NCBI RefSeq assembly: GCF_002775205.1
Contig: NC_036456.1
Coordinates: forward strand, 15,775,463-15,839,462
Reading direction: 5' to 3'
Length of the DNA stretch: 64,000 nt
Source of the DNA: Xiphophorus maculatus
Taxonomy: Eukaryota > Chordata > Actinopteri > Cyprinodontiformes > Poeciliidae
The translations under genes were made by a program, and so were the position numbers. Positions 1 through 64,000 of the stretch are shown in pieces. Position 1 is the first letter of the stretch, and every line of letters starts with the position of its first letter. Below the pieces are notes generated by a model, which ran no database searches, was not told the DNA's origin, and saw only the letters and a program-made list of their open reading frames with translations.

Positions 1-2244
1 TAACTCAGTTTTGGAAACACACGGGACATCACTCGCCGTTGAGAAACTCTTCACACAAAACTGCAGCATTCTTCTAAAGATTCAGTTCAAAATATCTGGT
101 GTCAAAAAAAAAAAAGGTACCACAGTCATTTCAATGGAATTTTAATTTGCACATTCACTGTTTTCTTGTGCTTCTAATGAAGTTTTTCTAAAGATAACAG
201 AAACATCCTCCCTTCACAGCAACCTCGCCCCAACAAAGATTTAAACATTGTTTTGACTATTTAATTTTTTACGTAATCCAAAGAGATGGAAAGATGAGTC
301 ACGCGTTATGTAGTTATCTCTCATTAGGCAATATTTTGTAAGAGTTACCAGTGTTTGCATAGCAGCTAGCAAGAAAAGTCTGTACAGTCACTTGTCTGTA
401 CAGTCATTTTTCTTTAAAAAGTTGTCACTTGGAAAAAAAGTTATAAAAATGTATTTAAAAAAATGTTATTGTAAGTTGGAATACTTGATCAAAACGATCA
501 AATCCACCAAACAGGATTTCCAAACACAAAAATAATCTGTGCAAGACAAATGACTGCTAATCTATTTTAATCATTGTGTTTGCAAAAAGGTTGTTATGTG
601 TGACCTGGGGTTTAGAGTGGCCTTTCAAGGAGCTGTGTTTGTGATTATCGTCCTGTTGGTACACACCTATGTTTGCAGATTTTCAATCATATGATCCAAA
701 CGTCACCAAACTACCAACACTCAAACCAATAATAAACACTGTGCTGCATTCAAATGCAATTGGAGATCCAATCTGTCACAACTATACTCTTCATGTTCCT
801 GTTTAACTCACTGTCCTTTATTTTATGCATCAGCTTGAATCTTATCTCCTCATCTCACTTTGATTTCATTTTTGCCTTATTCAGCTGTGCACCACAAGGG
901 GTCAGAAAGACCAAGGGACCTCATCTACAATTAGAGCAGCTCAACAGACCAGAAAGCAAAGGTTAAAGTGGTAAAAGGAGAAATAAGTCAGAATAACCTT
1001 GACATGGCTGCAATTGAGACATCCATGGATAAGAGTAGAGAAAAAGAAAACCTCAATAGATATCCAGATTATTACTGCACTAAGAAATGGAGTTTTATGC
1101 AAAACTTTACTGATCAAGCATAAAATTCTGAATGTATTAGAAAACAAATTGTGACAATTTTCAATATAAAATAATACATCTGGTGCATAGTTTGATGAAA
1201 TAAATTATTTTTATATTTATTTTATAATAGTGTGTTTAAATAAATTAAGGTAAATTCTGGATTTATTTGAAACCCTTGAACCGACAGCAAAATTTGGCTT
1301 TAGTTGCTCAATAACCAAGGTGTTGACGACTTGGCCTCCAGATTTCGACAATCTGAATCGAAACATGAATGTTTGAGAACTGATGCTCCGATCAACAGAA
1401 ACAAAATATCCAACACGATTTAAAGGTTTTGCTGCCATTTTCTTGGTGACAGACTCCACAGGGGTCTTGGTCTTAAGATATCAGTGGTTTGGTACTGCTA
1501 TTGAGTTGGTGGTCATAATGTTTACTCAATTGTTGCATAATAGTTACAGACTTCAAACTAATATCTGGAATTTTCGCCACATTTACTAATGAAAGGGAAC
1601 AAATAAGTGGCAGAAACCCGTGAAAACAAGATAATAAAGCAATTTTCTCTTTAATTAGGATGCAAGCTTCAAAGTAACTGCAGTGAACATGAACTATGAC
1701 ATTTTTAGTCTAATGAGAAAGTAATTAATGGTTATATTTCATTTAAGTAGGACAGTTTCTTAAATTGCTGACAAACTTCAACCACAGCCTCATCCAACCT
1801 GGAAGCACCTTAAAGCCAGCCTGTTATGCATGAGAAAGTAGTGAAACGGGGCCGGGGGGATAAGCGTCTGGGCACAGCTCATCGAGCGGCTCAGCCATGA
1901 ATCCCAGCCCAACAACCGGGTGCTGCCGCAAGGTGAAAGACACATCCGTCAGGTCGCTCGTGTCACTGGAGCAGATATGATTTGTCAAGATGCGAGACCT
2001 TGAGGCATGCAACACTGGCTCACATGCATCTTCTGCCTCCCACACGACACAATGTGAGACGGTAGCGCGCAGAAACTCAACTGAGAAGCCAGTGTCGCTC
2101 ACTCTGGCATACTGGGAGCATGCTGTGAAACTGGCTACAAAGCTGCAGTTCAAAACTAAAGCATAAAGATAAATCTTATCATCAATATTATTAAACTACA
2201 AAGAAAACAAATCTAAAGATTGCTTCTGTTGTATTTTGCCTCAC
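1..2244. other. AT-rich flank downstream of myoz2
   Basis: This stretch lies beyond the candidate polyadenylation signals of myoz2. It is mostly AT-rich and I see no gene in it. The short open frames are of the size expected by chance. One GC-richer block near 1824-2153 is listed separately. In the mammalian order the next gene on this side would be USP53, but I do not recognise any USP53 exon here. Confidence 0.5.
1824..2153 (-). other. Unexplained 109-codon open frame in a GC-richer block
   Basis: A minus-strand frame of 109 codons occupies a block clearly richer in G and C than its surroundings. On the minus strand the sequence just inside the frame reads TTTTGAACTGCAG, which resembles a 3' splice acceptor, so it could be a terminal exon of another gene. 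I do not recognise the protein and no domain is visible. GC-rich blocks produce such frames by chance, so this is a candidate only. Confidence 0.15.
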
Positions 2245-2297
2245 TTTATTTTGAGAAAAGCATTGTTGTGAACGTTGATATACAATCTCACTTTATT
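2245..2297 (-). terminator. Candidate polyadenylation signals of myoz2
   Basis: Two AATAAA hexamers on the minus strand (TTTATT at 2292-2297 and 2245-2250 on the plus strand) lie about 180 and 230 bases after the myoz2 stop codon. That is a normal distance for a short 3'UTR. Which one is used cannot be seen. Confidence 0.5.
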
Positions 2298-2478
2298 CCA
2301 ATACAGCTTCTTCTTAAGTTACATGGTTACACTTTACCTTTCCCACCATCTGTGTGATAGTTACCAACAGGAGGTTTTCTCTCAAGCTCCTGCTCTGAAA
2401 CAAATGTCACCATGTCCACAATAACCTTGGGTGAAGCTGCTACTTCCAAAGCCTCCCCTGTGATGTTTCTGCTTGGTT

Positions 2479-2704
2479 TCACAGGTCTTCTGACTCAGGG
2501 ATGAGTGTGGGCTCGAGGGAGACATTCGGGAGTGTGACTGAGCCACCTGTTGACACCCACCCTAGAGCCGCTCTATTGAAGGATGGCCGGTTCGGAGCAC
2601 AATCCCCCTGGAGAGCGGGGACCTCTGGGAACGTCTCCACCTGCAGCGCTGCGATGGGGTCGGGTCTCGGCGCCTTGCTGAAACCTCCGAAAGGGGTTGC
2701 CACC
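2479..2704 (-). CDS. myoz2: myoz2 coding exon 5 (terminal)
   Basis: The acceptor CACCTCCAG is followed by the codons for VATPFGGF. The exon carries the C-terminal myozenin region, including [10 protein letters not shown] (human RSFNRTPKGW), and ends PESEDL then TGA. It starts in phase 2, completing the Arg codon begun in exon 4. Confidence 0.92.
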
Positions 2705-5700
2705 CTGGAGGTGACAGAGGGACGGTGTTAATGTTGGCTGCCATGTGCTAATGAGAGTCACTGCTGTGACATTTGAAGTTGTGTTACTAATTAAAGCCAG
2801 GATGTGACCAGGGGGTGTTCTGTAGGTTTGCATTGGATACAGAGAGGTACACAGCATGTTAGGTGTAGGCAGTGTTCTATATGATTAAATCGAAAAAGGT
2901 AAATTGCTACAAGATGCAAAAGTTACACATTTTTAACTTATAAAATGCTAGACTTTAGAATAGTAATGTTTTGGATAATGATAGCACAATGCAAGATGGC
3001 CACAAGGAGTGAATTTGGAGAAATATGTCTGCTATTATTAGGTAAAAGAAAACATGACCGGAAATATTAAATCGATAAATTGTGTATACAGTATATCACG
3101 TAATTGGATGTTATTAGATGTTTTTGGTTTTATTGGGAAGCTTCTTTTTCCTTGAAAACAAATTACATAAGGGCAAATTCTGCTGACACCTAGTGGGGAA
3201 GCTACAGAATGCAAACAGGTGAAGCTTCATCCCATATTTATATTTCAAGAAATTATTTATTATCGCTATGTAGTGTAAATATTTTTTAAAAGATAATTAA
3301 AGGAGATGTATAGAATATACTGACATCTGGTGGTGACGTTTTAAAATGCATCTATCTAAGCATATTCATCGAATTTGTTATTGATAAACTAGAAAAACAA
3401 AATTTCTGAAGAAATTTAGCCGGGGCCTGCCAAGGCGCGCCCGTCGGGCATGGGCCCGGCGTCGTCACGCCACAAATCGGCGTCGACGCTAAAGAACGCC
3501 GCGACGTAATCAGTGGCACGCGGAGAATCGCAAGAACGTTAAGCGAGGCGGACGTGCACCATTCAGTACGATTTAAAATGTTGTCAAGGCTTTTATTTTG
3601 GAAGTTTTGTTAAACTTCATTTCAAAGGGCCAAACTAATCCCATGCGTAATAGTCCTTGGGTTAAAATAGTTATATAATGCTCAAAACACAAGTAGCTGA
3701 TGTAAAAATATTCAAGGCTTTTATTTTGAAATTTTCAGTATGCTTCATTTCAAAGGGCCAAACTAATACCACGTGTAACAGTGCTTTGGATGAAAAAGTC
3801 AAATAAAGCCAAAAAGAGCAATTACGTCATGTAAAATTATTCAAGGCTTTTATTTTGAAATTTTCAGAATGCTTCATTTCAAAGGGCCAAACTAATACCA
3901 CGTGTAACAGTGCTTTGGATGAAAAAGTCAAATAAAGCCAAAAAGAGCAATTACCTGATGTAAAAATATTCAAGGCTTTTATTTTGAAATTATTATTATG
4001 CTCCATTTTAAAGTTCCAAACTAATCCCATGTGTAACAGTGCTTTGGATGAAAAAGTCATATAAAGCCAAAAACAGCAATTACCTGATGTAAAAATATTC
4101 AAGGCTTTTATTTTGAAATTTTCAGTATGCTTCATTTCAAAGTTCCAAAGTAATCCCATGTGTAACAGTGCTTTGGATGAAAACGTCAAATAAAGCCAAA
4201 AACAGCAATTACCTGATGTAAAAATATTCAAGGCTTTTATTTTGAAATTATTATTATGCTCCATTTTAAAGTTCCGAACTAATCCCATGTGTAACATTGC
4301 TTTGGATGAAAAAGTCATATACGGCCAAAAAGAGCAATTACTTCATGTAAAATATTCAAGGCTTTTATTTTGAAATTTTCAGTATGCTTCATTTTAAAGT
4401 TCTGAACTAATACCACGTGTAAGAGTGCTTTGGATGAAAAAGTCAAATAAAGCCAAAAAGAGCAATTACGTCATGTAAAAATATTCAAGGCTTTTATTTT
4501 GAAACTTTTGTTAAGCTTCATTTCAAAGGGCCAAACTAATACCACGTGTAACAGTGCTTTGGATGAAAAAGTCAAATAAAGCCAAAAAGAGCAATTACAT
4601 GATGTAAAAATATTCAAGGCTTTAATTTTGAAATTTTTGTTAATATTCATTTCAAAGGGCCAAACTAATACCATGTGTAACAGTGCTTTGGATGAAAAAG
4701 TCAAATAAAGCCAAAAAGAGCAATTACGTCATGTAAAAATATTCAAGGCTTTTATTTTGAAATTTGCAGGATGCTTCATTTCAAAGGGCCAAACTAATCC
4801 CATGCGTAATAGTCCTTCGGTTAAAATAGTTATATAATGCTCAAAACACAAGTAGCTGATGTAAAAATATTCAAGGCTTTTATTTTGAAATTTTTGTTAA
4901 GCTTCATTTTAAAGGGCCAAACTAATACCATGTGTAACAGTGCTTTGGATGAAAAAGTCAAATAAAGCCAAAAAAGAGCAATTACGTCATGTAAAAATAT
5001 TCAGGGCTTTTATTGTGAAATTTTCAATATGCTTAATTTTAAAGTGTAAAACTAATCCCATGTGTAACAGTTACTGAGTTAAATCAGTTATATACAGCCC
5101 AAAGCAGCAAGTAGTTGTAAAGGCCAGTTCTCAGTCCTGATCTGTTTCAACTGAGGATAGATAGAACTACAACGATGCGTATTCGTAGTCCTAACCAGCA
5201 GCCAATAGCCTCTTGAGTTCCGTTGCTATGGCAAATAATGGTCTCAGCAGGTGTGAGCTCTGAGCTGTGAGCTCTCAAACACACAAGTGTGTTTGAGCAA
5301 ACACACTTTACTGAAAAAAAGCATTGGAAACAAATCCTTCTTGTTCGGGAACCGTAATACATATTCGAAAAGCGTTTTAAGCGTATGACAGTTCAATGTG
5401 TCTTCTGCGATAGTCCCGAGATTCATATCTGTACCTCACTCAGAGCATTTACAGTGATGAGAGAAAGAAATGTTGTGCCCAGATATGAACCGAGGTCGGC
5501 TGTCACTCTAATATGAGCAAAAATGAGAAACTTTGGGTCGCTTAGAGGCAAATTGTGGACAAACCATAACTGGTATCGACGAGCCGTCTTCACTTTCGAA
5601 GAGATCACAGACGTATCTACAAAATGAAATTTGAATGGCATTTCTAGGTGAATTTGTGACGACACAGCAAATCCTCAAAAATAGGGTATTTCTAGGATTT

Positions 5701-8700
5701 TTCCCATTGAGTTATAATGGGGTTTTTTTCGTAGTTTTTTGCGAATTATGTCGCCATGTTAATCCCGAATCCCACCAAAAGTAATAGCTGGAATGGCGTG
5801 AATTTTCTGCACGTTTTGATACCTCTTTTGTAGGTGTGCACGCAGCGGTATGAGCCGCATTAACGGTTACGGATGAAAAATAAAGAATAATAATAATAAA
5901 GAAACTTTTCTTGGGAGAATAGCAATAGGTTCCTGCCATTGCTTTGCATGGCAGGCCCCAATAAGCTATGTAATTAAATGGGCCATGTGGGACTCTGCTG
6001 ACTCCTAGTGGTGAAGTTGCAGATTGCATCCCTCTGAATGTGTCCTACATCCCCAAATAATTTTATGGAAAATAAATAAATGAATAAGTAAATAAGTTCT
6101 TGATATATTAAGTAGAAATTTGTAATAAATAAGTTATAGAATTAAAGGGACAGACTTATCACACTACTAGAAAGTAGAAGGTGAATATACCGCAATTCAC
6201 ACTTAATTATCTACAAATAATAGATTTTGGAAATATATTGCAAAAATTTAGACTAAAGAAATTACCTAATGAAAAGAACAGTATATTAAATCTGACACCT
6301 AGTGAACTAAATATGCTACACATAGAGGATTAGTGCACACAGTCAAGCAGTGGTAGACGTATTTATGGATTAGATAATGTAAATCATCCTTATTTCAGCT
6401 GGAGTACCCTCCTGATGAGTGCTACCTGTTGAAGCTTTTGTATCCTGGCAGGTTTGTCTGGGGCTCCAGTTCCGGCATGTGGGAGACGAGCGTATCAGCC
6501 AAAGCAGGGTCACTGATGATGGCCTGCTCCCAAGGCGAGTGGTATGACTTTGGCACAGCTGTACAGTTGAACTTCTCTGGCGGGATGTCCTTCAAAGGAC
6601 CTCCATATCCTGAGCAGGTCATATAACACAGATAAGAATTTTCTTCATTTTCTGATTTTTTTCTGTATTTTTAATCTCTCATTTTCTTCTTAAATGCTTT
6701 TGAAAATGCAAATAATAAAGGAGAACAGATGTTATTGTACAGTGTCTGGCAAAAGAAGCTGTACTCCTTAAACTTTTGTCCCAACCACAAACCTCATGTC
6801 ACAATCCTAAAATGTTTGAGATTTGGTTTTCTTTTGTGTTTGAATTTTGATCATTTCTTTGTGGATTATTTACGTTCTGTAAACTGGTAAAAACAACTCC
6901 CATGTCCTACATTTTGTTTCGTACAGAGGGTCTGGGCTGTCGGCTATTGAGAAACAAATGCTTCTTGGACGTGTGGACTCTTTTGAAGTTTTAAATGTCA
7001 CGCAATCGCTAACGTTTGTACTTGACGTATGTATTGAGCTAGTTCTATGCTATGAAGTTTACCGGTAATTTCATATGCTGTAAACAATCATCCCCCACTG
7101 TGAAGAGAAAAGTGCTGAACTGAATGAGGCACGTTCACTTCCACCACTGTCTTTGCTAAAACTAGAGGCAGACTACAATACAAAAAAAGGCAGAAAAACG
7201 ATTTCTCGTTCTCAACTTCTCCTTCTCTTCGCTGACTGGCCTGGTAGAAATTCCACCAGAGGAATCCAAGTAAATGGGAGAAAGCACAAACTGTGCTGCA
7301 AGCGAGAATTGAATTGAGCGGAATAGTGCAGAAAGGCAATAGCCAGCCTAATGTCCTATAGCAGTGGTTCTCAAATGGGGGTATGTGTACCCCTGGGGGT
7401 ACGTGGAGGTACTGCAGGGGGTACGTGAAGCTTTTCAAAATATCTTTAAAAAATCAGTAGGCTCCTCATAATAAGTCTTGGGAAAAATTATTTTGTGAAA
7501 AGTTCGATAAAATATAAATGTGTGTTCATGCACTGAATTTTATATTCAGTATTTAGTTTCAATATCCTTTAAAATAAAACGGTTTGACTGGTTTTATACC
7601 TTCCTGGTGGTCACCATCTTCTGTTTTTCGTTTTTGTTTAACCATGCAATGTTTGCAATATGGATGTATTTGTCAGGTTCACTGATATAAGTTGTTTGGC
7701 TTTAATAAATCAGACAGTGATTTTACAGCACTGTACCCCTTTTTAATTGCCCATGTCAGGGGGTACTTGACTAAAAATATATTTTTAAGGGGGTACATCA
7801 CTGAAAAAGTTTGAGAACCACTGCCCTAGAGCAACGCATGGAAGGAGCAGAGAGTAGAAACGGTAGAAAGGTACTCAACTTTTTCTACTACTTTTACACG
7901 ACTTCACAGGCCCTCGCATACAGGTGCTGGTGCGAGGGCTTTCACAGGCCAGGGCCTTCACATGCCTTCGCATCCAGGTGGCGGTGCGAGGGCCTTCACA
8001 GGTCAGGGCCTTCAAGGATCCCTGGCCTTCACAGGCCCTCACGTCCACGTGGCGGTGCAAGGGCCTTCACAGGTCAGGTCATTCAAGGATCCCTGGCCTT
8101 CACAGTCCCCTCGTGGCGATGCGAGAGCCTTCACAGGTCAGGTCATTCAAGGATCCCTGGCCTTCACAGGCCCTCGCGTCCACGTTCGGTGCGAGGGCCT
8201 TCACAGGTCAGGTCATTCAAGGATCCCTGGCCTTCACAGGCCCTCGCGTCCACGTTCGGTGCGAGGGCCTTCACAGGCCAGGTCCATGAAGGATCCCTGG
8301 CCTTCACAGGCCCTCGCGTCCACGTTCGGTGCGAGGGCCTTCACAGGCCAGGTCCTTGAAGGATCCCAGGCCTTCACAGGCCCTCGCGTCCACGTTCGGT
8401 GCGAGGGCCTCCACAGGCCTTCACATTACCTCGTGGTCATCTTATTCAAGCACTTCTGAAGGAACAGCCTGCGATGTCATCGATGACATCACGTTCGTTT
8501 TGTCGGTCTGATGTCATCAGTGACAGTCAGGGACGGACGTGATGTCATCGATGACATCGCAGGCTGTTACCTCAGAAAAAATGTTTTTTATACCTATGTT
8601 ACATGTCTCAGCTGTATTGAAACAGTTGTAACAATTGATGTTTGTTTTGTTTTGTCTCTTCTTCTCCTTTCTTCCGAGTGGGAAGCCTGTAAACAAGAAC

Positions 8701-11700
8701 AGCTTTAGCGAACGAAGAACGACCGCCATCTTTTTCACCAAACTCTGTCTGAGGCGCAAGGGGGAAAGGAGCGGGGCTCCTCACTCTAGGTCTCCTGGTG
8801 AAACGCTGTCTATAATTTGGCTCTAACAAAACTGGAAACATCAGTATGAGACCTGAAAGAGCGTAGGGACACCCTAGAGCAGTGGTTCTCAAATGGGGGT
8901 ACGTGAAGCTTTTCAAAATATCTTTAAAAAATCAGTAGGCTCCTCATAATAAGTCTTGGGAAAAATTATTTTGTGAAAAGTTCGATAAAATATAAATGTG
9001 TGTTCATGCACTGAATTTTATATTCAGTATTTAGTTTCAATATCCTTTAAAATAAAACGGTTTGACTGGTTTTATACCTTCCTGGTGGTCACCGTCTTCT
9101 GTTTTTCTTTTTTGTTTAACCATGCAATGTTTGCAATATGGATGTATTTGTCAGGTTCACTGATATAAGTTGTTTGGCTTTAATAAATCAGACAGTGATT
9201 TTACAGCACTGTACCCCTTTTTAATTCCAAAAATGTTTTGCCCGTGTCAGGGGGTACTTGACTAAAAATATATTTTTAAGGGGGTACATCACTGAAAAAA
9301 GTTTGAGAATCACTGCCCTAGAGCAACGCATGGAAGGAGCAGAGAGTAGAAACGGTAGAAAGGTACTCAACTTTTTCTACTACTTTTACACGACTTCACA
9401 GGCCCTCGCATACAGGTGCTGGTGCGAGGGCTTTCACAGGCCAGGGCCTTCACATGCCTTCACATCCAGGTGGCGGTGCGAGGGCCTTCACAGGTCAGGG
9501 CCTTCACATGCCTTCACATCCAGGTGGCGGTGCGAGGGCCTTCACAGGTCAGGTCATTCAAGGATCCCTGGCCTTCACAGGCCCTCGCGTCCACGTTCGG
9601 TGCGAGGGCCTTCACAGGCCAGGTCCATGAAGGATCCCTGGCCTTCACAGGCCCTCGCGTCCACGTTCGGTGCGAGGGCCTTCACAGGTCAGGTCATTCA
9701 AGGATCCCTGGCCTTCACAGGCCCTCGCGTCCACGTTCGGTGCGAGGGCCTTCACAGGCCAGGTCCATGAAGGATCCCTGGCCTTCACAGGCCCTCGCGT
9801 CCATGTTCGGTGCGAGGGCCTTCACAGGCCAGGTCCTTGAAGGATCCCAGGCCTTCACAGGCCCTCGCGTCCACGTTCGGTGCGAGGGCCTCCACAGGCC
9901 TTCACATTACCTCGTGGTCGTCTTATTCAAGCACTTCTGAAGGAACAGCCTGCGATGTCATCGATGACATCACGTTCGTTTTGTCGGTCTGATGTCATCA
10001 GTGACAGTCAGGGACGGACGTGATGTCATCGATGACATCGCAGGCTGTTACCTCAGAAAAAATGTTTTTTATACCTATGTTACATGTCTCAGCTGTATTG
10101 AAACAGTTGTAACAATTGATGTTTGTTTTGTTTTGTCTCTTCTTCTCCTTTCTTCCGAGTGGGAAGCCTGTAAACAAGAACAGCTTTAGCGAACGAAGAA
10201 CGACCGCCGTTTTCTTCCCCAAACTCTGTCTGTTTTATTACAAATTGTCAAAATCATGAAATCATGCAATCATACATTGAACATTCCTTTGTGCATTCAT
10301 GTCCATGTGTCCTTCCGTTGCTCCAAAACAACCATATTCCATCTACTTCAATAAACAACATCAGCCCACACCAGCTGTGACAGCATCCATGGGCCAAATC
10401 AAAACAATTCAACAATCGATTTAAATCTTACAGATTTACATAAAAAGAAAACTATTCCTCAAGTTCAGTGAAATTGTAAGGCTACTAATTTCTTTGAATT
10501 GTAATAACTCTGAAAAATGTAATCATATTATTAGTTCTATAATTTAATATGGGCATATTTAGAGGACTAGATCTAGCTTAAGCTAGTACAGTAGAATCAA
10601 TTACAGGGTAGTAGGGGAAAAGCGGTAACGTCTATAATAAATGTTTGAAACTGATGAGAACTGATTTCCGGTACATGTAACAGAGTAACTTTAACACTTC
10701 CTATCAAAAGATAACACAACCCGTCAGGATACCACCGAAATCTTAATAAGGTTGGGTCGGAGAGTGTATCGAAGTTTAGATACATGTAGCAAACTTCTAT
10801 AACGGCTGTTTTACGACCGTTATAGTTACAAACCGTAATTATGAAACAAAATCACTCTTTTTCCCTCGAACGTCTAAACACGTCTAGCAAGTAATTACGA
10901 AATCAGCACCGAATGAACTTGTAAATTTACATTTTAGCGGGGACAGTTCCCACCAGCTTCACACTACTAACCTGTAAACAAGAACAGCTTTAGCGAACGA
11001 AGAACGACCGCCATCTTTTTCCCCAAACTCTGTCTGAGGCGCAAGGGGCAAAGGGGCGGGGCTCCTCACTCTAGGTCTCCTGGTGAAACGCTGTCTATAA
11101 TTTGGCTCTAACAAAACTGGAAACATCAGTATGAGACCTGAAAGAGCGTAGGGACACCCTAGAGCAGTGGTTCTCAAATGGGGGTACGTGAAGCTTTTCA
11201 AAATATCTTTAAAAAATCAGTAGGCTCCTCATAATAAGTCTTGGGAAAAATTATTTTGTGAAAAGTTCGATAAAATATAAATGTGTGTTCATGCACTGAA
11301 TTCTATATTCAGTATTTAGTTTCAATATCCTTTAAAATAAAACGGTTTGACTGGTTTTATACCTTCCTGGTGGTCACCGTCTTCTGTTTTTCTTTTTTGT
11401 TTAACCATGCAATGTTTGCAATATGGATGTATTTGTCAGGTTCACTGATATAAGTTGTTTGGCTTTAATAAATCAGACAGTGATTTTACAGCACTGTACC
11501 CCTTTTTAATTCCGAAAATGTTTTGCCCGTGTCAGGGGGTACTTGACTAAAAATATATTTTTAAGGGGGTACATCACTGAAAAAAGTTTGAGAACCACTG
11601 TTCTATAGGTATTGTCATATTATGTATTATTTCTCAACAGGTCTTGCTATGCTATATTCTGTTCATCAGTACGGTTTTAAAGATTTTACTGTATCTTCTG

Positions 11701-14101
11701 TACTTGGTTTGTTCATTATTCCTTTGTTCTGCATATAATAAACCTTCTCTGTTTACTTAGGAGAATGCTGAGGCATGAACAGGCTCTAAAATTATATGTC
11801 ATGCTTTTAACTTCAGACTGGGGACAGTTCAATCAATCACATAGAAACCCCCAAAAACAATGCACACCACACTTCAGTTTTGTTAGTGGAAAAAAGGGAA
11901 AAATATTCATCATTTTCCTTCCGCTTAACAGATTATACAATATGTTGTGTTGGATGATTACATAAAATACCAATAAAATAAATTGTTTGTGGTTGAAATG
12001 GGGAAAAATGTGAAGAAAGTTCAAGCTGTGGCAATATTATTGCAAAAAAAAAAAAAAAATGTGTAAGAGGTTCTGTTTGAACAATAATATCAACTGAAGA
12101 TTCCTTGCAGACGATAGAATGTGTAAAATGTTCACGTGGGCGTGTGATATCGTTGTTTTTGTTAAAGTTCACAGCAAAACAAAAAGACGCTGGGTTAATA
12201 AAGAGACAAGCAAGCATGTCTCCTCGCTTTGTACATGGATGTTGTCGGGGAGAGGCCTTTCCAAAGCACTATCCTTCAAGCTCAGCGCTTCACTGAGGGG
12301 GGGCTCAACCGTTATGTAATGTGCTGGGGGGTGGCGGGTTGTCTGTTCACCTCCTAACCTCATACAATGAACAATTCCCCCTCCTTTCCTGAGTTTATGT
12401 TTCACCCTGCAGGAAGCAGGAGGGAGCAAACAGAACTGAAGCGGAAGTTTACACATTTTCGGGGAGAATCTGTAACAAAGCACTGTGTTATTATTTTATT
12501 TTATTTTTTTGAAGAATACTGTAGCAAGGGTCAAACATTTGGGTGATACTTTTTCTTGCACAACCGGCTAATTGAAGCGAGAGAGGAACACGGATTTCTG
12601 AAGAAGAGTTTAATATTTATGACCACAGTCTTATTAAGAGCCTCCGAAGCTTCAAATTAAAACGAAACATGCGCCTCTGTGGGAGTCGGAGGTGCTATTT
12701 TAAGACTTTTTAACCATCCGACACCGTTTGCACTTTGGCCCGGTTTCTGCAACAGCTGGAGTGACTTCATTCAGATACAGTAGGGATGGTGTCTGGTCCA
12801 GAAATAACTGGCCCTACCCCATCCCAGGATGCACTGATCCTTAACGCAGCGTTGGTTTTCTGTCAGCTGGACTAAACTTTAGGACATGAAGGGAGGATGT
12901 GGGCGCAAAGCAGATGGTATCTGTGGCCGGAGAGGCAAACAGGAAACATGTCCTGTGGGGCAAAACTCAACAAATTTTTAAAAAGATGTTCAAGGCTGAT
13001 AGGGAGGGGACCGAGGTTAAGAACTATAAAACCGATGGACAAAGAAAGGAATGTGAAGGCGGAAAAACAAAGCAGTGGAATGATAACAAAAAAAAAGTGT
13101 AATCTTATTTTTGCCTGAGAGCAGCAGATTCCAGGCAAGAAGAAACTGTTTTGCTTTGTGATCAAAGCCTGCGTCCGGACAAACAATGAAAACGGTCGAA
13201 TCCTTATCAAAACAGGGAACATCCAGTACTCTGTGCACACCACGTCCTCTCGTCGTCTCCACCCAAAGCAAAAGCTGCATTGCACAGTTAATGCATATAT
13301 AATCAGAAATAAAATAAAGTAAACGAAGCTTGTTCAAAGTTTGTTTTGACTGAATTATGGAAATAATGTAAATATTCTCACCGGGACACTGGTTGCAAGA
13401 GAGAGCAGAGCGATAGAACAGAGCTCTGCCAGACACTTTTAGCCACAGCGTATCAACAGCACATGATTCCACAGGGTCCTTGAAACATGTTGCAGTGTAT
13501 TGTATCAGCAATGTTACTGACCCGGGGCGATGCTGTCCGGATTTGGCACCATTGTGGTATCTGATGCATTGGATGTCACTTGACAAGGCTGCTCGACACC
13601 CAAGTCATTCCCACCGCCGGTAGCGGGGTTGTACTCGGTCTGGAAAACGTCTTGGCTCTGTAAGAGAGATCAAAGAAATGGAAAAAAAGTTGATTTTTGT
13701 TTTCCATTAACCTTTGTTTTTAATCTGTATTTTTACTCAAAGTCCTGACGGCCTATTTTCAAATTCTGATGGAGTCCAACATATTTTTACTGTTTGGAAA
13801 AAAATTATTGGTACTTCAAAAACTCTATGTACTCAGCTTACAAGGTTAAAGGGCTTTTAAATGGATCTGGCCCACAGCATCACCGATCCTCCTTTGTGCA
13901 GTGGGCATTACACCACTCTTTGCTTATGTTCTCTAATAGTTGGCATATATATATATATATGCCAACTGCTTTATTGGCATATATATATGCCAATATATAC
14001 ATGGCATATATATATGCCATATATATATATGCCATATATATATATATGGCATATATATAATGCCAACTGTTATATATGCCAATATAACAGTTGGCATATT
14101 G

Positions 14102-14157
<56 letters not shown>

Positions 14158-17100
14158 TTTTTCCTCTCCTCCATCCTCCAGGCTAGTGGCCAGTTTGTAT
14201 AATCAAGAAAAACAGACTCTTACTTACCAAAAAGTGAAAAACTAATTGTTACATTGGCTTTAAATTGATTATTATGGGGGTAATGGTCTTAAAAATACTC
14301 ATATCTCCATGATAAAATGTTGTTTTCACTAACTGTTAGAGTCCAGCATGGGGTAATGAAGGAAATCAAAGTGTGTTAAAGGTTTGATTTGAGGTATTTT
14401 TCTGCACTATACATACTGGACATGTCTTGTGGATATATTTTCCCACTTTTGATTGCTACTTTTTTTTCTGGTGAGTAGATAAAATACATTTTCACAATGT
14501 TCTTGCTAAACAGTCAATTCTCTGCCAACTTTTTGACACATTGTTTTCTTGGCTCGGGATGAATTATACTGCAGCGTAGGCTCTCGGCTTTCATCCATCG
14601 GAAAGATATTTATGATGATTTACTCTGGGACTTCCTCAGGAAATGTTGACAACTTGAAACAAAATGCCCCCCATCGCCCAGAGCAATAAATAAAGCAAGA
14701 TGTGTGAGTCTTTCTTTTCAGTTCGACGCTAGGGAGTTCAAATCTTAGATATAGCTAAAGCAGAATAATTACCTTATTTACAAAATTCAAGGGGGCAAAG
14801 TAATGTATACAAAGCTAACAGAGAGGGAAAAGGAAACAAGAGCTCTATCATTTAATTAAATGTAACAAAGAGAAACTTGGTGTGCCTTGATTGCATTTTA
14901 CAAGAGACGGGTCAGGCAGAGAGGAGGAAGAGCGGACTTGGCACACACATGAAGCACATTAATAAGGCTACTCATGTCCTGGTGAATTATATATAAATTA
15001 AGTTATAACTAGTTTTAGGTGACTCTGTTTCAGTGACTGCATTACATCACCACACGCAGGCCTGGCATAGTTCGTTTTAATGATTGAGGTCTTGTATTGA
15101 TGAAGGCATTTATAAAAACGATTCAGAATTTCTGAATCTTTTGGCAAATATACAGTTGTAGAAAAACTCACAAGTGGGGGTTCTAGACACCTAGTTGCTG
15201 TCATTTTCTGTCTTTCGCTGTTATTTTTTAGTGTTTTCTGCTTTGGGACAGGCTGTCGAGCAACAGATCCTCTAAAGATCAAAATTTTAAACTCCTTCAA
15301 TACAAAGTTATTTCTTAACCCGTTTATCTAGATGGAGAAATTAGTCATGCTATAATTCAGCAAAATATAGCTAGTACTTTCATTGTATGTTGTTTTTATT
15401 AAAATTTTAATGGATGTCTTCTTTTATAATTATATTTCTTCTTCCTCTGTTTACTCAGGCAAAAAGTTACATTTTATGTGCACAACTGTGGCCTAAAAAA
15501 TGCTTTACCTTTGATGGAGAAAGAAAGGGAGCTTGAAAACAAAAATTTAAAAGGACACAAAAGAATAAAAAAACAAAAACTAATAAACTAATTACAACAT
15601 TCACCTAAACATTATACACACACACAAAATGTGATTTTCAGAGGTTTTCATAAATGCTTTCTTTTTAATCTGTGGTTTATCTGCAAAGTGATAGTGACTT
15701 TTCTACATTTTTGATGCAAAATAAGTTTTTCAATAAACTGAAGCTGAGTTTAGAAGGACTTAGGAGATCCTGAAGACATGCTAATCAGGATGACTTACAA
15801 AATTGACACAGGTCTGGTTTCTTGAAAACCAGTCAACAACCCCATATTTGTTGACCCATCAACAAATATGGGGAATTTGCACTGTACTGCTCCCATAGTA
15901 TATATTTTCCCACAGTAGCATCTATCTGCTACCCTTGCTAAACTCAATAATTAAGAGCTTGTGCCTCAACCGTAAAAACTGTTTTTGCACATAAGCTTTT
16001 GTTTAAATTAAACAATCTGATGGCCACAATTGGGATATTTTGTGGATCTGCATTCAGAGAAGCCGTGCTGTGACTTCATCCACACTTTAAAGTCAAAGCT
16101 CTGTACTAACACTGTATAATGTGTATACTAGGGTGATTACAGTTCTATTACAGTTACACTTCTATTTGTGTTTTTTCCTTACATTTAGCTGGTTGTTGGT
16201 TTCATTTTGGATTTTCTCAAAAGTGTATTTTTCAGAGCGTCTCTGGCGCATTTTGAAGAGTCGGGAGCCCCGGTTGGAGGCGAGCGACAGCTCCTCCAGC
16301 ATGATGTCTTTAGGCACACTCACTTTCTTCCCAAGGTCCATGTGTGCATCTGTGAGGGAGTGAGAGGAGACTTTATTAGATATTTTGTGCATTTGTGCAA
16401 AAATGGTGATCAGACCACTTTTGCCTGATTTTATGCGGGCAACAGTAGCAAAGATGTCTGTTCCTCTTGAACTTTTTCTCATTTTCTAAATCAATGTATT
16501 TTATTAGAATTTTATTTTTCTGATATCCGAACCCCTCTAAAGTCGATAACTCTCGTGCACTTTCATTTATCCAAGCACAATGACATTTTTAATTGATCAA
16601 TTGGTTTCAATACGCTTGTTCTGTTTATAAGTCGACGGATGTATTTTTATCAACTAATTTCTCCTCTTTAATTCATGATTACGACCAAGTTTTGCTTCTT
16701 TTACTGGTTTCTTCTTATCTGCCATTCATCTTCCCACCAATGACCAGCTTCTATATTCCTGCTGAAATAAAAGCATTCATACATCATGACGCTTCTGTCT
16801 CCATAATTATCGTGGAGCTATGACTCACACAATACTTTGCATGTAGGCCAAACAGCTGAATTTTGGTCTCACACCTGCAGTCCTTATAAGAATGGGTTGT
16901 GGCAAACCTGTAACTAGACATTGTGTATTTCTATGATGTTTGCCCAGTTAAAAGAAGAAAAAAAACCCAGATAAAACAGCAAAAGATATACAACGTTTTT
17001 GCATCACTTTTTTTGTCGTTTCTGCAAGAAGAAGAGGATATGGCTCAGTCTTACTTTATTTTGCCAAGTTTAATACTGGGTGCTCTAAAGTCTGCTCCTC

Positions 17101-17957
17101 AGTAAAAGTCACTGGATGTTTCCCATCTTATTAACTATTAACTTAAATTAAAGCCAAAAATGTGATTAATAAAAAGAGAATAATATTTATTGCACCTTAT
17201 ATTTCCCATTTTGCCTGGATCCTTTGAGCCATGTTGCTCCAGAATGTCAAATCCATTTAGTGTTTCTTTTATACCTAAGAGCTTTTACCTGCAGGTAAAA
17301 CTTAAAAAATAACTAAGACCTAAAAGTATAATCAGGTGGTGCCTCGGCTTGGTAACTTTGATCTAAATTACTAATTTTGTTAGTAATTTGCTTTGGCATT
17401 TATTAGTAGTTCTTCATTGCCAAACGAAAACTATTTTTGCACAACATGCAACTACTGTACATTCAGAATGATGAATGATGAGATTTCTTCTCTGCACATC
17501 AACTCATGTCCACCACTTGTTTTGCGGTTAGCTCCTCATGCTACTGCATGCTGAGCATGTAGATGTCACAGGCCTGCATCTGAATACGAGATCTATAATT
17601 TGCCAGAATAACTTTCAGCTGTCAGCAGCCTTCAGACTCCCCCCACCTCCCCAACCCTGCAGAGCACAGTTGTCCTCCCCCTGGAATAACATGTTCGAGT
17701 GACAAAGACAAAGGGATTATTTCTTGGGCCTATAAACGCATTGACTTGTTTGTTTGTTTGTTTGTTTATAGTCAAATTTGAACATTAGAGAGAAAGTAAA
17801 TGGATAAAATGGTTGGAATGCGAGTTAAAACCAAAAGAACAGACCAGTCAAGGTGAGGATGTATCAGACAGGTACCTTCCTGGCCTTGCACCTCTCTGCA
17901 GATTGCTGCCGCCTGGATTTTCCTCTCCCTGGTTGTCATGGTGGAAAACTGCGACAT
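2479..17957 (-). CDS. myoz2: Myozenin-2 (calsarcin-1, FATZ-2), spliced
   Basis: Myozenin-2 is a Z-disc protein of cardiac and slow muscle that binds alpha-actinin, filamin C, telethonin and calcineurin. Five coding exons, in transcript order 17876-17957, 16183-16349, 13522-13657, 6426-6609 and 2479-2704, join at GT-AG sites with matching phases (1, 0, 1, 2). They total 795 bases, that is 264 residues, the length I recall for human MYOZ2. Family blocks are clear: [19 protein letters not shown] and [15 protein letters not shown] near the N-terminus, [13 protein letters not shown] and SPWEQAI in the middle, [11 protein letters not shown] and SFNR near the end. The last residues are ESEDL, matching the E[ST][DE][DE]L class III PDZ ligand of myozenins and myotilin. 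The neighbouring synpo2 supports paralogue 2 rather than 1 or 3. The introns are unusually loaded with repeats (3584-5130 and 7362-11600). Confidence 0.93.
3180..3350. repeat. Short dispersed tail motif, two copies
   Basis: The motif CTGACACCTAGTGG followed by a purine-rich stretch and TGCA occurs at about 3180-3215, and a diverged copy (CTGACATCTGGTGG) at about 3321-3350. Further copies lie near 5996 and 6293, all within the same myoz2 intron. Such motifs are typical of the 3' tails of fish retroelements, but I cannot name the family. Confidence 0.35.
3420..3561. other. CpG-dense block at the edge of the 129-bp array
   Basis: About 140 bases hold roughly two dozen CpG dinucleotides, while the surrounding intron is AT-rich and CpG-poor. 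No open frame, tRNA box or known repeat was recognised. It directly abuts the first unit of the tandem array. Confidence 0.6.
3584..5130. repeat. Satellite-like tandem array, twelve 129-bp units
   Basis: The landmark CAAGGCTTTTATTTTGAAA recurs at 3584, 3713, 3842, 3971, 4100, 4229, 4357, 4486, 4615, 4744 and 4872, with a CAGGGC variant at 5002. Spacing is 129 bases with single-base deviations. Two monomer classes are visible: most carry AAGCCAAAAAGAGCAATTAC, while the units near 3660 and 4800 carry TTATATAATGCTCAAAACAC. Because 129 is divisible by three, minus-strand frames stay open across units and encode a 43-residue repeat. I read that as a by-product of the period, not a gene. The array lies in myoz2 intron 4. 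Confidence 0.95.
5400..6030. repeat. Dispersed teleost repeat
   Basis: Several segments look familiar from many fish genomes: CCCATTGAGTTATAATGGGG near 5703, ATGTCGCCATGTTAATCCCG near 5747, an AATAATAATAATAAAG run near 5887, and an inverted pair around CCTGCCATTGCTTTGCATGG near 5932. The segment ends with another CTGACTCCTAGTGGTGAAG tail motif near 5999. I cannot assign a family name. Recognition is from memory only. Confidence 0.5.
6426..6609 (-). CDS. myoz2: myoz2 coding exon 4
   Basis: The acceptor GACCTGCTCAG precedes [14 protein letters not shown], and the donor AACAG|GTAGCA follows KSFN. The exon encodes the most conserved central myozenin block ([20 protein letters not shown]). Phases are 1 at the start and 2 at the end, matching its neighbours. 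Confidence 0.93.
6739..6900 (+). repeat. Decayed copy of an abundant dispersed repeat (left end)
   Basis: ACAGTGTCTGGCAAAAGAAG followed by TACTCCTTAAACTTTTG and ACCACAAACCTCATG resembles the terminus that in many fish repeats reads CAGTGCCTTGCAAAAGTATTC...TTGAACTTTT. The same family recurs at 16715, 26090, 46595, 51170, 52130 and 59690. The name is not assigned. Confidence 0.5.
7362..7823 (+). mobile_element. Non-autonomous hAT copy a
   Basis: This 462-bp element has 14-bp inverted termini and AT-rich internal sequence with repeated GGGGGTAC motifs near both ends. It is the longest of the three copies, keeping about 35 bases near the left end (around GTACCCCTGGGGGTACGTGG) that copies b and c lack. 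The left flank is TCCTATAG and the right flank CCCTAGAG, so its two flanks come from different insertion sites. Confidence 0.85.
7900..8430. repeat. GC-rich minisatellite, about 70-bp units (first array)
   Basis: Units are marked by GGATCCCTGGCCTTCACAGG at 8151, 8221, 8291 and a variant at 8361, that is every 70 bases, with longer irregular units before. Each full unit contains a hairpin formed by GGCCCTCGC and GTGCGAGGGCC around GTCCACGTTCG. All three plus-strand frames are open through the array. That reflects base composition, not coding: a 70-bp period shifts frame at every unit. Confidence 0.9.
8463..8568. repeat. Long inverted repeat with nested palindromes
   Basis: Arms of 31 bases (8463-8493 and 8538-8568) are exact inverted copies, starting AACAGCCTGCGATGTCATCG and ending GCAGGCTGTT. 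Each arm contains the perfect 18-bp palindrome GATGTCATCGATGACATC, and the 44-base loop holds a partial third one (TGATGTCATCA). The same structure recurs at 9944-10049. It may be the core of another foldback element carried inside the composite. Confidence 0.9.
8690..8879 (-). pseudogene. Captured 5' end of an unidentified gene, intron-less form
   Basis: On the minus strand AAAAAGATGGCGGTC gives a good start context and the peptide [15 protein letters not shown], which resembles the start of a signal or targeting peptide. It is preceded by a GC-rich leader (CCCCGCTCC). After TTTACAG the sequence continues GCTTCCCACTCGG, where the later copy at 10972 instead shows an intron-like GTTAGT. The frame then runs into the long hairpin. 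I do not know the donor gene. The copy sits inside a transposable unit and is probably non-functional. Confidence 0.45.
8880..9315 (+). mobile_element. Non-autonomous hAT copy b
   Basis: This 436-bp element is flanked on both sides by a perfect CCCTAGAG 8-bp duplication. It shows an internal deletion after AAATGGGGGTACGTGAAGC relative to copy a, and a small extra segment (AAAAATGTTTTGCCCGTG) shared with copy c. The right terminus reads GAGAATCACTG, one base off the perfect inverse. Confidence 0.88.
9390..9911. repeat. GC-rich minisatellite, about 70-bp units (second array)
   Basis: This is the second copy of the array at 7900-8430, within the duplicated spacer. GGATCCCTGG marks occur at about 9562, 9632, 9702 and 9772, again every 70 bases, with a variant at about 9842. 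The unit order differs slightly from the first array, and an extra CACATGCCTTCACATCCAGG unit is present near 9505, showing expansion or contraction after the duplication. Confidence 0.88.
9944..10049. repeat. Second copy of the long inverted repeat
   Basis: This is the same structure as 8463-8568, displaced by 1481 bases, including the GATGTCATCGATGACATC palindromes. It marks the duplicated spacer. Confidence 0.88.
10170..11040 (-). pseudogene. Duplicated captured gene start with a 740-bp insert
   Basis: Relative to the first spacer, this one carries about 740 extra bases (10233-10971) flanked by two copies of a roughly 63-bp segment (10170-10232 and 10972-11034) that contains the captured gene start. 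In the copy at 10972 the minus strand reads TTTACAG|GTTAGTAGTG, a good splice donor, where the other copies continue with GCTTCCC. In the copy at 10170 the start codon is changed to ACG. The insert may be part of the donor gene's first intron. Confidence 0.45.
11165..11600 (+). mobile_element. Non-autonomous hAT copy c
   Basis: It is nearly identical to copy b, with left flank CCCTAGAG and right flank TTCTATAG. Because its right flank pairs with the left flank of copy a and not with its own left flank, it forms the outer end of the composite element. Confidence 0.88.
13522..13657 (-). CDS. myoz2: myoz2 coding exon 3
   Basis: The acceptor CTCTCTTACAG is followed by [16 protein letters not shown], and the exon ends PNPDSIAPG at the donor CCCCGG|GTCAGT. 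Only the last residues (human PNPDNIAPG) are strongly conserved. The rest is the variable linker of the family. Confidence 0.88.
13938..14150. repeat. AT-rich palindrome cluster and (TA)n tract
   Basis: A perfect 30-bp palindrome (13938-13967, arms AGTTGGCATATATAT) is followed by repeated GGCATATATATATGCC palindromes and a final GCCAATATAACAGTTGGCA pair near 14076-14097, then a (TA)n run to about 14149 and a T tract. It lies in myoz2 intron 2 and could extrude as a cruciform. Confidence 0.9.
15840..15873. repeat. Perfect hairpin, 15-bp arms, 4-base loop
   Basis: Arms CCCCATATTTGTTGA and its exact inverse flank CCCA. It is in myoz2 intron 2, with no transposon context visible. Confidence 0.95.
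16183..16349 (-). CDS. myoz2: myoz2 coding exon 2
   Basis: The acceptor CTCCCTCACAG precedes [15 protein letters not shown], and the exon ends NETNNQLN at the donor AAAT|GTAAGG. It encodes the strongly conserved N-terminal myozenin block with MLEELS and [15 protein letters not shown]. Phases 1 and 0 match its neighbours. Confidence 0.94.
16715..16960 (+). repeat. Decayed internal copy of the abundant dispersed repeat
   Basis: Fragments such as TTCCCACCAATGACCAGCTT, CCTGCTGAAATAAAAGCAT, TGCATGTAGGCCAAACAGC and GAATTTTGGTCTCA follow, in order, the internal sequence of a repeat that I recall as very common in fish. It is heavily mutated, in myoz2 intron 1. Confidence 0.5.
17283..17300. repeat. 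Perfect 18-bp palindrome
   Basis: TTTTACCTGCAGGTAAAA is exactly self-complementary with no loop. A weaker hairpin (arms AAATTACTAA, loop TTTTG) follows at 17365-17389. Both lie in myoz2 intron 1. Confidence 0.9.
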
Positions 17958-17968
17958 GATGGCTGCCC
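17876..17968 (-). CDS. myoz2: myoz2 coding exon 1 (with 11 bases of 5'UTR)
   Basis: The ATG is at 17957-17955 and begins [19 protein letters not shown] (human MLSHNTMMKQRKQQATAI). A candidate acceptor, AAATTCCCAG at 17969 and up, leaves GGGCAGCCATC before the ATG. The donor CAGGAAG|GTACC ends in phase 1. The next ATG (codon 7) is in frame, but the first one matches the family length. Confidence 0.85.
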
Positions 17969-18676
17969 CTGGGAATTTGTTGCCGTGAGTCACAGGAAAG
18001 TCACAGGAGACACCTCACATCAGTACAAGCTGTTCAGATAAAAAACGGCAGACCAAACACAAGCCATTCTAGGCATTGATTGGCCAACATATAGCATCCA
18101 CTGCACGCACAAAAACCCACCGAAGCAGACAGAATTTATTAGGGTGGTGAAAAGGGCAAAGTTAGCACATCCCTTTAAATAACCTTGGGTTGTTAAACGC
18201 CAAGCACATGCTCTTCAGACGTGGCAGCCAGCCGTGTCAGGGGTATCTGGGAATCAATATGTTTGAAATTGCCCGGGCAGCCTGATGGTGGGGACGTGGC
18301 TGGAGAACAAGGTGCTGTCACAGCTAACATGCGAGGCAGTGGATAAAAATCAGCAGAAAGTTTTACCCCAAGTTGTACAGCAACACAAGCAGCCACATAC
18401 AGTCAAAACAAAGGAATTACTCATTGTTATTCATATTTCAAATTAAAAGGTGTAACCTATGAGTTTCCCAAAATTATTTTTAACAATCCTGAAAATTTGT
18501 GGGCGAGTAAAGCAAACATGCATATTTGTTAAAACTAGCTGACAAACAGTGAGGAGCACCAGGAAAATCCAGTGGAAACAATTCCAAGTGGTAAGCAAGG
18601 TCGTGTTTGACCCAAAGCACAAGTGTCACATCAGAGGTGGAAAGCACACCTGCGGAGAGGCCCCTGTGATGCTTAC

Positions 18677-18900
18677 CTGTCCTGAAGGCCCCTCAGGGGG
18701 TCGCCTCAAGTTGTGCCTGTCTCCTCAGGGTGGGAAGCCGGAAAGGTGAGAGGCTGCCGTAGAGTAGAGCAGAGTGGGTGCTCGCGATCCCCAATACAGG
18801 AGTTCGTGGCGGGGAGGGGGGTTGAATCCTGACCTGACTGACTGTGTGACTGAGTAAGTGGGCAAGTGGTTGGGTGGGTGTCAGTTTGTCTGTTGTCATT
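18677..18900 (-). other. myoz2: Candidate non-coding first exon of myoz2
   Basis: On the minus strand GGCCTTCAGGACAG|GTAAGC is a strong splice donor (exon edge at 18677), and mammalian MYOZ2 has a non-coding first exon. The upstream edge is not defined by the sequence. A MEF2-like site lies just upstream. The assignment is inferred from position and the quality of the donor. Confidence 0.4.
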
Positions 18901-18919
18901 GGTATTTAGTTCACAAGCT

Positions 18920-18929
18920 CTAAATTTAG
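18920..18929 (-). promoter_or_regulatory. MEF2-type site upstream of myoz2
   Basis: CTAAATTTAG is an exact palindromic match to the MEF2 consensus YTA(A/T)4TAR. Its position just upstream of the candidate first exon suits a striated-muscle promoter. A ten-base AT-rich motif also occurs by chance, so its weight comes from the location. Confidence 0.4.
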
Positions 18930-19334
18930 ACCCCTGCGCCAACTGCCTACTTTGCCTTCCACTGCGCCTCTCTTAGCCAGCAGCAACCCAGGATTGTGGG
19001 CGCTGATTTATGAATGAATAGTAGCTTAAATAGTATTTTTGTTTCCATTGAGACCTAAGTGGTATGTTTGTATTGAACAGAATTAATGAATTAATGCAAA
19101 CAGAATTTGAATATGCCTTAAAAGTAGCTATGAACAATTAAAGCTCATTTAAGGATGACAAACCAAAACTGAATGTGTTTATTTTAAGCTAACATTTTCC
19201 CCCCCGAGTCACTTGAACATGTACCTTTTAATAAATCTTTTAAATTTGGCTATCTTGGAAATTAAAACATAAAGTGTTCAGGCTCTTTCTATGTGGGGTT
19301 CTGTTATCAGGAGTGAATATTAGCCTTAATCTCA

Positions 19335-19540
19335 GTTTCATGGAAAATTTGTGGGCAGAACTGAAAAGCGTGTGAGCAAGGTGACCGACAAACCAAACTC
19401 TGTTGCACCAGTTCTGTCAGGAAGAATGGGACAAAATTCTTACCTACTATTGTAAGAAGCTTGAAAAATATCCAAACCAAAGTCAGTCAGTTTAAAGGTA
19501 ATTCAACAAGATATTGAAATATAAATTTTTGACTTTAAAA
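19335..19540 (+). mobile_element. Tc1/mariner transposase C-terminal remnant
   Basis: In the plus strand, GGAAAATTTGTGGGCAGAAC reads as ENLWAELKSV, then after decay VAPVLSGRMGQNS and SLKGNSTRY-like remains. This matches the end of fish Tc1 transposases (NLWAELKKRVRARRPTNL...). Stops and shifts are present, so it is a dead fragment. Confidence 0.75.
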
Positions 19541-20560
19541 ATAAAACACTAACATTTTTGTACTGCAAATAATGCACACATTTCACAATAGCAATTGTGG
19601 AAAAGCACAACAATCTCTGGAAATTTTTATCTTATATTCTGACATTTAGCAAATATAAATTGCTTTGATAATCCTTGCAGACCTAAAACTTCAAAGGTTT
19701 TGTCTGATTTTACAACAGACAGCGAGAATCAGTTGTGTCCCCCTAGGGAGTCTATGTAAGTATCTGGTTTTAGCTGTGTCTGTTGTGCAGTAGTGTTTTG
19801 CCAACATGGGGCATAACTGACATACTGGACATGCACTTTAAAACACTTTGCTCAAAAGAATTAAAACAGAATTAGTTGTAATCTTCCAAAACAGTTCTTG
19901 AAAAGTGCAATAAGTGGTGAAAATCTGTTGGGAATGTGGTCTTGAATGTTTGTTTTGAATGCAGTTATGGGGGGGAAAAAAGTCACTCATTTGTCTTAAA
20001 TTATCATCTCTATGTTTTTGTTAACCTATGTAAGTCTTACCTATATGTAATTGATTTATTACTTTAAGAGACATAAGGGAGGGCGACAGAGTTTTCACCT
20101 GAGAGCAACAGGATTATTGTATGTACTGCCATCTTAAACATTTTCTAATTTGTTGGTGCTGCTCTGTATGGCGCTTACTCACATTCCATTTCTACAAAAG
20201 GCAAATCATTTCCCAGATCTAAATTGTTATGGGACATTTCTGTTTATAGCCTCCCCTTATTCTGTTATCTCTCGTTCTCTAATGCTCCAGCTACAGTAGG
20301 TTGACCCTGTTTTTACATAACCAGCGGTCACCATGGAAATGAGTCCTGCTCCCCACCCCCCACCGCGCTGTACGTGGAGCAACTCTTATTAAAAGAAATC
20401 CTTCTGGGGAGGTACAGCAAGCAACAAATGGCCCAAAGCAAATTTCTTTTCAGCTTGGAGTGAAATGCAAAGAACACAAACACAAATAATTACAGGTTGA
20501 AAAGCAGTGCTACTTAGCTGTGTTTATTTTGTTAAAAAACACTTCGGAAAGAATGTTTCC

Positions 20561-20592
20561 GTATCAAACAGCACTATGAATTATGGCTATTA
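20561..20592. repeat. Source-like single copy of the 21859 palindrome arm
   Basis: GTATCAAACAGCACTATGAA and the next dozen bases match 21859-21890 in 28 of 32 positions, but here without the inverted half. It shows that the palindrome at 21868 was built from a sequence present once nearby. Confidence 0.6.
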
Positions 20593-21867
20593 TTTGGAAG
20601 CAACCTGTGCTATCACAACCTCCCCACCCACAATAATGGGAAACGGTAAAGATGTGCACGAAACCCCTTAAAATAAACAGTTTTAATAAAAACTTTCCCA
20701 TAGTTGCCAACTGAATTGCTAATTAAAAATTAGCACCTCACCCCAATCAACATGTATGTGTAAAAAGTAAGGTACACATTACTGTGACAGGACTGATTTT
20801 GTCAAAAAAGATTAAATATGTATATATATTTTACATTTTGTGTTTCCGCCGCTAAATAAAAGTACCCAAACTTAACTTTAATTTTGTTACCGCAATAGAG
20901 GAAGAGATATTTTAGAGGTTTTTACACATCTTTATAAGAAGGTAGCATAAATCACCAATCAAATAAACTATAGCTAAACAAAACATCAAGTGGAAACAAC
21001 AAATGACCTGTGAGATAAATCCTACTCATGTTACTGGCATTGCCCAGAGAGAATCACGTCAAAACAACATTTACCCTATGCAGAAAACACACGAACCACA
21101 CTTTAATTTTTGGAGATTATTACAAATTTTTAACAAAGCACACCCCGCACACAGTTTTCATAAAACCTTTTCACAGTGAACCTGTTATCTAAGCAAAGTT
21201 TTTGATCCAACGCTTAATGCCAGCTTAAAGTCCATTGCCTCTCGAAGTAGTGTAGTTGATTTATTCCATTTGCTACAAACTCCAAAGGAGCCTTTACTCA
21301 TTTTTTCCAATTAACTAATGAAAACAGTCGGGCAGTCATTAAGTCCTCTTAAGCCCATTTTGGCCACATGTTAAAGCATAGCACTCCAAAAAATGAAGAA
21401 AAAGGCCTCTTCTCGTTTGGAGGTCACTTGACATATCTGCCTTCAGCGAATCGAATTGTGGTGCTAACCTTTTCTCAAGTTACAAGGTCTCATTTCAAAC
21501 ACATACCTGATCGCAAAATGACATGATGATGTCTACCAGTGGAGAAATCTAGCCAACTCTTCACTTTCTCCTCAAGCTTTGTGTTTCAAACACTAATCAA
21601 AATGACCAATTGGAAATGTATAAACACTTCAAGAATGACCACACATATAAAAGGTTGACAGTAAAATGGGGGTGAGTTGCAGATGCATAAAATACAACAC
21701 AATTTTTAAAGAAAAAAAAAAGCCAAATGGGCTATAGATTATTTTCCTTACTTTTTAGCCTCATGTCTTTTCTCAAAAACATCAAACAGAAAGCATCGCT
21801 GAAATGGATTCCTTCATTTACTGGTTGAAATCTTAGTTGGGGCCTTTGCGTAAAGTTTGTATCAAAC

Positions 21868-21911
21868 AATACTATGAATTACGGCTATTAATAGCCGTAA
21901 TTCATAGTATT
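21868..21911. repeat. Perfect 44-bp palindrome
   Basis: AATACTATGAATTACGGCTA and two more bases are followed immediately by their exact inverse, with no loop. A partial third arm (ATTACGGC...GCCGTAAT) continues to about 21935. Confidence 0.95.
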
Positions 21912-21951
21912 ACGGCTATTAATTGCCGTAATTCATAATTCGTAATTTATT

Positions 21952-21991
21952 AAGTGCAAGTAAGCCTGGACATACAGGCTTACTTGCACTT
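21952..21991. repeat. Perfect hairpin, 17-bp arms
   Basis: Arms AAGTGCAAGTAAGCCTG and its exact inverse enclose GACATA. It lies 40 bases from the 44-bp palindrome. Confidence 0.95.
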
Positions 21992-23019
21992 TTGTTCAGG
22001 TTTGATCTCACATTGCAGACTGAAGCATATTAGGGTAATTAACAACATCAATTACAAATCATTGAATATTTACCTTGTTTCAAAAAAAGAAAAAAAAATC
22101 TAATCCTGCAGCTTCACCTTTCTACACATAAGATAGTGTAATACATCTAATCTAATAATCTAATCTCCATGCAGCATGGCAGCTTGGATATAAAAAAAAT
22201 CTAACATGTAAAAGAACTTATATGAATGCTGCAAAAATTAATCAGTAATAACATTACTTACATGTTACGCTATGCAGAAACTCTGTCTGCACTGATGAAG
22301 GTACATTCTCTCATGCTCCAACGGTAAGGCAGCCAACCTATTATCTGAGTAATTCTGCTAATACCTATTAAACCACAATTGTACATTTATAGACTGTGTT
22401 TAAAGGATTGGACCTTCATCCCAAGATGGCCAAGTAAACATTTTGTATGAAAAAAAGCACACACACACACTGTGGAATACATGAACACATAATATAATTA
22501 ATGTGAAAGCATTTTATGTTTCACAAAATGTGTTAAATTTCTTGAGATTAAGATCCATCTAAGAAAAGTTTTTAGACAGTGAAATATATCCAACAAGAAA
22601 CAGAAACTGTGTGGAGGATTCAGTGATGGACTGACAAACTTTGGTGTACCCCTCCTCTCACCTACTGAATGCTTGGAGACCCAGCCGCAACCCTGAAGAG
22701 GAGTAAGCAGATCCTTAAGGGTGAAGGAAAAGTCTGAAATTAAAAGACCTTATATAGCATGGTAGTGCCTTTCCAAATGTATTGTGTGTTGTGCTCCATG
22801 TGGTCGGTTTTGTTTTTGAGTGTCACAAATAATTCCAATAATGTACAGACATTACTATGTTTTGGTTGTGCATTTCTCTAAAGTGACAAACAAAAAATAT
22901 GCCTCATTTTACATTCTTTAGTGTGGAAATAACTAATCATTTCTGGACCCAAGAGAATGTTGAATTTGTCCTGTCCAAACTCAAGTGGAACAAGTTAAGA
23001 CTAACAATAAATATCGAAA

Positions 23020-23120
23020 ATTAGCTGTTGCGGTTATTTAATTATGCTGACAACACACAGTTATTGACATCTTTTCTAATCTCTCATGCTTATATCAATT
23101 TGTCCAAATCATCATCTATA
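23020..23120 (+). mobile_element. Possible LINE reverse-transcriptase fragment
   Basis: TATGCTGACAACACACAGTT reads YADNTQL, close to the YADDTQLY motif of non-LTR reverse transcriptases. The flanks are too decayed to confirm it. Confidence 0.3.
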
Positions 23121-23278
23121 CCAAAGCTGAACGTAGCTGATGGATGTCCATCCTCACTCATACATCTCTTCTAACCAACATACTCATTCCTTCAACAAGG
23201 TACACATTTCTTGGATATTACTGCCCCTCCTGGTAAAGATGGAAAAGCTTGAAAAATGAGTTAATCTTTAATTGCCTC

Positions 23279-23320
<42 letters not shown>

Positions 23321-23993
23321 TTTACACAATCATCTGCACAATAGTTCACTGCAGATCTAATAATTTATAAAAGAACTGTAACTGAAGCATTTTCTTAATG
23401 TATAATTTAGTTTTCTTAAAAGTTGATCAGTATCTAGGAACTTTTCATCTGTAATTTACAGAATCTTGTACATTAGTATTTAAAAATTGCCTTTACTGTA
23501 TTTACTCCAGTTGTCTCATATATTAAAATGACAGAAAAGCAAACCTGAAAAGAATTTGGAAAGCAAACACTTTCTTTTGCTGCAGTGTATATGTAAAACC
23601 CGGGGTACCCACTTTCTCTTTACTACTCTTCAACTTTGGAAAAACAAGAGAACATGCCATTCAAGTACGATAGATGTGTACTTAATAATAAAAAATGATC
23701 AAGAAAAAAGCTTCTTATTTAAAGTTGCCCTCATCTACAGGAAGAGTAATGATTGACAAGTTTAAAAGAACTGAAACTGTGAAAAACGAGGCTGGAAAAG
23801 CACCCAGATACATCTGGCTACCAAGCACAGTGTGGACGATGCTGTGGGAGTTAAAAAACATCCAAAGATCACAGTAAGAGAACAAAGCCATGTTTTTTAT
23901 GGATTTTGTGCACATCTTAACCAGGAGGTGCCAATAGTTGTAGAAGTCTCTGACTCAGTCTAGTTAGAATCCAACTGAATGTTACAGACACCC

Positions 23994-23999
23994 TTTATT
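23994..23999 (-). terminator. Candidate polyadenylation signal, long synpo2 form
   Basis: AATAAA on the minus strand about 210 bases after the stop codon of the terminal exon at 24211. Confidence 0.45.
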
Positions 24000-24210
24000 T
24001 ACATTCATATAAGCTAGTTGTGTTAATCACCTTTTTCTTCATTTAACTGTAACATGCATTGTCACTTATTTGATGAAACAATAAGTGAAACATTAAATTA
24101 TCGTTTTGAAAGCAAAACTGTCACACAATCTCTCATCTACTGGCTTGTTTTGTTCAGAGGTGAAAAGGATATGGGATGAGACACTCGTTACCAAACGTCT
24201 CGGCTGTATT

Positions 24211-24786
24211 CTACCGCCTCCAGCTCCAGGTATTGCTGGGGTATGCAGACATGTATGTTGGCCTCTCAGATGAAGACACAGAGTGTCTCTGATTAGCCTC
24301 GACCACGTACTTCTGAGGCTGCCACTGCCTTGGCAGCGACCTGTAACCTTGCAGGCCAACTGGGCTGGAGGCAGGGCTCCTCGATGGAGACACGAACGAT
24401 GGAATCGGAGCTCGGCCCTGATTGCTGCTTTGGCTCCAAGTCCGGCTGCCTGGTTTCAGTTGGGCTGTGTAACAGATTCTTCCTTTCCACTCTACAGGTG
24501 GCTCAGGTAGGATTTTACGCCGGGCAGCAAAGTGGACATTTGAGGCAAGAGCATGCTGCAGATCTTGAAAAGCAAAGGCTTCGTCTACCAGACCCAGGGG
24601 ATGGCGGGAGGCAGCTTCCCAGGGGGTGAGGGGTTTGAAGCCTTTGTCCAAACGGGATGTCTGCCTCACCGGGAGGTTGGTGGAGGCTCGGGTTGGAGGC
24701 TTGGGAGAGGAAGAAGCAGACGCCGAAATCTGGCCTGTGAATGGCACCCTGGCTGGTGGAGAAAGGGTGTAGCCCCTGCCAGTTGC
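24211..24786 (-). CDS. synpo2: synpo2 alternative terminal exon
   Basis: The acceptor TTCCTCTCTGCAG is followed by ATGRGYTLSPPARVPFTGQ, and the frame stays open for 191 residues to SNTWSWRR and TAG. The core GFKPLTPWEAASRHPLGLVD, and further on ILPEPPVEWK, is the C-terminal module that I recall from the synaptopodin family (also SYNPO2L). It starts in phase 0, which fits an upstream donor at CAG|GTGTGG inside exon 4. Confidence 0.85.
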   Translation of the reverse strand, partial: ATGRGYTLSPPARVPFTGQISASASSSPKPPTRASTNLPVRQTSRLDKGFKPLTPWEAASRHPLGLVDEAFAFQDLQHALASNVHFAARRKILPEPPVEWKGRICYTAQLKPGSRTWSQSSNQGRAPIPSFVSPSRSPASSPVGLQGYRSLPRQWQPQKYVVEANQRHSVSSSERPTYMSAYPSNTWSWRR

Positions 24787-27700
24787 CTGCAGAGAGGAAT
24801 TCATAGAGGCTTATTTTAGTAAAGGCATATTTTTATGGGGCTTGGCTGCATATTGACTCAGAAAACATTAGCAACTAAGCAAATCCGTATTAAAATGTTT
24901 CTCATAAGGGTTGTATTTCATGATTAGAAATAATAAACTAAATGCACTTGTAGGCTACAATAGCCATTTTTATCAGAACATAATAGGCTAACCTTATGTC
25001 TCAAGCAGCTAAAGATCAGGCCCTCTTTAGACTGTATTCAGTGAACTTGTTTTGCTAGACTTCATAATTGTGGCACTCCACTGATTAATGCTACTGTCTG
25101 CCCTTTAATTAATATGTGTCAAAGGGATAACAGTGAAGGGTGGTCTGAGATGAATAGGCACTCCTACGCTCCTCATAGGCTCCTTGATTACAGTACAGTC
25201 TGTGAAAAGGTGAACCAAACAAACGGTGGGTGCTGCCATCTTCTGGTGAGTCTTACGTACTGTCAGAAACACAGGCTATATTTGGGAAAGAAGAAAGTTC
25301 AAGAATAACAGGGGAAAAGCAAAATATGTGAAAGCACAAAAAAACAAAAGAGAAAAACACCTCTGTTTGAAACTAAAGATTTCATCAAGCAGAAGAAGTT
25401 GATGAAGAGTTAAAAAGGCGATGAAAGTCAAGCCTAAGAAATAGCAAAAATATTGCAACAGACCCTGAGAAATGCATTATCCTTCAGTCAAAATCCAGTC
25501 CTCAAGGGGAGGTGTTCTGCATCCTTTTGACATGTCTCTGCATCAACACACTTGATTCACATAATCATGTCATCAACTGAACTTTGAAGGTTTGAATTCA
25601 TGAGTTGATTCAGTTATTCGATTCAGATGTGTTGCACTTAAAACACATTCAAAAGTTGCAGGACACAACCCCTTTAGGAATGGATTTTGACATCCGTGAT
25701 CTACTGTATGAGAAGTTTCAGCCTAAGGCTTTTTGAACGTCACCTCACTGGTTATAAGATATTACACGTCTCTTATTTTGAAGAGCAGTAAATGTCTCTG
25801 CAGTGATGACAGTTCAACAGCAAGAGAATAAGATGTCAGAGGTGTGTTTCTTACTCAAAATGATGCAAGGAAAGCCTAAAAGCCAAGGTACACCTAAAAT
25901 TATGTTTACTCAGTTATTTGCTATGTAATGAAAACACAGGCTTTGTGGATCTATGAATCATTTTATGCCTAATGATTCATAGATCAGGGTTCTGAGGTTT
26001 GGAAAACAATGGCAAGTAAGTGAAAACAATAGAAAATAAAGCCAAAGTCAGAAGAAAAACTCTCAAAAATTGTCAGAAAGCCTGGAGAACTCTCAATCCA
26101 GACAGAGGAGCCTGTCTAAATATGCATATCTTTTGAACCATATGTGGTTGTGAAATTGTGAAGTGAAAGGAAAATGACACGATTTTAAAATTTGTTGGCA
26201 AAAAGAAAAATTGTTGTTGACTCCAAACTTTCCAGATTTTATTTGTAAAGAAAGTACGAAAAGACTGCACCACTTTCCATCTATTTCACAATTGCACGTG
26301 GCTTTATGATACTCTGTCACATCACATGCCAATATAGTACATTAAAGTTATGGGTTGTAATGAAACAAAATGTGCAAAAGTTCAAGGGGCTTTAATTCTT
26401 TTGAAATTCTTTCACATGCTTGTGAAAAGATGATGTACTGTTATTCTACATTAACAATTGAGTATATTAATAAACTACCCAGTGACTCTATATCTGGGTT
26501 TGCATCTCCCTGTCTAGGTAACATTAACATAGTGGATTTTGGAAATGTGGCAGAAATGTGTAAGAGATTAAAACGTGATGTACAAGAGAGTTTTCAAACA
26601 AAAAAAAGCCCATCAATTCCAAACTTAAATTTCTAAAATATTTTCTTTTCTTTGTTCTTTCTTGTATGGACACTGTAAGACCAAAGTGAAGAGACATGTG
26701 ATGTAAAAGTCCTAAATAAGAAATAGCTCATCTTTTGAAAAATGCATGACACACTTGACCTCCTCTCCTAATGAGACCATACTGAAATCAACTATTAATC
26801 CCCTCATAAAAACATCATCAGGTTGTCATTCTACAGGAATGTGCTTCTCAAGCACAAACCTGCCTAACCTTTACAAAACCAGCTTATTGGGATGGTCAGA
26901 CGTTTCTGACAAAGTCTTTTAGGAGATCACCAGAGTAAAACCAAGACATAGCACTATTCATTGCTTTTTATAGCATGGATGGAAAACATGATCAGAAGAA
27001 AAAGTTGGGAATAGAAAGTAAAACATAAAGAATACCCAAAGGAGAAGAAAAGGGAAACCAAACACGAAAAAGAGATAGTTTAATGGCACTGCAGTGAATC
27101 ATACATAAAGTGCACAATGAAGAGAGAAAAACAAAAACAAGAGAAGAAGCCCTGCACCAAATATACATCTAACTCAGTTTTACTCATAAACCTACACCTT
27201 CATTAATTCTATTTTGAAAATTAATTCTGATGCAACCATATTATATTGTTGAAAGATGGGGGAAAGATGCATTAACACAGACATGTGAAAGTTTGAATGA
27301 TAGTAGCTTTCAGTTGCATGGGCTGAAATCTAAGCCTACAATAGTATGTGGACCTCAGAACTGGACTTCTCTTAAGGCACTTTAAATATAGCATCTAACA
27401 TGACGCAACAGCTGGTAAGGAGTTTAAAATAACACCCATCTGCCTAAGAAGGAGACATGAAAAAAAAAACAACATAAAATTAAAATACACAACCAGAAAC
27501 ACAACCTCGCTACCCCCGAATTAATAATCTTTTAAAGTTATTTTAAGCAATCTTTTTTTAATTATCACAAAGAGTTTCTGTCTCATGAGCTTAAGTTGAC
27601 CTACATAAGTAAAGTTGCTTGCCAATGTCATTACTTGACTTTATTGATTATGTATTACTGCATACAAACCATACCCTTCTCCCACTGCACCATTCCTTCA

Positions 27701-30700
27701 ACTGCTTAATTTTACCATTTTTTTAGATTTGATTTTCTTTTAAGACACTTTTATGAGTTTACTATATAAAACTCAGCAATATCATATTTCCTAAATTAAA
27801 CCTTTTTCTCAGTCCATACACCATTCACTTCTGACCCCTTCTTGCTTTCTTCCTATTCTGACCAAAATACTCCCCTACATTCCTAACATCATCAAGTTAG
27901 ATTTGCACAAAACTGCATTTGTTTAGCATAAAAAACATCAACCTTTGTTGACCCTCTTGTGGGTAACCTAAAGGTCTTAATGTGCTACTGAACTAATTTA
28001 AGTAAGTGCTGAACAATTGTGACCTGACACACTTTGTTCTACAACAATAGAAAGCCAACAGGTCAGAGACATTGACTGCTTGAATAAGTTTATACAATGT
28101 GCTTTTCAAGTCTTCCACTGGCCAGTGTATTGTAAGTGCACTGTTTTGACACAACTAGGCAATGAACCTGCCATTTGCCTATGAGAATCACTCTTTTTCA
28201 ACCAATGTTGGCTTCCACACCTGAGCTGAGCTCTTGTTAGCAGTAAATTTAGGCTTGGGGGCAGCTCCAATACCACCACCAGTTACAGATTCAGGCCTAG
28301 CAGCCACAGGAAAACTTGGGGCTATGTAGCTATTAGTAGGCAGTGCTTTGTATGGTACTGAGGGAGTTGCCAGATAGGGAGGGCTGCTGGCTGGCTGGTA
28401 AGCAGCCTGTTGGTAGGGATGGTTTAAAGGCTGAGGGGCTTGGGGATGATAAGTTGGTGGAACAGCCTGCAGATACTGCTGGTTATATTCTTGTTGGTAT
28501 GGACTACCCGGAGATGGCTGATAAGGATAACTATTACCTTGGGCTTGCTGGTAGTGGGGATCATGCATTACAGGCTGCATGAGTATCCCATAGCCTTGCG
28601 GGGGATATGGAGGAGTAAATGGTCCAACTTGTTGCGCAGGAGCCATTTGATCATATCTAATTGTTTGGCTGTCAAGAAGTGAGTTAGGAGGTGAGCTGGG
28701 CTTTGGTACAGGGGGCTTAGCAGCCTCTGCTCCTGTACCAAAGATAAAGAGTGAAGAATCTAGTTTATATGGTTGATGCTTCATGACATCAATAACATTC
28801 AGTGGTTTAGGGGCAGGTATTGGTTTCTCCTGGTCTTTTTTCTTTGCTTTGATTGAAGGACTACTTGCAGGGGGCTGTTTTGTTGCTGCTGGGGGATAAA
28901 AAGGAGATTGAATAGGATTGTAAGCCCTGGGAGGCGGAGCACGTACATTAGGTGTATACTTCCATTCATTTGGTAAGGATGCAGCTGGCGATGTTGAACG
29001 ACTTGCTTTGTTGGCTTCCACAGTCTCAGAATCCACAACAAACTTCTCCATGCGAGATTGCCTCTTAGCAAACATGTCAGCTCCTTTTCCTTTGACCACT
29101 GGCATCTCAAAAGCTGGACCCTGGGACAATTTAGGATTCAAGACAGTGGCCATTGGGTTGACAGGCGATGCAGCTTTTTGACCAACAGCATAAGAGAACA
29201 TTCGCCGTGGTGGAGGGGGAGGAGTCTGGTTTTGCGGTGGGTGCCATGGTTTAGGAGAAGGTTGTCTGTTTACTGTAGACAATGGAACATTCAAAGATGA
29301 TTGCTGTAGCTGTGGTCGCCAGTCATTAACTGGTGTTGGGGGCTGGGCTTGAGCTGATGGCCATGTATTGAGTTGTGGTTGTTGAGATGTATTTGAAAGG
29401 GACTGTTGCCAGTTGGACTGGGGTGTGGGCGGTGAAGGAACTGATTGAGCCCAGGGTGGCTGATGTTGGGCCTGACTTTGGTCCTGAGCCCATGAATTTA
29501 TAGGTTGCTCACCACCATGTTCTGGAGGTTGTGGAGCCCATGATGTCTGAGATGGAGTATGTGCAGGAACTGGTGCCCATGGATTCAGATTAACTTGAAC
29601 CTGTGCTTGAGGTTGTACCTGAGCTGCATTCATCCATGGTGGCTGAGTTTGGGCTTGTGTTTGCGATTGTGCCCATGGATTGGCAGGAGGTTGAGGTTGA
29701 GATTGAGGTTGAGGTGGAGTTGAGACCCAGGGTGGTTGAGGCTGACCTGGAACTTGGGTATTTGCCCATGCTTGTGGGACTGCCTGATGATGTTGTTGTC
29801 CCCAAGATGGTTGTTGCTGTGCTTCTGGTTGAACTTGTTGAACCCAAGGGGGTTGTGGTTGTATTTCTGGCTGAACTTGTTGAACCCATGGTGGCTGTAC
29901 TTGAGATTTTTGCTGAGGTTGTTGAGCCCATGGCAGCTGCTGTTGAGAGTCTGTATGGGGAGGCTGCATCCATTGATTCTGGGGTTGTGTCTGTACTGGT
30001 TCTTGGGCTTGACTCCAGGATGCCTGTGTTTGCTGCAAGTGTTGCTTCTCCTTCATGAGAGTCCATGGTGGTTGAACCTGTGGATGGGACTGAAGCTGCT
30101 CTTGAGGCTGGGCCCAGGATGGTTGAGCGTTTGTCTGAGGTTGTGCTTGCTCTTCATGCGGAGTCCAAGATGGTTGCCCCTGAGGGGTCCAAGTATTTGA
30201 GCTTAGTTGAATCTGCGTTTGGCTTTGAGTAGACTGATGTGTTACCCATGGTGGCTGTGGTGGGGACTGACTTGGAGGTGGGTTCTGAGGTTGCACTTGG
30301 GCTGATTGCCATGAACAAGCAGCTGACTGTTGATGTGCTTGTACCTGTACTGAACCCCAGGTGGCCATTTGAGAGGACTCACAATGCTGAGCAGAAATGA
30401 CTTGGCCATGTGTCTCTTGAGATGTCACTTGTGCAGGCTGCTGTTGAGACTCTGGTTCAGGGAGAGTCCATGAATGCTGCTCGGCTGGGGTGGGATTGGA
30501 AGTGGTTTCCTCAGGGGTAGGAAGGGTAGAGGGGTCAGGGACAGGTGCAGGAGTTGGCTCTAGTTCTTGAGCAGGGGCAGTTTCTGTGGTGGGGGCTGCA
30601 GCAGGTGTGGACAGACTATTTTCAGAACACTGAGGCATGTCCTGGTTGGCTGCTTCTATCTGAGCAGACCAAGGAGGAGAGTTGGGGTTGATCAAAGGCT

Positions 30701-33700
30701 TTGGTGCAACTGGTGGAGGAATCTTAGGTTTAAGTCTTTGGGACTGGAGGAAATTGCAAGCTTCCGCTCCAAGGCTAAGATAGTCTTCTTCAGGACCATA
30801 CTCAAAACCTTTTTTGTCACTTCTATTGAGAAGGTTCAGCAATGCAGGGTTAGGTGATACTTTTGGGGCCTCTTTAAAAGTAAACATAGGCTTGCCGGTA
30901 GTCTTTCTCCTAGAGTCCGACAGCAGGCCTGTCCTAATTGCAGGAGTAGAAATGCGCTCATCACGGGAAGCTATCTGCTCTCCTTGGCCAACAGAATCTT
31001 GATTGGTCCCACTTGCTCCATGAGAATAAGGTGTTGCCACCATGTTTTCTGTTGTGAAAGGTTTGGCAGTACGATTGTTGTAAGAACTCTGAATTTCATT
31101 AGTTTGATGCTGGACTGTACCATTGATATTTGTAGAATACTGCTGCATTTGCTGGTGCTCTTGATATTGTTGCTGTTGCTTATACAGTAGCTGTTGCTTG
31201 TATTGTTGTTGCTCATACTGCTGCTGCTGATATTGTTGATACTGTTGCTGCTGTTGGTAATTTTGCTGTTGCTCATAATACTGTTGCTCCTGATATTGCT
31301 GGTACTGCTGTTGGTTTTGTTGGTGCATATTCACATCCAAATAACCATGACCCTCTGTTGCGGACTGGATGTAGGACTGCTCCGTTACTTTCTTCTCCAA
31401 CTCTTGCACTGCTTCCACAGGTAGTCCTTGACGCCGGAGTTCCTCATGTTCAGCAGTGATCTCATCCATCCTCTGACGCCTTTGAGCAAACATCGCTGCA
31501 CCCTTGCCTTTGGTTTCAGGCAAACATTCCATCTCAGCTTGGTTGTTCAAGTTGTTGTTAATTTCAACAAGACTCTTTCCTAACTTAAAAGTTAGCACGC
31601 CTTTACTACCTGGAGCATTCAAAAGAAAAGGCCCGTTTGATTCACAATCGATAGCAGCTTCAAAGCTAAATTCACCAGCTGGGATTTCTTGCTTATCGTC
31701 TCCGTTCACTTCGTCTTCTTCGTCACTGTAGTCTGGTTCGTCCTCTCCTGTGCCGTAGCTTACAAGCGTGTATTTCTTGGCCCTCTGACGATGTTTCTTG
31801 AACATCAACACCCCCTTATTATTGGGGTTTGAAGGAGCGGCCGACAGAAGGAGAGCAATACGTTTACATTTGGATTTGGCCTCCTTCACCTGTTTCTCTG
31901 ACAGACTCTCGTTACGTCTGAGCCCTGTGTAGAAAATAAAAAAACATATTCAGCAAAAAGGACAATTACATTGCCAAATTAAATATATTTGGCAATATTA
32001 ATATTAATGCCAATATTAATATTGAGTAGATTGCATCTCAGTATAAAGCTATTAATCACTTACAAAAAATCTAAAAACAAAAAAGAGAAATGTAGCAAAA
32101 ATATCAGAGATTACATAAAAAGTCTCATGTAGAAAAACCTAAATCAAGGCAGGGACATAAAATATTGCTTCATAGTGCAATCATCTGGAACCTCCAAAGT
32201 ACATGAAAAGCTAAGAAAAATAATTATTACAAACTGGGACACAGGAGAGAGTAATTAAAGTGACAGTATGACAAAGTGCAACATGAGCTTGGAAGCACAA
32301 GCAGTGCTCCAGAGAAGACTTCAAATTATGGGACAAGGCTTATATTTTAGACATTTAAAGTGTTTTCTTAGAATATGGTTGCAATTATTTAAACATGCAA
32401 TGAACCATAAAATAAGCTAACTTTTTCATTTGCATGATCATGGCTTATATTCTTATTTCAAACAAAATGTCCTGCTTGTGATAAGAAAATATTAATATAT
32501 GAAAGAAGCAGTAAAATTTCCTGACCCGTATATAATGTTTTTATTGGTTCACCCACTAAGCATTCAACGCCATACATCAAATTAACCTTTCAGACAAACA
32601 AGCCAAAAATATGAACCACAAAAATAACTTGCACGCAATAAATTTAAGTCTGATCATCCTTAGAAGTAGCTATTTGTAACTTTAAAGTAGCTCCTTTTTT
32701 GTTTAGACTTCTGACACCTGCTCAAACAACTCACACCATATAACCAACGCAACAACTGACAATGAAAAGTTATTCCTACAAAATAAATCAAACAGTCTTA
32801 CTTCTTAATGCTCACGCAGGAGAAACCAGAGGGTGGAGAAGACAACGAGAGTGAACGACACCCGCACTTTTTCAGCCCTGTTAAAGCACCCAGTTTGAAA
32901 GGATCAGGTAACAGATGAAGGGGACATATGCTGGTGTCTGTCAAAGAGCCACTTCTGCAGGCATCATCAGTGTGCTCTTGTGATATTTCTGTCTTTTAGA
33001 CAGCTCAGAAGAGCTCCTCACTATATGTATTTCCCCCCCATAAAGTTTATAGTGTTTGAAAAACTTACTGGAGTTACGTGTAATCATTCTTTTTCATTTA
33101 TAAAAGTTTAACAGTTTATGTTATGCTTCTTAAAAATATCCTTTCTGTTTTTGTCATATCTGCTTTCACTGAAAGGAATGAGCTTCCTCCTCCGTGAGCA
33201 GTAAGACGCATCCTATTTTAAGGCTTACACACACAGGGCATCAGTCTATGGAATGCACACACTAAACATAGTTTAGTGATGTAATACTACATGGTATAAA
33301 AAGAAAAAAGTTTCTTCAAAGTTACTTACTTGCGTGTTTTGCCCGATGCTTGTTGGGTTTTTCTTGATCCCCTTCTGATTCGGAGTCTTCTTGCTCTTCT
33401 GCTAGAGTTGCCTCGTCCGATGGAATTTCGAATGAGACAGTGAAAGACGCAGGAACAGGCTGACTGGGTCCCCCTCCTTCCTCCTCTTCACTTTGTGACC
33501 CAATGTTTTCGGTGACATCGGGGCCACCCACGCTAAGAGTGCTCCTCCCCGTTCCTGATGCATCTGGCGGCTGCAAAATGTCCTCCACAGTGGGAGCGCG
33601 GACCACCACGCCATGCTGCCCGAGCGGCTCTCTAACGGGGCATTGCACATGGTGGGATGAGGTGGTGTGAACGGGTTCGATTGCTGAGAAGTCCTCCTCA

Positions 33701-36700
33701 ATCCCTCGAGCACTCCCGAGAGAGGTGCAGCCCCCATACGCCAAGGTTTGGTCAGACAGGGACACCTGAAGCTCCACAAACTCTCCTGGGGTACAGCATT
33801 GTTGCACTTCCTTGTTGTGCTTAAAAACCAGCTCATGGCCTCCCAAATCATCTGACAATTTACCTCTGGGGAGAGCTTCTGTGTCGCTGTCCAACTCCCG
33901 ATGGAGCACCTTACCTTGGGGATCAGATATGTAGACCTCCCTTGGGGTTTCAGACTTTGGGGAAATGATGTGGAGGGTGGTGCTTTTTAAATTCTCATCT
34001 GAAGAGACCTTTTCACCAAGGGACATCCCTTCTGAGTCGCTGTCTTCAGAGGGGAGGAAATTGCATCTTTGAAAGAAAAAAGGGAGAACATTAATGAAAA
34101 TAACATAAAGAATATTTTTGCTATTTTAATCATTTAAACTATTTTCTTACTTGTAAAAGACAGAAAAATATCTAAAAAGTAGCACTTAGGCAGAATGCAT
34201 GAACTTAGGCAGAAGCAATAAGTTGCAAGTTATAAATGGTTAAAGCAATAAAATAGACCAAATCCTCAGTCTGAACCTTAACCAAAATGTCAGAGCCATA
34301 AAGTGAAACGTAATTACATTTACACCTCACTGGCACTAATTTCCACTTTAAATGAGCTCCGTGAAGAGCATTACAAAATGTCATTATCATACTGGGGTCA
34401 GTGAATTCCAGTCAATGCGATTTTACAGAGACCAGATCTTATCTATAAATAAAATAGAGGGCAATATTTTTATGTATTTTATATTACTAGACGTAAAAAG
34501 TCCACAGGTCCCTTATAAGGGGTGTTACACTGTGCATACACAACATAAATAGAAAGAAAAAAATAGTAATATGAATACAAATCCATTGGTGTCTTACACA
34601 GATTAGCCATAATAATTTGAGTACCGTACATGTCTAAGTTTAAGTGTACTGTCAAGTTAGTGTGTCCAGTGCCAATACAAACTATTTGACCAGTCAGTGC
34701 AAAGACCATTGTGAAACATAAGGTCCAACTTTAACTCTGCCAGAGAACTTTCAAAAGTATTTTCTTCAATGTTCAGTTCTAATTCTTTGTGGTTGGAGGG
34801 CCTCCTAATAAGGACGACTGTCCCTTCTTGAACAATAGTTTTGATCACTAATCATAGAGGTGTATTATGTGCAGATTCACAATATGTTCTTAAGCTTAGG
34901 CAGTTTGAAAGCCAATTAAAGCTCTTTAGTCTTTAATGAGTTTCTTCAGACTCACTGAAGCTTGTATTTTGAAAAGTTTGTAATAAAATGCTACAGTTTA
35001 CACAAACACATATTATTATTTTGTTATCCAAACCACTAATTATGTGTTGTCGGGAAAGATGAATCATGCCTCTCTTTGTGGGAAACCAACGAACAAGTCG
35101 GGGCATTTTAGCTGTCTGGACGAAAGAACTTGCCTGACTGCATCGTGCCTAGTGTAAAGTCTGGTGCACAGTGGATTATGGTGTGGAGCTGTTTTCAGTA
35201 AAATAGAATTTTAATGCCTTAGCATACCATAACATTTTGAATAATCCTAAAAACTGACTGTTCTCAAACTGACAGAGAACAGTTTCAACACAATAAATGA
35301 GCCAGTGTAGTGTAGAAAAAATTTACTACAGCCTAGAGGCCTGATTTCAAAATGAAAAATCACCTTAGGGATAAATTTAACCACAAACTTCAAGCCTTCT
35401 TGTCCATGTTCAGTGACTATCCTGACAAATGGGCAAAAATCCAACAAATACAGTCCTAAGTCTTGTAGAAAGCCCTCTCAAAAGAGTTTAAGTTGTTTTA
35501 AGTGCAAAAGGGTAGGCCAACATCATATCAAACCCAATGGATTAAGAATAAGATGCCACACAAGATCATGTACAAGTATGGAGGAAGACAGATGAGTGAA
35601 TACTTTTGACAATATATTCTATGCTTTCATTTATGCAGCAAAAAATGAAGTATTATTTTTGCCAGTCACTGTTCATTTGATCAAATTATGGTAAGGCTGA
35701 ACAACCTTTTCAGAAGTAACTGCAGGATGCTGGTAGATGTTTCGATGAGTGCTAAAGCTTGTAAAAGCGTGAGATCAGCGCAGGGTTCTCCGTTGATCGA
35801 CACCACCTCATCATCCTCCTGGACTCCAGCCAGGTAGGCGCAACTGCCATCTTCCACCTGCAGAGGGAAAAAGCAGAGAGAACAAAATCACCATCAGATG
35901 ACATGTATCTCCAATCAAATGACATTTGATCTGATAACAGTAATTCAACATGCATGAACATAACTTACAGTTACAGTTGGTGCAAACAGAGGAAGAGAAC
36001 ATGACCTACAAGTGAGAACTGCTAGCTATCACTCATCCCAATCAATCAACAATTGTTTCACTGTCAGACTGCCTCTGACCAATGTGAGTTTAAAACCTTA
36101 TTAAGAAGTATATAAAAATTTAAGATTTTTACAGAGTTCTCTGTTCTTTCAATTTGTTTCAAACATAAAATAAAAATGTTCAAAATAAATTTTTGCTTAA
36201 TGGAATTTGAAAACTTCAAATACTGGATGAGGGGAAATAAAATGAATGAGGATATGGAGGTAGGACATAAGGAATGACAGGAAGGAGCAAAGATGGAAGG
36301 GCAACAAAGGTGCCAGGAAGGGCAATGCAATCTTTCCCAAATCTTAATTTGTCTTTTCATACTTATCCAGACCTGGGCAAAATTGAAATAGAATATAATA
36401 CTTTATATATTTCTGCAAACCAAGTTGCAGAAATATAGAAGGTAGGTGAGGATGTACGACACATTGATGAGGGAGAAATAAGGAAGAGCTAAAAGAGACA
36501 CAGATGTAGGATTACATATTAAAACCTTTTACTATAGTTAAAGTTATATATGAGAAAGAAGAAAATATTAGTATTTTTCTTTTGACATGGCAATAATAAT
36601 ACATTTTATTTGTATAGCACTTTTCTAAGTACTCAAAGAAACTTAATTATGTCAGTGAACATATATGAAAATCATGTTCAAGGGCTAACATGGATGATTT

Positions 36701-39700
36701 CCACCAATTTTATTAAAATTAGATGACAACACAAAAATTACATCTACTCATCATAATTATTATTTGAGCAGTTTTTTTAAACAAGAACTGTAATCTGTAC
36801 TATGCTGTCCCTACTGTCTGTGCAGGCCAACACAGTGGAAATCCATTTAAAGGGCATTTCTTTAACCAGTTAAGCTATTGACTGATGACCTCATTTTCTA
36901 GTAATCGGTTCTTGCTACCTAATGGTTCATTAATAAGAAATTGTAATAGGCTGCAATAAGCTATTAAATCAGCTGAAAAGGCCACTCATACACATGGAGA
37001 CAAATTATCATATTAGTACCACACAATTAGATGATACAAATCTAGATATGCAGGACCTATTTCAAATAGCATAACTTCTTATATTTTGTATGTTGTGCAA
37101 GGACTGCAGTTGTTTGTAGGTTTATTGGGGTTTGGAAACTCTTGAACATATCAATTCCTGTTCTTTCAGGTAAAATGATTATATATATTCATCTAAATAA
37201 GATCATACTCAAATGTCCTCAAGAGTTCAATACACTAAGCAGGAGTGAAAAAAAAGAGTTATGACATGAGAATAAAAAAGAGTTAACTGGTGACACTAAG
37301 CACGAGTACGTATATAGATAGATGAATGGCTTCCTTTGTTTAAGTGGACACAAATCCAGCAAAGTAGCATTTAACGGTACAGTAGCCTTCAACTATTTTA
37401 TTACTTCGAATGCACTTTAAATAATTACCATTACTGTATAGTGCAAGGATATGCGGGGAAAGATATGGATGTATTTCTTAAAAAACGGCTCATTCTTTTG
37501 ATGCAGTAAAATCAGTATTGATTTTACTGCATCAATAGTTGCAGTAACATTTACTTGTCACTAGATGGCGTGCGAATAGCATAGAATAAGTGAAACTGCT
37601 TTTTCCTCGTTTTGGGATTGTTCCCTCCATTTTTTATTCACTTAAATTTAGCATGCAGAATTTCGCATTTTCTAAAAACAACGAACTCAAACACAAAGGA
37701 ATTTGTGTTGCATAAGGAAATTTCAAAAAAATCTTGAGCCTGGTTACTATAATAAAGTGTTTTACATGTTATGTTATACAGCTGGTAAGTTTAATATGAG
37801 CCCCTTGACTTTATCTCCAGTTTTTACAACTGGATAAACAGACCCTAAAAAGGCAGTCGGCGCAGCGATCCATCAGGACTCTCACCTCAATACAGGGAGG
37901 ATGGGTCCTGCTGGAACCTAACCGTAACCTATCCAAACTCCAAAAAAGGAGGGAGAATGTTTGTCGCTGCTCTCCTTGGAAGCCAAATATACACAGTCCG
38001 ACCCATTTCTCCCTCTCCCTGTCCTGGTTGAAATTTACTGCTCATAAAAGCTAGGCCTGAGTCATTTGTTTGGAAATCTAACGGGTAAATACAGCTGGTG
38101 ATGACAGGGGAGCAGTGTCCACTGTTGTGGAAGTAAAGACTTGCCAGAAACAATCACATTTACGGCTGTCTTTGTGAACGGTTCTGATTAAACATGTCAA
38201 GGAAACATGTTTTCTCCAAGTTTCAACTAGGCAGATTAAAACTGCAATTCAAAATCGCCTTGCAAAGCCCTACAGCTTTCACACTCTTTGGGACTTTTTT
38301 TTTTTTACCCCTAAAACTTTAATCTATTTCACTTGGTCTATTTTATGTGATAGACCAAGTAGGGAGTCTATAAAAAAAAATGTTATATATTTTTTTCCTG
38401 AAACAGCTAAAATGTGTGATGTTATTCATCCTCCTTTGCTCTGATAAATGTAGTACTAATATCGGATATCAATATCGGGCCAAATTTTCTATGCATTCGT
38501 AACTACTCATTAACTTACAAAAATAGTTCATTTTTAAGTCAACCTGGACAAAAATTATCCAAAAATTTGAAATGACATTCAACTAAAAATAAGCAGCAGG
38601 CTGACAAAGTCAATTATGTTTGGCGCCTTCGTCATACACAGAAACTCTTATGTCAGCTTTGTACAAAACACTGTGCACAGTCTCCACCACGCATTTGTTG
38701 CGACCAGGATGGTATAACATGTATTTTCCGCTTCATCTATATGGGCTACACGTGTTAAGCATTAGCCACAGAGCTAGAGCGCAGCTCATTGCGTTTGTTC
38801 CGTATGCGTCCGTCTATCCGCGTCACACACCGTGCTCTTCGCAGCTGTTCGCTCAGAACCAGCTACTATGCAGCAGCACCGGGAGAAAGGCTATGGTTGG
38901 CCAGTCAATTTAAGGATGTCTACTGTACCCACAAATAACGACGAAAACCTGGACATGTCAATGGGAAAGAGGACGTTTATTCAGTCGCACTTGCGTTCGT
39001 CAACAACTCACTAGCGGAAGTGGGAGGAACATAAATAATTATCCGGCGGGAACACCTGGCGCTAAACAACAAATTTCGGAAGCAGATAATTTGCCTCGTT
39101 TTAATAATAGAGATACGCGAATCATTGGATGGATCGTTGCAGCCCTGATCCCATCCATTTATTGTCGTTTAATTATCCAAAAGGTAAAGGAAGGAACCCC
39201 ACATATCTCTCTCGGCAGCAACATCGTTCTGGTCATTCAGGGAATCCCAAGGCATTCCGTGGCCAGACGGGGTATATAATCCCTCCTGCGAGTTCTGAAT
39301 TCTCTTCCCAGTAGGATGTGCCTCCAAAGGGCCCAGATGCCTGAACCACCTCCTAAACTCAATCATTTTGGTTTTGCATCAACATTGTAAAAGGTACGGT
39401 AATTTAACTACATAAAGCATCTACTTAAGCCTAAATAAAGTGTTTTTGGGCAAAGTTGACACATCACGGTGTATCAAGGAGCAAAGACATAGATATGCAA
39501 CCGTACACACTCACCCTAGTCATTTAAAGTTACTAAAACAAACATAGTATGCTTTTTTTACCTGTGGGAGGAAAGCATGATGTCTGCAGAAACCAGCATG
39601 ATGTATGGTAAACTGGACCAAGGCCAAACTATGCCTGTCAGAGTACTAAGAGCAAACGTTAATGTTTTCTAGCATCATTCAGATTCAGCTGCTATGGAGA

Positions 39701-42700
39701 CCTAATCTTAATTTACTTACATGTGAAAACAAAACAAACAAAAAAGTTTTCACATAGTCCTCATGACTTTCTGTCAGAAGAGAAGTACAGAACCTCTACT
39801 TGTGCAGTTCAAGTTGTTAAGGGGGGCAGGAAAACGCCCCTGAATGACTGAAGCTGTGGCATTTTGCTGACTTTTTAATAGCTTAATAAGGTTCCTAAGG
39901 TGCACTATTATGGCTTGAATAACCAAAACAAGAGGCCTCTTGGTCCCCATTTAATTCAATAATCCAGGCAAAGAGTAGTATTTATCCATGTTAGGAATCT
40001 GATTTTGCTGTAGAGATATGCAATTGTAAATAATACACACATTTGGCAGATTTAAGGTCTCACAGTTTGCTTTATACCTGATCTGATCCATGTTGACGTT
40101 CCATTCTAGGATGAAATACCTTTCTAATTAGGCAGCAACATTGTTAAGCTAGTAGTTTTTTTTAAAGATCTCGTTTCAAATACTTTGCTGTTTCTGTAGC
40201 TTTAAAAAAATGACCTCATCAGCTTCCTACTTGGAGCCAGGACTCACAATAAGAAGAAAAATACAACCTCCCTTATAAGGAAAGGAGAATTAAGAAGTCA
40301 TGCACTTACACTCCTCTCCACAGCTCTGAGCATTCACTGAGTCTGAGCAAACAAAACAAAACACTGCTCCCACTGAATTCAGCAGAATTTGACCCAACAC
40401 AGCAAAATCTATTCTTTATATTTCTCCTGGGTTACTGATCTGGCTTTTTGTCCTTTCCACAAAAAATAAAAGCTTAATAGAGTCCTGGCTTCCAGATGAT
40501 TTAGACTGATCTCCGGATGACAAGCAAACCGATGAAGTCAAACTCAGTGTTTAGCACCATGATTGGACCATAATATTTAAGTGGGGAAGTAAAACTTAAA
40601 TAAACTTTTCGGAATACGAAGTTTTGTCCCCATATGGGCCCTGTGTTTGGCACAGCATTTTGCGAGACTGAGTGCAGAATTTGTTTACTTATGGGTGGAA
40701 ATTAAATGATTTGTAAAGGTGTTAGATAATTTTTCCTGAGTTTATATTTTCATATTCTTTTGGTTACCTCTGGGGTAGACATATCCAAAATATGATGAAA
40801 AATACAGTCTTTTCTTTTGAACATTGTTTAGAGATCTGGGTGCCTGTAAAATGCACTGTTTCTGAAGGAGAAATATGAACACGTGACCTTAAATGGCAGA
40901 AAACTCTTAATGAAAGTCAGAAACAAACATCATGATTTGATTATTGCATGTTCATCTGTCACTAAAAATAATCCCTGGCAAATTTTTTTTTCAGTCTCTG
41001 AGGCTTTTCTTTCAACTACAGCTTTGATGTTGCAAGTTTAACAAAAACATTTCCATCTTCAGTATTTTGACAACGAGTTGATGAGTGATCACTGCAGCTT
41101 GCATTACCATACCATATATAGAGCCACAGCATCTCCTCAAGGGTAAAGGCACCTGGTTTTGCCACTGCGACTGCACTGTAGTATCAGAAAGCAGTCTTCA
41201 AGAAGTTATTTGGATGCTGTGTATTTCTTTTTCAAAAGATACTGAAACACTAAAGCAATTAATTTGGAGAGGACTAGATTTCTTTTTGTTATTCTCTTGC
41301 TATGTGCTGCTATTTGTTGTTTTACTTGAAGGCTGGAGTTCAAAATATTTAATATTTTTCTTTTATTTCCCTCATAAATGCAGGAAATACCAATCTGACC
41401 ATCTGAAAGTATTCTTACTCATGAAAAAATATGGACAGTAGAGGAGCAGAAACAAAAATGTTACTTGTAGTTACCTGTTTAAAGGTGTAGCAAGATTATA
41501 AACAGTTACCATTTCAAAATTGCTAAAATTTGACTTCATATTTTTAGCTCAAAGATGTTTAAGCTAGCTGTGAAAACACAGACAGTGAAGCTGTGGAAGC
41601 TAAAACCACAGTTCAGATACTGGTACAAAGGTGTATAAGGCACTTTAAAAGTTCCAGCCTTAAAACTCCTAAAACTTTCTGTCATACTGTTTCTACTATT
41701 TAAAGTCCCTTTAAGGTCTGACAGAAAGTACCAGAATGTGTGGAGGATTTTCTGGCTTTTTAAAACATAGATCAGTAGTCATGCACCTTTCCCACTTGTT
41801 GCTGTACTCTGCTGCACAGCTGGCTGAAAGAGTGGCGTTTGCCTTGTTTAGACAAAAGACCTATTTGGCTGTTTGGAAATGCTTCTGGTCACAAAAAAAC
41901 ACAAATGGCCAAGTTGTTGAAACTGAAGGAGTCCCACCCCAGTTAAAGCAAAGTTGTTTTCGAAGTTGGCAAGCAAGGGGTTGATTAATAATGGTTTAAA
42001 AATAAAAGCAATTACATCATGCTAAGCATTTATTTTAGACCTTTGTGTTTTACATCATGAAACTGTGAGCGTTATCATACCATGAAAATATTAGATCATG
42101 CATATATTGTTTTATTTTTTTAAAGTCTGCTGCACATTTAAAAAAGTCTTAATGCTTGACATACAGCAAACCACAATGCTATGTTTATTCCCTCCTTCTT
42201 ATTAACTGCACCTTCACCCTTTTGGAAAGGTTTCAGCTCTACCTTCATCACTTTTAGTTCATCTGCATCTGTGCATGACGCACACACACGTTTCTCTTGC
42301 CCAGTTTAGTCCATATCCTGAATAATGCCTTGTTTTCTTACAAGAGCCTCTGCAAACCCATGAAAGATCACACTGCCCTGAGCTTCGCACTCTCTCTTTG
42401 GCCTTGCCCATATAAGGATGCTGAGGAATCTCTCACCAAAACACGACCAAAGCACACAAAAATGCACCCAATAGAAAAAGTTTCACCACACAGATTTTCA
42501 ATAAGTAGTTAGGAATTTTTTTTTCATTGCTATTTCTTAACAGGTATGTTACTACTTGGTAATACACCAAGCTTATTTTATTTTAAAAAAGAATAGATAA
42601 ATACCTGGGAAGCGAGTATAGGTCTGTAAATATCCCCCTCTCCCTGTCTTAGGCTGAACCCCCACGGTGCGCCACCACGCAGGGTCACGCAGATGTAGTC

Positions 42701-42712
42701 CCCGGTGCCCAT
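24211..42712 (-). CDS. synpo2: Synaptopodin-2 (myopodin), spliced, two C-terminal forms
   Basis: Synaptopodin-2 is an actin- and alpha-actinin-binding Z-disc protein that also takes part in BAG3-dependent filamin turnover in mammals. Coding exons in order are 42605-42712, 35706-35857, 33330-34066 and 28188-31924, joined in phases 0, 2 and 1 to give 1577 residues ending VWKPTLVEKE. An in-frame donor inside the last exon (at 28220) can join 24211-24786, giving about 1758 residues. Residues 1-85 form a PDZ domain with the APWGFSL loop. Later blocks match the mammalian protein: KHRAKHARLRRNESLSEKQV, GVLMFKKHRQRAKKYTLVSY, GKGAAMFAQRRQRMDEIT, GPEEDYLSLGAEACNF, ADMFAKRQSRMEKFVVDS and DVMKHQPYKLDSSLF. 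The protein is much longer than the roughly 1100 residues I recall for the short human form because of a Gln tract (about residues 530-600) and a Gln/Pro/Trp repeat region (about 825-1210). A PPTY motif could bind WW domains. Confidence 0.93.
25948..25985. repeat. Perfect hairpin, 14-bp arms
   Basis: Arms GATCTATGAATCAT and its exact inverse enclose TTTATGCCTA. It is in the intron between synpo2 exons 4 and 5. Confidence 0.95.
26090..26415 (+). repeat. Decayed copy of the abundant dispersed repeat
   Basis: TGAAATTGTGAAGTGAAAGG, then CTGCACCACTTTCC, GGTTGTAATGAAACAAAATG and GTGCAAAAGTTCAAGGGGCT follow the order of the right half of the fish repeat recognised at 59690-60265. Confidence 0.55.
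27640..27645 (-). terminator. Candidate polyadenylation signal, short synpo2 form
   Basis: AATAAA on the minus strand about 540 bases after the exon 4 stop codon. It would end transcripts that do not splice to the exon at 24211. Confidence 0.35.
28188..31924 (-). CDS. synpo2: synpo2 exon 4 (large exon)
   Basis: The acceptor TTTTCTACACAG leads into LRRNESLSEKQVKEAKSKCK. The exon is open for 1245 codons. It holds a basic segment (KKHRQRAKKY), an acidic segment, MFAQRRQRMDEIT, a Gln/Tyr tract of CAG/CAA codons at about 31120-31330, RIST-containing and FTFKEAPKVSPNP blocks, EEDYLSLGAEACNF, a long repeat region of QPPW and QPSW motifs at about 29300-30500, MFAKRQSRMEKF, VIDVMKHQPYKL and the C-terminus VWKPTLVEKE. 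The long open frames on the opposite strand at 29600-30200 and 31194-31424 are shadows of the repetitive codons. Confidence 0.95.
29300..30500 (-). repeat. Coding Gln/Pro/Trp repeat region of synpo2
   Basis: The encoded protein repeats units ending in PPW or PSW separated by Gln-rich linkers, for example a tandem PPWVQQVQPE pair. On the plus strand this appears as recurring CCA(T/A)GGTGGTTG-like segments. Mammalian SYNPO2 has a shorter Pro-rich stretch at this place. Confidence 0.85.
31120..31330 (-). repeat. Coding Gln/Tyr tract of synpo2
   Basis: A run of mixed CAG, CAA and TAT codons encodes about 60 residues made mostly of Q with Y and E. Trinucleotide repeats of this kind are prone to length change. 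Confidence 0.85.
33330..34066 (-). CDS. synpo2: synpo2 exon 3
   Basis: The acceptor TTTCTTTCAAAG precedes CNFLPSEDSDSEGMSLGEKV, and the donor CACGCAA|GTAAGT follows PNKHRAKHA. It encodes the linker between the PDZ domain and the conserved middle part, with acidic Ser-rich stretches (SQSEEEEGGG, EEQEDSESEGDQE). The short open reading after the donor (SK then stop) belongs to the intron. Confidence 0.93.
35100..35612 (+). mobile_element. Tc1/mariner transposase remnant
   Basis: The plus strand encodes LPDCIVPSVKSGAQWIMVW, and after a frame change FNALAYHNILNN, close to the Tc1 family segments TVKFGGGGIMVWGCFS and LNASAYQEILDN. The downstream part (CAAATGGGCAAAAATCCAAC to GAGTGAATACTTTTG) follows the 3' end of the same elements. 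Internal sequence is missing and the reading frame is broken. It lies in synpo2 intron 2. Confidence 0.82.
35706..35857 (-). CDS. synpo2: synpo2 exon 2 (second half of PDZ domain)
   Basis: The acceptor TTCCCTCTGCAG precedes VEDGSCAYLAGVQEDDEVVS, and the exon continues INGEPCADLT and LLQALALIETSTSILQLLLK to the donor AAAAG|GTTGTT. This is the second half of the PDZ fold with the D-E-V-V-x-I-N-G core. Confidence 0.93.
36588..36650. repeat. Short retroelement tail
   Basis: AATACATTTTATTTGTATAG followed by CACTTTTCTAA is a tail seen at many fish SINE and LINE insertions. It is a fragment in synpo2 intron 1. Confidence 0.4.
37498..37535. repeat. Perfect hairpin, 17-bp arms, 4-base loop
   Basis: Arms TTGATGCAGTAAAATCA and its exact inverse enclose GTAT. 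It is in synpo2 intron 1. Confidence 0.95.
38331..38360. repeat. Perfect hairpin, 11-bp arms
   Basis: ACTTGGTCTAT and ATAGACCAAGT enclose an 8-base loop. Part of the sequence (GATAGACCAAGT) also resembles the abundant dispersed repeat. Confidence 0.8.
38440..39165. other. CpG-richer segment, possibly hAT-derived
   Basis: It starts with ATCGGATATCAATATCGGGC and ends near GGATCGTTGCAGCCCTGATC, both reminiscent of fish hAT-like repeats. The middle (38600-39010) is richer in CpG than the rest of the intron. No terminal duplication could be identified. An alternative is a cryptic promoter inside synpo2. Confidence 0.3.
39170..39366 (-). mobile_element. LINE ORF2 C-terminal remnant
   Basis: The minus strand encodes RRWFRHLGPLEAHPTGKRIQ, then HGMPWDSLNDQNDVAAERD and MWGSFLYLL. 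This follows the C-terminal part of a common fish non-LTR retrotransposon that reads LRWLGHLxRMP...ACPTGRRP...LAWERLG...VAGEREVWASLLRLL. It is truncated and diverged. Confidence 0.7.
42605..42712 (-). CDS. synpo2: synpo2 exon 1 (start of PDZ domain)
   Basis: The ATG at 42712 begins MGTGDYICVTLRGGAPWGFS, nearly the mammalian start (MGTGDFICISMTGGAPWGF). The PWGF carboxylate-binding loop is that of the ALP/Enigma-type PDZ domains. The donor CCCAG|GTAT ends in phase 0. Upstream on the same strand are short open frames that start ATGATGGGGGG and ATGAGCGCG, which would act as uORFs if transcribed. Confidence 0.94.
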
Positions 42713-43743
42713 GCTGTACGCAGCCACCCTCTGCCAAGCTACGACGGCGCGCTCATAGCGATGTCAACCGTGCAAGCAGCGCTCCACAGTAACCACATCC
42801 ACCGCACCGCCGAATAATCCCCCCATCATCTGAGTTCTGACTGAGTCCGGCCCGCTTTTTGGAAACGTCACCACGCAGAGACCCGCCCGCCTGCAACTGG
42901 TGGGTTCACGCGAAGCTTCTGGAGGGGCAACATCCACAAATCCACATCATGCTGCAGACCATCCAAGCCCACCTTTAACATTTAAATTGAGCGTTACGCG
43001 TCAACTATATGTAGTCAAATATTTTAAAACAACATTTTAAACATTTAAAATGTATAGATTCTTTTTTTTTTTTGTTTAGCATTATTTGTCAGCTACAGCA
43101 CGTTGGCCGCATAAAAAGTCTCCAAAAAGTTTAGAAAACTTTTTGTCAGGAGTTTGTTGTAAAGAATACATAAATAAATAAATAAATCATAAAAGAGGCC
43201 ATGCAACTCTGGTTGACCAACCCTTAGGTGGCGCCAAGCTCTGTTTTAAACTGCCTTGTAAATAAACTACGTAGCTTAATTGGCTTGTTTTTGTGTTAAT
43301 CGTTTTGTTTTATCCGGTGTTTTTAATTCTTCTTATTCTACCTGTTTTGTTGCTTATTTTACCTGTGAAGGTCATTGGTCACTTTGTTATGTGTAATAAT
43401 GCTACATAAGTACAGATTGATTTATTAATTGATACTAACCTGCATCTGCACTAAAGGTGAATGGTGCACAAAATTAGCAAAAGTAGCAGAATTTCAACTC
43501 TACCTGTAAACGACCAGAGGATTTTTAAAAAATGTTAAAATTAGTTTAAATATGCTTAATAAATGAATTTATTTGATAATTACCATAGTAAAACAAAAAC
43601 AACTATATATGAAATTTGAACGTTTTTAAGAAGATTTAATACATAATAAATCAAAAATGTTTACTTAGCATAATAAATAAACCTGAAAACTAGTGTAAGT
43701 ACAAGGTAGGTAGGCTGTTGAGGTGATGAAACGCTCACTGTGC
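42713..43743. promoter_or_regulatory. Divergent promoter interval between synpo2 and sec24d
   Basis: The synpo2 start codon and the sec24d first exon are about 1.3 kb apart on opposite strands. The synpo2 side (42640-42920) is GC- and CpG-rich, consistent with a promoter. The middle is AT-rich with a short (AAAT)n tract near 43167. No TATA box is obvious. Confidence 0.55.
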
Positions 43744-43750
43744 TGACGTG
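43744..43750 (+). promoter_or_regulatory. TGACGTG element 1 upstream of sec24d
   Basis: TGACGTG is the core of the unfolded-protein-response element bound by ATF6/XBP1 and of sites used by CREB3L-type factors. A GCATGCGCA motif resembling an NRF1 site follows at 43772-43780. Confidence 0.45.
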
Positions 43751-43799
43751 TATGGGTTCCCTCAGTTCCACGCATGCGCAACACCAGAAGCCCAGTCTG

Positions 43800-44173
43800 T
43801 AAAGTTAGCTCGACTGCTTTACACAAAAACGAAAGTTAGACGGCGAACTCTTCAGAGTAAAAATTACTATCTGATTATGATAAAGTGTCCATATCTAAAG
43901 ACACTAGATTAATTCTACTTGGCTGTAAAATGTTGATTTGAGACAGGTTCAGTGTGATTCTTTGAGAAAACGACGTCGAGTTTACTTTAATTCCCTCGTG
44001 CGAGAGCGTGTCTTCCTCATTAGTGCTTTTATTTTGAAAAGCTTTAACGCCCCGTAAAGATGGCTGGTTTGTCGTCGTCACGGCAGCGGAGCGACCCGGT
44101 GCTCTGTCGAGTTTGACGTGGCACTCCGATTTTCTCAGAGAAGAAGAGGATCTCTCTCTGCCCCGCTGTTCAG
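43800..44173 (+). other. sec24d: sec24d non-coding first exon (5' edge approximate)
   Basis: The donor GTTCAG|GTAAAT at 44173/44174 would join the acceptor at 46128. The start is not defined by sequence. A 19-codon upstream frame (44060-44116, start AAAGATGGCT) lies within it and ends inside the TGACGTGG element. Confidence 0.55.
44114..44121 (+). promoter_or_regulatory. TGACGTGG element 2 in sec24d exon 1
   Basis: An exact match to the UPRE consensus TGACGTG(G/A), close to the transcription start region of sec24d. Confidence 0.45.
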
Positions 44174-44499
44174 GTAAATAACACAAACCAGGAATGATGA
44201 CACCATTACAGCTCAAATGAATAATATTTCTTCCTCAGGTAACATTTAATTTGAAGCGTGTGCTCACAGCTGGAAACTTTGCAGCGCTTTCCGGTTACTC
44301 GCAAAGATTCCTTAATATATAGTAACAATGTGATGTCATGTTTTTTTTATAAAACATATATAAAGGTCAATGTTATTAAAGTACAATTCCATCTACAAAA
44401 TGGTAAACATGCTCGGTAAATTGCGTTTTGATTAATGAAGAGTTGTAACGCCTTTTTTCCACCCTTTCTTTCGTTTTTTTTACCCATCATAACGGACTT

Positions 44500-44507
44500 T
44501 GACGTGG
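44500..44507 (+). promoter_or_regulatory. TGACGTGG element 3 in sec24d intron 1
   Basis: A third match in the same orientation, 386 bases after element 2, within TTTGACGTGGCAA. Confidence 0.4.
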
Positions 44508-45834
44508 CAATTTTCGGAAGTTGCGCAGTCTTCTAAATACAGAACCTCAAACCCCACCAAAACTGTCACAATGTATATGTTAAATAGGTCGAATTGTGTT
44601 TAAAATAACATATTTCCGGGGTTTAAAAGCATTAGATGAAGTTGTTGATACGCAGCTGTTGCTTAATGGCCCAGCTGTGCCCAGTGGCTGGTTTTTAAAA
44701 AGTTAATTATAGCTGCAGCGTTATAATCTTTCTGTTTGAATACGTAGATTTAGTTGAAACGTATCCACTCACGATTTTTAAATGGCAAGATCCCGTACAA
44801 GTATTGTGAGGTATTTGTGTTGTAATTTATGCAACGAGCCTGTGCACTAAAAAACCCAGCAGCACATGTTAATTTTCACTTTAAAACTATATAGTCACTT
44901 CCATTTATTAACTGTAGGTCTACTCACATATTATTTTTTTTGTATTAATTCATTTGAGATAATTTGTAATTCTGCTTGATTTGCTTAGAGTTCCCCATAA
45001 TCTGATTAGAAGATTAATACAATTTTTATTGACTACAGCTGATTGTGTTCTAATAAGCCAGTTATTAGTAATGGTATTATAACTTTTTTTCCAGAGTAAT
45101 CTTAATTACATTTTCAATCTCAAATTGCAGTAGATATGGCAATTGTTAAAACAACACCATGTAAAACGATGCTGACTCTAGTCTTATCATCTGAGACCTC
45201 CCACAGCAGTGAACGCCAAGCTTTTTTGCATATTTTTTAAATGCTAGTGGAGTTTAAACCCACATAGGACTATCTTCTGTAATCTTGAGAAAATGTGTAC
45301 AGGTCTGTGAAATAGTTGTTTATATTCACTAGGCACACCCAAGCCTGATTACTGCCATACTTGTGAAATCAATGAAGCCGAACCTATCTGACAGCACGAA
45401 GTAGGCTAAAAGTTATTGAAAATCAACAATAATTCCCTAATCTAAGAAATAAGATCAGTTTCAAACAAAGTCATTAGTGTCTATAAAATAAAAGGATTAG
45501 AAAGGAATTTCGAAAGCTTTCAGCCTCACAGTGAAAGACTGTAGACCTACGTCTGCTAAAAGTTCACTTGTAAAGGTATTTTCAGAGTATTCACAATATG
45601 TTGTAGAAGTTATTTAAGCTTTGAAACATATTTTCAATTTGGATCAAATAAATAAAACATAAACTGTTGTCCTAAATGAACCAAGCTGGTACATCTAGTT
45701 TTCTTCCCTTAAATGTATTTTCTTATTTAATTTTTATTTATTTTAATTGTTTAAATAAAAACTTCTTTTTAGGTTAATAAAAGTATGTTTAAATTAAGCA
45801 GTGACAGTCGATTTTGAATAAGCATTAAACCATA

Positions 45835-45860
45835 CACTTTATGCTTTAATGCATAAAGTG
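45835..45860. repeat. Hairpin, 10-bp arms
   Basis: CACTTTATGC and GCATAAAGTG enclose TTTAAT, in sec24d intron 1. Confidence 0.85.
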
Positions 45861-46165
45861 CTAAAGAGTCAACACTTTAATTGTTTGATTTGATTTTAGT
45901 TGAACTTACTGGGTTTTACAGGGTGGTGTTCTAAAGCAATGCTGCTTTATCTGTCAGGAAGTAAAGTCAAAGGTCTGCCACACATGGTTGATAACAGAAT
46001 GAGGTCAAATCTCAGCTGAGGTTCACGTTGCTTGTTTACATTTGGTTTACAGAAAAATACAAAATTAAATGAGCATCCACAAAGAACTAATTCATGTATT
46101 TTATAAACTTTATGTTTTACCATTCCAGCTTGGTATGAGCAGACAGTGACAGCCGTCCCATCAGA

Positions 46166-46316
46166 ATGAGCCAACAGGGTTACGTAGCTGCGCCCCCATA
46201 CTCCCAGGCCCAGCCGGGAATAGGGGGGTACCAAGGTGGATTTGGAGCTCCCCCTGCCCAGCCCCTCTATGGACATTATGGAGGACCACCTCAGGGATTT
46301 AATGCTCCACCAGCAG
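46166..46316 (+). CDS. sec24d: sec24d exon 2 (first coding exon)
   Basis: The exon begins at 46129 after TACCATTCCAG and ends CCAGCAG|GTACG. It encodes residues 1-50. A four-codon upstream frame (ATGAGCAGACAGTGA, from 46135) precedes the true start. It ends in phase 1. Confidence 0.95.
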
Positions 46317-49300
46317 GTACGATCACATTTACAAAAGAATGCTAAATGTTGTATAAGTTTGTGTGAATAGAATCTGCTCAATCCAGCACGTTGTCAATAT
46401 TTTATTGAAATATTTCATTTTTTCCCACTGCGTGCAAGTTTCCCTGTTCCATTAAATCACTGCTGCAACCAGCTATTATGTACAGAATTATTCTGACATT
46501 TTACCAATTTAAATGCTACTACAAAAAGCTTTAGGCCTACCTTTGAAATGTTATCAGTGACACAAAACTAACACTGCATCAGTGCTGAGGCTGAACGGTT
46601 ATGAATACTTTTGCAAAGCACTGTATGTATGTACATCTTCTTTTAGTTTCTCCCTTTTGGCACTGCCAGTGCCAAAAGGATCATGAAGATGATCTACAGT
46701 GGATCATCTTCATCTCTTTCTAGCTGTGAAATGACATTGACTGAAAACATCAGCAGACTTGTTGACCTGTTTATTTCTCTGCTGACAACTCACTAAGTGA
46801 TGTTGCTCTGCACTGATTTGCATGTAAAGTGGGTAACAGAGATCTGATCACACAAGACAGCTTCTAATGTCAGCTATGAGTGGACTTGCTTAGCCCTGTC
46901 TACATTTCTCTTAGTCAGCCAGGGTGCATGTTAATCTCAAACCTCAACACAGACAGCGATTCATGTGTGGATTTACACTGGATTGGATGTTTGCAGTAGT
47001 CTAGTCTAAACTAGTCTCAACCCACTTGTATAGGCATCCTTGTATTTCTCCCTGTTAATTTTAAAATAATTTTGTTTATGTTTTTATAAACCATTAAATA
47101 AGTTAACAGCTTCTTACTCAACAAATCTCCTGACTTTACAAACTTCTAGGTGAAAAGCATCTGTTTCCCAGCCACAGGAAAAAGTGTCAGAGCTGGACAT
47201 ACATTTTAGGATCTCTCTACTACCTAATACTTTCAAGCTTTGTTTAAAGAGTCATTCCATTAAATAATTTCACTTTGCAGGGTGTTTTAATAATTTTTCA
47301 AACATAATCCTGCCATTTTCCTCTGCCACATCTCTCTACAGATATTCCATCACTATATCCATGAACCTTCTCTGTTGTCTTTCTTTTTTTCTTGTCAGAT
47401 TTAACATCTTTTGTCCAATGCATCAACATACCTCCAATTCACATACCAAAACCATCTAAGTGTTGCTTCCTCCATGCTTGATAATATGTATTTATGTAAT
47501 ACATAGCAGCAAAAGACCATCTGTTATTCATTGCAGGTGTGATGAAGTCACCACCTACATCGCCTGCAGGAATGCCACCGTCTCCTGTATCCAGTCAGTA
47601 CAATCCAAGTGTGCAGCAGAACGGTGCTCATCCCCAAAGGTAAATTTCTTGGAACAGCAGCTGGATAGAAAGGAAAATCATAAGATTTGACTACGGTATA
47701 AAACATTGACCTTACACCATAAAAGGTCATGAGCACAAATACTTTCTAAATATTACTTTAAGACTACTACTGACAGAATACCTTAGGTAGGAGGTATTCT
47801 GTCATTAGGAGAACCCACTGAATCAGTTTTATTTAATTGATCTGTTCTAACATTCCACAGGTATGCCTCTCCATCAGCTGCCTCTCCTCCCTATGGTCAG
47901 CCTTCACACTCTGTGTACAACAATATGGCATCGCCTGCCCCTCCAACGCAGCAGCTTGCTAATCAGATGAGTGCTATGAACCTGGGCAGCTATGGTAAAG
48001 TTGTTGTTTATTGATGCTTCAGTTTTACATTATCTTTAACACCTGACATATCTTAATGTTTTGCCTTGTCCTCAAAGCTCCAGGTACCATGCAGAGCCAA
48101 CCCCTTCCTCCAACAAGCTCTGTTGCCCAGCAACATTTCCAGACACCAGCTCCAGCAATGGGTCAGCCACAGATACATCCAGCCCCACAGGCACCACACA
48201 TGGCCTCTCAGAATCAGATGTCTCCGCCACAGTCACCCCTTACAAATATGCTGGCATCAGGACAACCAATGGGAGGACAGTCGATGGCTGGGCCGCCAAT
48301 GGGAGGACAGTCGATGACTGGGCCGCCAATGGGAGGACAGTCGATGGCTGGGCCACCAATGGGAGGACAGTCGATGGCTGGGCCGCCAATGGGAGGACAG
48401 TCGATGACTGGGCCGCCAATGGCAGGCATGAACATGCCTTTTCCTGGACCTCCACCTTCAGGCCAAGGAGCTTTCCAGCAACATGGTACAGGACCCACTG
48501 CTCCGTCAGGTTACCCACAGCAATCAGGTAACAAGCTTGCAATAACTTTCACAGCAGGGTTTTTTTGTTGTATTAAATGATATATTTTTCACATGCATTA
48601 TATTAATTTTATATTTATTCACTATAATGTCAGAACTAAGAATCAAACCCTTTATAGGACAGAACATACAGTCTTTCTACACTTAGACCCTCTAATCACT
48701 TTACATCACTGACTGTGAAGTATAAAGTACACAGGTGAAAGAAAAACCTGGTTTTGATTTGTTAACACTTAAAATGTTAACATGCAGATAAAGATTTTAA
48801 AAACATACAACATGTAAAATCTTCCCATTAAAAATGGAGTAGAATATTTGTCTGCATAGTTCTACAGTTAGACGGAGCAAGAAGTTCCTACCATGGCCTC
48901 CTGGAGGTAGCAAATCTTTGTCTGTGGTTCTGCATTCAGGAGCTTGGTAGCAGGGGTGGAAGCTTATCCATGATGTCTGTTTACCACTATGACTTGGTCT
49001 CCAGAGAATCTTAAGCAGGATTGGCAACACTGGACTCATTCCAAGTCTTCATAAGCCATAAGAAAAATTTAAATATTAATCAAAGGCAAATGTTTTGAGT
49101 ATAACTTAAATTTTTTTTTTCTTTGATTCATTATTCTGATTATGATGCATTTCTTAAACTTGCAGGTCAGTTTGGGGGACTCATGTCTGGACCCCAGCCA
49201 GGCATGTCAGGGGGCTTTCCTGGAACTTCAGGAGGACTTGCTGGTCCCCCTCAAAAGAAACTGGATCCTGATTCTATACCGAGCACAGTGAGTGTGCATA

Positions 49301-52300
49301 AACTATACCTGCTGTATTACAATATTTTCTGCTGTAGTTGTTCATTCTGACCCAAATGTTTGTTTTGTTGGCAAATCCATAAACAATCTCTCTTTAATTT
49401 CATATGTGTGTTTGTTCTACTCTCATATTCTGAAAGATTATCAAATAAACTTTTTTACTCCAACCTTTCTGCTTTTAGACCCAGGTTATTGAGGATGACA
49501 AAGCGAGGCTGGGAGGACATGTCTTTAGCACAAACATGAGAGGACAGGTCCCACCTCTTGTCACCACTGACTTCACAGTTCAGGATCAAGGTACTAATAT
49601 TTTTGATTTGAAACAAGCCTAAATGACTATTCAGTTAACTGGTATTGGTTTGTGTTTTATTCATACATTATTGATTCAATGGCAAGTTTCAACGGTTGCT
49701 TCAAAAGCTTCACAATTGAGGGAAACTTTTGTCAGGGTTTGTGAGGCTCTCTGACGTCACAGAAGACAAGCTCCTGTGATTGGCTTGTTTGCAGCTCCAT
49801 TTGATCTACTGGCTGGATTATATGAATATGAAGTACATCCCACATTGTCCAACATACCCAATATAATTGGCTTGTTATTTCTGGTTGATGTGTCTGAGCT
49901 TCGGTTGAAAGTGATCCTCAAAGCAGTAATCTTAAAAATCTTTCATTTAATGCAGAAATGGGAGCTATCAGGTCAACCAATAGGAATGTATTCAATATGA
50001 ACATTTGTTCTTAGTTTTAAGTATCATAACTACCAGAAATACATTTCTTCTCTTTCCCTTTTAGAGCAACATCAGTGTTTGATTTAAGATGAATTTTATT
50101 ATGCTATGAAATATAATTTTTAATACATTTTCAATGTCTGGATAAGTTGCAACATTACTTTGACAGTGATAAATAGATTATATACAATTAGAACAAAAGT
50201 GTTTCTCATTTTGATGTGTCCAATGATATGTTGTTTTGTTGACTTCAGGGAACGCCAGTCCAAGATTTATACGCTGCACGACTTACTCACTGCCCTGCAC
50301 CGCTGAGCTGGCCAAACAGTGCCAAGTGCCTCTCGCTTCCATCATTAAACCATTTGCAAAGTTGCCAAAAAATGAGGTAAGCTTCATTTTTACTCAGACC
50401 ATCACACAGAGAAGGAAGATAAGATTACAGCAATGTTTTGATGTTAGTCAAGCGTTTATTCAACACTTGGATGGTTCTTTTGTTGTACTGTTTTGTCTGT
50501 CTACAAAAGAAATTTACTTTTTCCTTTGCAATGCAGCATGAACTCTAAATTATGCAGAGTTCAGGAAAGCTGTTTATATCTATCTGCTTGTAGTGGCATT
50601 TACACTTGGTTTTATTCAATTAGTGAACACAATTATTACCATATGCCTGAATTTCACTTCTTTTTTTTTTAAAGAAATTGTCATTGTTCTGAAGGACTTA
50701 ATTTGTCCTTTGAATAACCTCCTATAGATGATTATTGGAAGAAGAATACTCACTTAGATATTTTCCACCTCCACTCACTCTGTCCCAGATGCTACATGGC
50801 CTTTTTGGGAAATGTTAGCTCTCCTCATCTGGCTTTTAGACCTAGCACTTAGTGTTAGATCTGCTGGGGCAAATAAAAACAAATGTGGTTTAGACAAAAA
50901 GCCTCAAAGGTGATATTTTCTCCTCACTTATTGAGCACATTGCATTTGGACGTAGCTCAAAAATCATCTTAGCGGGCATAAGAGTTACTTTGTGCAACTG
51001 GTTTTAATATGTGAATCTAGAAAACGCCTGTAGAATACAAAACTCTTTCAAATATTGTAGTTCTAGTAGCAAACTATTTTCTTAACATAATTTAAAGCAA
51101 CGTTTAGTTTCTCATGCATAAAAGAATCACTGGAAAACTCTTTAGTAGATATGAAGATGGCAGAGTGCCTTGCAAAAGAATCCATGTCCTTTGAACTTTT
51201 TTACATTATAACCAAAAACTTTAATATATGGCTACCTTGTAGGACCTCTTTTAACAGGTTTCTTCTTTTGTTCAGACTCCTCTGTATGTTGTGAACCATG
51301 GTGAGACGGGCCCAATACGCTGCAATCGATGTAAGGCCTACATGTGCCCCTACATGCAGTTCATCGACGGCGGTCGTCGCTATCAGTGTAGTTTCTGCAA
51401 CTGTGTCAGTGAAGGTATAGCATGAAGAAAATGAGACTGTGTTAAATTCTGTTAATATAATGAGGAGTGAAATAGTATATGAGAGAATTTTACATTAAGT
51501 GTCATTCTTTGCTTTCTCGTCAAGTGCCAGTCTTCTACTTTCAACACCTGGACCACATGGGCCGTAGGGTGGACTTCTATGAGAGGCCTGAGCTTTCCCA
51601 GGGATCCTATGAGTTTGTTGCCACACTTGATTATTGCAAGGTAAACTACAAGAACAGATCTGGCTGCAGTTATCCTGTTTACACAATGCTGACTTAAAAT
51701 GATCTGATTAATACAGACAAATAACTACATTTATCAGCTCAGTTCCTGTTTATGGCAATAATTATAAACACCACGGTTGGATCCGACCATAAGAGCTTCA
51801 ATACTGTGCGCAAGATTTTCCAGAGACTGTTATTCATTGTACAAATTAGTCTGGCAAGGACATATGGTTGGACAAAAGTCTTGAGCACACTGAAAACAGA
51901 GGACAATGGGGAGACGGTGATGTAAATTAATTGTGTCCCCCATGAGGACGTCTACTAATGTAAACAACATGAGAGGTTTCAACTTAGTCACTCCACTGAT
52001 CTATCTTTATTCTGCTTACAACAAATGAAACAAAGCAATCAGAGTTAAACCTTTCAAACACAAGTACAACTCTTGTGTTTTACAGAACTAAAACAAAATG
52101 TGGACATGGATCTTTTTTTATTTGCAAATATAAGTCTGACAATTCTGGCATCCATATATATTCAGCCCCCTTCCTTTGAGGTTGCTAAATAAAACCTATT
52201 TTTTTACCAATCATTTGCCTTCAGAAGTCACTTGATTGGTAAAATATGGAGGACCAAAACAGACAAAATTAAATAAATGCCTCTTTAATAACTACATGTA

Positions 52301-55300
52301 CAATTAAATAAAGTTTAATTAAGTGCTTAAATTATTGCATATGTCATAAAATCATTAAAATGCAACCTTATTATATGTGATGCAGATAATTAATTAACTG
52401 TGTATTTATTTCATGATTCCTGTTCCAGCAGTGACACCATGAAATAATCTTATCTGTCAAACTCGCAAGTCAAGGAGTGGGGCTTACACTGAACTGTTTA
52501 ACTCCATTAGTTAAACGGAGAATTGTCATGGAAACCGTTTTGTGACCACCTCTCTTTACGTATCAACTTAAGAAATTGTTACTGTGTGCTTATAGCAAGA
52601 GGAAATCACTTTTATATAATTTGTTGTCCACCTTGAGAGAATAAAAATATTGATCAACACAACTGCATTTTTCCCCTCGCAGAACAATAAGCCTCCCAAT
52701 CCTCCTGCCTATATCTTCATGATTGATGTGTCCTACACCAATATCAAAAGCGGACTGGTCAAACTGGTATGCGATGAGCTCAAGAGTCTGCTGGAGAAGC
52801 TGCCCAGGTACAAATAATAATACTAACAACTGGTTTGTTTATTCCCAGCCGAGTAAATCAGTGCTACAATTCGCATCCAACATGTGACTAATTGGGGGGG
52901 AAAAGCGCTTTTCTGATTTAAAAAAAAAAAACAACAAAAAAAACAAAACAGTTTGTTCTTTGAGTCAAGTGAAGGTTTCATAGTTTTGCTATCAGTGAAA
53001 TGATAAAAAACAGAACTGCGTGAGCTTCATCCACCTTTTGCTGACATTTCGATTTATCTTCGAGAACAGCTTTCTCTTCTCCAGGTTACTCCTTACATGC
53101 TTCTTTAGTGCCAGCAACAATATCTCTGTTCTTTTTGCTGTCATGACTTTATAGCTTAGATGACGGCAAATTCACACTGTGGATAAAAATCTGTCAGTTC
53201 AGTTTGACATGCTTTATGTTGGTCACCTGTTCTCCCAAATGTGTGCTGAATTAATATGGCATTCATTAAAAAGTTACATTAAAAAGCAAACCAAATTATG
53301 TAGTTTGAGGACCCAGCTGAACATTAGCTCTTCTGAAGTGATGTTCTAGGCTATAATGGAAGAGTTGTTAATGAGTCATACCTTTCCTTTAATGTGAATG
53401 TGAATAATTTGAATAGAACTATATGGAAATAGCATTTGGCACTTGCAGTGTTGGCAAAGTATAATTTTCTTCTGTGTTGTGGTAAATATCAGTGGGTTTT
53501 TGTGGAATATCTACAGACTCGCAGAATATCTGTAGACTGAGCCAACTCTAATGGTGAGATTAAGAGGTTCTTTATTCGTGTGTCGGTGAATCACAAATAT
53601 AGCTCTCAATAGAATCCAAACATCACCAAGCAAACCCCTCTTGGATCGTATTCCAGTCCTGCAGGGATGTTTATACTTGACTTGGAAGGTCTTCTTGTTA
53701 AACGAAACAAGGCCTGACAATGAAGCACAAAGATAAGCCAGGTTCTTGTCTAAACTGTTCTTCTGTTTTGCCTCATACAGCTAAAACCTTTTGATTCAGA
53801 GGTTTTCAAAGTCAGATTTAGTACGAATCCTCTTTTGTAATTTACAGTTCAGTTCTAGATGATTTCATAGTCTCGTAGACGTTCTATTATAGTTTTAACC
53901 GTTTTGTTGGATGGCATTTTCTTAATTTACAGGGTCAGAAATATAAATACAAGTTTGAATAAAGCTAAAATATTTTGCTAAATATTTTCCAGCATGCTGC
54001 AGAGAAACCACTAGCAACAAACTTCTATCTAGTATATTATTAGAAGGATATTTGGTTATTCTATTGACAGTTTTGGCAGCTCATGTAACTGTAATTACTG
54101 CTGTAATTAATCTCTCAATTTAGGAGCATCAGAAATCCACACAAATAAAAGGGTAACAGGAAGTTCTGAAAAAAACAATCAAGAAGCAATAGTTGGAACT
54201 TGCCTTCAGTGTTGCCAAGCAACTAATTGTTTGTCTCCTTTCACCGCTGAGCTTTTTTCAAGATGGCGTTGAGCTGGTTTTTCTGGAGTTCAGTCCAGTA
54301 TGAAGGTTTTGGGCCAGGGGTTCCCCTCTCAGCTGTGTTGTAACATCCATTTGACTGTGGAGAAGACACACATGCTCCAGTTTATGAGTCATCATTTTCA
54401 ACCAGAATTGTGCCAGAAGTTTGATGGTTACCCATTGTTGGCGTGTCTGTTTATATTTGTATTGTTACCATGTGTGGATCAGAGACTTGCAACCGGTTAT
54501 GACACTGCACCCTAACAAAAGAACAAATTATTAAACCTTGCATATTAATATTTGGATCACAATTGTAGGTTTGCTATATCCAAGATATCCAGGTTAACAA
54601 ATTTGTGTCTTTATGAGAGAAAATAACTTACTCCCCCCACCCCCAGAACTAATCCAGGTATTTGTTTTCTTAACTAATAGAATATTTACTCTCCTTCATT
54701 CACTGCATCTGGCCTGATACTAGTTAAGGCCACCCTGAAGGAAACCTGATGCCCTTCTTAAAGTCTTCTATTGCTGTTTTTGGCTGATTCCAGGGAGGAT
54801 GGAGCAGAGGCCTCAGCAATAAAAGTGGGCTTTGTTACTTATAACAAGGTGCTTCACTTCTACAACGTGAAGAGCGCTCTGGCCCAGCCGCAGATGATGG
54901 TGGTGTCAGACATAGTCGAAATGTTCGTCCCGCTGCTCGACGGCTTTCTCGTGAATTACCAGGACTCCAGGGCCGTCATCTACAAGTAAGACACGTATTA
55001 TAACATATCTCAAAAATGAGTGTCCGTGGACCTCAAGTTGGAAGCAAGCAAATGTCTCCATTGACTGTCCCCATTCAGTCAACAGGACTGGCACCTGTTG
55101 GCTTTGACCAGTTCTTAATCTCTCCTCTCTTCAGCCTCTTGGATCAGATCCCCGACATGTTTGCAGACACCAACGAGAGTGAGACGGTCTTCGCTCCCGT
55201 CATCCAGGCTGGAGTGGAGGCGTTTAAGGTTAGCAACAGTCTGACATGTGTCAGCATGTAGGGGGACACGTTGGCACTTCCTGTCATCATCCATGTCGTC

Positions 55301-58300
55301 ATGCACTGTTTTGAGTTTATATGTAACCTGAAACGTGTTTCCATTTGTGTGTTGGGTTCTCACAGGTCGAAGGATTCTGTTTTCTATATTTCTAGTAGAA
55401 ATATGTGCTCTTGTAGGTCCCCTCCATGACTTATGGAAAACTTTAGTACTTAGCGCTTTCTCCCAGTCAATCGTCCTGTACTTCTGAATAGCACTGCATG
55501 CAGTTCATTCAAACTTTATTAGCAGTTCATGGTTACACAAAGTAAAATTAGACAAACCAGAATACAAATAAAAAAATATCAATTTAAAATATAAAACCAC
55601 AGGGCAATAAAAACTAAAATCACACACAAACACTGAAACAGTGTTTTTAGTGTTCATTGTTTCAGATTTATGGGACTACAGACCCTGACACTGGAGTCCA
55701 CTTAGGCAAGCATTTTCTCAATCTATTGTTTGTGGTCAGTTAAAGCTAACAGACGGCTTGTTTCTCTGATGTAAGATCAGGGTTTATGGTTAACTTGAAG
55801 TAGTAGATGGAACACAATATTGCGGAACTAGAATATTTACATATCAGTTTGCCCACTTCTGGATTTTTTTGCACAGATTTTTGTTGCTACACAAACCAAA
55901 TTGTGACAACCCAGTCAGATTTGCATGTAATCTGTTGTCGTCCTTCCAGGCAGCAGAATGCAGCGGGAAGCTCTTCATCTTCCACTCGTCCATGCCCACC
56001 GCTGAGGCTCCAGGGAAACTGAAGAACAGAGACGACAAAAAGCTGGTCAACACCGACAAGGAGAAAGTGAGCTCCTTTTTTAGATGAACTTTCTTTAAAT
56101 GTCGGTTTATAACCTGCTCATTACGAATCAACGATGTCTTACCCAACACTGATGGCCTTGTTTGTACAATAGACCCTTTTCCAGCCTCAGAAAGGAGTGT
56201 ATGAGCAGCTGTCTAAAGACTGCGTGGCACAAGGATGCTGCGTTGATCTCTTCCTCTTCCCCAGCCAGTACCTTGATTTGGCCTCCATGGCCGATGTGCC
56301 TTCACACACCGGAGGCTCCGTCTACAAGTACAATAACTTCCAGGTAAAGAGCTCAGCCTCAATACCTCCTGGCTTGTTGCACAACAAGCTCTCAAGACAC
56401 TGCAGAAACACAATTTGCAACTCTTATGGTTCTCTTCTGAGTCATTTTTATAATTACGTGAGCTGTGTCAGTGTTACCTTATGCTCAAACAGGAGGAGGG
56501 ATTGCTGCAAAGTAAAGAGCTGAATGGAAACAGCTGTGCTTCCTGAGATGGAAAACTAGCATTTGGCTGCTTTGTATTCTCACTAGAACCAAAGTGAAAG
56601 GCTTTTGATTAAAGTGGAACCCATTTAGTTTGATTGATATGGCCTTAAATTTCTTTTACAAATGGAATCGGTTTGTTCTCTGAAGTGCCTTGAGACGACA
56701 TGTGCACTAAACTAATGAAATGAATAACTTTGTAATTTAAACAGATCTAGAAAAATGTCTAAATTATGCTACAAAAATATCTACATAATTCAGAGGAAAA
56801 AATAACCTCAAATAGTTCTGTAAAAGTAACTCTCTTATAAAGACGATAAGCAGGAATCTTGTTAGTAAAACTGAATTCTCTAAAGCCACATATAAAATAA
56901 TTGATTCTTGTTTTCGCAAGTCCAGATCTTTTATTTGTCTTCTGCCCTCTGGTGGAGTATCTAAGTATTACAAATAGCAGGAGAGTTTTATTCAAGACGG
57001 ACTATTCACTCACTGTGTAGGAAACAGAGTCCAGTTTTTAGATTGTGACAGAAAGTAAAATGTCACAAAGATTATTTAAAAAAAATGTTAATAGTTACAG
57101 AACAAATAAACAATAAGGATTGTTTTCATAAACAACTGAAAAGATGTGCATTAATTCTGATGCTTACGTTATGCAGGGGTCCATAAAATATACCTTTAGA
57201 GCTTTCTTATTTAGTAGCTAGATTTAATTTGTAAAAACCGTAATACATTTACACCTTGATTTATACTTGAACAACAACATTTAAATAATAAAAATAAATT
57301 GTCAAAGCATCTAACAAAGTCCTAAAAGATGTTTAAAGTACAGAGTTTTCTATTTCTTGTACCCAGTTTTTTAAAGATAATATAAACATATTCTTCATGC
57401 AGAGTTTTATTAAGTCACAAAGTGAAATCTGAATTCCGCTGAGATGTCAGGATGTATTTACTTTTACTAATTTCTCAGGCTGTTTAGCCAAACAAGACCA
57501 AATAGTGACAATAGTGCCATCTGCTGACAGGTGGCGACCGATGGGGAGCACTTCCTCAGAGACCTGAGGAAGGATTTGCAGAAGAGCCTGGGATTCGATG
57601 CCGTAATGAGAGTCCGCACCAGTACAGGTAAAGAAAAGCAAACCTTTACGTCCTATTGTTAAAGTTGGCCACCAGATTTTTTGCACAGTGCCGTGTGTGT
57701 GACCCTCCAGGCTTCAGGGCCACAGACTTCTTCGGGGCCATTTACATGAACAACACCACAGACGTGGAGATGGCAGCTGTGGACTGCGACAAGGCTGTGA
57801 CCGTGGAGTTCAAGCACGATGACACTCTCAGCGAGGAGTCGGGGGCTTTTATGCAGGTCCGCCTCTCAGAAACAAAATCCGCTTAATACATGGCGACGGA
57901 TCCTGTTGAAAACATTTCATTGTTCTTTAATTCCCAGTGTGCTTTGCTGTACACCACCATCAGCGGTCAGCGACGCCTCCGCATCCACAACCTGAGCCTG
58001 AACTGCACCTCACAGCTGTCTGAGCTGTACAAGTGCTGCGAGACGGACTCGCTCATCAACTTTTTCGCCAAATCAGGTCAGCTCCTGTTTTAATGCTTAA
58101 AGTAGAAAAAAAGTCTCCTCTTAAGAGGGTTAAATATCCTAGTTGAACCCACAAAGGAGAAGCTGGTGCAGGCACACGCTGGCTCACCAGTCAGGAATGT
58201 GAAAACAGCTATTTGTGTCTGAATTACAAAAACGAGGACAAGGCATCGGATATCATTCAGGCAGACGAGACTCAAACAAAACATCTCGTCGTATGTGACA

Positions 58301-60711
58301 CACAGGTTTCCAAAACAATTCTTCAAACTTTATTAGTTTTATTTCTTATAGTTTCTGCTATATCAGCCTTTTTTGAAAGGTGATTGGAGCAAATTTAGTG
58401 TAAATATTTCTACCTAGATGACAAGAATGTTCTTCTTTTCATTGAAATTGGAGTAAATGTGAAGGAACACTGAACTTATGTCTTAAAGGTCATTTTTAAA
58501 GAATTGCATAAGTGTTTAAAAGTTCAGCCTTACTGCTTCCAGCTTACCGTGCCATACTGAACCAGCCTGTGAAGAACGTGAGGGACATCCTGGTCAACCA
58601 GACGGCCCACATGCTGGCCTGCTACAGGAAGAACTGCGCCAGTCCATCAGCTGCAAGCCAGGTTGGAGAAATAAAGAAAAACATTTAGTGATTCTCATTT
58701 TAGCATAAAAAGCTCCTGTTTAACTGTATTTTTCTGTATGCAGCTGATCCTGCCTGATTCCATGAGAGTGTTCCCAGTCTACATGAACAGCCTGATGAAA
58801 ACTGCTCCACTAGTGGGCAGCACTGAGCTTTCCACAGACGACAGGGCCCACCAGCGGCTGTCCGTCATGGCTATGGGGGTGGAGGACAGCCAGCTGCAGC
58901 TCTACCCACGCCTCATCCCGCTGGTAGGTGCAGGCAGACAAACTGTGCATGGTCAGCGGTTCTTTGATCAAAACGTCAGCGAACCATGCTTCCTGTCTCC
59001 CAGCACAACGTGGACGTTGGCAGCGAGGCGGTGCCCGATCCGGTCCGCTGCTCTGAGGAACGCCTCTCAGACTCCGGCCTGTTTCTGCTGGAGAATGGGC
59101 ACTCCATCTTTCTGTGGCTGGGCCAAGCGAGCCCGCCGGATCTGATCCAGAGCCTCTTCAACGCGCCCTCGCTCGCCCATTTGCAGCAAGAACACATGGT
59201 GAGAAGTCATCTCATTACACACAGGATGAAACAGTTTGTCTCTTTAGTCTCCAGATGAATTTAATGGGAATTAGAACGACTGGGTGTGTTAATGTGGCCT
59301 AGAATCACAAATGCCACTTCTTCTGCTCTTGTAACCATTAGCAGAATCAATATTACAAACCTTTGCTTTAAACTTTAACCTTCTTTGTGTGGTTAGTTCA
59401 CGCTGCCAGAGCTGGACAACCCGCTGTCAAAGAAGGTCCGAGCCATCATCAGTGAGCTGCTGGAGAAAAGGCCAAACTCTATGAAGGTAACAACTAAAAC
59501 AACAACAAGCTGCTTTCAAAGGAGGAGATAAAGAATAAAAGATACACTTTTAAATGATAAAACAGCAACCTACAAGAAGAGATCATACATGTAAAGTGGA
59601 AGGAAAATAATTTGTAATTTCCATGTTTTTTGACAATACATGCTAGTAATATGTGTTCAACCCAAGATACTTTAGTAGAAACACCTTGAGCTTGAAATGA
59701 ACCTCGGAGCTTTAAGAGAATGAAATGTCTGCCCATTCTTTGCAACATAACTAAATATGATTAGATGGACAGGATAATGATTTGAAAGTCTTGCCTCTGA
59801 TTCTAAATTTCCATTTAAGTCTGGACTTTGACTGGGCCACACAAACACTTTGATCTAAGCCATTCCATTTTAGCAGTGAGTTTGGAGTTGTCCTGCTATA
59901 ATGAGGACCTCCAGCCCATCTCAAGTCTTCTGGAGCCTCTTAACAGGTTTTCTTTTTGTTTCGCTATAAATTGTTCAAAGCATATATTATTTTATAACCA
60001 AACCCTTCTTCAAATGTCTGCATATGTTTGTGTTTACATTACCTACCGGTGGATTCCAATTACTAATTAGACAACTGGTTACACGGACCTAATTTTTGGG
60101 GATAGACACAAATGCACACAGATTTTCAGATATTTTTAGAAGTTAAATCATACATATTTTTTCTTCTACTTCACAATCATCTACCATTGTGTTATAGATT
60201 GAATTTTGCAATTGTAATGTGACAAAAAGTGAAAGTTCAGAATTTGAGTTAATTTGTAAGGCGGTGTATAGTGTAAGTGTTGGTGAGAAACATGTAGATG
60301 TAAAGTAAAATAAATAAACTACACAGTTTCTAGAATATTAGTTACAAAAATCATGTAGAATTAATCCTGTACTACTCTGCCACATAAAATCCCAGTAAAA
60401 TAAGAGGAAGTGAGAAAGTCGTAACAGTATGAATAAGTTACAAACTACTGTGAAGTGACGACCACAGCAGAGGCTCCCCTCCTCAGGTTACCTGGAGTTC
60501 TTACATCATCATGAAGTTTCCAGCTCCTTCACAAACTGCAAACTTGTAACATTTCTCTCATCCTGCTCAGCTGCAGATCGTGAGGCAGAGAGACAAACCG
60601 GAGATGTTGTTCCGTCAGTTCCTGGTGGAGGACAAAGGCCTGCACGGCGGCGCCTCCTACATGGACTTCCTGTGCTACGTTCACCGGGAAATCAGGCAGC
60701 TGCTCACCTAA
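46166..60711 (+). CDS. sec24d: SEC24D, COPII coat cargo-binding subunit, spliced
   Basis: SEC24D pairs with SEC23 in the inner COPII coat and selects cargo at ER exit sites. Twenty-two coding exons with GT-AG borders and consistent phases give 3261 coding bases, that is 1086 residues (human about 1032). The ATG at 46166 starts [20 protein letters not shown], almost the human N-terminus. Residues 1-310 are the Pro/Gly/Gln/Met-rich disordered tail. The SEC23/24 zinc finger has C416, C419, C438 and C441. The trunk domain spans about 480-730 ([43 protein letters not shown]). The beta-sandwich follows ([23 protein letters not shown]), then the helical domain ([20 protein letters not shown]) and the gelsolin domain ([20 protein letters not shown]), ending [20 protein letters not shown]. 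These features separate it from SEC24A/B, and the synteny supports D over C. Introns contain only repeats. Confidence 0.97.
46595..46626 (+). repeat. Right terminus of the abundant dispersed repeat
   Basis: GGTTATGAATACTTTTGCAA followed by AGCACTGTA matches the right end of the family. It is a fragment in intron 2. Confidence 0.5.
46653..46713. repeat. Two adjacent perfect hairpins
   Basis: CCTTTTGGCACTG and its inverse around a single C (46653-46679) are followed three bases later by ATGAAGATGATC and its inverse around TACAGTG (46683-46713). They lie in sec24d intron 2. Confidence 0.95.
47537..47639 (+). CDS. sec24d: sec24d exon 3
   Basis: The exon lies between CATTGCAG and CAAAG|GTAAAT. 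It encodes Pro/Ser-rich residues 51-84 ([18 protein letters not shown]) of the N-terminal tail. Phases 1 to 2. Confidence 0.88.
47771..47804. repeat. Perfect hairpin, 13-bp arms
   Basis: TGACAGAATACCT and its inverse enclose TAGGTAGG, in sec24d intron 3. Confidence 0.95.
47861..47994 (+). CDS. sec24d: sec24d exon 4
   Basis: The acceptor ACATTCCACAG and donor AGCTATG|GTAAAG bound residues 85-129, which include the [14 protein letters not shown] block (human LGSQLSAMQINSYG). Phases 2 to 1. Confidence 0.92.
48078..48527 (+). CDS. sec24d: sec24d exon 5 (with decapeptide repeat)
   Basis: The exon lies between TCCTCAAAG and CAATCAG|GTAAC. It encodes about residues 130-279 of the disordered tail and includes five tandem copies of MGGQSM(A/T)GPP. 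Phases 1 to 1. Confidence 0.92.
48269..48418 (+). repeat. Coding minisatellite, five 30-bp units
   Basis: The unit ATGGGAGGACAGTCGATG(G/A)C plus TGGGCC(G/A)CCA is repeated five times with almost no divergence. Residue 7 alternates between Ala and Thr (A, T, A, A, T). The near identity indicates recent expansion. Confidence 0.95.
49166..49287 (+). CDS. sec24d: sec24d exon 6
   Basis: The exon lies between AACTTGCAG and AGCACA|GTGAGT. It encodes the Gly-rich end of the tail and the conserved [13 protein letters not shown]. Phases 1 to 0. Confidence 0.95.
49479..49590 (+). CDS. sec24d: sec24d exon 7
   Basis: The exon encodes [20 protein letters not shown] and [16 protein letters not shown], the segment just before the zinc finger. 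Phases 0 to 1. Confidence 0.95.
50249..50376 (+). CDS. sec24d: sec24d exon 8
   Basis: The exon encodes [20 protein letters not shown] and [13 protein letters not shown], highly conserved in SEC24. Phases 1 to 0. Confidence 0.96.
51170..51245 (+). repeat. Left terminus of the abundant dispersed repeat
   Basis: GAGTGCCTTGCAAAAGAATC, CCTTTGAACTTTTTTACATT and AACCAAAAACTTTAATAT match the left end of the family. It stops 31 bases before exon 9. Confidence 0.6.
51276..51414 (+). CDS. sec24d: sec24d exon 9 (zinc finger)
   Basis: The exon encodes [18 protein letters not shown] and [11 protein letters not shown], the two CxxC pairs of the SEC23/24 zinc finger. Phases 0 to 1. Confidence 0.97.
51525..51640 (+). 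CDS. sec24d: sec24d exon 10
   Basis: The exon encodes [20 protein letters not shown] and [18 protein letters not shown]. Phases 1 to 0. The acceptor is TTTCTCGTCAAG. Confidence 0.96.
52130..52250 (+). repeat. Dispersed repeat fragment
   Basis: TATATTCAGCCCCCTTCCTT, GCTAAATAAAACCTATTTTT and TTGCCTTCAGAAGTCACTTG follow a known fish repeat variant that I cannot name. It is in intron 10. Confidence 0.45.
52683..52807 (+). CDS. sec24d: sec24d exon 11 (start of trunk domain)
   Basis: The exon encodes [20 protein letters not shown] and [18 protein letters not shown]. Phases 0 to 2. Confidence 0.96.
54794..54985 (+). CDS. sec24d: sec24d exon 12
   Basis: The exon encodes [20 protein letters not shown] and [20 protein letters not shown] of the trunk domain. 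Phases 2 to 2. The donor is CTACAA|GTAAGA. Confidence 0.97.
55135..55228 (+). CDS. sec24d: sec24d exon 13
   Basis: The exon encodes [20 protein letters not shown] and [11 protein letters not shown]. Phases 2 to 0. The donor is AAG|GTTAGC. Confidence 0.96.
55950..56066 (+). CDS. sec24d: sec24d exon 14
   Basis: The exon encodes [20 protein letters not shown] and [12 protein letters not shown], almost identical to the human segment. Phases 0 to 0. Confidence 0.97.
56173..56343 (+). CDS. sec24d: sec24d exon 15
   Basis: The exon encodes [20 protein letters not shown] and [16 protein letters not shown], up to KYNNFQ. Phases 0 to 0. The acceptor is GTACAATAG. Confidence 0.97.
57531..57627 (+). CDS. 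sec24d: sec24d exon 16
   Basis: The exon encodes [20 protein letters not shown] and VMRVRTST. Phases 0 to 1. The acceptor is CATCTGCTGACAG. Confidence 0.96.
57711..57856 (+). CDS. sec24d: sec24d exon 17
   Basis: The exon encodes [20 protein letters not shown] and [20 protein letters not shown] of the beta-sandwich. Phases 1 to 0. Confidence 0.97.
57938..58076 (+). CDS. sec24d: sec24d exon 18
   Basis: The exon encodes [20 protein letters not shown] and [13 protein letters not shown]. Phases 0 to 1. Confidence 0.97.
58543..58661 (+). CDS. sec24d: sec24d exon 19
   Basis: The exon encodes the helical-domain segment with [20 protein letters not shown]. Phases 1 to 0. Confidence 0.97.
58744..58923 (+). 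CDS. sec24d: sec24d exon 20
   Basis: The exon encodes [20 protein letters not shown] and [20 protein letters not shown]. Phases 0 to 0. Confidence 0.96.
59004..59198 (+). CDS. sec24d: sec24d exon 21 (gelsolin domain)
   Basis: The exon encodes [20 protein letters not shown] and [17 protein letters not shown]. Phases 0 to 0. The donor is CACATG|GTGAGA. Confidence 0.96.
59397..59486 (+). CDS. sec24d: sec24d exon 22
   Basis: The exon encodes [20 protein letters not shown] and [10 protein letters not shown]. Phases 0 to 0. Confidence 0.95.
59500..60265 (+). repeat. Near full-length copy of the abundant dispersed repeat
   Basis: GTAAAGTGGAAGGAAAATAA, CTGGACTTTGACTGGGCCAC, TTTGATCTAAGCCATTCCAT, GTTGTCCTGCTATAATGAGG and TGGAGCCTCTTAACAGGTTT appear in the order of a repeat that I recall as very abundant in fish. 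The segment ends in TGTAATGTGACAAAAAGTGA and TAAGGCGGTGTATA. It is in the last sec24d intron and encodes nothing intact. Confidence 0.7.
60571..60711 (+). CDS. sec24d: sec24d exon 23 (terminal)
   Basis: The exon encodes [20 protein letters not shown] and [20 protein letters not shown], ending IRQLLT and TAA. Phase 0. The acceptor is CATCCTGCTCAG. Confidence 0.97.
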
Positions 60712-61033
60712 GCTGACACACCTGGCCTCAGAACATTTCAGATGATCCATAACAAATTTCTAAGAGATATGAATGATAACGTGACTGCAGACAGCCTTCA
60801 TGAAGCCCGGAGCCCAAAGCTGCCTCTGGGATGGTTTGATGTGCAAATAACATCTTTTCATTAAGAACTTGCAGTAAATGAGGATCTAAAATCAACTTTG
60901 GCCTCAGCAATACATAATCCAGTCTAATTTCATTACTTTGTAAATTATTTTCTGGAAAAGACAAAGGGTTATTTGTGTAGACATTCTGTGTTAATCTTCC
61001 AAGAAGAAGTATTTAAGTTGTTATTTTTCAAAC

Positions 61034-61039
61034 AATAAA
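61034..61039 (+). terminator. Polyadenylation signal of sec24d
   Basis: AATAAA about 320 bases after the stop codon, followed by a GT-rich stretch (TTTAGATGTTTATCATG). Confidence 0.65.
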
Positions 61040-61055
61040 TACTCAATGTTTAAAT

Positions 61056-64000
61056 GGCTTTTAGATGTTTATCATGTTTACTTTATCATCTAACTGGAAA
61101 GTGCTTTACAGTAACCAGATGAAAAACTCAAAAATGTAAGAAGGATGACGGCAAAAAAAAAAAAAAAGCTTCTGGCTGCAGGAGCTGAAATTCTGTCCTG
61201 CTTTTACGCCAGGAGTGACTCAAAGTGTTCGATTCTCACGTGCTTCCTCTGAAAGTCGCATTCTTTGTCCATTTATGGCTGAGCTTCCATGCGACCTGCA
61301 GCGATGCAGAAAGAGCTTTGTTTTGCTGTTCTGAGCTCACGACGAAGCGAACGCAGCTGTCGCTCGGCAGCAAACAAGGGCAGGAGGAGAAAAGACATTT
61401 CTTCTCTCCTCTTCCCTCAAGTCCTTGAGCTGCTGCTGCTGAAAGGGAAAACATCTAGTGAGACAAACGACTGGATGGCTGGAAGACATCAAAAAGATTT
61501 TTAATTTGTTCCTGTCATGAGTTGCACATTTTTATAGAAAGTTAATTTAAAACCAAATTAAAAACAGTCGAACTTATCCAATAAATGCAAAATCAAATGT
61601 AGCCGAAGTGTCAGCCTACCTTCAGTGTATAGATCCATTAAATCTATGTAGAAAGAGCTTTCAGTACTGTATCATCTCACTGTATTGCATTTCATGCTAT
61701 TCAAAATATTATCCTGCCCTGTGTTGATGCAGCCAGTATATTCGTTCCTTTTTTTTTGTATTTACACAAAATTACCAAATGCCTTAAGTTGATTTATTTG
61801 TTAATATTTCTGCCAGAGAGGTAAATGACCAGCAGTTGTGTCACATTAGTTTGTATGCAAACTTATCTCAGGTGATTTCTGTCCATTACCATTTCAAGTT
61901 GAAAGCAGTGATTTGGTTTGAGCTGGAATGATGGAGTGACTCAACGGTCGTTGACGCTCGTTCTGTTTCCTGACTGTAAACAACTTTTTGTTTTTGGTAA
62001 TTAAACTTTTGACTGAAACAGTTTCGCTCATTTGTTTCTTTACAGTCACCACAGTAAAGAAATTAGGATATCATCAAAAATTTAATTCAAGTAGTAATAT
62101 TTAGAATATTGAATAAGATAAATTGTTTTAATACAAAAATGTTCTGTCTAGAAACATTATGGGAAAAACAGCCGACTTGACAGGCATTGACACACTACAC
62201 AAGGAGTTTAAGTCACAAAATGTCAAGTGTCTGGCTGTCCATAAGGTGGATATGTACAGATAATGAACCACAACCATTCAAACAGCTGAAATCCTCGAAT
62301 ATCTGAGGTCTCCTCTTGAAATGCTTATAACTGCCCATTTCACAAATTACTAAGGACAAATTATTTGCTAGTGAAAGCTGATTTTTTAAAGTAAACGTTT
62401 TAAATTAATTAGAGAAAAACACATCTAATTAGTTTGTATTAAAAAAAAATAAATAAACATAAAATTATGACCATGAAAATAAACTGCAGGCATTGGAAAA
62501 CATTTGAATGACCCTAGCACCGTGAGTCTTAATTTCCGTGTGTGATAACCTGTTGCTACCACAAGGGGGCATGAGCTAATCTTTATTTAGTTTGAAGCAA
62601 CTCTCAGCTGCTTTTTAACCTGGAAAATCAAAAATGTGTTAATATAATTTTAATTAAATGAATAACTTGTTATTCTGTAAACGGAGATGAACCCTTCACA
62701 TGATCTCTACTTCATGGACGATTCTTATTTTCACAGAGTGGAAAATAACAAGTGGTCAGAAAATAATCAATGACAAGCTATGATATTTAAAATGGTGAAT
62801 CCAATAAAATCAATGTTGACCAACTCAATGCAACTAAACCTTGTTCTCTGTTGTGACAAAGCCCCCAACAATCAGTGGCTCACATCAGTAAATAAATTAA
62901 AATAATATAAATATAAAAGCTCAAAACCCTAAAAAATAAAGAAAAAAATATTTTACTCTAAAGAAATGTATATGAAGATAATTAGTTTTTAATTTTAATA
63001 CTTTAGGTCTAAAAAAAAAAAGCTAAAATTTAAATACATTTAATAACTGTTTTAAAACTAAAACAAAAATAAAGATGACATCTTGAAAGCCAAAATTAAA
63101 TATAAAGTTCTTAAGTGTACCTGCATTTATAGATAGTTTGGAGTCTTTTTGATTTCAAATATCCAGGTTGTGTGAGAGAGAAACAACAGAAATATTGTCT
63201 AATGAAAACCAATTCGTCCATATAGAATGCTATAATGCCCAGACAAGTAGTTTCCATCCATCAGATTGTTACCCAGCATGCTTAGCTTTTTCCTCCATTT
63301 AGTGCCACTCAAATCCTTCACTCAGGAACCAATCACGTTGATCCAGACGCTGCCCTGCAGGGAATGAAGGAGGGAAAAAAAACTGCAAGAAACAACTTTG
63401 CAGACAACAAAGAAACAATGCATAAAATCTGAGATCACCCACCAAACTCCAGTGGTTTTTACTGTTAAAGCAGCAAATTACAAGAACAAGTCTGAAGACC
63501 TGGAATTCCTCAGAGAGCAAGTTTTCATTTAATACTGTACAGTTGACAATTGTTTTATACAATGACCATGACCTGGAGACGACGCTGCCGAGAACTCCTC
63601 TACATGAAAAGAAGAGTAAAAATCAAATAAAAACATGTTGATGCTTTACAAGAAATTTACATACATCATCTCAAAAAATACATCAAAAGCAGCTTATCCT
63701 CTCATTTCATTTTTATAAAGTTGCTGTCATCTCCCATGATACTTGCGGTAAAATCTTGCTACAGATGCAAATAAATTTGCTGCAACCTCCAGTAAAGATA
63801 TCCAAAAGACCTTTAAATAGGTAGATTTATTTCATTTGCAATGTGGAAATTCTGTAGAAATGTCCTCAAATTAAGGTTTGGATTTCTTGTAATGTTTTTC
63901 AAACTGGGAAAAGAATCTCTTAAAAATATGATCTTGGCAACTTTTTAAAGTTAAACTGAGTTTCTGGGAGTTTTTAATTTGTAAAAGGAGAGTATTATAC
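61056..64000. other. Downstream flank of sec24d
   Basis: Mostly AT-rich, with an A tract at 61153-61167. No gene was recognised. In mammals METTL14 lies tail-to-tail with SEC24D, but I see no METTL14 residues here. A possible minus-strand terminal exon near 63299 is listed separately. Confidence 0.45.
63299..63352 (-). other. Possible minus-strand terminal exon
   Basis: On the minus strand a long pyrimidine tract and TTCATTCCCTGCAG form a convincing acceptor, followed by a short frame (GQRLDQRDWFLSEGFEWH then stop). I do not recognise the peptide. The orientation would fit a gene tail-to-tail with sec24d. Confidence 0.2.

What the first reader, a model, noticed from the sequence alone, without database searches (positions are those of the whole stretch)
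7354..11608. A 4.2-kb macro-element moved by the outermost ends of tandem hAT copies
Three hAT copies alternate with two related spacers. The middle copy has perfect CCCTAGAG flanks on both sides, while the outermost flanks are TCCTATAG and TTCTATAG. The flank pattern means the outer pair behaves as one transposon end pair, so the whole repeat-bearing block appears to have been mobilised as a unit. This would be composite-transposon behaviour by a non-autonomous hAT family in a vertebrate, carrying minisatellites and a gene fragment.
Basis: partly seen in the sequence, partly recalled or inferred. Interest (0 to 1): 0.75.

Follow-up and report, generated by a model that had tools for sequence, protein, structure and literature searches.

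The report
Composite hAT transposon family, fish-like genome
In an unnamed, fish-like genome, copies of a tiny cut-and-paste transposon flank a piece of a tandem-repeat array and appear to have carried it as one unit to more than twenty places, which shows how satellite DNA and gene scraps can become mobile.

Summary
Window 7354-11608 is hAT-spacer A-hAT-spacer B-hAT with outer octamers TCCTATAG/TTCTATAG and four inner CCCTAGAG. The window's own assembly holds the same composite at many places. In 29 elements with both outermost ends read, outer octamers are identical in 23, one base apart in 5 (the window's included) and three apart in 1; across loci 0 of 812 pairings are identical. Joined flanks of three elements occur elsewhere as uninterrupted repeats. 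A contig-20 array shows the likely origin: the spacer is a tandem-repeat unit whose junction reads X-CCCTAGAG-Y without a hAT at the array edges. Inferred: a hAT MITE entered there, adjacent hATs bracketed a unit, and the outermost ends moved it. The block is a multimer of a multi-copy composite (macrotransposon) family, akin to maize Ac/Ds macrotransposons and KolobokP. My ten literature searches listed no such vertebrate hAT family. Not shown: the transposase, the window's own empty site, or present activity.

The parts
7354..7361 (.). outer target-site copy, left (TCCTATAG)
   Evidence: 7/8 match to 11601-11608
7362..7823 (+). left hAT MITE (462 bp), full 5' subterminal region, 13-bp internal deletion near the 3' end
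7824..7831 (.). inner octamer CCCTAGAG (Y side)
7832..8871 (+). spacer A = tandem-array unit lacking the 804-bp segment (66-bp repeat copy plus 738 bp)
7902..8417 (+). minisatellite of spacer A (54/70-bp periods)
8454..8577 (.). hairpin (45-nt arms, 93% complementary) of spacer A
8686..8751 (-). 66-bp exon-like piece, apparent hybrid of the two copies in spacer B
   Evidence: matches B-right at 3 of 3 sites at which the two B copies differ
8872..8879 (.). inner octamer CCCTAGAG (X side)
8880..9315 (+). middle hAT MITE (436 bp), 40-bp 5' deletion shared with the right copy
9316..9323 (.). inner octamer CCCTAGAG (Y side)
9324..11156 (+). spacer B = full array unit
9394..9900 (+). minisatellite of spacer B
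9935..10058 (.). hairpin of spacer B
10167..10232 (-). 66-bp exon-like repeat, copy b
10233..10970 (-). 738-bp intron-like segment (INT); 40 of 76 genome candidates scored, all 40 match at 99-100% over positions 1-738
10971..11036 (-). 66-bp exon-like repeat, copy a; minus strand carries ATG and ends at a splice-donor-like CAG|GTTAGT (reading inferred)
11157..11164 (.). inner octamer CCCTAGAG (X side)
11165..11600 (+). right hAT MITE (436 bp), 40-bp 5' deletion
11601..11608 (.). outer target-site copy, right (TTCTATAG)

Best explanation
The block is a multimeric member of a non-autonomous composite (macro-) transposon family. Shown: elements consisting of one or more array units bracketed by two ~470-bp hAT MITEs occur at many sites with unrelated flanks; nearly every one whose ends were read has its own matching octamers at the outermost hAT ends; and in a tandem array of the same unit the MITE's inner site (CCCTAGAG) exists without a hAT. 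Inferred: a hAT transposase supplied in trans pairs the left end of the leftmost hAT with the right end of the rightmost one, cuts out everything between (minisatellite, hairpin and exon/intron-like piece included) and inserts it with an 8-bp target duplication. Also inferred: the left hAT sometimes leaves alone, and tandem exchange between the direct hAT repeats makes multimers such as the window's. Spacer A looks like spacer B after deletion between the 66-bp repeats (3 of 3 distinguishing sites); units without INT also occur in L011, L013 and L020.
For: Outer octamers identical in 23 of 29 elements, 1 mismatch in 5, 3 mismatches in 1; control over all 29: 0 of 812 cross-locus pairs identical, 21 of 812 within one mismatch. 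Inner octamers instead stay close to CTCTAGAG or CCCTAGAG. Flanks of the first 22 elements are unrelated to one another except for repeats beside L017 and L028. Paralogous empty sites: L050, 40 of 146 candidates scored, all 40 spanning the junction, best 99% on the same contig; L028, 40 of 241 candidates scored, best 96% spanning, although its right octamer is altered; L051, 2 spanning matches at 85-86%. Array: X-CCCTAGAG-Y uninterrupted at both edges of the C20 array (L048, L049) and inside L050. Unit inheritance: 17 of 20 right hATs and 5 of 5 middle ones carry the 18- or 40-bp 5' deletion, while 17 of 19 left ones do not (copies truncated at that stage, and loci fetched later, are not in these counts). 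In 4 loci lacking the left hAT, the left junction keeps the first 3, 6, 6 and 7 bases of the right-hand octamer next to the spacer, as an excision footprint would.
Against: No transposase was identified and no live excision was seen. The window's octamers match at 7 of 8, and its own empty site is untested. L028's octamers fail with 3 mismatches. A one-mismatch agreement is by itself weak (21 of 812 cross pairs). Two loci (L041/42, L045/46) showed no readable pair of outer ends in the short windows fetched. Two loci lack the left hAT without a supporting footprint: L041, whose right end was not found, and L054, whose junction does not clearly match its right octamer. Eight class I sites (L021 to L027b) gave only own-locus half matches, so no paralogous empty site. 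L016 and L021 carry the 5' deletion on both hATs and still have perfect duplications, which removes my idea that deleted inner ends are defective. L025, L026 and L028 have it on neither. The hAT tree has no well-supported inner branch (0 of 40 starred) and does not cleanly separate left from right copies. L050, L052 and L053 were picked partly because hAT matches lay beside them.
Confidence: 0.87

Rival explanations
1. Circles carrying one hAT plus the spacer entered pre-existing solo hATs by homologous recombination. The outer octamers would then be the duplications of the solo hATs, and the left-intact/right-deleted asymmetry would follow automatically.
For: hAT copies are abundant (512 candidates, 40 scored). 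The model predicts outer duplications, the empty sites and the left/right asymmetry equally well.
Against: It predicts more diversity in left 5' and right 3' parts (from varied residents) than in the inner parts. Point estimates are the opposite: outer quarters 0.0138 and 0.0088, inner quarters 0.0189 and 0.0189; halves agree in direction (no significance test; L022 and L028 left out). Composites cluster (10 of 34 places within 1.65 Mb of C14, random maximum 4 in 5000 trials, width chosen after seeing the data), whereas 25 of the 40 listed hAT matches lie away from known spacer places, on 16 contigs, 1 of them in that cluster. Two neighbouring elements with different duplications (L027a, L027b) share a left-5' variant and INT variants, though L023 also has the left-5' variant.
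Confidence: 0.07
2. Plain local tandem duplication of a hAT-plus-spacer segment; the outer octamers resemble each other only because of target preference.
For: Within the window the 7/8 match has a chance of up to 0.20 if the family always targets nnCTAnAG. The middle hAT is probably a tandem duplicate.
Against: The composite recurs at many unrelated sites, nearly all with their own matching outer octamers.
Confidence: 0.03
3. Assembly chimera that pasted array sequence into a solo hAT by way of near-identical 450-bp repeats.
For: Near-identical hATs are a hazard for assemblers; no reads are available.
Against: The same structure recurs at 29 scored elements with locus-specific octamers and locus-specific changes; the window has no N.
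Confidence: 0.02
4. About the founder only, not exclusive of the best explanation: an Ac-type composite insertion by reversed-ends transposition with re-replication made the first composite.
For: Such events produce flanking DNA bounded by transposon ends and 8-bp duplications (PMC4270019, passages).
Against: Not needed for the founder: the array already has X joined to Y at CCCTAGAG.
Confidence: 0.1

Closest known systems
Ac/Ds macrotransposons and Composite Insertions of maize (hAT)
   Same: Outer ends of two nearby hAT elements carry the DNA between them, with 8-bp duplications at the outer ends; excision of a macrotransposon is reported there (PMC9910405 and PMC4270019, passages only).
   Different: Here a MITE in a fish-like genome brackets a tandem-array unit, and the composite itself has become a multi-copy dispersed family; founder formation appears to use a tandem array and need not involve re-replication.
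KolobokP (LTDR-INT-LTDR composite-like transposons)
   Same: Direct terminal repeats that each have their own TIRs, multimers of the form (LTDR-INT)n-LTDR, and suggested excision of single terminal repeats (PMC9587614, passages and section 7).
   Different: KolobokP encodes a transposase and a nuclease and has 3-5-bp duplications; this family is hAT-like (8 bp), no coding function was recognised in it, and its terminal repeat is also an abundant MITE elsewhere.
Ds2 and Ds-l4 elements carrying gene fragments (maize hAT)
   Same: Non-autonomous hAT elements with captured gene pieces (PMC3260210, passages).
   Different: Those are described as single elements with internal filler; here two complete MITEs flank the cargo.
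Buster-type hAT MITEs such as Mar
   Same: 8-bp duplication with nnnTAnnn consensus (PMC3517528, passages).
   Different: My terms for composite, tandem or nested forms had no occurrence in that paper.

Membership tests
hAT superfamily | 8-bp target-site duplication | tested here: met
   23 of 29 exact, 5 with one mismatch, 1 with three
hAT superfamily | short terminal inverted repeats | tested here: met
   14-bp TIR in the window copies, one mismatch in the middle copy
hAT superfamily | hAT transposase encoded or supplied in trans | not tested
   the 462-bp MITE is too short to encode one; no autonomous partner was sought
Buster group of hAT | nnnTAnnn target consensus | tested here: met
   T at position 4 in 29 of 29 and A at position 5 in 28 of 29 left octamers; transposase phylogeny not available, so group membership stays open
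macrotransposon (Ac/Ds type) | DNA between two elements moved by their outermost ends | tested here: met
   locus-specific outer duplications and paralogous empty sites for three elements
macrotransposon (Ac/Ds type) | observed excision of the whole unit | not testable with these tools
   single assembly, no reads or individuals
KolobokP | Kolobok-type target duplications of 3-5 bp | tested here: not met
   8-bp duplications
KolobokP | encoded DDD/E transposase and nuclease | tested here: inconclusive
   only one 70-aa spacer ORF was scanned and had no Pfam match

The most novel reading that the evidence does not exclude
Tandem arrays that offer a preferred hAT target in every unit act as factories for composite transposons: the same MITE entered the same array junction in both orientations, and both arrangements (class I, and class II with inverted hATs) went mobile, so satellite units and a gene scrap are dispersed as transposons. 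The outermost ends stay conserved while the inner ends decay.
Probability: 0.5. Interest if true: 0.72.

Novelty: new variant of a known kind. Interest (0 to 1): 0.62.

Why it matters
Composite transposition by hAT ends is documented in maize alleles and lines (passages read). Here it looks like a natural, multi-copy lineage in a fish-like genome, with the likely pre-composite state (the array), a hAT-free junction, monomers, multimers and apparent loss of one terminal hAT all still visible. That makes the birth of a composite eukaryotic transposon, and the spread of satellite units by MITE ends, directly testable.

Tried and rejected
Pattern scans of the hAT end in genome contigs and viral contigs and of the exon-like piece in viral contigs found nothing, as expected for animal DNA. 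The idea that deleted inner 5' ends are transposition-dead was dropped: L016 and L021 have the deletion on the outer left end with perfect duplications. A look for a poly-A run of 8 or more, or a second copy of the flanking word, to prove that the exon-like piece is a spliced retrocopy found none in the block, so that stays open. Pfam gave no family for the 70-aa ORF. A joined-flank scan of 8 class I sites found only own-locus halves (16 of 16 matches). Literature: 10 of 10 searches used, several with capped lists. 'Macrotransposon' occurs in 7 held papers; the one on a fish (Teratorn, PMC10175614) has it only in its reference list. I read passages, not whole papers: PMC3260210, PMC9910405, PMC3942097, PMC3517528, PMC10175614, PMC4270019, PMC4255032, and passages plus section 7 of PMC9587614.
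Full report
WHAT IS THERE. The window holds three same-strand hAT-type MITEs with 14-bp TIRs and two homologous spacers. The outer octamers are TCCTATAG and TTCTATAG; all four inner ones are CCCTAGAG. Only the pairings L1-R3 and L2-R2 agree within one base. The flanks outside the block are unlike the spacer ends. Within the window alone, the outer match could be chance at 0.0006 to 0.20 depending on how strict the family's target preference is, so I looked for independent insertions.

THE GENOME TEST. The window's own assembly (704 Mb, 101 contigs) became searchable. Spacer A matched at 34 distinct places by my count (113 rows; 40 of 198 candidates scored, so this is a lower bound). I read 31 of the 34: the window, 21 places in L009-L028, and 9 through short end windows. 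Three were not read (C12:14.21 Mb, C12:16.45 Mb, C8:16.02 Mb). The INT search (40 of 76 candidates scored) led to four further composites with both ends (L050-L053), one with its left hAT missing (L054) and the C20 array (L047-L049); one more listed INT place outside the array (C20:28.57 Mb) was not read.

RESULT. Both outermost ends, meaning the ends of hATs joined to the spacer, could be read in 29 elements. In the first 22, outer octamers were identical in 18, one base apart in 3 (window, L017, L020) and three apart in 1 (L028). Three of the nine end-window loci gave identical octamers; of the other six, four lack the left hAT and two gave no readable pair. L050 and L051 gave identical ones, L052 and L053 one mismatch. 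Totals: 23 identical, 5 with one mismatch, 1 with three. Pairing left octamers with right octamers of other elements gave 0 of 812 identical and 21 of 812 within one base (0 and 16 of 462 for the first 22). Inner octamers stay close to CTCTAGAG or CCCTAGAG. That is the signature of unit insertion by the outermost ends.

EMPTY SITES. The joined flanks of L050 (one CTCTATTG) occur uninterrupted at 99% identity elsewhere on the same contig and at the other 39 places scored, of 146 candidates. Those of L028 (one CTCTAGAG), the element that fails the octamer test, occur uninterrupted at up to 96% (40 of 241 candidates scored; also related copies in L018 and L019), so it too looks like a clean insertion whose right octamer was later altered. 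Those of L051 span the junction at two other places at 85-86%. Eight other sites had no paralogous copy. The window's own site, alone or in a batch, did not complete.

ORIGIN. The 738-bp INT piece is repeated 10 times at about 3.2-3.3-kb spacing on C20:28.32-28.35 Mb. In the part read (L047, two inter-unit gaps) the units (Y-minisatellite-hairpin-exon-INT-exon-X) are head to tail, and between them sits a different ~1.5-kb element flanked by CCCTAGAG. At both edges of the array X-CCCTAGAG-Y is uninterrupted, though the units there are truncated, and the same junction is intact inside L050. So the spacer is an array unit and CCCTAGAG is the unit junction. A hAT that entered it, followed by array exchange, leaves units bracketed by hATs: a composite ready to move. 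This ordering is inferred; no hAT-bracketed unit was seen inside the part of the array that was read.

UNIT INHERITANCE AND VARIANTS. Right hATs carry an 18- or 40-bp 5' deletion in 17 of 20, middle ones in 5 of 5, left ones in 2 of 19, which fits one founder amplified as a unit, with exceptions (L016, L021, L025, L026, L028). INT copies differ by 1.1% on average (21 copies of at least 700 bp), so the spread looks recent. Elements with three or more hATs or hAT pieces: the window, L013, L014, L020, L023. Four loci lack the left hAT, and the bases next to the spacer retain part of the right-hand octamer (GCCTAG, TGT, GTGTAG and CCTTACT of GCCTAGTG, TGTTAGAG, GTGTAGCG and CCTTACTG), as an excision footprint of the left hAT alone would; L041 and L054 also lack it but give no such support. 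Five elements or relics have the hATs inverted relative to the spacer (L028, L050, L052, L053, L054). They suggest a second, independent composite, though an inversion cannot be excluded.

MAIN RIVAL. Homologous entry of hAT-spacer circles into solo hATs would also give outer duplications, empty sites and the left/right asymmetry. It predicts greater diversity at the outer than at the inner hAT parts; the point estimates are reversed (0.0138 and 0.0088 against 0.0189 and 0.0189, no significance test). The clustering of composites on C14 (10 of 34 in 1.65 Mb; random maximum 4 in 5000 trials) resembles the local hopping known for hAT elements (recalled) more than random capture of dispersed hATs: 25 of the 40 listed hAT matches lie away from spacer places, on 16 contigs. 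Whether those 25 are true solo insertions was not checked.

KNOWN KINDS. The mechanism is that of Ac/Ds macrotransposons (passages), and the architecture is close to KolobokP. The new points are a vertebrate-type hAT MITE, a tandem-array cargo, and amplification of the composite itself. That the genome is a fish is inferred from a SYNPO2-like ORF and neighbouring SEC24-like exons (names recalled; a Sec23_helical domain was found) and from genome size; no tool named it.

Noticed in passing
L047:1000-2513 (C20 array): A different ~1.5-kb element with ends CACATGTGTCAAACTCAAGG / CAGGGGTGTCAAACTCAA sits at the same CCCTAGAG junction between array units, so at least two transposon families seem to have used this site.
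   Followed up: partly
C14:14.17-15.79 Mb: 10 of 34 spacer places lie within 1.65 Mb of one contig, like local hopping.
   Followed up: partly
L028 and L054: Two elements with inverted hATs share the right-hand octamer GGATAGAG although the sequence beyond differs; unexplained.
   Followed up: no
window 3584-5071: Tandem repeat of 129-bp period, 11.6 copies.
   Followed up: no
window 10971-11036 and 10233-10970, minus strand: Exon-like 66-bp piece with ATG in an AAGATGGCGG context followed by a donor-like GTTAGT; in spacer A and copy b it is joined instead to another sequence as if spliced. The source gene was not found.
   Followed up: partly
window 28188-31949 (-) and 58675-59142 (+): Large SYNPO2-like ORF (name recalled; no Pfam match) and a Sec23_helical domain exon (Pfam).
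   Followed up: no
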